Origin: Rhizophagus irregularis
Taxonomy: Eukaryota; Glomeromycota; Glomeromycetes; Glomerales; Glomeraceae
Length of the DNA: 64,000 nucleotides
NCBI RefSeq assembly: GCF_026210795.1
Contig: NC_089455.1
Span: forward strand, 1,922,001 to 1,986,000
Direction of reading: 5' to 3'
Shown: piece by piece, positions 1-64,000 of the stretch
Position numbering within the stretch: the first letter of the stretch is position 1
How the letters are laid out: each line of letters begins with the position of its first letter
Made by a program: the position numbers and the translations under genes
Notes under the pieces: generated by a model
Told to the model about the DNA's origin: nothing
The model's input: only the letters and a program-made list of their open reading frames with translations
Databases searched by the model: none

Positions 1-914
1 TATAAAAAGGTGTCCAAAGAACTTATTCCGAAGATCCTATTTTCTTCAGATACGGAGTACCGTAAAGCTTTAGAGAAATACCTCGCTGAACATGCCAGTC
101 ATTATATTGAAAATCTTGGAAGAAATACGTGGATTTCTCTATTCGAATCAAAGTTATTACCAGAAGTACGTGAAATCATTAATAATAATCAATAATAATA
201 ATAATAATAGTAATCTGAAATTATTTGATTATTAAGATAAAAAACAAATGCCGAAGCAAGCAAAATGATTTAGCGGCAAATATTCGAAATACTATGTTTT
301 CTAACTTCGGTGAGCAGAAGTTAGAACGTGTGGATAGCAGTGCGTCCTCTAAAAAGATTGCCGAATGGAAAAAAAGTGCAAAAACGCGAGAAGCATATTG
401 AGAACTTTTCGAAAATCAAGGTATTTTCACGAAAATAACCTCTTCTGTTTTCAAATCATACGAAGGCAGTGAGCTTCTTCCAAAACACCGGGTTTATGTA
501 CTCACCATCTGCGATATTGTCTTAAATCCCAGTAGCCCTGGGATTAAATGCAACAACAAGTTAGTTTTAAAGAGAGTTAATTTCTTATGGTAATAATAAC
601 GTTCATCAGTACTTTGAAGTTAAAAATTTTTAAATATTTCGCAAATATTAATGTCAATCAAAAATAAAGTTACTGTAACTCCGCGTTTGTTTCAGGAGTT
701 AGCTGAGAAATAAAATTCAGAACAAAGTCCAGAGATTTCATCTATGATCGAAGAATCGAGCGATGCTGATGATGGTAATAGTAGTAGTTACGAAGAATTA
801 GTAAGTCAAAGTTATTATCTGGTATATAAGTATTTTTACACCGCGTTAATTTATTTTGCTAATCTAAATCAAAAAAATTTACAGCTCAAGAGTTTAGATT
901 CGAAATTCTCTTAA
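1..914 (+). pseudogene. Uncharacterised duplicated gene, copy 1 (5' end outside window)
   Basis: Three coding-like blocks are visible. Positions 1-195 read YKKVSKELIPKILFSSD and end ELLPEVREIINNNQ-like at a TAA. Positions about 245-560 read NFGEQKLERVDSSASSKKI and later CDIVLNPSSPGIKCNN. Positions 696-800 plus 883-914 read a Ser/Asp/Glu-rich tail ending LKSLDSKFS-stop, with GTAAGT at 801 and a CAG acceptor at 695. The same blocks recur at 32470-33408, where upstream exons are present. The middle block has a TGA at 99-101 of its hundred (399-401), and the last block has a TAA near 708, so this copy is broken. I do not recognise the family; the acidic tail and basic middle resemble Rhizophagus expanded-family proteins. 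Function unknown. Confidence 0.55.
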
Positions 915-1322
915 TATTCGTCAAATTTCTTTGTATTACATTAATTTTCAGAATTCGGAAATTTGTATTTGAAATTCTTCAATTTTTTTTGAATATATTT
1001 TATTAAATAAATTACATATTAAATAAATTACTATATATAAAATTATTTGTAATAATTGTGATGATCAGTAAAATTAAATATATTTGAATTATTTTGAATA
1101 TTTATTTTTTAAAAATCTTCGCAGAATTTCGTTATTTGTTTTTTTTATAATCTTCGCAGAATTTCATTATTTATTTTTTAAAAATTTTCGCAGAATTTTG
1201 TTTCTTGAAATTCTGCGCAGTTTTTGATGAATTTTTTTTTCCAAAAACTGCCAACAGAGTCACAGATCTGCGCAAAAATGTCACCTGCAGATCTGCGCAG
1301 ATCTGCACCCCAAAAAATTTCC
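1..1322 (+). repeat. Segmental duplication, copy 1 (pairs with 32474-33753)
   Basis: Nearly base-for-base identity with 32474-33753, including introns and 3' sequence. Copy 1 has three units of an AT-rich TTCGCAGAATTT repeat at about 1085-1215 where copy 2 has one. Both copies end at the same base, in CCAAAAAATTTYCC, which is also the end of a block at 27299. Confidence 0.9.
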
Positions 1323-1534
1323 CAATGTTATTTTCACGTGTTAGTGCATAACGCTGTAATGCGGGCCAAATGTGACATTTTTCTACGGTGATACTGGGAA
1401 AGTTAAATTAACGAAACTGCGCCACAATAAGTAAATTCAATTTTTATTCAAGATTCGATTTAAAATTGATTCTTATCGATTTTTGATAGTTTCGATTTTA
1501 ATCAAATCTTTTCCGATTCCTATTCTAGAGGTAC

Positions 1535-1971
1535 TAAGGTTGCCTGCCGAAACTAAAAAGGAAATTCCGAAAGGTTTCGGCCAATCAAATCAAATGCCGA
1601 AAATGCCGAAATTAGGCCAAAACTCGGTCTTAATTTTGGCCAAAATTAAAATTCGGCCGAAATTATGATATTGTGTCCCGTGACGTTACACAAACTTCCA
1701 AAAAAGGAAATTTTGTTTCCCAGTAAAATCGGAGAAATGTGTCGCACAAATGTTACACAAATTTCCATAAAAGGAAATTTACATGTCGATCATTATTCCG
1801 GCCTGAATTATAGTATTAATGTTGGCCAATAATTTCGGCCAAATTTCGGCCTTTCGGTAAAAGTTTCGGCATTGTATAATTTCGGCAAATTTACTTTTAA
1901 TTGCCTAAACTTTCGGTTTTAAAAAAGTTTCGGCCTTGGCCTAAACTACTTGATTTCGGCAAGAAACCTTA
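1535..1971. mobile_element. hAT-like non-autonomous element, 437 bp
   Basis: Ends TAAGGTTGCCTGCCGAAAC and GTTTCGGCAAGAAACCTTA are inverted repeats. The 8-bp target duplication AGAGGTAC is present at 1527-1534 and 1972-1979. Subterminal TTTCGGCC motifs are reiterated on both sides. There is no transposase ORF. The 8-bp duplication and TA-starting ends fit hAT. Confidence 0.85.
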
Positions 1972-2092
1972 AGAGGTACTGAAGCTTTATATTGGCTAGC
2001 AATATCTATAATATTCAGACAGTATTTATACAGCTTTCTATTTACAGTATTATAAGGCATATATATATAAAATATCCGCTTGATGATACATA

Positions 2093-3742
2093 TAGAGTTC
2101 CGAACAGATTGACCAAATTCAGGTAACCTGACAGGTTGACCTGAATTTATCAGGTCAGATTTAGCAATTGCAACTTCGCATGTCAGTTGAACATGAACTT
2201 AAATGACCTTAACTTGACCTGTTGACCTGAAACTATAATTTTATATAAGTGGGTTATGGTATTATAATTCACTTTTCATATTGATTTATATAATAAAAGT
2301 GAATTGCAATATCAGTATTCACTTTTTTATATTGATTTTATATTTAAAAAGTGAATTGCGGTATCAGAATTCACTTTTTTATATTGATTTTATATATAAA
2401 AAGTGAATTGCAGTATTGGAATTCACTTTTTATATTGATTTTATATAAAAAAAAGTTAGTTGCAATATTGCGATTCATCTTTTTATACGATTTTAGTATA
2501 AAAAAGTGAATCGCAATATTTCAAAAAAAAAATGTTTTGCACCATTTTTTTTTGATATTTTAATAAAAATTCCAAAAATTTTCAGGTTTCAGTTCAGGTC
2601 AGGTCAAACAGATAATCTGATATGACCTGACCTGACCTGATCTAACTAGTGTTCCGAACAGATCGAATCAGATCGGATTTGAGATGAATCCGATCTGATC
2701 GAATTGACAAAAAAGTTGATTTAATCCGATCTGAATTCGGATCAAAAATAATTGATCGATCGATCCGAATTCGAAATGAGCTTGATTCGATTCGGCTAAA
2801 TCCAATTCAGATAAAACTGATCTGGTCCAAATCCGATCTGAATCAGAAGTTAAAAAACATTGCGAAACATTTTTTATTTCAATTTAAATGAAAAAAAACT
2901 GTTGCAAAACGGTTTTTTAAAATATTTTAATATAAACTGTTGCGAAACGGTTTATTTAACTAAAAAAAACCGTTTCGCAATGGTTTTTTAAATCATTTTA
3001 ATATAAACCGTTGCAAAACGGTTTATTTAACTAAAAAGAACTGTTTCGCAACGGTTTTTTTAAATTGGTTTAGTATAAACTATTGCGAAATGGTTTATTT
3101 AACTAAAAAGAACCATTTCGTAACGGTTTATTAATTATTTTAATATAAACCGTTGCAAAACAGTTTATTTAATTAAAAAGAACTATTTCGCAACAGTTTT
3201 TTAAAATATTTTAATATAAACCGTTGCGAAACAGGTTTTTTAACGATTTTAATATAAACTGTTACAAAATGGTTTATTTAACTAAAAAAACCATTTTGCA
3301 ACGATTTTTTTAACAATTTTAATATAAACCATTGCGAAACGGTTTATTTAACTAAAAAAAACTGTTGCGCAATGGTTTTTTAAATTGTTTTAATATAAAC
3401 CGTTGCGAAACGGTTTATTTAACTAAAAATAACCGTTTTGCAACGGTTTTTTATTGTCTTAATAAAAAACGTTGCGCAAAACGTTTTTTATTTTCTAAGA
3501 TTCAGATCCGATCTGAATCCGATCCGAATCCATTCGAATATGATTCGATCTGATCTGATTTGAATGAATAACTGATCCGATCTGATTCGATCCGAAATGG
3601 ATCAAATTTTTTGATTCGGATCAGATCACGGATCATAAAAAAGCTGATCTGATCTAATCTGATTTGTTTCGGATCAGATCCGCGGATATGAATCAGATCA
3701 GATTTTTTTCGGAACACTAGATCTGACCCATTCAGAACTCTA
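2093..3742. mobile_element. hAT-like element, AGGTCAACCTGA subterminal family, host of a nested element
   Basis: Ends TAGAGTTCCGAACAG and CCATTCAGAACTCTA; target duplication GATACATA at 2085-2092 and 3743-3750. Both sides carry reiterated CAGGTCA/TGACCTG motifs. The interior (2250-2560) is a series of hairpins of the type GTGAATTGC...GCAATTCAC. No ORF. It contains the complete element 2647-3719 and interrupts the integrase-like relic. Confidence 0.88.
2647..3719. mobile_element. hAT-like element, GATCCGATC family, nested
   Basis: Perfect end pair TAGTGTTCCGAA...TTCGGAACACTA, target duplication GATCTAAC/GATCTGAC (2639-2646, 3720-3727; one mismatch). Subterminal GATCCGATCTGAATC-type repeats lie at both ends. 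The core 2850-3490 is an array of about ten hairpins around GTTGCGAAACGG and its complement. No transposase ORF. Confidence 0.88.
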
Positions 3743-4199
3743 GATACATATTTGGTCAAGTAATCTTATTAAAAGAAACCTGTAGAACATATTTGGGTAC
3801 AGATGAGTGTATTTGCCATATAGCCTGTTTATACAACTACTCCATAATATCAGATATGTTAAAATCATGGTCCTCAGCTTGCACTTTAGCCCAAAGTTTT
3901 TCAGGAGTACGATAATATCCACATGGATGGTAATAGATTTGTTAAAGAATATAATTTTGTTCGATTTGTTTATTAAATGTGGGGTCTATAAAAATCTGTG
4001 GATCTGTCAAGAAGAGACATCATTAAAGACACAGATTACAAAGCTTGCGCATACATTGCAATCACAAGAACAACATATGGGCTAATTTGTTTACTCTCAT
4101 TAAAAAGAGTTATTAAATTGATTTTCATAATTTTCGTTACTCAAAATTGTTTTGTAATACCAAAAAATCATCTGATTGATGATCACTTGACTAAATAAT

Positions 4200-4824
4200 A
4201 AGTTGAACAAAAATTTACATTTGCGAAACTTAAATTATTAAATGTAAAAGAGCTGTGAAAAAACCCATTTCACTAATAAAAAACCCATTTCTCATATATA
4301 TGGAATTTTTAACATATATTATTAAAAAGTAAGTATATTTTAATAGAATATAAAGTAAAATAAAAATTTATATAGTCTTAGTAGCTATAAATGTTTATAA
4401 AAATATAATAAAAATATCATATAAAAGATGGTATCATAATAGATATTTTCAAACAATAAAATAATTATTTTATGTCATAGTTTATATTACCATCTTTAAA
4501 TGCAAATATATCAAGATTCACTGATCTGTTTTCTATAATTTTAAGCTCGTTGGAAATCCCTTGTTCTGGACTTTATAGGCAATAAAAGAACTCGCCGATT
4601 GAATCATTAGATCCGGAGATATTTACATTTAAAGTTGAGGTACGAACTTTTTAACATGCTTAAATGCAAATATCTTGGGATTCACTGATCCAATTTTTAT
4701 AAATTTAGGCTCTTTGGAAAGCCCTTGATCTGGTCTATATGAACGAAAAAAGAGCTTGTCAATTGGATTACTGGATCTGGAGATATTTACGTTTTAAGTT
4801 GAGATACAAAGTTTTAACATATAT
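4200..4824. repeat. AT-rich stretch with a tandem duplication of about 163 bp
   Basis: 4200-4498 shows no gene. From 4499, two diverged units follow (4499-4663 and 4664-4824), each with ATGCAAATAT near its start, GATTCACTGATC, GGAAA-CCCTTG and GGAGATATTTAC. No coding potential seen. Confidence 0.65.
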
Positions 4825-5033
4825 AGTAAGTGCTAAAAATTATATTAATTTAAAAGAAATATTTACCAAATTATAGTATAATAACATTAAATAAAAATTT
4901 TTTAATACTCATCCCCAATTTACTGTATATTATATAGTATTTTGTATAATAAAAATGTAATAAAATTAATATTTTAATTAAAGGTAGACAAACCAGCCCA
5001 TATGATATATAAAATACCTGTATGGTATAATCG

Positions 5034-5268
5034 AGAGTCATGAATCTGAGATAGAAGAACTTAGGCAAAAAAATGCTGAGTTGCGTGTGAAGCTTAAAAA
5101 AGCTTTAGAAATAACATCACTAAAGGAGGAAGAGCTTCAAGCATTAGAATGTCAGCTGATTGAAATTGATACTCTAAATATTCAACTCAAAGATCGAATA
5201 AAAGAACTTGCTAATAGACAACAGAAAAACATAGATTCTCTTATTACAAAGCCACAACAGAGAATAGC
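5034..5268 (+). pseudogene. Coiled-coil protein fragment
   Basis: The plus frame reads SHESEIEELRQKNAELR and continues as KLKKALEITSLKEEELQAL and IQLKDRIKELANRQQ, a heptad-like coiled coil about 75 residues long that continues without a break upstream of the first ATG. Such segments occur in many expanded Glomeromycotina proteins. It has no recognisable start and runs into the opposite-strand fragment at 5190, so it is probably a relic. Confidence 0.4.
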
Positions 5269-5600
5269 TTGTTCTATGATTACTATTTTTTCAAAGCTGG
5301 TATATTTTTTATCGTGAGCTTTTTTATGTTTTTTATAAGCTTTATCGAGGTTTTTACCATCATCTGCAAACTCTTGCCAGTAATCCCTTTCAGCTTTCTT
5401 ATCTTCATCTACCACTCTGCCATATATTTGTTTAACTTTCTCATGTCGCTTTCACAACTCGTCTCTACACCAAGTATACCAAGTGCAGTTAAACAATAGA
5501 TGCTTACCAAATTTATCGATTGGATAGACCGCAATAAAGATATCTACAATCTTAAGGATACTGAATGGGCTTTGCTTCCTACATTGCTCTAGAAGTATCC
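5185..5600 (-). pseudogene. Uncharacterised coding relic
   Basis: From about 5600 the minus strand reads VDIFIAVYPIDKFGKHLL, then TWYTWCRDEL, a TGA, KRHEKVKQIYGRVVDEDKK and ERDYWQEFADDGKNLDKAY, ending near SFEKIVIIEQAIL. The residue pattern is convincingly coding. The single TGA falls where Arg (CGA) would fit. No family recognised. It is tail-to-tail with the coiled-coil fragment. Confidence 0.45.
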
Positions 5601-5779
5601 TCCTGTTGATGGCTATAAGATCTTATGCAGCCGAAGATTGTTGCTAACTTTTTTGCTGTATATGCCATATCAAGTACTGTTTATCTGTATAGATACTTAG
5701 TACCTACCTTTTATTCAATTACATTTTTTCTTTGTATAAGGGTAATTACTTACCTTGTTATTTCACTCTATTGACTCCA

Positions 5780-6025
5780 TGGCTAGTTTTCTGAATGGGT
5801 TAATACTTCCTTACTTTTTTCGGCTCTGTTGGCTTTGAAATTCTATTTCTTATTCAGTTAGGAATAAGTAGGTGAAAATATAAGTAGGATGAAAAATAAG
5901 TAGATGAAATAGATGATATAAGGAAATAAGTAGGTGAAATAGGTGGTATAAGTAGGTAAAAATGGTAATATAAGTAGGTGAAAATATAAATAGGTGATTT
6001 AGATTATGAAATAAGTAGGTGAGTC
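5780..6025. repeat. AATAAGTAGGTGAAA low-complexity repeat block
   Basis: Irregular reiterations of AAATAAGTAGGTGA fill 5865-6020. The block truncates the pogo transposase relic on its right. Confidence 0.7.
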
Positions 6026-6026
6026 A

Positions 6027-7063
6027 GAACTGGCATTTTCATATTACTAACAATACCTTTTAGAATAACTTCACTTCCTGAAAGTTGTTTACTCTTAAAA
6101 ATACATATTGGTGGATATTTTGTTCCATTTATAAATAAATATAATGAATTTATTAATTTGATATATAAAATAATTAAAGTAAATATAAAAAAATAAAAAA
6201 AATAAAACTTCTTACCTGCAGAACAAATTAGAACTACGGTAAAATGATTTTTATCATTTTCAGGAGGAATCTTACCACACTACCCTGTAATGATTTTATT
6301 ATATGGTCACGTGCTGATGATATGTTTATGTTTTTTATTATATTTTTGAGGGACTTAAGTTTTTTTTACTAGCCTGATTTCTATTTGTCACTGCATTATA
6401 TGTTACCTGTACTATCACATTTAAAGTATTACTTATATTATGACAGGATAGTGTAATAAGATTCCTCCATTTTCAGTAATACGAATATGCATTGTTTTAT
6501 CACTCTTATTGTTAACAGTTATATTTCCTGCCATGTTGAATTACACAGAAGTTTTATTCATATTAAAAATACTATTCAAATCAAAATTATATAGTGTTCT
6601 CAGTCTTATAATATATCATCTAAATTCATTTAATTTTTCTTCTAAATTCTCAGGCAATTTTTGAGAAATTTTGGCTCTTCTCCTTAATAACAATCCAAAT
6701 CATTTTATAAAAGAATTAATCCAAGAAAGATTTTCTTAGAATTTATATTCTCCTGCTAGATATAATACTTAAATTGAAGATTCTTTAAGAATTTTACATA
6801 TTTGTAATCTTATAAAGATATAATTAACAGAAAACCCTTTTTTCCGTTGTTCTATTATCCAACTGTATAAAATCTTTTCTGCTTCAGAATAAAAGGCTTT
6901 TCTTTCTGAAGTTCCAGAATATTTTTTCTTTTTATTTTCTTATATTTAAATTAAAATACTTTGCTGCAGTATTTCTTCCATTTTCTTGGGCATACTTAAC
7001 TACTATTAATTTTTCTTCAAGTGAATATAATGTATGTTGTCTTACATCCACTTTTTTATGCAT
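6027..7063 (-). pseudogene. pogo/Tigger-like (CENP-B/HTH-DDE) transposase relic
   Basis: Start MHKKVDVRQHTLYSLEEKL at 7063, then VVKYAQENGRNTAAKYFNL, a psq/CENP-B-type helix-turn-helix, then RKAFYSEAEKILYSWIIEQ, a second DNA-binding half. The DDE part follows: FNMNKTSVWFNMAG-like with WFN read as a stop, DKTMHIRITEN, then (after the MITE) DKNHFTVVLICSAG, an intron donor GTAAG and GTKYPPICIFKSKQLSGS. In the catalytic NMDET motif Asp is replaced by Asn. Several stops, a 204-bp insertion at 6264-6467, and a 3' truncation at about 6027 make it dead. Confidence 0.72.
6264..6467. mobile_element. Mutator-like MITE with 9-bp target duplication
   Basis: Terminal inverted repeats GAGGAATCTTACCACACTA / TAGTGTAATAAGATTCCTC; target duplication CATTTTCAG at 6255-6263 and 6468-6476. 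Excising it restores the pogo reading HIRITEN-DKNHFTVV. A 9-bp duplication is typical of MULEs. No ORF inside. Confidence 0.87.
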
Positions 7064-7660
7064 TATTTCTACTAGAAATATTATTAAAATGTGTGAAGAA
7101 TTTTTGAAAGAAATAGGGGTAAGATGTATATAATCAATTAAAAAAAATTAATAGTAAAATCAAAATTAAGCCATAATTACAATTTTGTATGCTATGCTAT
7201 GAAACTGAAAAAAGGGGTTTGAAATTTGAGATTTTATGGTACTACTATTGTATTGTATAAGCATTAATTTTTCAATAATATATTTTTTTTAAATATATGG
7301 AATTTATCAGTTATATGAAAATTAATATTTAATATAAAAATTTAAAAACTCTAATTATTTTTAATATTAATAATTTTTAATATGATTAAACAATTTTGTG
7401 CAAGGCATATAATAAAACAAAAAACTGGGACCTCAGTCTCCCAGACATCACTGATTGTTATCCCCTAATGAATTTTTTATTTGCTACTATATTTTTCATT
7501 TTTCTTCTATTTTTTATCATGGTTAATTATCAGCAAATTATCAGTTAATTTTAGAAATCTGATAGTCCATTTTAATTCTGTATTTATATTGCTGAAATTA
7601 CTGAAAGAATCTGGATTGCTATTCAACCAGTTACTATTCCGAAAAAATTCACTGATTATT
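7064..7660. other. AT-rich spacer
   Basis: No convincing coding sequence. The leucine/phenylalanine-rich ORF at 7481-7723 looks like AT-rich chance reading. Confidence 0.5.
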
Positions 7661-7679
7661 TATGGAACCCAAACAAAAT

Positions 7680-8032
7680 CATGGAGTTATAATGGAAAAA
7701 TTCTGGAAAATTATTTTTTATAGGCTTATTGAAGATATTTGTGAAAAGTGTTTACAAAAGAAGAGTTGCAAAATGAAAATAACATTAAATTTGGTATTAC
7801 AGTTGCATGGATGTTATTAGATCCATTATATAATCAGGTTGAAATATTATTATCAAAAGTACAGGAACAGATAGATAAATGGGATACTGATTCTATTATA
7901 CAAAAATGGGTATGTAAAGTATATTTTGTTTCATATATTTATTTTTTTCCTTATTTTAATCAAAATTTAAATTCTAACTTAATAAAAAAAATAACAATAA
8001 TGAAAATAGTAGTGAATATAATAGTAAATTAG
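7680..8032 (+). pseudogene. Possible unrecognised coding relic
   Basis: One frame reads HGVIMEKFWKIIFYRLIED and IFYRLIEDICEKCLQKKSC at 7678-7770; a +1 frame continues FTKEELQNENNIKFGITVAW and QVEILLSKVQEQIDKWDT to about 7912. The switch suggests a frameshifted gene. No family recognised; low confidence. Confidence 0.25.
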
Positions 8033-8229
8033 ACAAAAATGAAATTTCGCAAGCTGAATAATAAAATTTGGAAAATGCGAAAAAGCTGGCATAATACTAT
8101 TTAGAAAATTTACTATGATATATGATATAATAATATTATTGTAAAGCCGTAAATGAAAATAATAAAATTGCCTTCACAGATTCATGTGATTTTACGCTGA
8201 TCTGAAACAATGCACAGTTTCACGTGCAC

Positions 8230-8424
8230 TTAATTTTCTGTCAGCATTTTGATCTCGTCATCTTTAATATTTCCAATATTATCTTTTTCATTACTTTGAT
8301 CCTTATCACATTCAATATCTTGATTTTCATTGTTACTTTCTTCTGACATTTCTTTTCCAAATCTCCTTTCAAAATTTTTATAAACTGTATCTATTAAGAA
8401 TTTCTGTATTTCCTTATATTATAC
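8230..8424 (-). pseudogene. C-terminal acidic exon fragment
   Basis: The minus frame reads YKEIQKFLIDTVYKNFERR, FGKEMSEESNNENQDIECD and an acidic/Asn-rich tail to KMLTEN-stop at 8230. It is open upstream without an ATG, so it is a terminal exon or fragment. Function unknown. Confidence 0.35.
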
Positions 8425-8835
8425 ATCTTCAAAATTCTAGTGTAACCTAAATATATTTATTTTATTTCCAGAATATGGGAGAGACTATGTTAAAAGTTTT
8501 TCGTTAGATCAATCTATCACAATGTATTCGTGTATATTAATATCAGGATTCATATCCAAAGGTATTTCTTTGGGATACTAGTAATGAGAAAGAATCTGTA
8601 TTTTTACAAATTGATTACGGGACTCAACTACATAATATTTTTTTAGTAATCGAAAACGAGGAGAGATAATATTAAAATGGAAACGGATATTGTGATCACA
8701 TTGGGCATGTATCAGTTTGATTATTTTATGTTTTTAATAGAAGCATGTGCGGGATCTGCCTAGTTTCACAAAATTTATTCCTTAATGTAAATATAGATTT
8801 CATGAATTACAAGAAAAAAAATGTGTTTATATAAC

Positions 8836-9141
8836 TAGAGTTTGGAATCGATTAAGACGGTTAATCGATTAATTATCCAAACCATAATTCTGGTCAAATT
8901 ATCTAATGCGGCCCAGAGCTGTGGATTTTGGTCACGTGTTTTCCGAACTTGGACGAATTTGAATAATAAAATTAAAATAAGACTTTCCTATAACTAAATG
9001 TATGATCAAAAAACAATTTGTGCAATCTGCGGCAAACAAACAATTTTTAATGTTTTTAATATTAATCGATTATTAATCGATTAGGTCCTTGGTTAATCAT
9101 TATTAACCGGTTAAGGTTTTTTTGGTCGGTTCCAACCTCTA
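8836..9141. mobile_element. hAT-like MITE, AATCGATTAA family, 306 bp
   Basis: Ends TAGAGTTTGGAATCGA / TCGGTTCCAACCTCTA; target duplication TATATAAC at 8828-8835 and 9142-9149. AATCGATTAA motifs lie near both ends. No ORF. Confidence 0.87.
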
Positions 9142-9149
9142 TATATAAC

Positions 9150-9689
9150 TCAATTGCGTTTCATAAGAGCGTACACAACAGAAACAAATAGTTAAGAGGA
9201 AAATCGTCAACCATGTGTTGAGCATTTGGAATCTCTTCGTGATCCCATCCAAGTATCACAAAACACAATTTGTAAAAAAGAAATGTATTTCACTGCTACG
9301 CTCAAAGACCACACATCATTGAATTAATAAATGATTTTACGTTATTCTTTATTACAAAACTATCGAACGTGTTTTTGCGAGATATTACATTTAGAGATTG
9401 ATTCTAGTTATTACTGTTTGAATGTATAGTTTATTGACTGAGCATATTCGTACAAAAGGTTAATTGCTGAGTCGGTCACTTATGTTAAATGTTTAAGTAC
9501 AACATATAAAACATTGCCCAACTACGAGACCGTGTGTTTCAACTACGATTTGTAATTTATTTAAAAGAAAAAAATTAATGAAGTCAAAACTAGTAAATTT
9601 TTGTCCGTCTTAAATTAGATAAAAAAAGTTAAAATAATAGATTTTTTTTATACCAGCGTATAAAGGTAAATTTAACTTACGTTCTCTTC
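9150..9689. other. Intergenic, no gene seen
   Basis: No ORF of coding character and no repeat structure recognised. Confidence 0.5.
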
Positions 9690-10085
9690 TTAGCACAGTG
9701 AACCTGATATTTTGTTAATAATCTTCATTACTACTCGTCTTTTTTCTGGACTATGAGCTTTAAGGCTCATAGCGGTACCCAAAGCGTGAATAAAGTCTAA
9801 TTCATCAGTGGCATATTCATAAAATTTGTGGTTTTCATTGCCGCACTTAAAACGCCAATCTTTCCAGTCTTTTGCAGTACCGCAATCGTCACATAAAATA
9901 TCTAAGGAAGTATCAATTTTTAACATTCCTTCACAGTATCTATGATACCAGTTACTAGCACTTCGATAATTTGACGCACATCCTGTTGAAGTCACAGGGC
10001 AAGGCATATAAAGCCATGCCTCATCTGAACCAAGTCCCATTGTAAGTAAAATTTTTTCGTAGCGAAATAAGTTTTTATTTAGCAC
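9690..10085 (-). CDS. Cys/His-rich probable zinc-binding protein
   Basis: 131 residues if the first Met (10085) is used; Met17 (MGLGSDEAWLYMPCPV) may be the true start because the first 16 residues look like AT-rich leader. Paired metal-binding residues recur: MPCPVTSTGCASN, WYHRYCEG, DILCDDCGTAKDWKDWR, FKCGNENHKFYEY. The pattern CPxxxxGC..WYHxxC..CxxC..W+W+C resembles uncharacterised small proteins in Rhizophagus and some protists. The C-terminus is helical (HALGTAMSLKAHSPEKRRVV). No stops or frameshifts. Function unknown; protein or nucleic-acid binding through zinc is inference. Confidence 0.65.
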   Translation of the reverse strand: MLNKNLFRYEKILLTMGLGSDEAWLYMPCPVTSTGCASNYRSASNWYHRYCEGMLKIDTSLDILCDDCGTAKDWKDWRFKCGNENHKFYEYATDELDFIHALGTAMSLKAHSPEKRRVVMKIINKISGSLC

Positions 10086-10204
10086 AATCTTAGTGTATTT
10101 ATTGAGATGGAGTTAGAAGTTGTTCGTTTTGTGGAAAAGATTTTCTAGAATTTCAAATGAAGGAAAAATAATTGATTATATTATCCCAAATTATCAATCT
10201 AATC

Positions 10205-11015
10205 TGAAAAAATATCATGATAAGACATACTTTCCTTTCATATGAAAGTATCAACAAAGAATACTTATTTAATACAGACAAGATTTCATGATAAGACATT
10301 TTTCCTGTCTTACGAAAGTATCAACAAAGAATACTTATTTAGTACAGCAGATAAGATTTCAAAAGTGCCATGATAAGACAATCTTCAATGGCAAGCCGAA
10401 GCGGACAAATCTCGCCATTTAAACGCGTAATTTAGTGCAGTGATGTGCATTTGTACTACCAATAACATAAAAATTTGGAAATTCAAATGGTTATAAAATT
10501 TGGTAATTCAAATGGGTTGTAAAATTCGGTAATCAAATGGTTTATAAAAATTTGGTAATTCAAATGGTTTTATAAGAAAATTATGTTTCCAATATTCCAA
10601 GAGCATATCACTGATTTAGTGTATCACAATTATTTACTACTTTAAGAAATCTGGACCATTACACAACACAAGAAATAAGTAAAAAGCAGCATAATAGTGT
10701 GAAAATAAGCGGTTATCGTGTCGAAATAGGCGCAGAATTGTCTGCTTGCCATAATATTCCTGTCCTACGAAAGTATCAACAAAGAATACTTATTTCGTAC
10801 AGATGAGATTTTCAAAAGAATCATGATAAGACATTCTTCCTGTCTTACGAAAGTATCAACAAAGAATACTTATTTCGTACAGATGAGATTTTCAAAAGAA
10901 TCATGATAAGACATTCTTCCTATCTTACAAAAGTATCAACAAAGAATACTTTTTAGTACGGATAAGACTTTCAAAAGTATCATGATAAAACATTCTACGA
11001 AAGTATCTACTTATT
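10205..11015. repeat. Two blocks of an ~83-bp tandem repeat
   Basis: Unit core CATGATAAGACATTCTTCC, then TACGAAAGTATCAACAAAGA, ATACTTATTT, then a TACAGATGAGATTTTCAAAA tail. Three units lie at 10214-10395 and about four at 10745-11010. Between them, 10467-10575 holds four ~34-bp units of TTTGGTAATTCAAATGGTT. The array lies between two apparently intact genes. Confidence 0.8.
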
Positions 11016-11310
11016 TAACAAAAAGATTTTCGATTAATAAACTATTAACTAAACCATAATAGGTTAATAAACGGAAAATGTCGGTCATTCGGCTATTCTT
11101 TGTTAACACTAATCAGTTATCGATCAAAGATAGAATATATAAGTGTCCTACTTTATGTAATTTTTTTAAACGTATATAAATTACCTTTCTTGATCATCTT
11201 GGCTCACCAGTCGTTTATTCTATGTAAGTTATGAATTAATTTTCTTGTTTACAAATTTATTAAAATTCTCATTTGCTTATTAAATTTACTGCATTGCAAT
11301 AGACGACGAG

Positions 11311-12009
11311 ATGTCGACAATTCAAACGCATGCACAGACTTTAGCTTACGAGCAACAAAGAGCATTTGAAATTTTATCCAAAGCGTTAGAAGCCCTTGAA
11401 GGATACCTTGCCAAGACAGATCGCATGATTAATCGCCCACAAATCTATGGGACTAGTAAATGGATCAAGAGCGACAGTGGAAGTTCTTGGGATCTTCAAG
11501 AATGTTTTTTGATTCATTTGAACATATGCGGCATAACTTTCTCTCACAGAAATACGAATTTTCCTACCAAGCAACTCGTAAGGCAACAATTTTATACATG
11601 GCTTGCCAATTTGTGGAAGGATATTCCCGCCGAACAATGCCCACAGGACCTAGCTCATTTTTTGATTGAAATACATGATGTGCTAGATGGTGATAAAAGC
11701 AAGATCACCAAAGAAAATATAGAATACGATGCTAGTAATAATGAAACACAACCTTCAGCCGAAATGTATAATGACTCCTTCTTTGATTATCAACAACAAA
11801 TTCATAAAGTTGACTTACAAAAAGAATCTTTGGGTAATAAGACTTCTAGCGAAGTAGAACTGCAAGGAAAATTTAGTGGAGGAAAAGAAGAAGAGGAGAA
11901 AGGAAAGATTATTTTTGAAATAATTGAAAAAAAATACCGTAAGGAACATAAAGCCTATCCTTTATTTATTCCTTATGATAAAAGACAGCAACAATCATAT
12001 TTAATTTGA
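11311..12009 (+). CDS. Uncharacterised protein, 232 aa, apparently intact
   Basis: A single open exon from ATG (preceded by GACGACGAG) to TGA. The N-terminal half (1-130) is compact and mixed in composition, with HAQTLAYEQQRAFEILSKAL helix, then SKWIKSDSGSSWDLQECFLI, a FYTWLANLWKDIPAEQCPQD segment and LAHFLIEIHDVLDGDKSKI. The C-terminal half is Glu/Lys/Gln-rich and probably disordered, ending RQQQSYLI. No signal peptide, no membrane segment, no family recognised. Intact frame and less AT-biased codon use than the flanks support a real gene. A 3' region of about 800 bp without genes follows. Confidence 0.6.
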   Translation: MSTIQTHAQTLAYEQQRAFEILSKALEALEGYLAKTDRMINRPQIYGTSKWIKSDSGSSWDLQECFLIHLNICGITFSHRNTNFPTKQLVRQQFYTWLANLWKDIPAEQCPQDLAHFLIEIHDVLDGDKSKITKENIEYDASNNETQPSAEMYNDSFFDYQQQIHKVDLQKESLGNKTSSEVELQGKFSGGKEEEEKGKIIFEIIEKKYRKEHKAYPLFIPYDKRQQQSYLI

Positions 12010-12800
12010 AAATGATAAACTTCTTTGAAATGAGGATTCACCAAGAAAAAGTATAGCTTTGCAATTTATATCGAGAAAGGAGTCAGTATTCCTTCTCTAA
12101 ACTATTTTATACAATAACATTTCGTCCATAATGAGGCTTTTTATCAAACATGCTATCACTTATATATGTTTATGGATCTGTCCGCATGGTAATAATGGCA
12201 ATAGATGTGATACAATGTATATTATTTTTTCCGTGTATGAAATAAAAATGGACAAAATTTTTACTGTCACATTTTGAATGTATACATTTTTGTTCGTGCT
12301 TGTATCATTTTTTATTAATAATAATGGCTTCCACCAGTTATACATACTAATTTTAATAACTAGTGAATTTTTCGTGTTTCGCATCATCTTGAAAAAGAGT
12401 TTATTGAATGTCTCACGATCAGTATGCAAATATATTCACTCGAATTCAATATTTCGTAATAAAAAATCTAGCTTTGATTTTATAAAGAAAATGTTCATGT
12501 GTAAATTTTAGACAAAAAGAAACCCATTTAAACCCATTTAAACAAAAATTTGAAAAGTAATCATATAGTTACGATTAATTCTATAAATATTAAAATTGCG
12601 ATATAAATTTCCCATCTTCACATTTCTTCACTTTTTTGGAGTAAAAGTAGTTGATACATTATTGTTTCTAAGGTTAATAAAATTAAATTCTAAAATTACT
12701 TGATGGATATTAGGAGATATTAGGTCTATTATCTGGTTTGTGCTGCCAACATTCTAATAAAATAAAGTAAAAAATGATTGTAAAAATGCTACAGAAAATT
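12010..12800. other. AT-rich intergenic sequence
   Basis: Only hydrophobic chance ORFs; nothing else recognised. Confidence 0.5.
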
Positions 12801-12813
12801 ATTATTCTTTGTT

Positions 12814-13146
12814 TTATACTTTTATAAAGTACAAGAAATTTATCATTTGTGTTTTAACAGGTTCTTCTCTAACACCATTACAAATTTTAATGAAAGGATA
12901 TTTGCATTTCGTTTTTTTTTCAAAGTCAAGAGGTGATTTTTGACTTGTTAACTTCCAGAATAATACTCCCAAGCTAGATATATCAGGTTTTTTGAATATG
13001 TGATATGGATGAATCTCAAAAAATTTAGGATCCATGTAAGGCATTACACAGCAGTATTATAACTAGTATAGAGATAAATGACCAATTTAATCACATTTAG
13101 TATACTTACAAGATCCCTATGTGTGATTCCCCTATCATCATATAAC
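12814..13146 (-). pseudogene. Protein kinase C-lobe relic
   Basis: Minus strand 13146-13110 reads YDDRGITHRDL, the catalytic-loop HRD, followed by a donor-like GTAAGT. After a gap, 13044-12840 reads MPYMDPKFFEIHPYHIFKKP, DISSLGVLFWKLTSQKSPLD and ICNGVREEP: the activation-segment end, the DxxSLGVxFWxL F-helix and the PF/NGxRE region common in Glomeromycotina tyrosine-kinase-like families. The DFG exon between them and the entire N-lobe are missing, so it cannot be active. Confidence 0.7.
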
Positions 13147-13192
13147 CATAACATCAGGAGTTGTATTTTTTATAGAGTCTATGTAAAATCTA

Positions 13193-13373
13193 CCCAGTAA
13201 AAAGTTCTTGTACCAAATATAGGCCAATTATGAAATGAGCCCATTCGGTATAAAATTTGGCCATATTTATTTTAATTTTATCCCATTTATGGTCCAATTT
13301 TTTGTACCAAAAGGGCTCATGTATAAATTCAATACAAACCTAATATGAATTCAGTACAGGACTTTTTACTGGG
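13193..13373. mobile_element. MITE, 181 bp, 3-bp CTA duplication
   Basis: Inverted ends CCCAGTAAAAAGTTCTTGTAC / GTACAGGACTTTTTACTGGG; flanking CTA at 13190-13192 and 13374-13376. No ORF. Superfamily uncertain (3-bp duplication fits CACTA or Harbinger types). Confidence 0.75.
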
Positions 13374-13510
13374 CTATAATTCTATATATATCCAATGTAA
13401 ATTTATTATATAAATTTTTATAAATCTGTGATATAAATGAGTAATTTATTTATTTTTTATATAATTGTAGAAATATTGTAAGGATTTTATATAAGAAAAT
13501 TTCTAAGTTT

Positions 13511-13746
13511 ACATGGGGTGTTTGTACATGAGTCATATAAATATAATTTTTAATAGACTAATTTTTTGTTTTTTAATTTGAAATTGAATGCTACTGACAT
13601 TATACTCTTTGACTTTTTATTCTTATTATATTACAGATAAATATATGTATTTTCACCTGCTCTGCAAGTTTACTTAAGGCATTAAAGAAGGTTTTGAATG
13701 CCATTTTTAATCTACTAATATGACCCGTATTTAAACACCCCACGTA
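13511..13746. mobile_element. Possible short inverted-repeat element
   Basis: ACATGGGGTGTTT at 13511 is mirrored by AAACACCCCACGT at 13734-13746, with GAGTCATAT / TGACCC matching further in. No clear target duplication. Confidence 0.4.
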
Positions 13747-13749
13747 CAA

Positions 13750-14470
13750 ATAGAAATTGCCTTTATATAAAATTAACATAGATACAGAATCATTTAAATA
13801 TAAATTTACATATAAATTAAAGTTAAATAAATTTTATATAAATATTTTATATAAAATTCATTGCATGAATATAGAATTATAAATATAGATCTATATATAA
13901 TTTATGATTAAATAAATGTTATGCAAATATTTTACATGTATATGATATATAAAAAATTTTATTATAATAATATATCTATATTTCTTTAACAGTTAAAGAT
14001 TTACAAACATACTTATGTAATATGAATCAATTCTATCAAATTGTAAATTATACAAATTAACATCATTTTCATATATAGACAGCCTAATCAGGATCCTGAA
14101 CAATAAATAAATATGTCAGATTTATATTTGCATAACGATCATAAGAAATATTATTCTCATGTAAGATTTTCATTTGCTTAACCAATAGTCTAATTTTAAA
14201 TTAGTTAGATTTATAGATGCGTAACAAACCATAAATTTAACTAAACTCGGTTATGAGTTTGCGTAGCAAATACCCAATTTGGCAATTATCATATTTTATA
14301 TATTTTAAATAATAAAAAAAAAGTTTGATGCATATTAATATCTTCTTTGTCTTTACATCTTATCGTTATCTATACATATACATCTTCATCTTTGCATATT
14401 TGTTATTTTTATTTTACATATTCACATTTTTTATGCATATTATGGGTGGTTGGAAATACTCAAAACAACG
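13750..14470. other. AT-rich, no gene seen
   Basis: ATATAAA-rich sequence; only hydrophobic chance ORFs. Confidence 0.5.
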
Positions 14471-15996
14471 TTTACAAACTGAAAACATCCATTTGTTGCC
14501 AAAGTTATACGTGTTAAAAAGGTAATTTGTATATGTGAAGTTGCAATAAAACTTAATAGGAAATATGACAAAGACTATATTAATCGCTATGCAAATGGTC
14601 CAGGATGCAAAAAAAATGAACAAAAAAGTATTTTGTACTTTTTTAATTCTATAAAAGCTGATAAAGAAGATGATGATAATGTAGATTCAGATGATGATTG
14701 AAATAATTGGAAAAGTGAGGTAGAAGATATAATGGATGATGATGATATTATTACAGTAGATGAAAATGAGGTTGAAATTAATGGAAAAAGAAATGCTAAT
14801 ATAGAGATTATCAGCCCAGCAATTACTAATAAAACTGGTAGAAAAAGAAAATCATGTTTAGGATTGTGTTCAGATTTAATTGCAAAATATGTTAATAGGA
14901 CACTGGCATATTATGGTGGAGCTTGTCGTGTTGAAGTAATTGCTAAAGAAATGTATCCTGAAAAATTTCCTAACAAATTTACAAGAAAAAAACTTAAACC
15001 ATCTCAGAAACGTGCATTAAACTGGAAAATTTATGTAGAATCTCGATGGCGTATTGATAAAGATTGTAAGTATTATTGTTTATATTTTTGTAATCTTTAT
15101 CGATCAATTAATGAATATCTTTTTCAAATATTGTTAATAGGTAATGCTGTACGTGCTAAGAAATGCACAGGATATTCTGATTCTGGAAAAACAATTTGTC
15201 ATGAATGTTATACACTCAAATACGATCCTATTTCAGCACATCGCCTTACTATACCAAAATCAGCACCCAAAAATCTTAAATTTACACCAAAATTCTATTT
15301 CGAGAATAATTCTTTAAAAAAATATTTGCAAAATTAGGATCTTCGTGAGATTTAGTCTATTATCAAGGATAATTATGATACAAATATATGGATTACATTA
15401 GCAGATAAGCAAACAAGGATGCATTTAAAGAAAAATCTGTATTTACAGGACTTTGTGAAGTAATGGTTCAAGCTGCAGTTCGTAAAGATAATAATAAAGG
15501 CAAGCAAAATATTCAATATAATGAAGATTTTACAAACTTTCTTATTATATTAGAAAGCTTTAGTACTCAGGCTTTTAATCTTTTTCGTCAAAATTTGGAA
15601 GGACGTACAATTCAAAATATACGGTATTTTTTACTTGCTTATTTATTAGTTAATCTTTAATATTTTCCCTAAAATAATTAACAATTTTCATAAAATTAGT
15701 AAACTTCGGGCTAATAATGAAGACACACTCACAAATCCTAACCTCTCATTTGAAAACGTTGCTAAATTTAAAAGGCTAATTGATATATTAAATTATCAGG
15801 AGCCTATTGTTGCTATGTCTGATAACACTAAGTTGAAGCCTGCTCTTCGTTATAATCCTGTTTTAGGCTGTATCATTGGATTAACACTATCAGTTGAACA
15901 AACTAAAATTAATGCATATGAGGATATTCAACCGATTATTAATGATATTAAAATAAAAAAAGCAATTGCGAAAGATGTGCGTGCTTATATATTGCA

Positions 15997-17548
15997 GGTA
16001 ATTGAGTGGTAATTATTGTTCATTTAAGCAATTACATAACGTAAATCATATGTGCCGATTTTTGGAATTAGTCTAAATTAAGATTTTTATAAAAATTTAA
16101 TATTTTAGTAAGATTAACATTACACAAATCTAAATTAAATATGTGTTACATATTTACGTAACTCAGATTTAATAAAAAATAAAAAAAAATTTTTTAATCA
16201 ATATTCAAAAATAACGGTAATAACCACTTCTTTTTCCCCATCACTCCCATCACTTTTCCATCATTTTTCTATTCACTTTTATTAAATATGACAAAAATGT
16301 TTATAAGCAAATATAGCAGTTATTTTTAAGTGGTAAGTAAAAGAAAAAACTTAATATTTTATATACATAGATAAGACATATTTTTTCATAATTTTTAGCT
16401 TTAATTTATTGTTTTTTCTTTGTAAAAAATACATGCAAATAAAAAATAATTATGATGTAAAATAGTTGTAAAATGAATAATAAGATATTCATTTTTTTTC
16501 AAAATAACTAATTATATATTTGTTTTTTATCTTTTAAAATTATTTTATTAGATTTATTCTACTAAAATCCTTAAATGGCAAATAAAATCTTTTAAATAAA
16601 GTAAAAGAATTTGGGATTCTCTTATGAAAGCATTTTTTAGTAAGAAATAAAATTTTCAGATCGGACTTTATGCAGGTGACAAAATCGTGCATTATTATTC
16701 CTGGAGATATGCTAACGTCATCATTTTACATTCATTTGAAAGCTGAGAATTTGCTCTATCGTAAGAATCAAAGATCAGGAAAATTGGATCACTGGATGAG
16801 GCGTAATTAACGATCAAAGTCAAATCAAATTTAAAAATTAAAAATAAATATATTAGACGTAATTATTCACAATCCAGTGATTCAATTCATTCGATTTTAG
16901 GCTTATTAGATAGACCTCAATTTTCTCTTTCAAATGAATATAATTTCATTTGTGTAGCTTGCATCTACAGGTATTTAATAAATTTTTTTATATCAGATTT
17001 TATCAAACTTATAAAATTTTATATTAATAATATAATTGATGATTCCTAAACATCTACATATATTAAACGAATTATTTTAAATTTATTTTAAAGATAAAAG
17101 TTGGCATCACCTTAGGGAGCAAAGATCATTCAAATTGAATCACTATATGTGAAGTAATTAATGATCAAATTTAGATAAAATTCAATAATATACTGAACGT
17201 GATTACTGAACAACTAGTGATTCAATTCACTTGATTTTAGATTCATTAGATAGATCTTGATTTTTTCTTTCAAATGAATGTAAATTTATTTGTATAGCTT
17301 ATTTCTACGAAGAATTATCAATGATTTTGTCATGAGAGTTATATTTGATCTTTTAAATTTTAATGATATCTTATATTAAAAAAAAATTAAAAATTATATA
17401 ATTAATTAGTTTTTTTTGCATTATCTGGTATAAATTTATTATTCTTATATAAATGATAATTTATATTTGCTTTAATAAAATTATTTTTGTGTAAAAAAAT
17501 TAGATTCCAAGGATCAGCCCATATGCAAATACTTACTATTCAATTTAT
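15997..17548 (+). other. Long intron with diverged repeats
   Basis: GTAATT at 15996 after ...RAYILQ and an AG before the IPLPNF exon at 17549 bound the intron. Inside, two degenerate direct copies (about 16740-16975 and 17105-17320) share GATCA, TCACTRKATG, GTGATTCAATTCA and CTTTCAAATGAAT. No gene. Confidence 0.5.
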
Positions 17549-18523
17549 TAGATACCATTGCCGAATTTCTCTCCAGTAGTTATTGCATTAATTGCCAATA
17601 ACGGAACTGATAATATGTTGACGATAACCAGCTTTTATCAAGAATTGTTAACTCAAATAGTGCCACAACTTAACCTTCCAATTTTATCAATTGGATCAGA
17701 TGGTGCTATTGTCAAATTTAAAGCTCAAGTTACAATTCAGTCGTATTCAACAGATGAACGGTTAACTTTTAAAAATAATAAACTTGGGGTTGATTTCAGC
17801 TGCCCAATTTTTTCAAAAGTAGAACCTGTTATTTGCGTACAAGACCCTAAGCACGCAAAAAAAACTGGCCGTAATGCAATTATGTCTGGTGTCCATCTTC
17901 TTACCCTTGGAAGTTCAACTGCATGATTTGAACAATTATTAAAATTGTCAAATCTTTCTAATTCTGTAATGTATTGTCATGATGTAATAAAGCTTGACTG
18001 TTAAGACGATGGTGTGGCGTATCGTGTATTTTGTTCAGGAAATTTACAAAATTGTCATGAAGCTCACGATACTGAAGAAGATATGCAAGGACTTTTTGTA
18101 TATCTTTTCATAATGGGTTAGATAAAAAATAATTTTGTTATAATTATTTAATGGTACTTTTTTTTCATTATTAAATTATAATTTGAAAATTAGGCGAACT
18201 TATTGATAGCTACTTAACCCGTGAAATAACTCCACTAAAAAGAATTATCGCTCTTTTCAAATTAGTGCGCCCATCCTGATCGTGTAACCATATGAAAATC
18301 TAATTAGATTTCCCAATTTTCGCGATTTTTAAACGAACCCTTCTAATAAATTTTTTTGCCATCTCTGATTTCTAATACTTTTTTAGTGATTTCACAAAGC
18401 TTCTACAGTAAAATACGCGTCTACTAAGTTTCAAGTATATTACTTACCAAATATTTACTGATTTTAAAACTATAAAGTTATTTGTTTGCGAAGATTTTCT
18501 TCTAAATATTTTTATCGGTTATT

Positions 18524-19717
18524 ATGGCTAAAACTTTAGCTGAGGATCTCAAATGGACGCATTATATTCTACATAATGATGGATATTCAAAAAGACAAAT
18601 AGCTAATCTACTTTATATTGGAGAAACGTTAGTTAAGAAAGTTATTCGAATATATATGCAAAGTGGGGTTGTGTAGTAAATCCGTGGAAACTTACACCAG
18701 GAAGAAAAAAAGTTTTTAGTAGAAGTGATATGAATGTAAGTATAATTTGAAATTGTAAATTAGACCAAATACTTGTTTGATAGTCAAACTTATATTATAA
18801 TTTGTGAATATTAGGTGTTGCGTGATATTGTTCATGAACATGTTGATTATTATCTTGATGAATATATTGAAGAAATGCAGGCACGAACTGGAAAACGTGT
18901 TTCTGTTTCAACTCTATGGAGATCATTGGCTTATTGTGGTATTACATGTAAAAAGGTATAGTATTATATGTAAAAAGATAAATTTTAGTTTTTTTTAAAA
19001 AAAATTAGCAAGAAAATAATAATTATTCAATTCATTATTATATAGTTACATAAAGCTGCTTCAGAAAGAAATGAATTGCTAAGAGGTGCATTTATTGCAT
19101 CTATAGGTCGCTATAGAATCGATCAATTGGTATTTATGGATGAATCATCGAAAGATGAACGTACTTCAACACGTTTTTATGGCTATTCTGAAATCAATTC
19201 AAAAGCAATAAAAAAGGTGATTTTCATTCGAGACAAAAGGTATACTCTTTTATCTGCATTAACAAAAAAAGGTATAATTGCTGTAAATATTATGGAGGGC
19301 AGTTGTACAAAGCAAAGGTTTAAGGAATTTGTCGTATCTCAAGTGGTATGTATACTATTAATTATATTATAATAACTAATTATACTATTTACTAATCAAA
19401 TTAATTTATAGTTGCCCCAAATGAATCCATTTCCATCTACAAATAGTGTTTTAGTCCTTGACAATGCTAAGATACATCACGATCAAGAACTCCTTGAATA
19501 TTTAGATGCATTTGGAGTAAAAGTTGAATTTTTACCTCCTTATTCACCGGATTTAAATCCTATAGAAACTGCTTTTTCTACGATCAAACAATTTTTACGA
19601 AGAAATAGATATTTTGTAGATACTAATTATAATCCTATTTATCCTTTACTTGTAGCTTGTTCTCAAATTACTCCTCAAATGGCAGAGGGTTATTTTAGAG
19701 GATCAGGATATTTTTAA
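18524..19717 (+). pseudogene. Tc1-like DD34E transposase, four exons, one frameshift
   Basis: Exons 18524-18735, 18815-18955, 19046-19345 and 19412-19717, with introns beginning GTAAGT, GTATAG and GTATGT. Exon 1 encodes the helix-turn-helix (DGYSKRQIANLLYIGETLVK). Exon 3 gives the first catalytic Asp in LVFMDESSKDERTSTRFYG. Exon 4 gives LVLDNAKIHHDQELLEYLD and FLPPYSPDLNPIETAFSTIK; Asp and Glu are separated by 34 residues, the Tc1 signature. A one-base shift near 18665 turns KWGCVVNPWKLTPGRKK into an early stop; otherwise it is complete to GSGYF-stop. The enzyme would cut and join at TA sites using the flanking repeats. Confidence 0.85.
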
Positions 19718-19816
19718 ATAAATAAAATTAAAATTTTATATTATAACCAAAATTCAAATTCAATTTATTAACAAAATTTGTAAATTTATACATTATATTG
19801 TAATAAAATAATACAA

Positions 19817-21453
19817 TTATTTATATTTTTTAGCAGCATCTCTAATGGTTTCAATATCTCCAATAGTTGTTACCCCACAAGCTTCAAATTGCGTATCATT
19901 CAATTTGTATAAATGTTTAACTCTAACTCTTTGCTTCTCAAATCCTTCCAGAAACTTAACGTAATAATCACCTGTTTCTTCAGCTTCATCTAATTGTTGT
20001 AAAAATTCGATCATTGATGGTAAAGTTTGGTGATTTACTAGAGTTGTTTGTAATGTTGATTGTAATGGGGATTGTTGTGATATTTGTTGTTGAAGAAGTT
20101 GAGGCGCAACTAATGCCTGAAATAAATTGGAAAAAAAAGGACTAATTGAATTTTGTAAATCATTAGAAAGTTGGGTAAAGTGGGTTGAGACCTGTTTTTG
20201 GTGTACGCAAATAAAGGATAGGTTGGTGGATCTTTAACTGATGCAAGTCCGTTAAGCTAAAATATTTAGATATTAATGTTAAATTAAAGTAATACTATTA
20301 AATAAATATATAGAAAACTGATCATTTCTATTGCCCAAGTTGAAAACATCATATTACTTATTTCAACATGAGGTTCACGATCTTTTAGACAATGCCTATT
20401 ATGCATGGAACACCAAGTTTCTCTTCGTAATTCTGTAACATTCTTTGCAATTCTTTGATCAAGCAAAGAAATATCTGAAATTTTAGGAACTTTATTTTTA
20501 TTATAAATATTTGGAATAGAGTCCTCGTCATGATCTACATCATCATCTGAATTAGTTTCCTAATTAAAAATATAGAATTAATTTTTTTAAGAATAAAAAA
20601 ATCAATAATAATTTAAAAATTACCTTTTTTTTCGCTTAACATCAACTTGTTTTTCTTTTTTATTCATAGTAATAGAAATAAGCATAACTTTTTTTGTGGC
20701 AACAAGTTTATTATATTCTGATTTGAAATTTTCGAAATCACGTACATCTACTAATAAAGTACCAGCTCCTTATGTCTTTTCTGACTTAAAAGAAACATTA
20801 TAGTCATTAGCATCAATTTTTTCATCTTTGAGAAGAGCTGTGATATTATTTTGAATTGAAAGTAAAAACTCATCTAATTCAGAGATTATAACTGAATAGT
20901 TTTTAGCTGGAAGAAAAGTACCGTCTGCCTTTTTTATAGATAGTTTGTAATTAACTTCTATTTCCAATTCAGTACTATCTTAATTTTCAGTTTCTGAATT
21001 GCTACGTTTGGATTTATTGTAAAATGTTGACCCATCTGACGTAGTACTTTCTTGTGAAATTTCAGTAGTAGATTCAACATTAATTATTTCAATGTTTTCT
21101 TCTAATTGTATCACATTTTCTGATGTACGAACTCTTTGTGAAGAGTTATTAGATTTAGATTTTTTATTAGATAAACGTTGGTAAGAACTATTACATATTG
21201 AACAGAATGAAAATTGAAAGCCTTTTGCTAAATCAAATCCATAAGCAAAGCTATCATTTTTATTTTTTATAAAATCTATTTGTTTAGGATTAGAAATAGG
21301 GTTAAAGACTCTTGTAAATGCGTTTTTAACGAGATTTGTTCAGTTTTTTCTGGATGGCTTAGCTGTTTTATTACAATCACATATTTCTATTTTCAAATTT
21401 ACCCCACAATAGAGACACTTTTGACATCCAAAACAAGTCCCAATTTTATACAT
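19817..21453 (-). pseudogene. Cys-rich N-terminus / SAM-like C-terminus protein, cargo of the Tc1-like element
   Basis: Start MYKIGTCFGCQKCLYCGVNL at 21453 with CxxCxxC and CDC motifs; FAYGFDLAKGFQFSFCSICN; a Ser/Asn-rich linker; LEIEVNYKLSIKKADGTFLP and LVDVRDFENFKSEYNKL (ubiquitin-fold-like, inference); an exon with WCSMHNRHCLKDREPHVEIS and FSTWAIEMI; a Gln-rich stretch; and a terminal LYKLNDTQFEACGVTTIGD-IRDAAKKYK that resembles a SAM domain. Stop at 19817-19819. Introns lie at about 20563-20625 and 20260-20283. At least three internal stops and one frameshift indicate a pseudogene. The CxxH...WA..I...PP pattern occurs in uncharacterised fungal proteins. Confidence 0.6.
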
Positions 21454-22100
21454 TTTCAACTATTTTTTTACGCGACAAAAAAATTCTAAACGCGAAATTA
21501 ACTATAAATTTTTTATTCTTGTGTAATCTTGTAATCATTGGCTAATTATTTGTTGATTGTCACGTGAAATTGAAAATCTTTTGAAAATCGATTCTCACAT
21601 AATGATACAACCCAAAAATCGCATAGTCGCACTAATTTGAAAAAGGCGATAAAATGTCAATGACATCCTTTTTCTTTTTACGATTTTGAAGAGAATATGT
21701 AACAAATATGAGTGAAAAGTATTCTAATTTTATTCTGTTAGCAAGAACTTTTTAGCTGATCAAAGTTTTGCAATTTTTGTTTCTCTTGCGGAGTCTATAG
21801 TTTTGTTGGTAAAAGCACATCAGGAATATTACCCAAATTATCCATTTTTACCATGGATGCATGGATCGGAGGCTTATGAACACTTTTTTGGCATAGCGCG
21901 TCAAATTAATTCTGATTTTAATTATTTAGAATTGTTACAATTAGTTCCAAAAATTTCTCAATGTACCAAAGCGTTAAGAACAAAAAATGTTACATTGGAA
22001 AAAGAAAAATCAGTTCGTGATGATAAGCAAGCATACTTTTAGTATTATTGTAATATTAATTATTATCTATTTACTAGTTTTAATGAAAGAAAGTAAAAAT

Positions 22101-23913
22101 TGGGGCTCTGATCAGTTTCAGTAATTACCAAACCAAACCGATCAGTTTCAGTATCGGAACGGTTTCAGTATTCTGATTTAATGAACTGAACCTTTCAGTA
22201 AATTTACCGATCGGTTTCGGTAACTTCGGTTTCGATATCGGTTTTGCAATTTACTGAACCGATTTACCAAACTGATATTTTCGGTATTAGTTTCGGTAAA
22301 TTTTACCGATCATTTTGGTAAATTTTACTGATCACTTCAGTAAATTTTACCGATCATTTTGGTAAATTTTACTGATCATTTCAGCAAATTTACCGAACTG
22401 ATTTGCTGAACGTTTTGTGATGTTGATAAAAAACGTCGCGAAATGTTTTTTTTGACAATTTAATAAAAAGCGCTTGTGGAAACGTTTTTATTAGTTAATT
22501 TATTTAAAAAAATGTTTCTTGTGTCAATGTTTTTTTTTTAATAATTTAATAAAAAGCGTTGTAAAAGCGCTTTTTATTAATTGAATTTATTTTTAAAAAA
22601 AGTAAAAAACGCTTTACGCATCGTTTTTTTTTAACAATTTAATAAAAAGCGCTATAAACGCGTTTTATTTGTTAATTAATTTTAAAAAAATGTTTCGCAA
22701 CATTTTTTTCATAAGCTTAATAGAAAAAACGTTTTCACAAGGCGCTTTTTTTTTGATAATTTAATAAAAAGCATTGCGAAACATTTTTTTAAATTAATTA
22801 AGCTAATAAAAAGCGCTTCGCAACATTTTCTATTAAGTTATGAAAAAAACGCGTTAAATTGAAGCGTTTTATTAGTTAATTTATTTAAAAAAAAGCGCTT
22901 CGCTAAGCGCTTTTTTAGTAACTTAATAGAAAAATGTTGCAAAAGCGCTTTTTTATTAGTTAATTAATTAAAAAAAGCGTTCTTTCAACATTTTTTCAAT
23001 AATTTAATAAAAACGCTATGTAAAGCGCTTTTATTTGTTAATTTATTAAAAAAAAGCGCTTTTGCAACATTTTTTCTATAATTTAATAGAAAACGTTGCG
23101 AAACGTTTTTTATTAGTTAATTAATTTAAAAAAAATGTTTCGCAACATTTTTTTTGATAATTTAATAAAAATGTTGCGAAAGCGTTTTTATTTGTTAATT
23201 TATTTAAAAAAAATGTTTCGCAAGCGTTTTTTCAATAACTTAATAGAAAACATTGCGAACGTTTTTTATTAGTTAATTAATTTTAAAAAAGCGTTTACTT
23301 CGCAACGTTTTTTCAATAACTTAATAGAAAGCGTTGTGAAATGTTTTTTATTAGTTAATTAATTAAAAAAAATGTTTCGCAACATTTTTTTCAATAATTT
23401 AATAAAAACGTTGTGAAACATTTTTATTTGTTAATTTATTTATAAAAAACGTTTCGCAACGTTTTTTTCAATAATTTTATTTGTTAATTTATTTAAAAAA
23501 AACGCTTTACAACGCTTTTTTGATAATTTAATAAAAACGCTAAACGCTTTTATTAATTAATTTATTTTAAAAAAATGTTTCGCAACATTTTTTTTGATAA
23601 TTTAATAAAAACGCTAGAAACGCTTTTTATTTGTTAATTTATTTTAAAAAAAACGTTTCACAACGTTTTTTTTCAATAACTTAATAGAAAACGTTGCGAA
23701 ACATTTTTTAATAAAAAACGTTGCGAAAACGTTAAAACTGAACCGATAATGAATCGGTAAATCAGTTCGGTTTTCGGTATTTACCGGTCGGTTTTGGTAT
23801 TGATGATTACTGAAACCGATTAGTTTCGGTAATTAACAATGCCGATACCAATCAATTTGGTTCGATTTCAGTTTTGGCAAAAACCATACTGAACTGAACC
23901 GATCGGAGCCCTA
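22101..23913. mobile_element. hAT-like element, TTTCGGTAAATTTACCGATC family, 1.8 kb of hairpins
   Basis: Ends TGGGGCTCTGATCAG / CCGATCGGAGCCCTA; target duplication GTAAAAAT at 22093-22100 and 23914-23921. GATCRGTTTCRGTA and complement repeat at both ends. The core 22430-23720 is a long array of hairpins built on GTTGCGAAACG / AAAAGCGCTT, separated by TTAGTTAATTTATTT or AATTTAATA. No ORF. It sits in an intron of the 14480-26709 gene. Confidence 0.88.
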
Positions 23914-25254
23914 GTAAAAATTACTATTAGTTAACCGATTATAAATCTTCTTTCCCTTATATTTCTTTCAAATAGGTTACCATTTTGATTACAATATCAG
24001 AAATATTAATCCAAGCAAGTTAGCAGAATTATGTACTTGGCCATCAGACAAGGATATTACTTCAGCTGTTAAATATTCTTACAAATTGGCGTCTGAACTT
24101 GCTAAAGAACTTGATATAGAACCTACTTCAAATATGAATCATTCACTATTACTGCCATTTGTAATGATAGATAATCCAAATTTGGAAGTATCAACTGGAA
24201 TTAAGCCAACTTTGGAACTGGAAAATGATTCAAATGAATTCTTTGAAATCGATAAAAAAATTTCTGATGCAATTAGTCAAACATCTAAGCATACTACCGA
24301 AAGAATTGATAATGTTCTTGATTTATTGAACATTAAGAATGTTGATGATCAAATTCGGCAAACCCAAGTTATTTCATCTTTAGATAATATGAGAATAATT
24401 AATAATGAACAACTTACTCATGGTATGAATTTTTCTTTTAATTATATTACTATATTATCAAAGTTTTTAATAGTATATTATTAAGTATTAACATAATCGT
24501 GAAAGATTCTTCTATTAGATATATTTTTCCAACAGGAAAGCTGAATTATTTGGTTATGATTAAATTATGAAGGGATCATGAAGCATATAATTCAAGACCA
24601 ATTGAAAAACAAAATCATGCATATATGATTGGTCATGAAAACACAAATACTATTAATTCAAATAGGGCTAGTCATATAATTTCACATCTTACGAATAATG
24701 ATGATCTGGCAGTACAACTTATTAAACAACGTGAAAAGCGATGGAAAGAAAATTGGAAGGCAATGACAGCTAATCTTGCAAGTTTACATAAATTTGAATT
24801 ATCAAGGTAAAAACAAACTGATAAAGTTACAAATAAAAGTAAATATAATGTTAATTATGTAATTTATTTATATAATTTTTAATATTAATAATTTATTATT
24901 TAATTTAGTTATATGTGTTGAATCGGCAAATATTACTCAAGATTTTCCATTGCAACAAAGTGACTATGTAATTGCATTGTATGGGACAAAAATTTGTATT
25001 GCTAAAATAATAGCAATGTATTATGAAGGTTATGGTAACCATTGTTATAGCCAAAATGCAGTAACTCAAATTGAAGATTTGTCTTATATTTCATTATAAG
25101 TATATTTGCCCATTCATCTCAATATTTTTGCAAGTCAAACTGTAGAAGGTTATACACTATTTACTCATCAGTGTCCTCAAAATATTATACATCATATTAA
25201 TTCAAATGGAGTTATAATTGGTGGTAGTTCACTAACTTTAACAGGAATAGCACG

Positions 25255-26637
25255 TAGAGCTCTGAATAGGTCAGGTCAGGTCAGGTTAATTGATAAACCT
25301 AACCTGAAATTTTTTTCAGGTCAGGTCAGGTCAGGTTATATCAGGTTGTCTATTTGACCTGACCTGACCTGAAACCTGAAAAATTTCAGGATTATTTTTA
25401 TTAAAGTATTGAAAAAAAACGGTATAAAACTTTTTTTTTTAATATAATATTATGACATATCTGCCGATCTGCTGAATTAACAAAATTTGTCTAAATTAAG
25501 GAATTTGACAATAATTTAATAAAAATTAGGTAAATTAAGTTTTGCAAAAATGATCACACTTGTGCTACATGATTATATGACAGATATTAAGAAATTACTT
25601 CAACAAAAAGTAGCATTAAAAAAATTTTTTTCTTTTGTAAACTTCCTATTAAACTTCCCATCAACTCCTCCATCAACTTTTCAAACAATTTTTACATCAA
25701 GTAAGTTGAGAATTTTTGCAAGTATATTTGTAATTATTTTATATTAGATACAACTTGGAGCTGTTTTTTTATTTTTTTTTATAGTTTATAGAAAAAATTT
25801 ATTTAGAAAGCAAAATTATTCAAAAAAATCTTTTCAATAAATAAATAACTCTAAATATTTATAACGATGTTTTAGCGAATTTAGATTATGTATTGATTAG
25901 TTGTTTAATTAAAATCTATTTGATATTTATTATTACAGTATTAATTATTTTTCAGTTAATTTTTTTTCGTTAAATCATTAAATATTCTGAATTTTGTAAA
26001 GTTTTCTTTTGTTTTTTCTAATAAACTAACTTTATAATATTTTTTTCCTTTTTTTTCTAGAAACTCCTTTTACTGGTTTTGGGTTAAAGAGGTAAATATT
26101 TTGGGAGAAGTCTTAAAAGTTTTTTTATATATTTTTTGACATTTTTTCTTATATAGGAATGGGTTTTGATCGATTTTAATTGGTACTACGCCACATAACT
26201 GATGATCAGCAAATTCTGCAAATCGGCGGATATGAAAAAAATGTTTTTGCAACGTTTTTTATTAAAATATTGAAAAAAATATTGCAAAACATTTTTTTAA
26301 TATAACATTATAAAAAAATGTTTTTGCAACGTTATTATTAAAATATCAAAAAAAAATGGTATGAAATATTTTTTTAATATAATATTATGAAAAAACGTTT
26401 TCACAACGTTTTTTCTCGAAATATTGCGATTCAATATTTTTATATTGATTTTGTATAAAAAAAGTGAATTGCGGTATTGCGATTCACTTTTATTATATAG
26501 TAGAATCAATAGTTTTAGGTGATGTAATCGATTTCAGGTCAATCTTCGTATCGACCTGAATTTTTTTTAAAAATCTCATACCTGACCTGAATTTCAGGTC
26601 AGATCAGGTCAGGTTACCTGAATTTGGCTGAGCTCTA
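25255..26637. mobile_element. hAT-like element, CAGGTCAGGTC family, with an internal inverted-repeat insert
   Basis: Ends TAGAGCTCTGAATAGG / GAATTTGGCTGAGCTCTA; target duplication ATAGCACG/GTAGCACG at 25247-25254 and 26638-26645. Removing it rejoins GIAR to SIFNYFNRD in frame. An insert bounded by CATATCTGCCGAT (25456) and ATCGGCGGATATG (ends 26234) lies inside its hairpin core. No transposase ORF. Confidence 0.87.
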
Positions 26638-26820
26638 GTAGCACGTAGTATTTTTAATTATTTTAACCGTGATACTATTAAAAATAGCATTATTAATATG
26701 ATACAATAATGTCAATTTGTCAATAAAGTAATAATATAAATAATTAAAATTAGCAAAAAATTTTTTTTAATTTTACAAAGTCATAAAATAAATTGCTTAG
26801 TAATGCAAACAATTTTAATG

Positions 26821-27293
26821 TTACAATTTGAATTTGCTTAGCAGAATGAAAATAATTTGCTTATTGATCTTAGTAAATTTTGAAATTTTCATCTGATCTA
26901 TATATATATTGTTCGGGATCCTGGTAATATTTCCAAATTTCTTGAAATAGGCCATTAGGTTATCTTTTTTAATAAAGAACAGAATATCAGTAATTTGGAT
27001 AGCCTGAAGATCTTTATTGGATCGAGTTGGCAAGGATCGTATGCGTGGAACAGCAAGATCGGGGAGGGGAGTTGAGAATGGAAGCCAGCCATAGGTCACG
27101 TGCTTCAGCAGTATGGAAATGAATAACGTGGCGTTTAGCATCGCCAGAACCAGTTATACGCGCTTTTCCAGTGTATGACTCATAGGTTTCTAAAAAGAGA
27201 TTATTGACAGCCTCAATAAAAGCCTTATTAGTGGTAAATTTTTTAAGAGTTTTAGGGGCAGCATTCGGCACAGCTGCAGCCTGAAAATCATCT
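26821..27293 (-). pseudogene. LINE ORF1 relic, RNA-binding part
   Basis: The minus strand reads DGDDFQAAAVPNAAPKTLKK, NKAFIEAVNNLFLETYESY, GKARITGSGDAKRHVIHFHT and AEARDLWLA; then a frameshift, LQAIQITDILFFIKKDNLMA and YFKKFGNIT, decaying to about 26821. The last part resembles an RRM beginning, as in ORF1 of LINEs I associate with Rhizophagus. It begins exactly at the end of a repeat block (27298), and its first residues continue the reading of the ORF1 piece at 33755. Confidence 0.55.
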
Positions 27294-27297
27294 CCAT

Positions 27298-27610
27298 CGG
27301 GAAATTTTTTGGGGTGCAGAACTGCGGAGATCTGTAAAATTAGCAGATCTCCGCTTTTTTTTTGTCATTTTTTGTGTATTTCTGCGAAGTTCTGCAAACT
27401 TTGCAACTTCGCAGATAATTGAATGTTTTTATTTATAAAATCAGCAAAATTCTGCAATTTTGCAGAATTTCATTTAACAGAAAATTTAAAACATGCCAGT
27501 TTGCGAAGTTTTGTGAAATAGCAGATCTTCACTTTTTGTCCTTTTTTTTGCGAAACTCTGCGAAATTCTTTAATTCAAAATTGCGGGTTTATAATTGCGT
27601 TTAAACTTTG
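27298..27610. repeat. Repeat with terminal GGGAAATTTTTTGGGGTGCAG
   Basis: The end GGGAAATTTTTTGGGGTGCAG matches, in inverted orientation, the ends at 1322 and 33753. The interior carries CTGCGAAGTTCTGC-type palindromic words (27300-27570). Probably one end of a terminal-inverted-repeat element. Confidence 0.55.
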
Positions 27611-27813
27611 AGTAACTAACTAATTAAACTTTTCGATTTCAATTAATAATTAAGCTTAATTAAGCTTTTCGATCATTTCCGTTGACAATTTATTTTCGCT
27701 AAAGTTTTTTAATAGTTTTTTTTTAATACTTTCGTTAAAGTTTTTCAACAAATTTACAAATTTTATTTTTTAAACTTTCTGACTTTACTTTCGTTAAAGT
27801 TTTCCAGTAATTT

Positions 27814-30800
27814 TTAAAACATGTATTTATTTAACAAATAACGATTTACTTTGCCAAACCTTGGAACTATATGAACTTCTTGATTAATTGAACTGATTGG
27901 TATTGTGTTGTATTTTTTGGTGTAATACAACTGTGGATACCCATACAGTTCGGGTTCCTCCATAATAATATCAAACCAACGAACCAGAGCAAGTTCATAT
28001 GGCTCTTTGAAAAAACCTCGGAAGAATTTAAATAATAACAACACCTTATAAAGAAAATTGATTAATGACATACAACACTTTATCAATCTTAATCATTCAC
28101 TTACTTTTCCATACCAAGCTCCCTCATCCAAATTGTATTGCTCTTGATCTTCCGCAGGAGTTACCACAATATTACTGAACCATTCTTTACCTTGGAATTC
28201 TCCTGTCGTTCTTAAAATATGTCTATTTTCCAGGTGTACTGAATCATAAATTTTAATGTAAAATTCGTCACTTTCGGACTCCTGCGAAGATGTGTCCAGA
28301 AAGGTATCTAAAGTTGAAATTAATTGCGATAACCCTTCAATGAAGTTTGAATGTAGTGGATTTTCAGATTTTTTCAACGATTTTATTTTTTGGTCGATAT
28401 TATCTAATGTTAGTTTCCAAAGTACTTTTCCAAATTTTTTGGCTTTACAATGAATAACTTTTTTAGCAGAAGATGTCAATTCTTTGTGTTTTACCTATAA
28501 AAAATATTAGAATTTATAATTAAATGTATGTATATTTCAAAGAAATTGATTTCAGTCATGTCGGATTCAACTAACAGCGTTCACCAATTGTCTCATTACG
28601 TCTTTTCTGTTTGATAACCGATATGGGATTTTGACATATGATTTGTAAAGGGTTTCGTACGTTTCCGTTAACAACCCATTCAATGCACCATATTTTCTAA
28701 TAGCAGGCACTGAAAACAATCAAAATAAATTAGGATAAAATCATATATTGTATGTTTACTAGCGTCCTACCTGCGTGATACCGCCAACTGTATAACTTCG
28801 GAAAATTGCAGTCAGTAGTGGACAATGAAGAGAAGATCTTTTTGAAATCAATGCACCAATCAATAATTGCTGACTATAATTGATAATCTTTAGTGTGTTG
28901 ATGATTTCCAATGTGACTTTATGAACTTTATTTACTTCAAAAATTTTCAGATCTCCTTCAGTGTACATTTCTTTCCTGCTCATTATATATATCTTACTAA
29001 ACTTTGCGTAAAGTTCGCAAAGTTCTTTACAGGTTATTTCGTTCCCTTCAAAAATTTCATCTAAGACAAAAAAAGCAATTTTCATTATATTACAATAGTC
29101 TGAAACAGTAAGTACGTTTAAATGTCCTAATTTATGTAAGAGTTTAAGACCCGGGAAGCGAGGAATCTGACGAAGTCGATCATCAAATTTTTTTTGTAGT
29201 TCTGTTCCTCCGACTGCCTTCAAAATATCTTGTGTAAATTCCAATTGGTATTTGAAGAGTCCAAGATCGATATGGTGCATACGGTCAGGAACGCAGGCTT
29301 CGTATATATTCAAATTTCTGAAACAAATTATATATGCATAAAAATTTACATCTTTGAAATTCATTACAGAAATATAAAGATATTTACGGAAATTTCCAGA
29401 AGGAATTTTCAACAGAATGCACAGAATACTCCTTTCTTTCGGCCATCGTCGATTACTTGCTTCATATTTTCATGAGTTCTTTATGAGGTACATTCTCTAG
29501 TTTAAGACTCATATTGTTCAGATCACTTTGCAAAACCATGCAAGTATGGCATGGCATTTTGCCACCACGCTCCTTTATATGTCGCAGTTATATCATCAGC
29601 TTCAAGCATATCTGCGAGAAAAAAAGATATCCGTGCAGCGAAAGTAATCACTTGTCATTAATTCCAAAATATTGCGCTTCAGATTTTTCTAATAAAGGTT
29701 GGAGCATAATTTTGAAGCATTTATGATATACATCGCGCTGTAAGCTTTGAAAACTTTTTGTTGTTTTGATTCCTGTATCTTGGACTTTAGGGAGAAATCC
29801 TAAAAGAATTTCTCTCCCGGCAAATTACGAACACGATTTGGAATCGTTACCGCAGTTAAAAAACTGGATGGCCTGATCGATTTCCCAAGTCCATCGAAAG
29901 TTGTTGCGTCTGAGTATAAGATGATGGACAATAGTCGATTTAATAATGGAAGGTTCTTTTCAGTTTCTAACCACCAGTTACCTTCGAAAGGTTCGCCAAA
30001 TATTCTTGTTTCACCTCTATCATCCTGAGAATATAAACAACTAAATAAGCATAAATAATGTAATTTATCATTGCAGACGGAAATCAAATTATTATACAGA
30101 CTTTCATTTTATTTTGGATTCCTTTATGGACGAAGTTATTGGCTACTTCTGGTCGTTGCAGAAGAGCTTGAATAGCACGAAAAAGTGGGCGATAGTAGAG
30201 GGTAAAATTAATTTCATTATAGGTCGCAACAACCTTTTCTTTAAAGTCTATCAAAGGTGAATTTATTTGATTAAGATAATCCTTGCCATTTTTCATTGAA
30301 CTTAGCAATGGTGATTTGTCTAAATTACTATATTTGTTGAAAAACTTTATTATTTTATCACCTATCTTATTAGAGATATTACCCTCTACTATCAACTCCA
30401 AAAAGTCGCAATATGCATCATTTGGCCATTTTACTACGTGCTCTGGTGTGGGTTTTCCATCAACTACATCTATGGCATTATCTAATAACGCACCTTGAAG
30501 GTCTTCAGAATCAATGAATTCAGTATCTTCAAAGTTTACTAATTCTGATTCTGCTTCTGATTCTTCAAAATTTGCTTCGACCCTCTCTTCTGACCGTAAT
30601 TTTTTTCGCAAATGATAATGTGGTTCATCTTCTAACTCATCTGCAATATTTACTAAGTCTTCATCTTGAGATAAAGGTTCAAATTGCTTCATCTCATCAT
30701 CATCATCCTGTGATGTAAGCTTTTCTTGCGAAGTAGTTGGATTTGGCATAATAATTGACGTGCTCCAAAGTTCTGCATCATGTTCTAATCTTATCATTTC

Positions 30801-30953
30801 TCTTAATGGCTGCAACAAAGATCTTTGCTGTACTGGTGACTCATTTAGTTGGAAGAATCTCATTTTCCTGTGATGTTTAGCATTGGCATGTTGTTTTAAA
30901 CCGCCGTAAGTTGAAAATTCTCTTTTACAAATTTGGCATTGATATCTAACCAT
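27814..30953 (-). pseudogene. KDZ/Plavaka-like transposase, copy 1
   Basis: Start at 30953: MVRYQCQICKREFSTYGGLK with HANAKHH, a C2H2 finger; an acidic linker (about 90-150); WPNDAYCDFLELIVEG. Intron about 30005-30082. Then DDRGETRIFGEPFEGNWW, LYSDATTFDGLGKSIRPSSF, TIPNRVRNLPGEK, the conserved N-terminal catalytic block. Further on: VPDRMHHIDLGLFKYQLEFT, RQIPRFPGLKLL, IYIMSRKEMYTEGDL, then shifted FPKLYSWRYHA, IRKYGALNGLLTETYETLYK and the C-terminal half (28479-28093, 28060-27814) ending VPRFGKVNRYLLNKYMF-stop. Frameshifts around 28830 and 29600 and stops at about 29660 inactivate it. Order and motifs match fungal KDZ/Plavaka transposases; superfamily assignment is by recognition. Confidence 0.68.
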
Positions 30954-30959
30954 TTTTAT

Positions 30960-31190
30960 TTGAAGAACAATTTATGAGGATTTATTTGCGGTATAGTAAA
31001 TATTTGTTTTTATTTGTTCTTTGCTAATTTTAAGCGAATTTTAGTGATTTTATTAATGATTATTTTAATTAATGCGAAATTATGAATTTTGTGAATTTGC
31101 GAATTTTAATGAAGAATTTGATATTTTTTTCGTTTGTGTAAATTCTCAATTTTTTTTTTTTGATTTTTTTACATTTTTGGCGCAGGGGTT
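30960..31190. other. AT-rich spacer
   Basis: No gene; probable 5' flank of the KDZ-like gene. Confidence 0.4.
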
Positions 31191-31470
31191 CAATCATTTT
31201 AATTTACAGATTTTTAATCATTCTATTTTTAAATTTTAATCATTTTAATTTGCAGATTTCTTAATTATTTTATTTAATTTTAATCATTTTAATTTGTAGA
31301 TTTTTAACTATTTCTATTTCTAAATTTTAATCATTTTAATTTACAGATTTTTAACTATTTCTATTTTTAAATTTTAATCATTTTAATTTACAGATTTTTA
31401 ATTATTTCTATTTTTAAATTTTAATCATTTTAATTTACAGATTTTAATCATTTTAATTAATATTTTTACT
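31190..31470. repeat. ~51-bp AT-rich tandem repeat
   Basis: Five to six units of TTTTAATCATTTTAATTTAC followed by AGATTTTTAAYTATTTCTAT. No coding. Confidence 0.8.
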
Positions 31471-31601
31471 GATAATTAAATTATTTAATTTATAGATTTT
31501 GGATTTTTTTATCGATTTCAGTAATCAATTTTTTATTTAAATTGTTTTGTAAATTTCAAGTATATTTTTTCCTATACAATTTTCTAAATTAGTTGTTAAT
31601 A

Positions 31602-33408
31602 ATGTCAACGAAAAATACTAAGAAAAAAAACTGGAAAAAATGCAAAGAAAAAAACGAAAGTTTCCCATAATAGTCCGGAAAAAAAGATGAAGCTTCTCAA
31701 AAAACTGGAAATATATTATCTCAAATTTTATCAGGTACAGTCCGTCAAGGAATTGCATTTCTTACATTAATTTAATATTATAATTAATCTTCGCTTGTTC
31801 AATCGACACCAACAGCTGATGATGTATCATAACAAGATACAGGAAATGTTGATGATAATGCTTCAGCTTCAATATCTTATACTGAAACTCGTACTGGCCC
31901 TGATTACGATAATATTTTAACTTCAACACCCCATACCGAAGGACCATTCGTGTTGGTTGTTCCAGATGAAATTCTCAAGTCTTCAACATCCAATAATCCT
32001 ACAAAAAGTATCGAAAGTGGCAAGCAAAAAAAAATCAGGGTAGATCATTAACGCCCATTGTTGGTAATAATTCAACAAGAAATCTTGAAAATTCTTCAAC
32101 TAAACCCGATGATGATTCAAACCGAAGAACTTCCACACCTATCAGAGCACCCACACCTATCAGAGCTTCTACACCTATCACACCTATGCAAATTGATGAT
32201 GAACATTGTAACTTCGAAGAACGTAACGAACATTACCTTACAATCGAGAAATTAAACTATACTATGAAATTATTAGACGAAAAAATCACTTTAATATATC
32301 GATTGTGCTGACGTATTAGTGAGCAACAACGATTAGATTCTCAAATGATACAGAGACTTGTGGTGGTCGATGAGCTTTCAGATGAATTTTAGAACGTAAG
32401 TTACTTTAATATATTTAGCAACTTTATTTGATCTCAAGATATTTAAAAATAACTAATTGTCTTTACAGCGCGCATATAAAAAGGTGTCCAAAGAACTTAT
32501 TCCAAAGATCCTATTTCCCTCAGATATGGAGTACCGTGAAGCTTTAGAGAAATACTTCGCTGAACATGCCAGTCATTATATTGAAAATCTTGGAAGAAAT
32601 ACGTGGATTTCCCTATTCGAATCAAAGTTATTACCAGAAGTACATGAAATCATTAATAATAATCAATAATAATAATAATAATAATCCGAAATTATTTGAT
32701 TATTAAGATAAAAAACAAATGCCGAAGCAAGCAAAATGATTTAGCGGCAAATATTTGAAATACTATCATGTTTTCTAACTTCGGTGAGCAGAAGTTAGAA
32801 CGTGTGGATAGCAGTGCGTCCTCTAAAAAGATTGCCGAATGGAAAAAAAGTGCAAAAACGCGAGAAGCATATTGAGAACTTTTCAAAAATCAAGGTATTC
32901 TCACGAAAATAACCTCTTCTGTTTTCAAATCATACGAAGGCAGTGAGCTTCCTTCAGAACACTGAGTTTATGTACTCGTTATCTGCGATATTGTCTTAAA
33001 TCCCAGTAGCCCTGGGATTAAATGCAACGACAAGTTAGTTTTAAAGAGAGTTGATTTTCTTATGGTAATAATAACGTTCATCAGTACTTTGAAGTTAAAT
33101 ATTTTAAAATATTTCGCAAATATTAATGTATAATCCATTATCAGCAATCGATCAAAAATAAAGTTACTGTAACTTCGCGTTTGTTGCAGGAGTTAGCGGT
33201 GAAAGAAGATTCAGAACAAAGTCCAGAGATTTCGTCTATAATCGAAGAATTGAGCGATGCTGATGATGGTAATAGTAGTAGTTACGAAGAATTAGTAAGT
33301 CAAAGTTATTATCTGGTATATAATGATTTTTACACCGCGTTAATTTATTTTACTAATCTAAATCAAAAAAATTTACAGCTCAAGAGTTTAGATTCGAAAT
33401 TCTCTTGA
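31602..33408 (+). pseudogene. Uncharacterised duplicated gene, copy 2 (with 5' exons)
   Basis: ATG at 31602: MSTKNTKKK, shift, GKNAKKKTKVSHNSPEKKD to LSQILSG at an intron (GTACAG, about 31734); SLVQSTPTADDVS, stop, DTGNVDDNASASISYTETRT; shift; RRTSTPIRAPTPIRASTPIT, a short Pro/Thr repeat; IEKLNYTMKLLDEKITLIY, coiled coil; intron 32398-32468; RAYKKVSKELIPKILFPSD to EIINNNQ-stop at 32669; then NFGEQKLERVDSSASSKKI, stop at 32873-32875, and the acidic last exons ending LKSLDSKFS-stop at 33408. It contains several stops and at least two frameshifts. Layout: basic disordered N-terminus, coiled coil, unknown C-terminal domain. No family name can be given. Confidence 0.5.
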
Positions 33409-33753
33409 CATTCGTCGAATTTTTTCGTATTACATTAATTTTCAGAATTCGGAAATTTGTATTTGAAATTCTTCAATTTTTTTTGAATATATTTTATTAA
33501 ATAAATTACATATTAAATAAATTACTATATATAAAATTGTTTGTAATAATTGTGATGATCAGTGAAATTAAATATATTTGAATTATTTTGAATATTTATT
33601 TTTTAAAAATTTTCGCAGAATTTTGCTTCTTGAAATTCTGCGCAGTTTTTGATGAATTTTTTTTTCCAAAGACTGCCGACAGGATCACAGATCTGCGCAA
33701 AAATGTCACCTGCAGATCTGCGCAGATCTGCATTCCAAAAAATTTTCCGATGT
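32474..33753 (+). repeat. Segmental duplication, copy 2 (pairs with 1-1322)
   Basis: Very high identity to 1-1322. The TGA after KTREAY is at 399-401 in copy 1 and 32873-32875 here, so it predates the duplication or is a real stop. Confidence 0.9.
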
Positions 33754-33754
33754 C

Positions 33755-34205
33755 TGGTTATGAAGGGTCACACCCAGATCAGGGATTTGATTGCCAGAAG
33801 GAGCACTATTGGTATCCATATCAGGTGACGCGTTAAGGGGTTGTTGCTTGTCTTTGTTTGAAGGTGCATGCATGGACGCGTCCACATTACCAGGAGACGC
33901 GATGTGACTGGGCGCAGTTGGCGCAGCAGATTTTTTCGAGGAGGAGGTCAAAGTATTTTCGCCAGAGATATTTTGTTGAGAAGAAGAAGAAGGACCATCT
34001 TTTCCAACGTCAGCCATCTGGGCGTCGGCAACGTAATCTTCATCCATAGAGTTTTTGGTAATCATACGGTTACGCTTTTGCTGGATAGTGTTTTCACTAT
34101 CGGAACTTGAATTATCAGTCTCTGTTTATTTTCGCTTGACAGAGACAGTTTTATACTGTTAGAGGATACTAAGCTGCACACTCTCTTGGTATAGTTACCA
34201 GACAT
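33755..34205 (-). pseudogene. LINE ORF1 relic, N-terminal part
   Basis: From ATG at 34205: MSGNYTKRVCSLV, shift, YKTVSVKRK, stop, TETDNSSSDSENTIQQKRNR, SMDEDYVADAQMADVGKDG, a Ser/Pro/Thr-rich disordered region, and VTLHNQTS at the junction with the repeat end (33753). It is the upstream half of the same protein family seen at 26821-27293. Low-complexity N-terminus plus RNA-binding C-terminal half fits ORF1 of a non-LTR retrotransposon (inference). The reverse transcriptase ORF2 is not in the window. Confidence 0.5.
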
Positions 34206-34359
34206 ATTAGAGGACTTTGGGTTGGAAATATAAAATTTTATTAGTAGTTTGTATTATTTTTTAAAAATAATAAAAAATTATTTTCGTCAGAAATTTTCAT
34301 TTTTGAAAAATTCAGGAGAGAGTTTATGATATATACCGTATAAAAACGATGCCTAAAAT

Positions 34360-34926
34360 TAGAGGTGCGTCCGGATGAATGCGATGGTCAAGTCCGTCAT
34401 CGGATGATCACGTGACGGATCAATCCGGATTAAAAAATCGGATTATCGGATTATCCGCAGATTGACCGGATTGATTATAATTCCAGCCAGAATTAAGTAA
34501 TCGGCATGAAATTATCCTTTTTAGGGTATGAGTAACATTACACAAATCCAAGAAAAGGAAATTTTGTTTCCCAGCAAAAATGAAATTTGGAGTTTCACAA
34601 GAATTCTAAAAAGGATATTTTTCGCCGATCATTTAATTTCCTAATTTATGATTAGATATTTAATTGTCTACGCGACGCACGGGTATGTCGATCGTTTCCA
34701 TTTATGGCGATACCCATTCCACAAAAAACCAGTTTTTCTAAATTTAGTTTCCGGTCGTGTAACATAAAATTTCCTAAAAAGGAAATTTTTTTGTCGATCC
34801 CGTATAGGATTGATCGGATATCCGGTCATCCATCCGGTCTATTTGACGGATTCATCTGATCAATCCGAATCCGCCTATTGACGATTGATCTCGTGATAAC
34901 CGGATTGACGATTCGACTACCTTCTA
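34360..34926. mobile_element. hAT-like element, ATCCGGATTGA family, 567 bp
   Basis: Ends TAGAGGTGCGTC / GACTACCTTCTA (imperfect); target duplication CCTAAAAT at 34352-34359 and 34927-34934. GGATTGATCCG-type motifs are reiterated at both ends. Internal AGGAAATTTTGTTTCCCAG is shared with the element at 1535-1971. No ORF. Confidence 0.82.
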
Positions 34927-34934
34927 CCTAAAAT

Positions 34935-36210
34935 ACCCTGGGTATATATCAATTTCACCAACTTAAAAATTGAATTATACCTACGGGGGTATCTGTATGG
35001 AATATTGGAAAAATTGGCCAGAATTAGCTGAATTCTTACCAGAATTAAGATTTTTTAACCACATATCATACCTCCGATATTATATGTTTAGACGTAGTAG
35101 GTGCTTTTGCAGTGCTATACGGTATTATAGGCAAATGCGGCATAGTAGCCTTTATCTTTATTAAATTTATTCGAATATTCTTTACAGAAACCTTAAATTT
35201 TTGAATAATACCGAATTGATATAGTAATGATGTTAAATATATATCGTAATGATATCGATTTGCAAATGATATCATTATGATATCGCAATGATATCATTTC
35301 AATATTAATTCAATATATCGACATGATGTCGTAAAGATATTTGTTTTGAAAAAATATCAGATTGATATCATTTCGATATTGTTATAACAATAATGAAAAA
35401 TAGAAAGTAAATACGATATTAATACGATATCGTTCTAACATTAATTCAATATCAATACGATATCGTAAAGATATCACTTTATAATTATCTAATCGACATC
35501 ATAACGATATTGATGAAACATCAAATTGATATCATTTCGATATTGTTATAACAATAATGAAAAATAGAAAGTAAATACGATATTAATATGATATCGTTCT
35601 AACATTAATTCAATATCAATATGATATCGTAAAGATATCACTTTATAATTATCTAATCGACATCATAACGATATTGACGAAACATCAAATCGATATCATT
35701 TCAATATTGTTATAACAACAATGAAAAATAGAAAGTAAATACGATATTAATATGATATTGTTCTAACATTAATTCAATATCAATATGATATTGTAAAGAT
35801 ATCACTTTATAATTATCTAATCGATATTGACAAATAACGAAACGATATCATTTTGATATTGTTATAACAATAATGATTTTTTTTTAATAAATGCAATATC
35901 AATATAATATTATTTTAATATTAATTCAGTATCAAAATAATATCAAAATGATATTATCTATAAAAATATCAAATCAATCAAATATCGTTAAATTCAATTT
36001 TATAATATTTTAATAATTTGTAATCTAATTTAAAAGTTAATTTCAATAGATTTAAGTTACCGGTTATTTATTACAATAACAATTTTAATTACAGATAAAG
36101 TATACATTAGTTTAAATATTATATAACAGATAAAAAAAATATCAATAAATCTATAATAAACTAATTCAATAAATTAGAATTATGAGTTAAATTGGTGATG
36201 TAAATCAAAA
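34935..36210. repeat. GATATC-rich block with a 164-bp tandem repeat
   Basis: 35225-35960 is saturated with GATATCATT/AATGATATC palindromes. Three 164-bp units start with TAGAAAGTAAATACGATATT at 35401, 35565 and 35729. 34935-35224 and 35960-36210 hold no gene I can support. Confidence 0.8.
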
Positions 36211-36649
36211 CATTACTTTACTAAAAATGGTTATTTTTTGAAATACTTTTATAATATTCTTATTATACTTTTGTAATACTGACATTATTTTGTAATGGTT
36301 GAAATTGTTTTTATATATTTCGCAATTAATTACAAAGATTATATCACAAGGGCTAATAAAAGTATTACAAACCATAATTTCAAAACAATTTAAATATTAT
36401 GTTGCAATGGTGTTTGTAATTGATTTATTATTAATAATATAATTATAAATTGAAATTATTATGAAATTGTATTGCAATATTTATAATATTAATATAAAAT
36501 TGTATTGCAATGGTTTATATATCTTAATATGAAATTGTATTGCAATACTATTGCAATGGTTTATATATCTTAATATGAAATTGTTATGAAATTATATTGA
36601 AATAGTTGTAATAATATAAATCTAATCATTATTTTTATAATTGTACTAT

Positions 36650-36740
36650 CTTTTTGTCAGGCAGAGGGAGCAGCAATGGCTCTCCCCCTATAGGCATTAA
36701 TTGGCCTCTACCTGTTTACAGAGGAGAGGCTTTTTGTAAA
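36650..36740 (+). other. Possible short coding fragment
   Basis: Reads GRGSSNGSPPIGINWPLPVY and RGEAF in a locally GC-richer stretch; no family recognised. Confidence 0.2.
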
Positions 36741-36990
36741 GTTAAAATTAATAGATATATATACATCAGGAAGTTACGAAAAAAATGTACATTACATATA
36801 CATTTATGCAAATCATGTACATTGCAATATTCATTCTTTTTAATGTACAAGTAATATTTAACATTAATGAACATCATCAATGAAATTTTTATCATGATGT
36901 GCAGCATTTAATAATAAATATTCAATGTACATATCTTTGCTATAATAAAAATATAATTACTAACTAGTAAATTTCAGTTAGTATTGATCG

Positions 36991-37003
36991 GTATCATGTG
37001 ATC
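36991..37003 (+). promoter_or_regulatory. Shared palindromic upstream motif, array A
   Basis: GTATCATGTGATC followed by CGATCGATCTTTTTTT and a C/T-rich leader. The counterpart at 39427 has the same order, suggesting a promoter or 5' control element (inference). Confidence 0.4.
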
Positions 37004-37039
37004 AGTTTGCCGATCGATCTTTTTTTGATAAAAAAAAGT

Positions 37040-39045
37040 CTAATAAAAAACTTTAAACTTTTTTTTCCCTTTCTTTCACTTCCCTTCTGTCCCCTTGTCC
37101 TTTCGTCCTTCTCCTATATCCTTCCCTTTCCTTTCGTCCTTCACTTCCCTTTCGTTCTCTTCTTTTTCTCACACCTGTAAGTTTCGTTACTTTTTTTTAA
37201 TTTATTTTTTTTTTTTTTTTTTTTTAATTTTATCTTTTTTTTCGTTTCTTTTCATTATTTTATTTTTTGTAGGACGTTTACTAGGGGACGCCGGCTTGAA
37301 TACTATGAAACCGGACTTTAAGGTAGTAAGGAACTGAAAAGGGGAAGATTTTTTGTTATTTTTAATTTAAGAAACGAACTAACGTTTCTCTTTTATTATT
37401 TTATTTTTTGTAGGACGTTTACTAGGGGGACGCTGGCTTGAATACTATGAAACCGGACTTTAAGGTAGTAAGAAACTGGAAAGTGGAAGATTTTTTGTTA
37501 TTTTTAATTTAAGAAACGATCTAACGTTTCTTTTTCATTGTTTTTTTTTGTAGGACGCCAGCTTGTTCACGAAACCAGACTTTAAGGTAAAAAACTGGGA
37601 AAGGGGGATGGTGGAAGGGGATTTCGCAAAGAGGAACCAAGATTCGTAAGAATCTTAGTTTTTTTTTATTTTTTTTATTATTATGAAACGGTTTACTAAC
37701 CATTCCTTTCTTTTTTTTATAGGTTCGGTGTCTTGGAAGGGCTTCCGAAGAATGGAAAATGGAGAACTAAGGTTCGTAAGTATTATATTCAGTTACGAAC
37801 CTTAGATTTATTTCTTTAATACTATGGACGGTTCTAACCGTTCTTTTTATTTTATTTTTTATAGGTTCTGTCGGGTGATCTTCCGAAGAACGGAAAACGG
37901 AGAACTAAGGTTCGTAAGTATTATATTACGAACCTTAGATTTATTTTTTTAATACTATGAACGGTTCTAACCGTTCTTTTTATTTTATTTTTTATAGGTT
38001 CCATCGGGTGGTCTTTCGAAGAACGGAAAACGGAGAACTAAGGTTCGTAAGTATTATATTACGAATCTTAGATTTATTTTTTTTAATACTATGAACGGTT
38101 CTAACCGTTCTTTTTATTTTATTTTTTATAGGTTCCGTCGGGTGGTCTTCCGAAGAACGGAAAACAAAAAACTAAAGTTCGTAAGTATTATATTACGAAC
38201 CTTAGATTTATTTTTTTTAATACTATGAACGGTTCTAACTGTTCTTTTTATTTTATTTTTTATAGGTTCCGTCGGGTGGTCTTCCGAAGAACGGAAAATG
38301 GAGAACTAAGGTTCGTAAGTATTATATTACGAACCTTAGATTTATTTTTTTTTAATACTATGAATGGTTCTAACTGTTCTTTTTATTTTATTTTTAGGTT
38401 TTGGGTTTCTCAGGTGTCTTCTGAAAAATGGAAAAAACCAAAATTCGTAAGTACGAATCTTTGGTTTATTTTTATTTATTTTATTATTATGAACGGTTTC
38501 TAACCGTTCTTTTCTTTGATTTTTAGGTTTCGGGTGGGCTTCTGAAGAACAGAAAACCCAAAGATTCGTAAGGACAATACGAATCTTTAATTTTTTTAAT
38601 TTTTTTTGTTATTTCTAATTCTTTTTCTTCTTTTAGATCTTGGGTGGGTTTCTGAAGAACGGAAAAAGAAGACGAATCTTAACGGATTGGTAAGTTTCGA
38701 AGATTTCAATTCACTTCGAAACTTGGATTTTTTTATTTTTCTTTTAGAAACGTAAACTAACGTTTCTTGTTTGCTTTTTTTTGTAGGATCTGGGATCACT
38801 CAGTTATATGGAATTTCGAAGGTATATACAGTACCTTCAAATTTTTATTTTTTCTAACAAAACGTTTTTACTAACGGTTTCATTTTTTTTTCTTTTGTAG
38901 GTCCAAGACGCGACTGGATCCTATTTCGAAGGTATATATATCCCTTCGAATTTTACTTTTTTTTATTTTTAACGAAAAGTTTTATTAACATTTTCATTTT
39001 TTTCTTTATAGGTTTATTTTGGAAATCAATTTTTATCTAGTATTT
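37040..39045 (+). ncRNA. Micro-exon array A (putative spliced non-coding transcript)
   Basis: A pyrimidine-rich leader ends at the donor CCT/GTAAGT (37177). Then come exon-like units 37273-37322, 37414-37464, 37554-37586, 37723-37775, 37865-37913, 37998-38046, 38132-38180, 38266-38314, 38398-38446, 38527-38567, 38637-38689, 38787-38821, 38901-38931 and a terminal one from 39012. Each is preceded by a T-rich tract ending TAG and followed by GTAAG or GTA. Intron-like gaps are 69-97 nt. Five exons of 49 nt are near copies (GTTCCGTCGGGTGGTCTTCC ... CTAAGGTTC). Exon ends and intron starts pair into hairpins, and a CTAAC lies in a second hairpin loop. Transcription is not shown by sequence; it could instead be a hairpin repeat mimicking introns. 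Confidence 0.5.
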
Positions 39046-39426
39046 AACATATTATATAGATTTAAAATAGCCATAGATATTATATTAATTAGTTAATAAT
39101 ACATTTGTATAGTATAATGATAGTATAATAATAAATAACGCATGTATTTTAATATCATTAATAAATGTGTTAATTAATCGTAATGTACAGGTGATGAACA
39201 TCTTTAATTTGGCGATGAACATCAAATGTTGTGACATCGGTAGTACATTGCAGGGTCCGATGTTCAGCGTTTCTTTATGATGTACATCAAGTGACCGATG
39301 TACATTTGATGAATATTTTTCCCGTGACTTCCTGATGTATATGTATATATGAGTATATATATACATCTAAAAAAAAATATAAAAAAAAATTTTTCGGAGG
39401 AAAGCCTCCTATTTATATTAATTTAA

Positions 39427-39438
39427 GTATCACGTGAT
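39427..39438 (+). promoter_or_regulatory. Shared palindromic upstream motif, array B
   Basis: GTATCACGTGAT, followed by a second TATCATATGATA, AATCGATC and T-rich then C/T-rich leader, in the same order as at 36991. Confidence 0.4.
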
Positions 39439-39619
39439 TTACGTGATTCATAGCAGATAGCCGCAGCTTAAACTTTTTGTATCACGCGTCGTATCATATG
39501 ATAAAATAGATCTAATCGATCTTTTTTTTTTTAAGTTTTTTTTTAAGTTTTTTTTTAAGCTTTTTTTTTTAAGCTTTTTTTTAAGCTTTTTTTTAAGCTT
39601 TTTTTTTTTAAGCTTTTTT

Positions 39620-41480
39620 TAACGAAACTTCCCTCTTTTTCGTTTTTCTCTTTTCCCCTTTTTACGTTCTTCCCCTTCTATTCCTCTCTTTCGTTTCCCT
39701 CTCCCTTTCTTTCGTTTCCCCTAAATTAAAAGCTTTTCTCTGTGAAAAATCACAATCTTTTTTTTTAGGATACATTTTCGTTTCAGCGGGTCTCTTGTGG
39801 AAATGTAATTCATTTCGGCCTTCATACGCTTGGGAATTCAGGTTTCTTTTTAGACGGCCAAGAACTGCATTGAAATTAGGTAGGAAAGGGAGGGTGTATT
39901 CTTTCGTATTTTAATTTACGAAACGTTTATTAACGTTTCTGGTTTCTTTTTTTTTTAGACGGGTTTATGGATTTCTTTGAACGCGCGAGTTTCTTCAGCT
40001 TTTTGGCTCAGGATTTTGGTAAGACAATTTTTTTTATTAATTTTTTTTATTTTTAACGAACCTTACTAAAAGTTTGTTTCTTTTTCTTTTTTTAGGCGGG
40101 TCTTTCGGGTCAGACGTTAGTGTGACGTTTTTTTTTAAATATTTAACGAAACGGCTACTAACGTTCATTTTTTCTTTTGTAGATGGCCCTTCGGGGTATT
40201 TGGACGCGTGGAATTTCGGTGAGAGGAGTTCTTTTAGTAGGCTCCGGTCCTCAGACGCGTGGAAAACTCGGTAAGGAGGGTTAACTTTTGTTAATTCTTT
40301 TAACGAAATGATCACTAACGTTTCATTTATTCTCTTTTGTAAACTTCAGGACATTTAACGCGTGGGGTATGGAAAATGGTAAGTTTTGCAACAGGCGTTG
40401 CGAAACTTCAATTTTTTAATAATTTAATTAGAAACGTTTATTAACGTTTCTATATATTATTTTTGTAGGGTTTCAGTCTTTTGGTATATTAGGGAAGATG
40501 AAAGGTAAGTTTCACGAAGCATTTTTTTATAATCTTATTTAATTAGAAACGCTAACTTTAATAGCGTTTCCTTTCTTTTGTAGGTTCAGTATTGGATACA
40601 GGTCCCGAAATGGTAAGTTTCGTACGTTTCGTTACGAAACTTCCCGTTGTATTTTTTTTATTTTTTTTTAATTAGGAAATGTTTACTAACATTTCCTTAT
40701 TTATTTCTTTCAGCGAAACGGTTTATTTTTTAGATTGTCATGTCCTGGACGTGTAAGATTTCGGTAGGGGTTTACAGAAAACAAACCTTTTTTTACTTTT
40801 AGCGAAACGTTTACTAACGTCTCGTTTCCCCTTTTTTTAGGCGGCTTATTCTTGATCCTGGACGCGTGGAATTTTGGTGAGTTTTTTTAAAATGCTTATT
40901 TTAACACAACGTTAGTAACAAACCGCTTACTAACGTTTTTGTTTTTGCATTCTGTTAGGTGGCTCTTCAGGTCATTTTTTATTTTGAACTTCTGTTTTGG
41001 TTTAAAAAATCTTTGTCTTCATTATTTTAATGAAAACATTTCATATTTTTTATTTTCTAGATTACTACAGTATTTCTTCAGATCTTCAGGTATTTGGCGC
41101 GTAGTATTTGCAGGATTTTTGATGTTTTACCGACAAACAAGAAATTTAGAACTTTAAAAGTTTGGCCAGGTCTTCAGACGCGTGGGACGTGTGAGTTCGG
41201 TATTTATTTTTTCCTTTGATTTATTTATTTTAACGGACTGTAACTAATAGTTCATTTTTTTCTTTTTTTTTAGGTTGTTAGTTCTTCAGATTTCTTTGGA
41301 TATCCTTGGACGCGTAAGTTTCGTTCGGATTTCTTAATTTACGCATTTCAACGAAAGGTTCTAACAGTTCGTTTTTGCTTCTTTTTAGACGGCTGCTATT
41401 AATCGGGTTTCAATTTTTTTTGTAGAACTGACTTTAGAATTTCTATTTGCTAGAAATCAGGCGTATAATAGAAGAATAAA
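39620..41480 (+). ncRNA. Micro-exon array B (putative spliced non-coding transcript)
   Basis: The same architecture as array A with different exon sequence. Best-defined exon-like units: 39959-40018, 40183-40218, 40350-40378, 40469-40504, 40584-40612, 40734-40763, 40841-40876, 41061-41089 and 41274-41313; others are ambiguous. Donors are GTAAGT, GTAAGA, GTGAGA, GTGAGT or GTAGGG; acceptors are T-rich plus TAG/CAG. Introns carry GAAACGTTTACTAACGTTTC-type hairpins with TACTAAC in the loop. Exons share a GGACGCGTGGAA core and CTTCAG words. No conserved reading frame. Confidence 0.45.
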
Positions 41481-41944
41481 ATATCTTTATTATACTGAAT
41501 TATATAGGAAACCTCGAAATGCCATTAAGGTACATTGGATTTTCACGTGTTGGGTGGACATCTGGAGAATTATATAGTTTTTTGTTACATTCCGGACTAT
41601 GCGTGACCATTAATTAAAAAAACTATTAAAACTATTAACTATTACAGATTCATTGTAAAACTATTTATCTTAGTAAATGTAAACAATTGCAAAACAATAT
41701 GAAATAAATTATAATTATATTATAAATTTGTTAAAAATAAATTATAAAGCTATTATAAAACTATTACAAAATAATTACAAAACAATTACAAATCCATTGT
41801 AATTTTTTGACATTATTTTAACATGAAATTATAAGCCTAGATAACATGGTTTTAATGGTTGACACAATGCATTAAAACCATATAAAAATAGTATTATAGC
41901 TATGTCAAAAGCATATCAAAAAAATAGCTATTTTTAGCAAAGTA

Positions 41945-42032
41945 TGCCTTAATACTCCAGAATCATAACTCATCAACCCAAAGTTGAGGATCAACCGGGT
42001 ACCTTGCTTTAGATTCAGCGATACTGCCCAAG
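41945..42032. other. Right flank of the 5.7-kb element
   Basis: Nothing supported here apart from lead-in to the 42033 ORF. Confidence 0.3.
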
Positions 42033-42308
42033 TTGGATGGGGTGTCACAGGTACGCTTTAAGAAGACTCGCTACGACTCTATTGCAAAAAGGATAAGTAT
42101 ATTCGAAAACACCAGACATAAATTCACCTCAGAAGTTTGGCGGGAAACCCCTATAAACAACTGCAGTTTCATCATTACCAAAATCATTGAACTTAGGGAT
42201 ACAATGAAAAAGTTCATGAGAATGACGGCTTTAAAAAAAAAATACAAATATATTCTCAACTTTGACAATGCACCCTTATTCTTTGACCTGGAATTCTCAT
42301 ATGACTAA
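42033..42308 (+). CDS. Hypothetical protein fragment, 91 aa
   Basis: MDGVSQVRFKKTRYDSIAKR through SFIITKIIELRDTMKKFMRM to FDNAPLFFDLEFSYD-stop. Mixed composition and uneven base use look coding, but it starts abruptly and may be the last exon of a truncated gene. No family recognised. Confidence 0.35.
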   Translation: MDGVSQVRFKKTRYDSIAKRISIFENTRHKFTSEVWRETPINNCSFIITKIIELRDTMKKFMRMTALKKKYKYILNFDNAPLFFDLEFSYD

Positions 42309-42309
42309 A

Positions 42310-43360
42310 TTATTGTTGTTTGTAATTTGATCCATTGAATCCACTATAAATTGCCAGGCAAAGCGAACTTTTATTAGACAACCATAGCTTCATCAACAAA
42401 CGTTGCAATGTGTTTGGACGAATTTCATTCAGTGACATTTTTTTTTATATGGAAGATTATCTCAAATCGATTTTACGGTTCCAAATTTTATTATATTTTC
42501 AGGCTATACGTGGAATGAGAAGAAAAATAATGGAAAGGGGTAAGAAGAAAAATGATCGGTAGAAGAAAAAGGAGTGAGAAGAAATTAATGGAATATTACG
42601 TTTTGAATTTTTATTTTTATGTGTGATACGATGACATGCAAGAAAATTAAATTTTTAAATAATTATACTCTTGACGATAAAATATAAAATATGATCAGAA
42701 AAAAACCAATCAATAAAAAAGATCGATTATTTTTAAACTGAACCATGTGATGATCCTATTTAACTAAGCCATATCTAAGCCTTATTTAGTGTAAGCCCCT
42801 GGATTGATTACATAAAAGAATTTTTTAAATAGATAGATGGGATCTACAGTAGTCAACTTACAACAATATTTGAAAAATACCGATATATTGATATTTTATA
42901 CTGTAGGAAAGAGTTTTAATACATATTGGTGTAATCAAATATCAGTATATAAAGTATCAACTATACAAATAATGCAAGTCATGTGCAACTAATCATTTGT
43001 CTAATTGTTCGATAATATTCTAAAACGGAGTAAATTAAGATCGAATTAAGTTCCTTACGGTGTAGATTAAGGTTAGCTTAAAATTCAGTATAATTGTAAT
43101 ATATCATCGCAGTGTAATATGAAATATAATCAAGGAAGGACATGCGTGGTTTAAAATATTACATTTTCTTTTACCTTAAATATAATTTGCAGATTACTTT
43201 CGTCTTCTTTATTGCTTTTTTTAATGTATAATTATAAATAACATTTTTAACTCACTTTTTATTAATAGAATTTGTTTATTTATTTTTATTTATATATATT
43301 AATTAACGCTGTGATGCAGTATTACTGTAACTATATTTTTAAAATAAATTAATAAATCAA
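42310..43360. other. AT-rich, no gene seen
   Basis: A short GAGAAGAAAAATGA purine-rich run lies at 42510-42590; otherwise nothing recognised. Confidence 0.5.
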
Positions 43361-43363
43361 AAA

Positions 43364-44728
43364 ATTATGTGTGTATTCAATGTTAAATAAATTAATTAAA
43401 GATGATTGCATTAGAACTAAAAAATTTAGACAAGATCATAAAAATAAACTCAAAGAAATCAAAAAAAAATATGTGTGTATTCAATGTTAATAAATTAATT
43501 AAAGATGATTGCATTAGAACTAGACAAGATCGTAAAAATAAACTCAAAGAAATCAAAAAAAAAATTATGTGTGTATTCAATGTTAAATAAATTAATTAAG
43601 GATGATTGCATTAGAACTAAAAAATTTAGACAAGATCGTAAAAATAAACTCATAGAAATCAAAAAAAAATTATGTGTGTATTCAATGTTAAATAAATTAA
43701 TTAAGGATTGCATTAGAACTAAAAAATTTAGACAAGATCGTAAAAATAAACTCAAAGTAGAGCTCTGAACAGGTCAGCCAAATTCAGGTAACCTGACCTG
43801 ACCTGACCTGACCTGAAATTCAGGTCAGGTATGAAGATTGACCTGACCTGATTGACCTGTTGACCTGAAACTATTGATTCTACTATATAATAAAAGTGAG
43901 TTGCAGTATTGCGATTCACTTTTTTATATTGATTTTATATAATAAAAGTGAGTTGCAGTATTGCGATTCACTTTTTTATATTGATTTTATATAATAAAAG
44001 TGAGTTGCAGTATTGCGATTCACTTTTTTATATAGATTCTATATAAAAAAAGTGAGTTGCGGTATTGCGATTCACTTTTTTATATTGATTTTATATAATA
44101 AAAGTGAGTTGCGATATTGCGATTCACTTTTTTATATTAATTCTATATAAAAAAAGTGAATCGCAATACCGCAACTCACTTTTTTTATACAAAATCAATA
44201 TAAAAAAGTGAATCGCAATACCGCAACTCACTGTTTTATATTGATTTTATATAATAAAAGTGAGTTGCAGTATTGGGATTCACTTTTTTATATGATTCTA
44301 ATATAAAAATGTTGAATCGCAATATTTCGAGAAAAAACGTTGCGAAAACGTTTTTTCATAATATTATATTAAAAAAAATGTTTCGTAACGTTTTTTTTTT
44401 GATATCGTTGTGAAAACATTTTTTTCATAATGTTATATTAAAAAAAACGTTTTGCAATATTTTTTTTCAATATTTTAATAAAAAACGTTGCAAAAACGTT
44501 TTTTTTCATAATATTATATTAAAAAAAAAGTTTTATGCCGTTTTTTTTCAATACTTTAATAAAAATAGTCCTGAAATTTTTCAGGTTTCAGGTCAGGTCA
44601 GGTCAAACAGACAACCTGATATAACCTGACCTGACCTGACCTGAAAAAAAATTTCAGGTCAGGTTTATCAATTAACCTGACCTGACCTGACCCATTCGGA
44701 ACTCTAACTCAAAGAAATCATAATAAAT
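43364..44728. repeat. ~105-bp tandem repeat, four units, split by a hAT-like element
   Basis: Units begin TTATGTGTGTATTCAATGTT at 43364, 43469, 43565 and 43672 and contain GATTGCATTAGAACTA and AAAAATAAACTCAAAGAAATC. The last unit is interrupted after ACTCAAAG (43757) and resumes at 44707. Overlapping ORFs on both strands here are by-products of the repeat. Confidence 0.85.
43758..44706. mobile_element. hAT-like element, CAGGTCAGGTC family, 949 bp
   Basis: Ends TAGAGCTCTGAACAGG / CCCATTCGGAACTCTA; target duplication ACTCAAAG at 43750-43757 and 44707-44714. Subterminal CAGGTCAGGTCA arrays; core of hairpins with GTGAGTTGCAGTATTGCGA and AAAACGTTGCGAAAACG. Same family as 2093-3742 and 25255-26637. 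No ORF. Confidence 0.9.
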
Positions 44729-44788
44729 TTATTATAAATATAGAGCCTTTTCTTGACATTTTCCCCATCAAACTAATAATATTTAATA

Positions 44789-45559
44789 ATGGCAGCATTA
44801 AACTTAAACGCAAATCTTCCAGTATACATTCAATGGCCCGATGACGCTGCTTTGACCTTAATTCAGCGTCGTCGGGCCTATCAGCCCTTATTTACCACAA
44901 TGAGATTACATGACCAAAAACAATTATGGCGTGGAATTGCTCGTGATATACGAAACAACCACACATTCAGGCCAACTAGAAAACAATGCAGAGAGAAGTG
45001 GAATGCACTAAAGGCGGGGTACGAGAATCTAGAGAGGCTAATCAATAGAAATCCTGATGATTACCCTACTTGTACCCCATCTTTGCATGACGAGAGGTTC
45101 CACCAAGAACTCTCAAACGAGTTCTGAAGAGTTGAGCGTAAGTATTTATTATTTAACTGATTTTTTCATTAATTCATTGCATTTATATTAATAATTGCTT
45201 TGTTTTAAGCATTAGTCCGGTCCTCCTGGAGAAAAAGGGTGGATCGTAGGACATACGAGTATAGAGAGCGTAGGCGCTCTAGGCGCTCTCGCTCCCGATC
45301 CCCCTACCAGTACCGAGAGCGCGAGCGCTCTCATTCTCAATCTCCTACCACCGAGAGCGCAGGCGCTCTCATTCTCGATCTCATCATCACCGACGTCATT
45401 AATATTTTTATTTCATTTTATTTTTTATTTTATTTTATTATATGTTTTATTTTATTTTATTATTATGTTTTATTTTATTTTATTATTATGTTATATTTTA
45501 TTTTATTATTATGTTTTATTTTATTTTATTATATACTTATTATTTTATTCAATAAATGA
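44789..45559 (+). pseudogene. Myb/trihelix-like protein with Arg-Ser-rich tail, one nonsense codon
   Basis: Exon 1 (44789-45137): IQWPDDAALTLIQRRRAYQP, MRLHDQKQLWRGIARDIRNN, RPTRKQCREKWNALKAGYEN, a Myb/SANT-like (trihelix/MADF type) fold with the Trp/Lys-Trp spacing. A TGA at 45125-45127 (NEF-stop-RVE) breaks the exon 12 bases before the donor GTAAGT. Exon 2 from 45210: PLVRSSWRKRVDRRTYEYRE and SRRSRSRSPYQYRERERSHS, an RS-like repeat, then loss of the pattern in the third repeat. The real 3' end is uncertain; the last 45 codons run into a TTTTATT simple repeat. Probably a DNA-binding protein of a transposon or expanded family. Confidence 0.55.
45405..45550. repeat. TTTTATTTTATTATATG simple repeat
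   Basis: Reiterated (TTTTATTTTATTATATG)n-like sequence. Confidence 0.85.
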
Positions 45560-45801
45560 CATTATTCGATAATATTATTTGTCATACCAATTGTCATTAA
45601 CCATATACAGTATAATTGACCCTAAATTTTGTGTATCTATTAATAGCCAAATCGGCATTAATTTAACCGAAGTGATTACTTAATTGGCAATTGCATTTTT
45701 TTTTTTTTTTTTGCTGACACGCTTAATAAATTTAAAGTTCTAATTGAATTAATAAAATTCTAGTTAAATTTAAATTAATTTAAATTGTAATTGTTATAAA
45801 G

Positions 45802-47318
45802 ATGAGAAGACGATATAGTCACGCCAAACCAATAAAACCAATTCGAATTCGAAATCAGTTTTCTTACAGCAATCTTGGTGAGACAACTACTTCCGGTGAG
45901 AGACGTTCACCTGCACGTTCACCTGATAATGATGACGATAACATGGACTTTCAGTATAATCACGAAGATAATGATTTAAGTTTTCAGGACATTAATGATG
46001 ATGATAATGAATATGGATCAATTGGTCCTCAGTATTACAATGATGAAATGGAAGATGATAATCAATCATTTGATAATGAAGAGGAAGAAGAAACTGACAA
46101 TGAATACAATAGTGAAGAGGAAGAGGAAAATGACAATGAATACAATAGGGATGAGGAGGAAGATGATGATAATGGAGACAATAATGAAGAGGAGGAAGAG
46201 GAAGGTAATAATGAAGAGGAAGAGGAACGTAACAATGATGAAGAGGAACGTAATGACAACAAAGAGGAAGAAATACATCAAATTGTTGAAGCTTTGGATG
46301 AAGACAAGATACCGTTCTGCAATGGTGAATTTGCACCGTACTTTGATAATTATACAACTACGGCACTATTTTGTTGGCTTCGAAGCGTAATGTTTCTACA
46401 AAAGCATATGAAGACCTTGTTGATATCATTCACAATCCTCAATTCAAACCTACTCATGTAGTAAAAAATATCTGTAGATTCCAATCATGGAGAAAACGTC
46501 TTCCTCTCCTACCAATAATAACAAAGCCTATTCAAATTTTACCAAAAAAAACTCCGTCAACTTCGTGAGATTCGAAGCTTTCATATCAACTCTCAATTAG
46601 TGATATTATATGGCGTGTTCTTAACAATCCAATGCTGATGAAGCATATGTATTTCGGACCCGGTGTTAATTCTGAAACAAAGTCAGAATATTGGCATGGA
46701 ACTTTATGGGGAGAATCACCACTTTTTGGACAACATGAAATAATAATATCAGAAGGTAATAGGACAATATACTTTGGTATAATTATAATTTGTTAACATT
46801 AAAATGTTTATTTTAATAAAATAGTAATATATCAATCTGGTGATTTTGTCTACTATTATGATAATGATCTTAAAAAACTTGGAAGGTTGAGAGCAATTTT
46901 AAAAGATGAAAATGGAAACTATGAGTTACGAGTTCAACTAATTTTAAATTATGATGATTTACCTGGAAATATAAAAGGGCTATCAAGACAACGTTGTTCT
47001 CTAACTGGGGAAGTATGGTTTCAGGATGAACCATTTATAACCATAATTACCTCTCAAATTTTAGAGAAAGTAACTATAATGATGATGTATAAACACCAAA
47101 TTATTCCAGAAGGTTCATTACGAATTACTGAAATAATTTATAAATGTAATGACCGTTGGCACGTTCGTAATGCAAAGCTTTCATACCAACATCTTTCAGA
47201 TTACATTTCTGTCAGAAATCCACCGTCGTCTATGCCAGTTTATAAGCTGTTTTTAGATCTTTACTATGATGATTTTGGTACATTTAGAAATGTATACCAT
47301 TCCTTCATCAGGAAATTT
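45802..47318 (+). pseudogene. Transposase-like relic (acidic N-terminus)
   Basis: MRRRYSHAKPIKPIRIRNQF, then a long Asp/Glu/Asn tract (residues 50-160), FCNGEFAPYFDNYTTTALFC, a frameshift near 46372, KAYEDLVDIIHNPQFKPTHV, and after another shift SDIIWRVLNNPMLMKHMYFG and EYWHGTLWGESPLFG. An intron at about 46757-46824 (GTAATA...TAG), then LKDENGNYELRVQLILNYDD, HVRNAKLSYQHLSDYISVRN and LFLDLYYDDFGTFRNVYHS, where it is cut by the 47.3-kb repeat. The DLYYDDFGTFRN block aligns in position with KDZ/Plavaka or Tnp2 first catalytic Asp regions (inference). C-terminal two-thirds missing. Confidence 0.5.
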
Positions 47319-47324
47319 TATAGC

Positions 47325-47740
47325 ACGAAAAATTGCGTAAGTTTACGATTTTGTAAGTTTACGAAAGTTTATGGCATAATATTTCGAAAAATTTCAAAAT
47401 ATTACGTAAGTTTACAATTTCGTAAGATTTATGTGATATTACGGTTAAAATATTACGTAAGTTTTCAATATCATAAGATTTACGCAATATTACGGTCAAA
47501 ATATTCTGCAAATTTACGAAACTGTAAACCTGCGTAATATTACGGTTAAAATATTTCGAAAATTTACGAAGCTGTAAACCTGCGTAATATTACGGTTGAA
47601 ATATTTTGAAAATTTACGAAACTGTAAACCTGCGTAATATTACGGTTAAAATATTTCAAAAATTTACGAAACTGTAAATCTGCGTAATATTACGGTTGAA
47701 ATATTTTGAAAATTTACGAGATTGTAAACTGCATATGCAG
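47325..47740. repeat. 50-bp tandem repeat with CGTAATATTACG palindrome
   Basis: About six units of CGTAATATTACGGTTAAAAT plus ATTTCGAAAATTTACGAAAC and TGTAAACCTG. It truncates the preceding transposase relic. Confidence 0.85.
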
Positions 47741-48239
47741 TAGAACGTATACAAGGGGCATGTGAAACTATTGAATAATCAAAAATAATATAAACACCTT
47801 TTCTTTTATATAAACACCTTTTTTTTTAAGTTTGGGAAAGCAAATTTATTTTTATTTATGAATTTTTTATTATTTACAATTTTTATGTTAAAAATTAAAG
47901 TAAATTTTAATTTTTATTATAACTTAATAAAAAAATACACATTTGATACTTGTTCGCTACTATTTTATAAAACATTACCCAGGCTGTACGGCGTGGACGT
48001 CAGTATCAGTCACAGCCCAAAAAAAACGTGAGTCTCCAGCCGATATTTGGTACGGACTGGGCCTAGCTACTCACTTAATAAATAATAAAAAAATAAAAAT
48101 AATTATCTTCTTCTACGATACGTAGGTAAGTTTCTCCTTGTCTACGATCGTCACGTGTGACTAAAATTGATCAAATTTATCAAATTTAAAACATGAACGT
48201 AAATATTAATTATAAATTTTATTATAGTATAATTACCCG
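47741..48239. other. No gene recognised
   Basis: AT-rich with a GC-richer island at 47980-48075 that has no open frame I can support. Confidence 0.4.
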
Positions 48240-48726
48240 GCCTCTCCCAAAATCTCGTTCTAAATTCACGATAATATCTTGCGCCAGTACGCGTTCACAG
48301 CCGCCGCCCAGGGTTACCATTATGATAAAGGACATAGTTCTAAATATCAAAATCAGTTTGAATATTCGGTAAATACATTTAATTTATATGAATGTAATTT
48401 TATTTATTTACTTACATGGTAATCCCTGACGAGGTTCCTCCACTTTTGGCTGCACTGTTGCCTGGAAACCCTCGTTTGAAATATTCTATTTATTCTGATT
48501 CAATTAAATGGATTGGTTAATTTGAATTTAAATTCTTTCTTAAAGAAATTATAGATATTAGTCATATGAACCTATTGGCAACAGAGTCCCAAAAATCTTG
48601 GCAGCTTCTACCATTAATATTGTGGTAGGCGCGGTTTCTGTCTCGGCGTATGTCAACAAGTTCGTCCATCATAGCCCAGTTCCAATGGACGTTATAGTGG
48701 GAACGACGACGTGTGTGGCGAGGCAT
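48240..48726 (-). pseudogene. Myb/trihelix-like protein, three coding blocks
   Basis: Start at 48726: MPRHTRRRSHYNVHWNWAMM, DELVDIRRDRNRAYHNINGR and SCQDFWDSVANRFI; then 48480-48421 SRQQCSQKWRNLVRDYHV; then 48327-48240 MVTLGGGCERVLAQDIIVNL with ERDFGRGR. The first two blocks form the helices of a trihelix/MADF-like DNA-binding domain (W..LxDxR, GxSxxDFWxxVA, CxxKWRNLxxDY). Introns of 60-80 bp separate the blocks. I see no certain inactivating change, but splice sites are not all clear. Confidence 0.5.
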
Positions 48727-49293
48727 TATTAGATTAGATTTGATTTTTATAATTTGATTTTGGGATGAGTAAAAATTTGAAAGAAAGTCGTAAAATGTCA
48801 CTTTAAATAAAATTTGAACAATACCTCTTTGGTTTGATTTTATTTCTCGTCACTAGTCGAAATAAGGCAAATCGGCTAAAAATCGGATATCCGATTTTAG
48901 GTCAAATTACGGCTGAAATATGTCCGATTTTTACAAAAAAAATATATTCCGATTGTTATCCGATTGACTGCCAATCAGATGTACTTTGGAACTTAAATCG
49001 GACATAAATCAGAACTAAATCATACTAAATTCGGACAGTCAATCAGATGTACTTCGGAACTTAAATCGGACATAAATCAGAACTAAATCATACTAAATTC
49101 GGACAGTCAATCAGATGTACTTCGAAACTTAAATCGGACATAAATCAGAACTAAATCATACTAAATTCGGAAAATTATTATATATAGAAAATTCAATTTA
49201 AATTTATTATCGTTATATATTAATTATCAGAAATATTTACGAATAATACATGAAAAAAAAAAATTTAAAATAAATGTAATCGATAGTCCCGCT

Positions 49294-51345
49294 TCATTCA
49301 GCTAAATCATCACCGGCTCCACTTTTTTGACTATCGATTAACACCTCTTCCGTTTCTTCACCATAGTCTTCATCTTCGTCGAAACCACTTCTACTATCGA
49401 TTTCCGTATCATATATAAAATCCTCTTGCTCGACATACGACCATTGTGGAGCATCTTCAGGGTGCATTCGGTCGAAGTGTTGAACTTCATCATCATACTG
49501 GCGAGGTCGTTGTAATTTTGCCGTTTGAATATCTGCCGAATGTGAGTCGATGACGTTTCGAAGTAAATTTTTTAGCTAAAAAAGATAATATAATAAAATA
49601 AATACAAAATAAAGAAAGGAACAAGAGTGATATATCGAAGTATAAATATCGAAGTATAAATATCGAAGTATAAATATCAAAGTATAAATATCGAAGTATA
49701 ATAAATATCGAAGTATAATAAATATCGAAGTATAATAAATATCGAAGTATAAACCTCTTGTGATCGCCAAGAATAATCATAGACGCATACGATCGTCTTA
49801 TCTGGATTCTCTTCATCTGACTCACTGATTTCTGGCGAGTGGTAAGATCGATTTGCCAACATTTTTAATAATTGGCGTTTTTCATAACCAATTATTCTTT
49901 CGTCACTTTTCCTATAAAGATCCTTTGCAGCCTTAATTCGACGCAATTTTTTCTTAAATGATAAATATATAAGAAAATTAGCATAAATCATTAACATGAT
50001 GATAAAGGAAAAAATTCGACAATTTTACATTTTGTACGCGACTGTTGTTGTGAACTCTGCGACTGTCCTCGTCGCTTTTTCCACTTTTTTTCAGTTGTGT
50101 TTGCGATCTTCGCGACTTATGGAGGCGCTTAACCAGTTCGTCAATTGTGCTACGAAGGTTTATAATTCGGAAACATCGCCCTTCGAAGTTCGGGAATTAA
50201 TCTACTGCGAATTTCAACATTTTTTGGACTATTAAACGTTTCGTTATCATCCAAATTGTCATTAGGTTTAATAGTTTTGAGGATCATTTTCATTTCAATC
50301 TTTAAATTGGAACAATTAGTATAAAAGTATAAAGACTGTACAATTCTGCCTAAAATTACAAAATTACAAACCCTTGCCTCCTTTTCACGTTGTTCTTCTT
50401 GTTCTTCTTTTGGTTGATTTTCGGCGTAGTGTACCGTCTTCTTTACTTTTTTTGACCCATCCGATTTGAACCGTTTTGCTAACCGTTCTTCTGGAACATC
50501 AATAAAATCAAGGCTTTCAGATGATGATCGTATCTGGTATTGTTCGAGTTTCGTTTTTAATTCGTTAACCTCTTCTTTCAAGTCGTCATTTTCAGAACCG
50601 AATTCTGCGTTAACACCAGCAAGAAATTCGTTATCTTCTCGTAAGCGAGCTATTTCAGTGGCAACGACAGCTGTATGTTTGGTTAATTCATTATTTCGTC
50701 GTTCTAACTGTAAACACTTCGCACGCAAATCGGATACTTCTTGAGATAACCTCCGATTCTCTGTATAAAAATGTAAAATCAACAAAAAAAAATACTAAAT
50801 CTAACTGACGATATATACACGATACAGACCTGTTGATGCATCATCATCATCGCGGGTAGGTTCATTAGTTTGATATCTGACCGGAAGCCGAAGATTTTTA
50901 TATCTCTCTTTTACACTTTGGACTCGTTCATGACTTGGCGCAGCAGATGGTGGTTGAGTATTGGACGAATCCGGAAGCCGAAGATTTTTATATCTCTCTT
51001 TTACACTTTGAGCTCGTTCATGACTTGGCGCAGTTGCGGATGGTTGTCTGAAAGTATCGGTTACGAATTTTTATTGATGTTAGTAGTTTGAGCTTGCTCA
51101 TGAATTGGAGTGGCAGTCCCTTCAACAGCTTGTTGGATATTGGACGAACTTTTATTGATGTTAGTAGTTTGAGCTCGCTCATGAATTGGGGTGGCAGTTC
51201 CTTCAACAGCTTGTTGGATATTGGACGAACTTTTATTGATGTTAGTAATCGTTTTATTTCGATTATCACTAGCCAAACCTTTTTCAGTATTTTTATTTTT
51301 TCTATTTTGGATCATTATTTTTTTTGGTTGCGAATTTTGGCTCAT
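49294..51345 (-). CDS. CACTA accessory protein, coiled coil, several exons
   Basis: From ATG 51345: MSQNSQPKKIMIQNRKNKN, two copies of NINKSSSNIQQAVEGTATPI, two copies of APSHERAQSVKERYKNLRLP, an intron about 50766-50832, then RRLSQEVSDLRAKCLQLERR to KLEQYQIRSSSESLDFIDV (long coiled coil), an Arg/Lys/Glu-rich part, further exons including DLYRKSDERIIGYEKRQLLK and TIVCVYDYSWRSQE (to about 49757), a minisatellite-bearing intron, and a last exon from 49576 with RPRQYDDEVQHFDRMHPEDA and an acidic end GAGDDLAE-stop (49294). Likely a TnpA-like DNA-binding or structural partner of the transposase (inference from position). No stops noticed in the exons I read. Confidence 0.55.
49626..49755. repeat. 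Intronic minisatellite TATCGAAGTATAAATAA
   Basis: Eight to nine 14-17 bp units inside an intron of the accessory gene. Confidence 0.85.
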
Positions 51346-51925
51346 TATTTTTTTATTTTTTTTTTTGGTTGCGAAGAGTATTAGACGTTAAAACTCTAAA
51401 AAGAAAAGGTGAGAAAAAATGAAGTTTTATTTAAAAAATTAAACTTTAAGAAACTTTCGCCATCATACTGATCGAATAGTCTATTTTATTATTAATATTA
51501 TTAATCGAACGATTTGAACGCAAATCGACATCATGTAATATTTATAATTTAAGTGATAGTTGATGATTTTAATAAATTTAATATAATTTAAGTATTATAT
51601 CGACAATTAAACTCTAAAAAGATTAAACTCTAAAAAGAAAAAGGTTGGTGAGAAAAAATGAAGTTGTTTAAAAAATTAAACTTTAAGAAACTTTCGCCAT
51701 CATACTGATCGATCGAATAGTCTATTTTATTATCAATATTATTAATCGAATGATTTATATTTATAATTTAAGTGTAGATTGATGATTTTAATAAATTTAG
51801 TATTACATCGACGCAGTTGATGATTTTAATAAAATTTATTCTAATTTAAGTATTTTAAACGAATTATATTGATATTATTGATATATTATTAACAATTAAC
51901 TTTATTTCGAAAAACGTTCACAAAA
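51346..51925. promoter_or_regulatory. Divergent intergenic region of the CACTA element, duplicated
   Basis: Lies between the two start codons. A direct repeat with AAACTCTAAAAAGAAAAGGT, CTTTCGCCATCATACTGATC and GAATAGTCTATTTTATTAT occurs at about 51390-51515 and 51610-51750. Probably holds both promoters. Confidence 0.45.
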
Positions 51926-54900
51926 ATGACGAGAAAAAGATCATTATCAAGTATACTCAATGAAGAATCAGATTCTAGACCTCATGCCATACCTTCATCA
52001 CGTATACAAAGAACCAGATCAGTGTCAAATATAATTGACGAAGAATCTTCAAATCAATCTTATCCTACATCATCACGTATTGGAAGGTTAGTTGCATGTA
52101 ATTGTTCTGAATGTAATGGACGATTAGTAAATCCTCGTACGAAAACTATCCATGAAATTAACCAAGATTCAGAGGATGATGATTCAGAAAGAACAGAAGT
52201 ACATCTACCTGATGAAGCTGAATTGCCTAGTGACGAACCATACGAAAGTGCCTCAATATCAGATGAACCATGAATGAGAGAATCGGAAGCTGATGAACCA
52301 TACGAAAGTGCCTCAATATCAGATGAACCACGAATGAGAGAATCAGAAGCTGAATTGCCTAGTAGACAACGATCAAGAAAATATGTTCGACCGGTTATAA
52401 TTGCTGAATTAGGAGATACAGTAGATGATAAATCTTCTGAATCTTCTGAATATACTACGGAGGAAGATGCAAATATCGATGATAGAAATGAATCATCCGA
52501 TAATGAACCATCCAATGATGACGAATAAGGTTGCTTGTCTAAACCTCTTCAAAATCCTACGATTAGTTTCGTCAAAATTTTACTATAGATTTATTATAGT
52601 TTCGGCAGAGTTTCGGCAGTTTCGGCATTTATAATAAGTTTCGGCAGTTTCGCCTTTCTCCAAAGTTTCGCCAGTTTTTTAATATAACTTTAATATAGTT
52701 TCGGCAGAATTTCACTTTTCGGCGAAACGCCATCTTGTCTAAACCCCTAGGTTTCGGCAAGCAACCTTAATGACGAATACCACGAAATTTTTGAAGATTA
52801 TTCATGTCCACCTTTCGAACCATTTCAAGATTCTGATACTGAACAATCAATAAATAATCGGTTCTTATGGATATTATTATGGATCATGAGCTTCTGAACC
52901 AGGTTTAACTTACCAGAAACAGCTACAGAATCATTGATAAAATTCTTGAAGCTTGTTCTAACAGAAATTGGTAGTCCTGATTTTGACACATTTTCTGACA
53001 CTTTATATCTAGCAAGAAAAGCCCTTAATCTTGAAGACCAGTTTCATAGTTTTGTGGCGTGTTCCAAATGCCACAAATTATACAACAAACAGGAAATAAA
53101 AAGTTTTCTCCAAAATGAGCAACCTGCCATCATGAAGTGTTGCCATGTCGAATTTTCTAATTCGACAACTCGAAGATTAAGGTTGTGCCAAACACCTTTG
53201 GCACAGAAAACAACATTGTTAAATAACCAAATTTCAATCAAACCTGAATTATTATTTCCGTTTGTGAGTATTAAGCAGCAATTGGAAGCAATGTATCGTC
53301 AACCTAACTTTGAAAATTCTCTAAGGCATTGGATAAATCGTCCAACTTTCGATAATATCCTAACTGATATATACGATGGTGAAGTTTGGAAAACTTTTAA
53401 AGAAACGACAGATGAAAGTTCGAATAATTTTTTCCGATCTGATGTTGCTGATTCGCACCTCAGATTGATTTTGAATTTGGATTGGTTTCAACCCTTCGAC
53501 GGCACAATCCACAGCACCGGAGTAATATACGCTGCAATCGGTAACCTTCCGAGGGATGTCAGATTCAAGCGCAATAATATCTTGATTCTTGGCTTATTAC
53601 CCGGCCCAGATGAAGTAAGTTTACATAAGATTAACCACTATCTGGCGCCAATCATTGATGAGTTGAAGTCACTTTGGGAAGGAGTGACATTAAATAAAAC
53701 GTATGAATGTCAAGAAGGGAAAAGAATTCGCGCAGCTCTGATTCTTGTTTCATGTGACATACCGGCTGCAAGAAAAATTTGCGGACATATTTCCGCTTTG
53801 GTGTCGTGTCATAGATGCGAAAAGAAGGTGAATTATGAAAATCGGCAGCATAATTTCGCTGGGATAAATGAAATGGATGAATGGTTTACTTGCCGTGATT
53901 CGGCTCAACATCGTCAAGATGCTATAGGATGGAGACGCTGTAATTCGGACGCAGCAAGAAAGCGATTTGTAAAGCAAACTGGAGTTAGATGGTCCGAATT
54001 ATTGCGTCTACCATATTTTGATCCAATTCGGTTCATTACAATCGACCCGATGCACTGCTTGTTTCTGGGCATCGCAAAATGGATTGTAAGAAGACTTTGG
54101 ATCGAAAATGGCGTATTAACAACACATATTTTGAAAACAGTTCAGAAAAAAATGGATGAATTTAAAGTTCCAGCTGACTTGGGTCGAATCCCGGAAAAAG
54201 TCGATTGTGGAGATGGGTTTTCAAATTTTACTGCGGATCAATGGCGAATATTTTTTACAATATATGCAACGGTCTCTCTCTGGGAACATCTTTCTGAGAA
54301 TGACCGGAAGATTCTCGTGAATTTTGTGAGAATTTGTTCAATTTCAGTAAGTCGAATTGTAGAAGTCGATTTCATGAGAGAGGCGCATCAGAAGCTAATT
54401 AACCTAGTGAAGTTGATAGAAGAAAATTACGGTCGCGATAAAATCACACCGAATTTACATTTATCACTTCACTTATGTGAATGCTCACTCGACTATGAAC
54501 CTTTATATACATTCTGGTGTTTTTCCTTTGAGCGCATGAATGGCATGCTAGGTATAATATTTTAAATATTCTTGTTACTTTCTAAAATAATGCATTTTTA
54601 TCAACTTTTGTTTAAAATAAATTTAGGTTCTTTTCTGAATAGCAGAAGGAAAATTGAACCGGAAATTATGCGCCGCCTGATGTTTGATAATCAAATCAGT
54701 AATATCATTAATTCCGGCGTGGAATCAAAGGGCCTAGATTTGATTAGTAATAGACCATCTGTTGGCTCTCTATCAGAAGCCGACCAATTTTCTGCTGATG
54801 AAATGAGGCGATTTTGGTTGACTTCAAGAAACATTCATGAATCGACCACCACAGGAAAAGAAGCATTTCCGGGTGAAATGCTCAGACCAGTATTTAACGA

Positions 54901-55468
54901 TATTGTAATGTCAAGTGATATGCTTGACTTAATAGTTGAATACTACATGGCGAGCTACGAAACGATGGAATTTCGGAAACCATTTGGAGAGGGTGCAGAA
55001 GATTCGATAATAGTTCAAGTTAAAATGAATCAATTTGGAAGGTGCCGAATTGGTTCTGAAATATTCGGCTCTTTGATATCATCACGTCATGTAAAAAGCT
55101 CATTTATCTTGGCAAAATTTATGACAGAAAGTGGTGATATCGATTGCTATCCTGGACAAGTCCAATACTTTTTTACACATGCCGTTAATTTGCCGGATGG
55201 GTTATCCGAACATAATCTAGCATTTATTCGCTGGTATAAACCTGCAGAATCATCAAATATTCGGTATCATTTCAGAGTTAGAGATGACGAAATATGCAAT
55301 GTTGAATTATGGGGTACCGAGTTTTACCCAGAATCCCGCGACTGTATTATTCCAGTTCATCATATTCTTGGCCGATTTATACCAACGAAATACCGAATTT
55401 CAGGCAGGAGAAGTTCAAACGTCTATTTAGCGGTAAATCCAGTCAATAGAAAATTTCATATTCGCTGA
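51926..55468 (+). pseudogene. CACTA Tnp2-type transposase (two nonsense codons, one insertion)
   Basis: ATG 51926. N-terminus MTRKRSLSSILNEESDSRPH, a CNCSECNGRLVNPRTK motif, an acidic linker with a duplicated 20-codon unit (DEPYESASISDEP). TGA at 52271-52273 stands where the second unit has CGA. The hAT-like element 52526-52769 follows; excision restores SNDDE-YHEIFEDY. A second TGA at 52895-52897 (MSF-stop-TRFNLPET). From 52934 it is open: CSKCHKLYNKQE, LNLDWFQPFDGTIHSTG, IYAAIGNLPRDVRFKRN, LPGPDEVSLHKINHY, VSCDIPAARKICGH, CHRCEKK, TIDPMHCLFLGIAKWIV, YTFWCFSFERMNGMLG. Intron 54552-54626 (GTATAA...TTTAG) joins MLG-SFLNSRRKIEPEIMRR; end at 55468. These are the Tnp2/Transposase_21 motifs, about 1,070 aa in total. 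Otherwise intact, so recently silenced. Confidence 0.9.
52526..52769. mobile_element. hAT-like MITE, TTTCGGCAG family, 244 bp
   Basis: Ends TAAGGTTGCTTG / CAAGCAACCTTA; target duplication ATGACGAA at 52518-52525 and 52770-52777. TTTCGGCAGTTTCGCC words repeat throughout. Same end sequence as the 1535-1971 element. Inserted in the CACTA transposase exon. Confidence 0.92.
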
Positions 55469-56017
55469 AATTAGTATCTTTTTTGAACTTTATTTTGATG
55501 AAATGACATATAATTTCAAATAATACAAATATCGGAATTTATTAAATTTCAAAATAATACAAATTTCAAATAATACAAATATCGGAATTTATTAAATTTC
55601 AAAATATACAAATTTCAAATAATACAAATATCGGAATTTATTAAATTTCAAAATAATACAAATTTCAAATAATACAAATATCGAAATTTATTAAATGTTA
55701 AAACAATACAATACAAATATCGGAATTATTAAATGTCAAATTTACATATAATATAATTATCGGAATGTCGAAATATTATAATGCGCAAACATCGGAATTT
55801 GAAATAAATATCGGAATTTGCACCGCAAATCGGCTATGCCGAATGTCATCTGATATGCAGCCGATTATCGATCATATCCGAAATCGGAATTTTGCACCGC
55901 AAATCAGCTATGCCGAATGTCAGCCGATTATCGATCATATCCGAAATTTATCCGAAATTTGGCCGAAATTTGGCCGATTTGCCTTACTTCCGATTTGCCT
56001 TATTTCGACTAGTGCGT

Positions 56018-56730
56018 TTCAATTAAAATTTAATTTATTAGACTTTTCATCATTAAACATATTAATTAAATTTCATGCGGATATGGATTATCTAAATATA
56101 AATATCATGATTCTAAATATAAATATAAATCACTTAATTTATTTTAATTTTTTTTTAAAAAAAAAATCTTAGTTTGATTTCAATTAAAAATAATTAAAAA
56201 TCATGTACATGTTTTGGTTATTTAAATATAAATATCAATATATTATATTTAAAAATAAACCAATTTATTATTAGCACATTCTATTGAATTTTAAAAAAAT
56301 CAATTTTTTTTTTAAAAAAAAATCATCAATATATCATATTTAAAAATAAAACAATTATATTCTGATTAAATATTTTGCGTACATTTCTTAAAAAAATCAT
56401 AAAAAAAAATCTTGTACGTCGTATATGCAATTACTAAATATCATCCCCTTGTGATAAATAAAAAATTACGCAACACAAATTCAACACAAACTCAACACAA
56501 ATTTAACAAATTTAACGAAATTTGGCCAAAATTAATAATTTTTTACCAGAATTATCAACACAAATTGAACACAAATTGAACACAAATTTCAGACACGATT
56601 TATTTATGTCACACCCGTGTTGTTAATAATTAAATAAATAAATCTGCATTTTATTTATGATATGGGAAACGTGACCATAAATTCTTTAAGGATATAATTT
56701 TATTAAAATAAATCAAAACTCCTATATCAA
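56018..56730. other. AT-rich, no gene seen
   Basis: Contains AACACAAATT reiterations (56460-56600) and little else. Confidence 0.5.
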
Positions 56731-57462
56731 GTGACTAAAAAATATATTTATTTACGAAATATTCATTTTGTTTATCAAATCGGGGTACTATGTGAACGAC
56801 ACCATGTATAGACTCTATAACTACAAAGTTATATAATTCTATCAATTTTAAGTGAGGACATCCATATAAATATGGGTTCCTTTTAAATTTAAAATCGTAC
56901 CATTGAATTAATGCGAGATTTAGCGGTGGGTCTGTTAATATTTCTGCTAACAATAAGGCCTATAAATAATAAATATTTATTAATATTTTATAATAAATTA
57001 TTACATAAATTGGAAAAATACCTGTCCATAACAAAGTCCTTTATCTGATATATAATCATTTGATTCTTCAGAATCCATTGAAATAGCTATGTCGCTAAAC
57101 CATATTTTATTATGATACCTGTTTGTGGCACGCATTATGGCACCATTTTCCAGTGTTACCGATCCGTATATGTTTATTCGGGTTTTACCAATAATTGTGA
57201 AACCATCAAGTAAATCTAGATATGAATCCAGACAACTTATAAATCTAGCAAAACCGGTCTGCATTTTATTGTCTACGTAATTTTTTTTTCATTAAAAAAT
57301 GTATTTGCATCTCGTAAAGAGAAATCAAAAAGTCTTGCAGAAAATTTACAAGTGCGAGGTGTTTTTGCCAAATTCACTGAATGTTGAGACATTCTAATAG
57401 ATATTGCTTGACGTTTTATCTATTAATTTAATTTCCATCTTAAGTTATATAATAAATATATA

Positions 57463-58423
57463 CAGTCAACTCTCTTTATAGTCACACATTTGGGACAGTT
57501 CATATTTGGTGATTATAAAGAGATGTGACTATATAAAAAATTTCTTATATTTGTATATCATAATTCCGGCCAAAAATTAACATAATTTTGGCCAAAATTA
57601 TACTTAAAACTTTATTGTGTCGTAACTTTGCCAATATTAATCGTAGAGAGATGATCTTACCGCCATTCGATTCGTCTTGATGAGACGGTTCTAATGGTAT
57701 AAAATACGTCGAAATCCAATCACTAGATTAATTTCCGAAATTAAAAAAATATTAATAGTTTTTGTGTAATAACTCTTCCAATATTGATCCTAGAAAGACA
57801 ATCTTACTACCATTCGATTCATCTTGATGAGACGAATCTAATGGTATAAGATACATCGAAATCCAATCACTAGATCAATTTCCGAAATTAAAAAATATTA
57901 AATGGTTTTTAAGTAATAACTCCTTCAATATTGATCACAGAGAGATGAGCTTACCACCATTCGATTCGTCTCGATGAGGCGATTCCAACGAGCTATAAAT
58001 CGTCTTTTTACAATCACTAGGTACTGAGAAATCTAGCAAAATGTTAAATGGCGCAGTAAACGTAAATCAAGAAATATTATAATGCTGATGTTTAACATTT
58101 TGTTGAATAACTCGTCAGCCAGTGATTGGAAAAGGATAAAACTACCACCATTCGATTCGTCTCAGTGAGACGATTCTAACAAGCTATGATACATCTTTGT
58201 ACGATTATTAGATGCCAAGTTATTTAATATATTCTTTATATAACTGTGATTATAAACGGTTCTTTTTAATATAAGATTTTTAAGGATAGGTGTGATAGTG
58301 ACTATAGATAGATTGTGACTATATAGGATAGATTTTAATAATAAAGTGTTTTGAACATTCAACTGGTGTGACTATATAGTAGAATGTGACTATAACGGGA
58401 GTGACTATAGAGGGAGTTGACTG
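57463..58423. mobile_element. pogo/Tigger-type MITE, 961 bp, with ~133-bp internal repeats
   Basis: Ends CAGTCAACTCTCTTTATAGT / CTATAGAGGGAGTTGACTG with TA duplication (57461-57462, 58424-58425). This terminal pattern is typical of pogo elements. Inside, four diverged units share ACCATTCGATTCGTCTYGAT and AATCACTAGAT. No transposase. A pogo transposase relic at 6027-7063 is in the same window. Confidence 0.85.
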
Positions 58424-58670
58424 TACAATAAATAAATTTCCAAATACTTACAGTTCGTAAAAGCTGGGGTTTGACATCTTTTTTATTGCTAATTCGGTAG
58501 GGTATTTTAACGAAATATTTGTGAAGACTTTCGTAAGTTTCTGTGGTATAGCCATTTATTGCGCCATAAGATCGTATTGAGTCAATAATGTGATAAACCC
58601 ATGAATGCAATTTAGGCAACTTCAAATTGGAAGGAGAAACAAATTTAAAAGCCTTGACAAATATCCACGC

Positions 58671-59454
58671 TAGTGTTTCGGGCGAAACCGAAACTCACTT
58701 TCTGGCGAAACTTCCGAAATTTGGTGAAACTGGTTTCGCCAAAGGTGTCAAATTCCGAAACTGGCGATACTTCCAAAACCTGGCGAAACTTCCGAAATCT
58801 AGCGAAATATCCGAAACCTGGCGAAATTAAAAAAGTCATGTGTTAAACTTTAATTGGCTGTAATTTGAAAGATAATTATTCGTATCCAAGATGTAAAAGA
58901 AAACATAACGCGCGTATACTATTTTATTTTCATTGTTTTTTCAATATAAATAGTATATAAATAATATGTAAATTTCAAAAAATTTTAATTATAAATAAAG
59001 TAATGTTTTAATAGTTGCATTTCCTTGTTAATTTGCCGGTCATATGGAAATCACAGGTCACATGACTTATTCCTCGCTCCTCGTCATTTAACCGTCTTTA
59101 ACCAATAAATAAATGCACGTAGTTCATTTCCACTTCTATATAATAAATAAAACAAAACAAATAAATTATCATAAATAAAAATAACGTTAAATATTAATAG
59201 TTTTCCGATTTAAGTTCAAAGATAAAGCGTTTAATAATAAAATATTTGTTTTATTTTCATTTTTTTTACCTATATACATTAAATTTTAATATAATTGAGG
59301 TTTCGCCAAGTTACGGAAATTTCGCCAAGTTTTGCCAATTTCGGAAGTTTGGGCAAATTTCGCCAGGTTTTGCCAGTTTCGGAATAGTTTCGCCTTTTTT
59401 AGGTTTCGGTTTCGGCATTTCGCCAATCAAAAAACAGTTTCGCCCAAAACATTA
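58671..59454. mobile_element. hAT-like element, TTTCGCCAAG family, 784 bp
   Basis: Ends TAGTGTTTCGGGCGAAAC / GTTTCGCCCAAAACATTA; target duplication ATCCACGC/ATCCGCGC at 58663-58670 and 59455-59462. TGGCGAAACTTCCGAAA words fill both ends. No ORF of note. It splits KDZ-like copy 2. Confidence 0.87.
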
Positions 59455-59904
59455 ATCCGCGCCCATCTATGTATTGCATCCTAAAATTTAAATGTTAATT
59501 TAATTTATTTAATTTAAATTTTCGATTTTACTAAAATTTTAATATATACATTAAATTTCTCCAAGTCACTTTCATTAAATTCTTCATATCTACTTAAAAT
59601 ATACATTTCATTCCAATATTCGTACAATTTTACAAGATCATCATTATTTACAAAATTATCTACTTCGTTATTATTTTCATTATATAAATTATCAATAACA
59701 AATATCATGACTTTCATCAAACTTCGATATTCATTAGCAGTTAATCTTGCAATTGACTGCAGTCCATTGGAAAAAATTTTAATGGCGGGAAAATGTGGAA
59801 TTGCTGCTAGACGGCGATCTACTTCTTCAACTAATTTATTACCACTAGGAAACAGAAACCGTTATGAGTCCGGAGCGCTAAATATTATACTCTTTATCGT
59901 TTAA

Positions 59905-60197
59905 GTTAAAAGTATTTGGACTTAGTTGGATTTCTTAAAATAAGAAAAAAAATATTAATTTTAATAATTGTAATCATTAGTAATAATTGTAATTGTAATA
60001 ATAAATATAATAAATAAATTGCGGTTTAAATATTTTCACGTGATAAAAAAAAATAATTATACATGTCACTAATACAATTTTGTTCTAAAAAGTAACATTA
60101 AGATTAAAATAAGTAATTAAAATGTTGATCACATTGTGCGATGTTCTATTAACAAAAGCCGCACACAAGCCACTATAGAATTTTTCGAATAAACATA
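59905..60197. other. Spacer before the Helitron ORF
   Basis: AT-rich. The Helitron 5' TC terminus should lie here or further left, but I cannot place it. Confidence 0.3.
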
Positions 60198-63100
60198 ATG
60201 AATAATAAATTCATAAATCGAGACACTCTTCGAAAGCGTAAAGCTAGAGAGAATGAAACTCCTAGTCAGCGTGAAACTCGTCTTGCAAAGCAACGTGAAA
60301 GCAGGCAGCAAAAAAGAGCGAATGAAAGCGTTAAGGAGAGAGAGGCGCGGCTTGCACGTGACAACGGACGAAAACGCGCGAAGTTGGCTGTGGAAACGGA
60401 TGAACAATGGGAAAAACATCTAAATAGTTATCGTGAGCGAAGAACTTATCTGATGAACCTCGCCCAAAATCAAGATACAATAAATCAAAACTTGAATTCT
60501 CAAAGAGACAATTTACAGCATTCACATCCGCAGCATCCGCAGCAAATACCTGGTCAAGCCCACAGTGGCACGGATACACATGATAGCACGATCCCCGTTG
60601 ATGATCTAAGCGAATTCGAACGAAATCTCTTAAAGAAATTTCGTAACAAGGTTGATAAACTTAAACATAGTCTTTGCTCTACCTGTAATGAAAGTTTTCC
60701 ATCCATTATACTTGCAAAGGGGGAATGCCGACGTTGCCATGCTGAGAAAACTTCACCGAAAAGGTTCTCAAAAGGGAACAATATGGACCCAGGTGAAGTG
60801 CCTGATGAACTACAAAATCTAACTGAAATTGAAGAAATGTTGATTGCGAGGGTTTTTCCTATGATGTTAGTTTACAGACTTCGTGGGGGTCAACATGGAT
60901 ATCGTGGAAACGTAATCAACTTTCCTCAAAATGTCCAAGAACTTGCCACAAAGCTTCCTCAACATCCATCATCATTGGACGTGCTTGTCATACGTCGTCA
61001 TTCTGCGAGTAATCCGGAAGCATTTAGAGATTTTAGAGTTTGTCGTAATAAAGTAATTCGTGCATTGAATTGGTTGAAAGAGAACAATCGCTACTACGCT
61101 GACATAATCATTGATTATGAAGTGCTCCAATCCTTGCCAATTGATGGTTCAATCGATGACCAGCTTCGAGACGCTCGAATGATCGCAGAAGAATTGAATC
61201 ATGAAAATGAGGATGACGTGATTACACACACCTTTGTTCCATTTTTTTTTCAACTCTTCACGAAGACGTTGCTATAAAAAATGCACTTGATCGTATGCAA
61301 AGTGAAAACAATCCTATCGCTTGGCCACAGATTAATAGCAGTCCCATCAATGAATTTCAGACACCGGGGTATATCGCATGCGCATTTCCAACTTTGTACC
61401 CAACTGGATGCGCGGATCTTCGTGCAAAACGTATTTGGAATATCAAGCCTGCCGAATACTTTAAACACCTGCTTCTGTACAAAGATGGGAGGTTTGCACG
61501 CCATGCTCGATGGCGGTACTTCGCGTTGAACTCTCAAATGTGATGGCGTGCACTACAGGAGGGTAAAGTGTATGTTAAACAGAATTTAACTGATGGACAG
61601 ATCACAGTTACAGACATCCAAGAAAGGATTTCTTCGGGTGATAATCATATTGCCGATAAAATTATGCGATATGGTGAAGGATTATGAGGAACTCGGCAGT
61701 TCTGGAATGGAAGACGTTGCGAGTTGTCCGATATGATTAAGCAAATAGGACCAGAAGGATTAGATTTCTTTACATTCAGTGCTGCCGATTTGCACTGGCC
61801 TGAGCTCCACAAACTTATGCCATCTAACGGAAATTCTGAAACTTCGGCAAAAAACCATCAACAAAACATCATTGATAATCCTCATATCGCGGATTGGTTT
61901 TTCTATAAGCGATTTGAGATTTTTTTTAATGATGTTTTAAAAGAGAAGTGGGAATTGGAAGATTGGTGGTATAGGTTTGAGTGGCAGCATCGCGGCAGTG
62001 TTCATGTGCACGGAATAGGAAAAAGAAGAGGTGCACCGTCAATAGAATGAAAGCATATAAAAGAAGATGAAAGCGTAATGAATGAAGTTGTACAATACCT
62101 CGATAATCTAGTCACCACAATAAATCCAGGACTTGATATGCCTGTTCCCGAACGGCATCCATGTCAAAAGCAAAAGAGCGAAATACGCGATGACCAGCAG
62201 GACTATATCGACTTGATAAATAAATTACAAAGACATACACGATGCAGTCCAGGGTATTGTCTTCGTATTGACAAAGAAGGAAGGCAATTCTGTAGGTTTA
62301 AATACCCTAAAAAAATCGTTGAAAAAACGTTTGTAAGAGATGATGGCCACGGACAACCAGAGCTTGTAACTGCAAGAAACGATCTGTATATCAATCCGCA
62401 TAGCCGACTTCAATTACAAGGTTGGCGAGCTAATGTGGATTTAAAGCCGATTTTAAGTATACATGCTGCGCTGCAATACATTTCTAAATATGCAAGCAAA
62501 GCAGAACCACGATCGGCTGCATTTTCAGATATACTAAATCAAATCCTTAACGAAAGTCAACCAGAGGATCCATTACTTACCTCGGTCCAAAAGCTGTTAC
62601 TGCATAGCGTCGCGGAATGGGATATCTCTGCCCAAGAGACCTGCCATATTCTTCTAGGCACTCCTCTTTACCATTCAAGTCGCCAGTTCGTCATTTTAAA
62701 TCTTAGTAATGAGATACCAAGGTGGATTCGTGGCACCGGGGAAAGTGAGAAATCTCCTGATTCAGGACGAACAGAAAAATCACCCTTGGTAGCATATTGG
62801 GATCGGCCTACCGAACTTGAAGAGTTCTCGCTATTTCAGCTTTATTTAACTCATAGACTTGTCAAAAATCGATGGAAGGAGTGTCAAAAGGAAAATATTG
62901 TCCGTATATTTCTGCGTCCATCACCACTTCGTGAAGGTCCTCAATGGGAGGACTTCTGTCATATAAAAGTTCTTCTTCATGTTTGCCATCGAGACCTTCA
63001 ACAATTAACCGAAAACGAAACTATTGCATGGTCAACTTTGTATAACAACCATCTTGAAGAGATCAATACTGACCCAATTGATCTACTTGGACAACCTATA

Positions 63101-64000
63101 GGTAATGCAGAAAATGAAATCGTTGTTGAAGAGGAAGAACAATTAATCGAAGATGATGAAGAGGATGAATTTCGGTTCGACTGGATGTTTCTTGCAGAAA
63201 TGGGCCTGAACCCAAGTTTCAATTGTTCTTCTGATCTTGGATCTCGGGACATGGACCGGAACCATGATTGGATTAACGATCCAAGGCAACGTTATAATGA
63301 TACCGACCTCAGGGATATTGATACATTTATAAGTAGTGATTCCAGGATTAGTACCGAAGAAGAAAACTTAACCGTGGATTATCAGACACTAAACGATAAT
63401 CAAAAGAAAGTTTTCAATCGAATAGAGTCCCATTACCATGATGTGCTCGTAGAGCATCAAGTCGAACCTTTAAGGATAATTGTAATGGAAACTGCAGGGA
63501 CCGGAAAGACCTACCTAATCGAAGCAATCTGAGGTAGGCTTCAAGAAATGGCGGGAACAGGATCTAAATCGCCTATAGTCGTGCTTGCGCCAACAGGAGT
63601 TGCAGCATTTAACATCAACGGGGGAACGATACATTCGAAGTTATCAATACCAATAATTAATGACGCAAAACGTCTTGATATACAGGGCGAACGATTAAAG
63701 CAACTACAGAATAGATTAAAAGAGGTGAGATATGTAATAATCGATGAGAAAAGCATGGTTGGTCGCCGAATGTTTGCTTTAATTGACATGCGGCTTCGGC
63801 AAGCTTTTCCAGAGCATAATAACGAACCATTTGGCGGCAGATCGGTTATTATGCTGGGAGACTTTGGCCAGCTCCCACCTGTACGTGATCTCCCGATGTA
63901 TGCCAATACTAAGCGAGATGAATTGTCCGATAGTGGTTTTGCGGCATATAAACAATTTAAAGAGGCATATAAGCTTAATGTTGTTCAGCGCCAGTCGGGG
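60198..64000 (+). pseudogene. Helitron Rep-helicase, decayed, 3' end outside window
   Basis: ATG 60198. A basic repeat (TPSQRETRLAKQRESRQQKR), zinc-finger-like CSTCNESFPSIILAKGECRRC region, a DUF6570-like block (IEEMLIARVFPMMLVYRLRG, GYRGNVINFPQNV), frameshift in a T-run near 61240, then the Helitron N-terminal domain: FTFSAADLHWPELHKLM; the HUH motif in RGSVHVHGIGKRRG; the tyrosine motif in HAALQYISKYASKAEP. PIF1-like helicase: METAGTGKTYLIEAI (Walker A, first Gly replaced by Glu), VVLAPTGVAAFNINGGTIHS, VIIDEKSMVGRRMFALIDMR (Ile replaced by Lys), GRSVIMLGDFGQLPPVRDLP. Stops at 61541, 61685, 62048 and 63530. Function of the intact family: rolling-circle transposition. Confidence 0.88.

What the first reader, a model, noticed from the sequence alone, without database searches (positions are those of the whole stretch)
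37040..41480. Two arrays of intron-flanked micro-exon-like units
About 25 successive units show a T-rich tract ending TAG/CAG, a 29-60 nt segment, and a GTAAGT-type donor, with gaps of 69-97 nt in array A. Exon-like and intron-like parts alternate too regularly for chance, and the exon sequences are repeats of each other within each array. I know of no fungal element described this way; micro-exon genes of schistosomes and aphids are the nearest analogy, but those are coding. Splicing itself is inferred.
Basis: partly seen in the sequence, partly recalled or inferred. Interest (0 to 1): 0.93.

Follow-up and report, generated by a model that had tools for sequence, protein, structure and literature searches.

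The report
Jumping genes packed with tiny introns
Two nested mobile DNA elements in a mycorrhizal fungus each carry a chain of ten or more tiny introns whose splicing signals are kept while the exons between them drift, as if being spliced, not making a protein, is what helps these elements survive.

Summary
In detail: 24 intron-like units in two arrays. A strict signal finder gives 19 sense, 0 antisense, 0.40 on average in shuffles. The genome is Rhizophagus irregularis: three deposited "uncharacterized protein" models map here letter for letter, a fourth with one mismatch; together they share 11 of 24 introns exactly.

The arrays sit in two non-autonomous TIR transposons. Element A (36764-39337) is nested in element B (36216-41942); both have 2-bp target duplications and dispersed relatives. 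A third element carries the same kind of array.

Exon lengths break the frame and codon positions vary equally, so the product is most likely noncoding. Among diverged A copies, branch points (0.90 identity), acceptors (0.89) and branch-point hairpin arms (0.83-0.84) are better kept than exons (0.63); 0 of 262 annotation slides match. Two branch-point hairpin patterns give over 1,200 genome hits, 0 in controls.

My reading: these transposons are selected for being spliced, perhaps to escape silencing. The structure is well supported; the purpose is inferred, and the best-studied parallel (HUSH) does not need splicing. No RNA reads were seen.

The parts
36216..41942 (+). Element B: non-autonomous TIR DNA transposon (about 3.15 kb without the nested A). 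Termini CTTTACTAAAAATGG... / ...AGCTATTTTTAGCAAAG, 2-bp target duplication TA (36214-36215 and 41943-41944)
   Evidence: relatives L029-L033; four of five run across the joined flanks of A; termini and 2-bp duplications
36764..39337 (+). Element A: non-autonomous TIR DNA transposon inserted in B. Termini CATCAGGAAGTTACG... / ...CGTGACTTCCTGATG, target duplication TA (36762-36763, 39338-39339)
   Evidence: inverted repeats 36751-36803/39298-39350, 81% complementary; three 98% copies with the same ends; identical 2-bp flanks in 11 of 11 copies with both ends visible; 90 terminal-repeat matches (up to 3 mismatches) in the genome against 0 in the reversed control
37014..37176 (+). Promoter-like leader of array A: TCGATCTTTTTTT, then a CT-rich stretch, first donor at 37177
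   Evidence: the same TCGATCTTTTTTT word lies upstream of arrays A, B and C; a 14-mer with one more T has 81+85 genome hits against 11+16 in control; promoter activity not tested
37177..39011 (+). Array A: 14 introns, 13 exons between them. Introns 37177-37272, 37323-37413, 37465-37553, 37646-37722, 37776-37864, 37914-37997, 38047-38131, 38181-38265, 38315-38397, 38447-38526, 38568-38636, 38690-38786, 38822-38900, 38932-39011
   Evidence: several units have two donors 4 nt apart (GTTCGTAAGT), and some deposited models use the upstream one
37905..37938 (+). Example of a donor hairpin: the GTAAGT at 37914 lies in the stem CTAAGGTTCGTAA/TTACGAACCTTAG
   Evidence: fold of the 55-nt window -19.0 kcal/mol
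37959..37976 (+). Example of a branch-point hairpin: GAACGGTTCTAACCGTTC, branch point CTAAC at 37967
   Evidence: 218+195 exact genome hits of the pattern family against 0 in control
39516..39722 (+). Promoter-like leader of array B: TCGATCTTTTTTTT, then AAGTTTTTTTT repeats, then a CT-rich stretch
39880..41388 (+). Array B: 10 introns: 39880-39958, 40019-40095, 40116-40182, 40271-40349, 40379-40468, 40505-40583, 40613-40713, 40764-40840, 40877-40958, 41314-41388; stretch 40959-41313 not fully resolved
37752..39093 (+). Deposited model OCT59_018291 (135 aa) on array A; reading frame probably not real
   Evidence: spliced alignment without mismatch, 4 of 8 introns identical to mine, 8 of 8 acceptors
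39967..40877 (+). Deposited model OCT59_018292 (113 aa) on array B; skips the 29-nt exon 40350-40378
   Evidence: spliced alignment without mismatch, 3 of 6 introns identical
38091..40877 (+). Deposited model RIR_jg9602.t1 (195 aa), joins arrays A and B and reads array B exons in another frame than OCT59_018292
   Evidence: spliced alignment without mismatch, 9 of 13 introns identical, 13 of 13 acceptors

Best explanation
The region is two non-autonomous TIR DNA transposons of Rhizophagus irregularis, A nested in B. Each carries one transcription unit with a promoter-like leader that is little more than a chain of very short introns and micro-exons. The transcript is spliced at strong-consensus sites and yields a noncoding RNA. 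Selection acts on the splice signals and on hairpins that hold the branch point and often the donor, not on the exon sequence. Most likely mechanism (inferred, about 0.28): being spliced many times makes the transcript look like a gene's, so that the locus is less silenced (by RNAi or chromatin marks) and stays open for a transposase supplied elsewhere. Shown by computation: element borders, nesting, strand-specific intron signals, their conservation, hairpins, absence of a kept frame. Inferred: transcription, splicing in vivo, and the purpose.
For: Ends, duplications, nesting and copies. Intron signals 19 sense / 0 antisense / 0.40 shuffled, 0 in 8 CCT loci. Pairwise identity among A copies other than the window (44 alignments from 25 loci picked for divergence, columns with at least 6 copies): TIR 0.921, branch point 0.895, acceptor 0.889, branch-point arms 0.842/0.829, donor 0.783, rest of intron 0.693, exon 0.627; 0 of 262 circular slides reach the motif mean. 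Array B repeats this for branch point 0.973 and donor 0.876 against exon 0.746. Hairpins: 36 of 85 de-duplicated branch-point windows have at least 6 of 7 pairs, against mean 15.3, max 24 in 200 deals of the 3' sides; fold z below -1.5 in 47 of 85 branch-point and 64 of 134 donor windows, against 0 of 10 and 1 of 20 in CCT introns and 12 of 131 at array acceptors. No frame: exon lengths mod 3 = 52/67/30 (remainder 0/1/2) of 149; substitutions by codon position 57/58/61 outside CpG. A third element (C) carries the same kind of array. Four deposited models together use 11 of the 24 introns exactly; the published DAOM197198 gene set, which I take the OCT59 names to be, was built with Illumina and Nanopore RNA reads (PMC10234402, passages). 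Introns are described as a barrier to nuclear RNAi in worms (PMC5554785, passages); introns shield transcription units from HUSH silencing in human cells (PMC8770142, passages and section 7).
Against: No RNA read was examined; gene models can be ab initio. Acceptors in array B are not conserved among the other copies (0.639 over 12 columns), and branch-point arms there (0.809) barely exceed other intron sequence (0.776). In array A the donor (0.783) is no better kept than the element's flanks outside the array (0.788). Some models use a donor 4 nt upstream, giving 45-nt in-frame exons. The copies are related and the alignments may be drawn to motifs. 49 of 85 de-duplicated branch-point windows do not reach the hairpin cut-off. 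Hairpins at donor and branch point could hinder splicing as easily as help it. In Cryptococcus and fission yeast poor or cryptic splicing is linked to RNAi (reference title and abstract start only), the opposite sign. No silencing, methylation or small-RNA data were tested here.
Confidence: 0.52

Rival explanations
1. A host intron-rich gene, or the 5' leader of an autonomous transposase gene, was captured by TIR elements (Pack-type capture); splice signals are remnants and unit number grew by tandem duplication.
For: A CT-rich leader precedes the array; the number of detected introns differs between copies (4-13 on the array strand in 18 of the 19 A-family loci L009-L016 and L018-L028, 1 in L027); leaders of A, B and C share TCGATCTTTTTTT.
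Against: Passive remnants should not keep branch points and acceptors above exons across copies at about 63-69% background identity. No coding exon after an array was recognised: of 11 A-family loci scanned, 5 have no frame of 110 aa or more, and the 9 frames in the other 6 give no Pfam match above cut-off except a Transposase_21 gene in L036, which the array seems to interrupt rather than to lead.
Confidence: 0.22
2. The arrays are sources of small or hairpin RNA, or bait that feeds the fungus's RNAi by stalling spliceosomes on hairpin-locked introns.
For: Donor and branch point both often lie in hairpins. [quoted passage not shown] content recalled).
Against: A transposon gains nothing by feeding its own silencing. 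Splice signals are strong consensus, not weak. Rfam gives no match at gathering cut-offs in the window and only one weak match, E 0.097 and far below its cut-off, in 36200-42000.
Confidence: 0.16
3. A protein-coding micro-exon gene family, for instance repeat-bearing secreted proteins, read from in-frame 45-nt exons through the upstream donor GTTCG.
For: Seventeen R. irregularis entries (the query among them) match one such model at E 0.01 or better; 45 nt is the commonest distance from acceptor to the upstream donor position (24 of 47 distinct exon units); OCT59_018291 on array A uses that donor in 4 of 8 introns.
Against: Four of 24 distinct 45-nt units hold a stop in that frame and codon positions vary equally; exons are the least conserved class; OCT59_018291 itself reads successive repeats in two frames, RVVFRRTENGELRF and VPSGGLPKNGKWRTK, and the array B models disagree on frame; most other exons are not multiples of 3.
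Confidence: 0.1
4. A hairpin satellite inside transposons whose resemblance to introns is accidental; no splicing.
For: The window holds other palindromic tandem repeats with similar words (for example 22748-23693).
Against: Strand asymmetry 19 to 0, acceptor and branch-point conservation in A, pyrimidine tracts in the right place, matching deposited gene models.
Confidence: 0.04

Closest known systems
Introner elements / introner-like elements (recalled; related stwintron papers seen as listing and abstract start only)
   Same: Many near-identical spliceosomal introns spread by mobile DNA; predicted hairpins (recalled)
   Different: Here the mobile unit is a 2.6-3.6 kb TIR element that carries a whole array of introns with its own exons and leader; its borders lie outside the introns
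Non-autonomous TIR transposons with captured gene pieces (Pack-TIR / Pack-MULE; recalled)
   Same: TIRs, short target duplications, no transposase found, internal transcription-unit-like cargo
   Different: The cargo looks noncoding, its splice signals are under constraint while exons drift, and the same cargo type occurs in three element families with different ends
Micro-exon genes of schistosomes and bicycle genes of aphids (recalled)
   Same: Chains of very short exons with many short introns
   Different: Those are coding; here the frame is not kept and exons are the least conserved part
snoRNA host genes (recalled)
   Same: Multi-intron noncoding transcripts with poorly conserved exons
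   Different: No Rfam RNA at gathering cut-offs in the window; within the introns conservation is highest at the splice signals and branch-point hairpin
Intron-dependent escape from genome surveillance, HUSH (PMC8770142; passages and section 7 read)
   Same: Introns make a transcription unit resistant to silencing
   Different: Shown in human cells, independent of splicing, stronger with longer introns and not with a small artificial one; whether AM fungi have a comparable system was not tested

Membership tests
Non-autonomous TIR DNA transposon (elements A and B) | Terminal inverted repeats at both ends | tested here: met
Non-autonomous TIR DNA transposon (elements A and B) | Constant-length target-site duplication | tested here: met
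   A: the same 2 bp on both sides in 11 of 11 copies with both ends visible; B: in 4 of 6 loci, 1 differs, 1 unclear
Non-autonomous TIR DNA transposon (elements A and B) | Dispersed copies and empty sites | tested here: met
   four of five B relatives run through the A insertion point
Non-autonomous TIR DNA transposon (elements A and B) | Assignment to a superfamily through a transposase with the same ends | tested here: inconclusive
   no transposase found between A or B ends in the loci read; the one long interval with A ends holds a Maverick/Polinton-like insertion
Introner elements | The mobile unit itself becomes an intron in unrelated host genes | tested here: not met
   element borders lie outside the array; insertions in host coding exons were not surveyed
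Micro-exon gene (MEG-like) | Exons symmetric, multiples of 3, coding | tested here: not met
Pack-TIR | Cargo derived from an identifiable host gene | tested here: inconclusive
   no host parent recognised; genome searches score only the best 40 candidates and their hits were not all read
SP7-like effector genes | Conserved intron before the first repeat and the SP7 signature | not tested
   only passages on exon-intron structure read (PMC11333574)
Spliceosomal introns | Excision in vivo (junction reads) | not testable with these tools
   signals and gene models only

The most novel reading that the evidence does not exclude
R. irregularis hosts a class of selfish DNA whose only cargo is splicing: arrays of hairpin-bearing, strong-consensus introns that unrelated transposon families have acquired or exchanged, and that work as a pass against silencing because the host reads a spliced transcript as its own gene.
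Probability: 0.28. Interest if true: 0.93.

Novelty: new variant of a known kind. Interest (0 to 1): 0.8.

Why it matters
If right, introns would be shown as a tool on the transposon's side: selected for being spliced, with exons as mere spacers. It would give a natural test of whether splicing protects foreign DNA from silencing outside animals, and a natural library of more than a thousand branch-point hairpins for studying how RNA structure affects splicing. It may also explain part of the unclassified repeats of AM fungal genomes (24% of the genome left uncharacterized in PMC8647823, passage) and would remove spurious 'uncharacterized protein' genes from their annotations.

Tried and rejected
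Coding by spliced translation: rejected; every frame of the curated splice product of array A is broken; array B has one 155-aa open run, and two annotations read its exons in different frames. SP7-like effector genes as the match: only a lead; passages in PMC11333574 describe one conserved intron before the first repeat. Known RNA family: none at gathering cut-offs. Autonomous partner of element A: the 18.3-kb interval between A-type ends on contig 1 looked like one, but it is an A element with a Maverick/Polinton-like element of about 14.8 kb inserted in an exon, flanked by CGGCT on both sides; so A is not a deletion product of it. Element C was first taken for part of such an element; it is a separate array-bearing element lying inside the A32 ATPase gene. 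A first identity test against the window's own motif letters is biased towards motifs; I replaced it by identity among the other copies. The covariation table was made on windows chosen for long stems and is biased; the dealt control replaces it. Searches for a description in print were made; none of the listings describes such arrays, but most subscription papers and preprints are not in that library.
Full report
WHAT IS THERE. The genome holding the window has 146,748,485 bases in 32 contigs. Protein models found with array translations carry the names RIR_jg9602.t1, OCT59_018291 and OCT59_018292 of Rhizophagus irregularis; the last two lie on a contig of 3,464,122 bases, the length of the window's own contig C27. 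The published DAOM197198 nuclear assembly is 146,773,001 bp (PMC10234402, passage), close to but not the same as the held one. I take the window to be that strain.

THE OBSERVATION. Reading the sequence gave 14 introns of 69-97 nt in array A (37177-39011) and 10 in array B (39880-41388). Most have a GTAAG-like donor, a YTAAC branch point (25-35 nt before the acceptor in the 19 that the finder reports), a T-rich tract and TAG or CAG. A finder with fixed rules reports 19 on the sense strand, 0 on the other, and 0.40 on average in 200 shuffles (max 3). The rest of the window (58.2 kb) gives 3 on both strands together; eight fetched loci of CCT chaperonin genes (six genes) give 0, because ordinary introns there have weaker branch points such as TTAAT. 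The array introns therefore look stronger than host introns; this control is small (20 called introns, some doubtful).

THE CARRIERS. Array A lies in a mobile element of about 2.57 kb (36764-39337). Its ends are inverted repeats beginning CATCAGGAAGT. Three copies elsewhere are 98% identical from end to end, and many more match in part at roughly 67-97%. In 11 of 11 copies with both ends visible the flanks repeat the same two bases (TA, CA, AT, or TT/AA). The end sequence, with up to 3 mismatches, occurs 90 times in the genome against 0 for its reversed control. Array B lies in another element (36216-41942) with ends CTTTRCTAAAAATRGCTATTTTT and a 2-bp duplication in 4 of 6 loci. With A removed in a script, four of five B relatives align straight across the gap. 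So A jumped into B.

A third carrier, element C, was met through a genome search for the branch-point hairpin. It spans roughly 3.56 kb on contig 15. There it lies inside a gene whose relative in L059 matches Pox_A32 (E 9.3e-8) in a Maverick/Polinton-like element. A 3,002-nt query from it matches 12 places in full at 97-100% identity, itself included; only one of these places was read. Its ends read CACTGGTC...GACCAGTG by eye. The A, B and C ends differ, yet the arrays have the same make-up, and the word TCGATCTTTTTTT stands upstream of all three; with one more T it occurs 166 times in the genome against 27 in control.

NOT A READING FRAME. The main repeat exon of array A is 49 nt from TAG to GTAAGT. 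Over 149 consecutive intron pairs the exon length modulo 3 is 0, 1, 2 in 52, 67, 30 cases. If the donor 4 nt upstream is used (GTTCGTAAGT), units become 45 nt; 4 of 24 distinct ones then hold a stop in frame 0, and substitutions outside CpG fall 57/58/61 on the three codon positions. Deposited models are not consistent: OCT59_018291 reads successive repeats of the same exon first as RVVFRRTENGELRF and then as VPSGGLPKNGKWRTK, and RIR_jg9602.t1 and OCT59_018292 read array B exons in different frames. Yet four models together use 11 of my 24 introns exactly (three map without a mismatch, the fourth with one). The published gene set was built with Illumina and Nanopore RNA reads, which is indirect support for splicing. 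I saw no reads.

WHAT SELECTION SEES. Using copies of A at 86% identity or less (44 alignments from 25 loci picked for divergence; near-identical copies left out) I compared the copies with each other, leaving the window out. Mean pairwise identity was: TIR 0.921, branch point 0.895, acceptor 0.889, branch-point hairpin arms 0.842 and 0.829, element flank outside the array 0.788, donor 0.783, other intron 0.693, pyrimidine tract 0.692, CT leader 0.668, exon 0.627. Sliding the annotation round the array never reached the motif mean (0 of 262). Array B (five relatives, 18 alignments) repeats this for the branch point (0.973), donor (0.876) and pyrimidine tract (0.913) against exon (0.746) and other intron (0.776), but branch-point arms (0.809) barely stand out and the acceptor does not (0.639 over only 12 columns). 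The TIRs show what transposition needs; branch point and acceptor come next in A.

HAIRPINS. The branch point sits in the loop or inner stem of a hairpin such as GAACGGTTCTAACCGTTC or AGAAACGAACTAACGTTTCT. Of 231 distinct branch-point windows 139 have a stem of at least 7 by a simple count, against 5.2 expected with the upstream side shuffled. After removing near-duplicates, 36 of 85 have at least 6 of 7 pairs, against 15.3 (max 24 in 200 deals) when the 3' sides are exchanged between windows, so the two arms match within each intron; the other 49 do not reach this cut-off. Donors are also structured: 64 of 134 donor windows fold with z below -1.5, against 1 of 20 CCT donors and 12 of 131 array acceptors. 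Two exact pattern families give 389+430 and 218+195 hits in the genome, with 0 in reversed controls; some self-palindromic sites are counted on both strands. Among the first 100 hits listed for each, many lie about 100-130 nt apart on one strand, that is, as arrays.

HOW IT MAY WORK. A non-autonomous element needs only its ends to move. That it also keeps a chain of splice signals while letting exons drift suggests that being spliced pays. One reason would be protection: introns are described as a barrier to nuclear RNAi in C. elegans (PMC5554785, passages), and introns shield transcription units from HUSH in human cells. But HUSH protection does not need splicing, grows with intron length and was not given by a small artificial intron (PMC8770142, section 7), so it is a parallel in outcome at most. 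R. irregularis transposons carry CpG methylation, while recently expanded families have numerous copies with low methylation (PMC8647823, passages). The role of the hairpins is open: they may time or weaken splicing, or bring donor and branch point together. The opposite view, that hairpin-locked introns stall spliceosomes and feed RNAi, is kept as a rival.

NOVELTY. Searches for micro-exons, introners, hairpins, small exons, Mavericks and spliced noncoding transposons with AM fungi listed no description of such arrays. In two R. irregularis transposon papers a word search of the main text for 'splic' and 'intron' gave 0. The elements are ordinary TIR transposons in kind; the cargo is new as far as these searches reach.

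Noticed in passing
L059 and L060 (contig C1:5317800-5336500): An A element is split by an insertion of about 14.8 kb with Pox_A32-like ATPase, integrase core, chromodomain, aspartyl protease and DUF5679 frames, flanked by CGGCT on both sides: a Maverick/Polinton-like element inserted in a micro-exon.
   Followed up: partly
L048:927 to L061:486: A third array-bearing element with CACTGGTC ends lies inside the A32 ATPase gene of another Maverick/Polinton-like element; exact target duplication not resolved.
   Followed up: partly
L036:1155-3750: An array about 70% like array A, without recognisable A ends, lies beside a Transposase_21 frame (L036:3-1154, E 6.2e-14) and seems to interrupt that gene; possibly a fourth carrier.
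   Followed up: partly
L019:937-1466: Short element of about 530 bp with the first bases of the A termini and TA on both sides.
   Followed up: no
window 22748-23693, 2882-3476, 26231-26426: Palindromic tandem repeats with AAACGTT/AACGTTT-type words, similar in letters to the intron hairpins; a link is possible.
   Followed up: no
window 52898-54565: Frame of 555 aa with a Transposase_21 (tnp2) domain, E 1.6e-15.
   Followed up: no
window 60153-63532: DUF6570 and Helitron_like_N frames: a Helitron-like element at the window's end.
   Followed up: no
window 37770-38315: Donors come in pairs 4 nt apart (GTTCGTAAGT), and GTTC also starts the next exon, so short reads across these junctions can be misplaced by 4 nt; OCT59_018291 uses the upstream donor in 4 of its 8 introns.
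   Followed up: partly
L049 (contig C16:105900-109600): An A element whose array seems to be interrupted by another array with different exons (TTCGGCCTTTCCTTGGAGTTAT...), read by eye.
   Followed up: no
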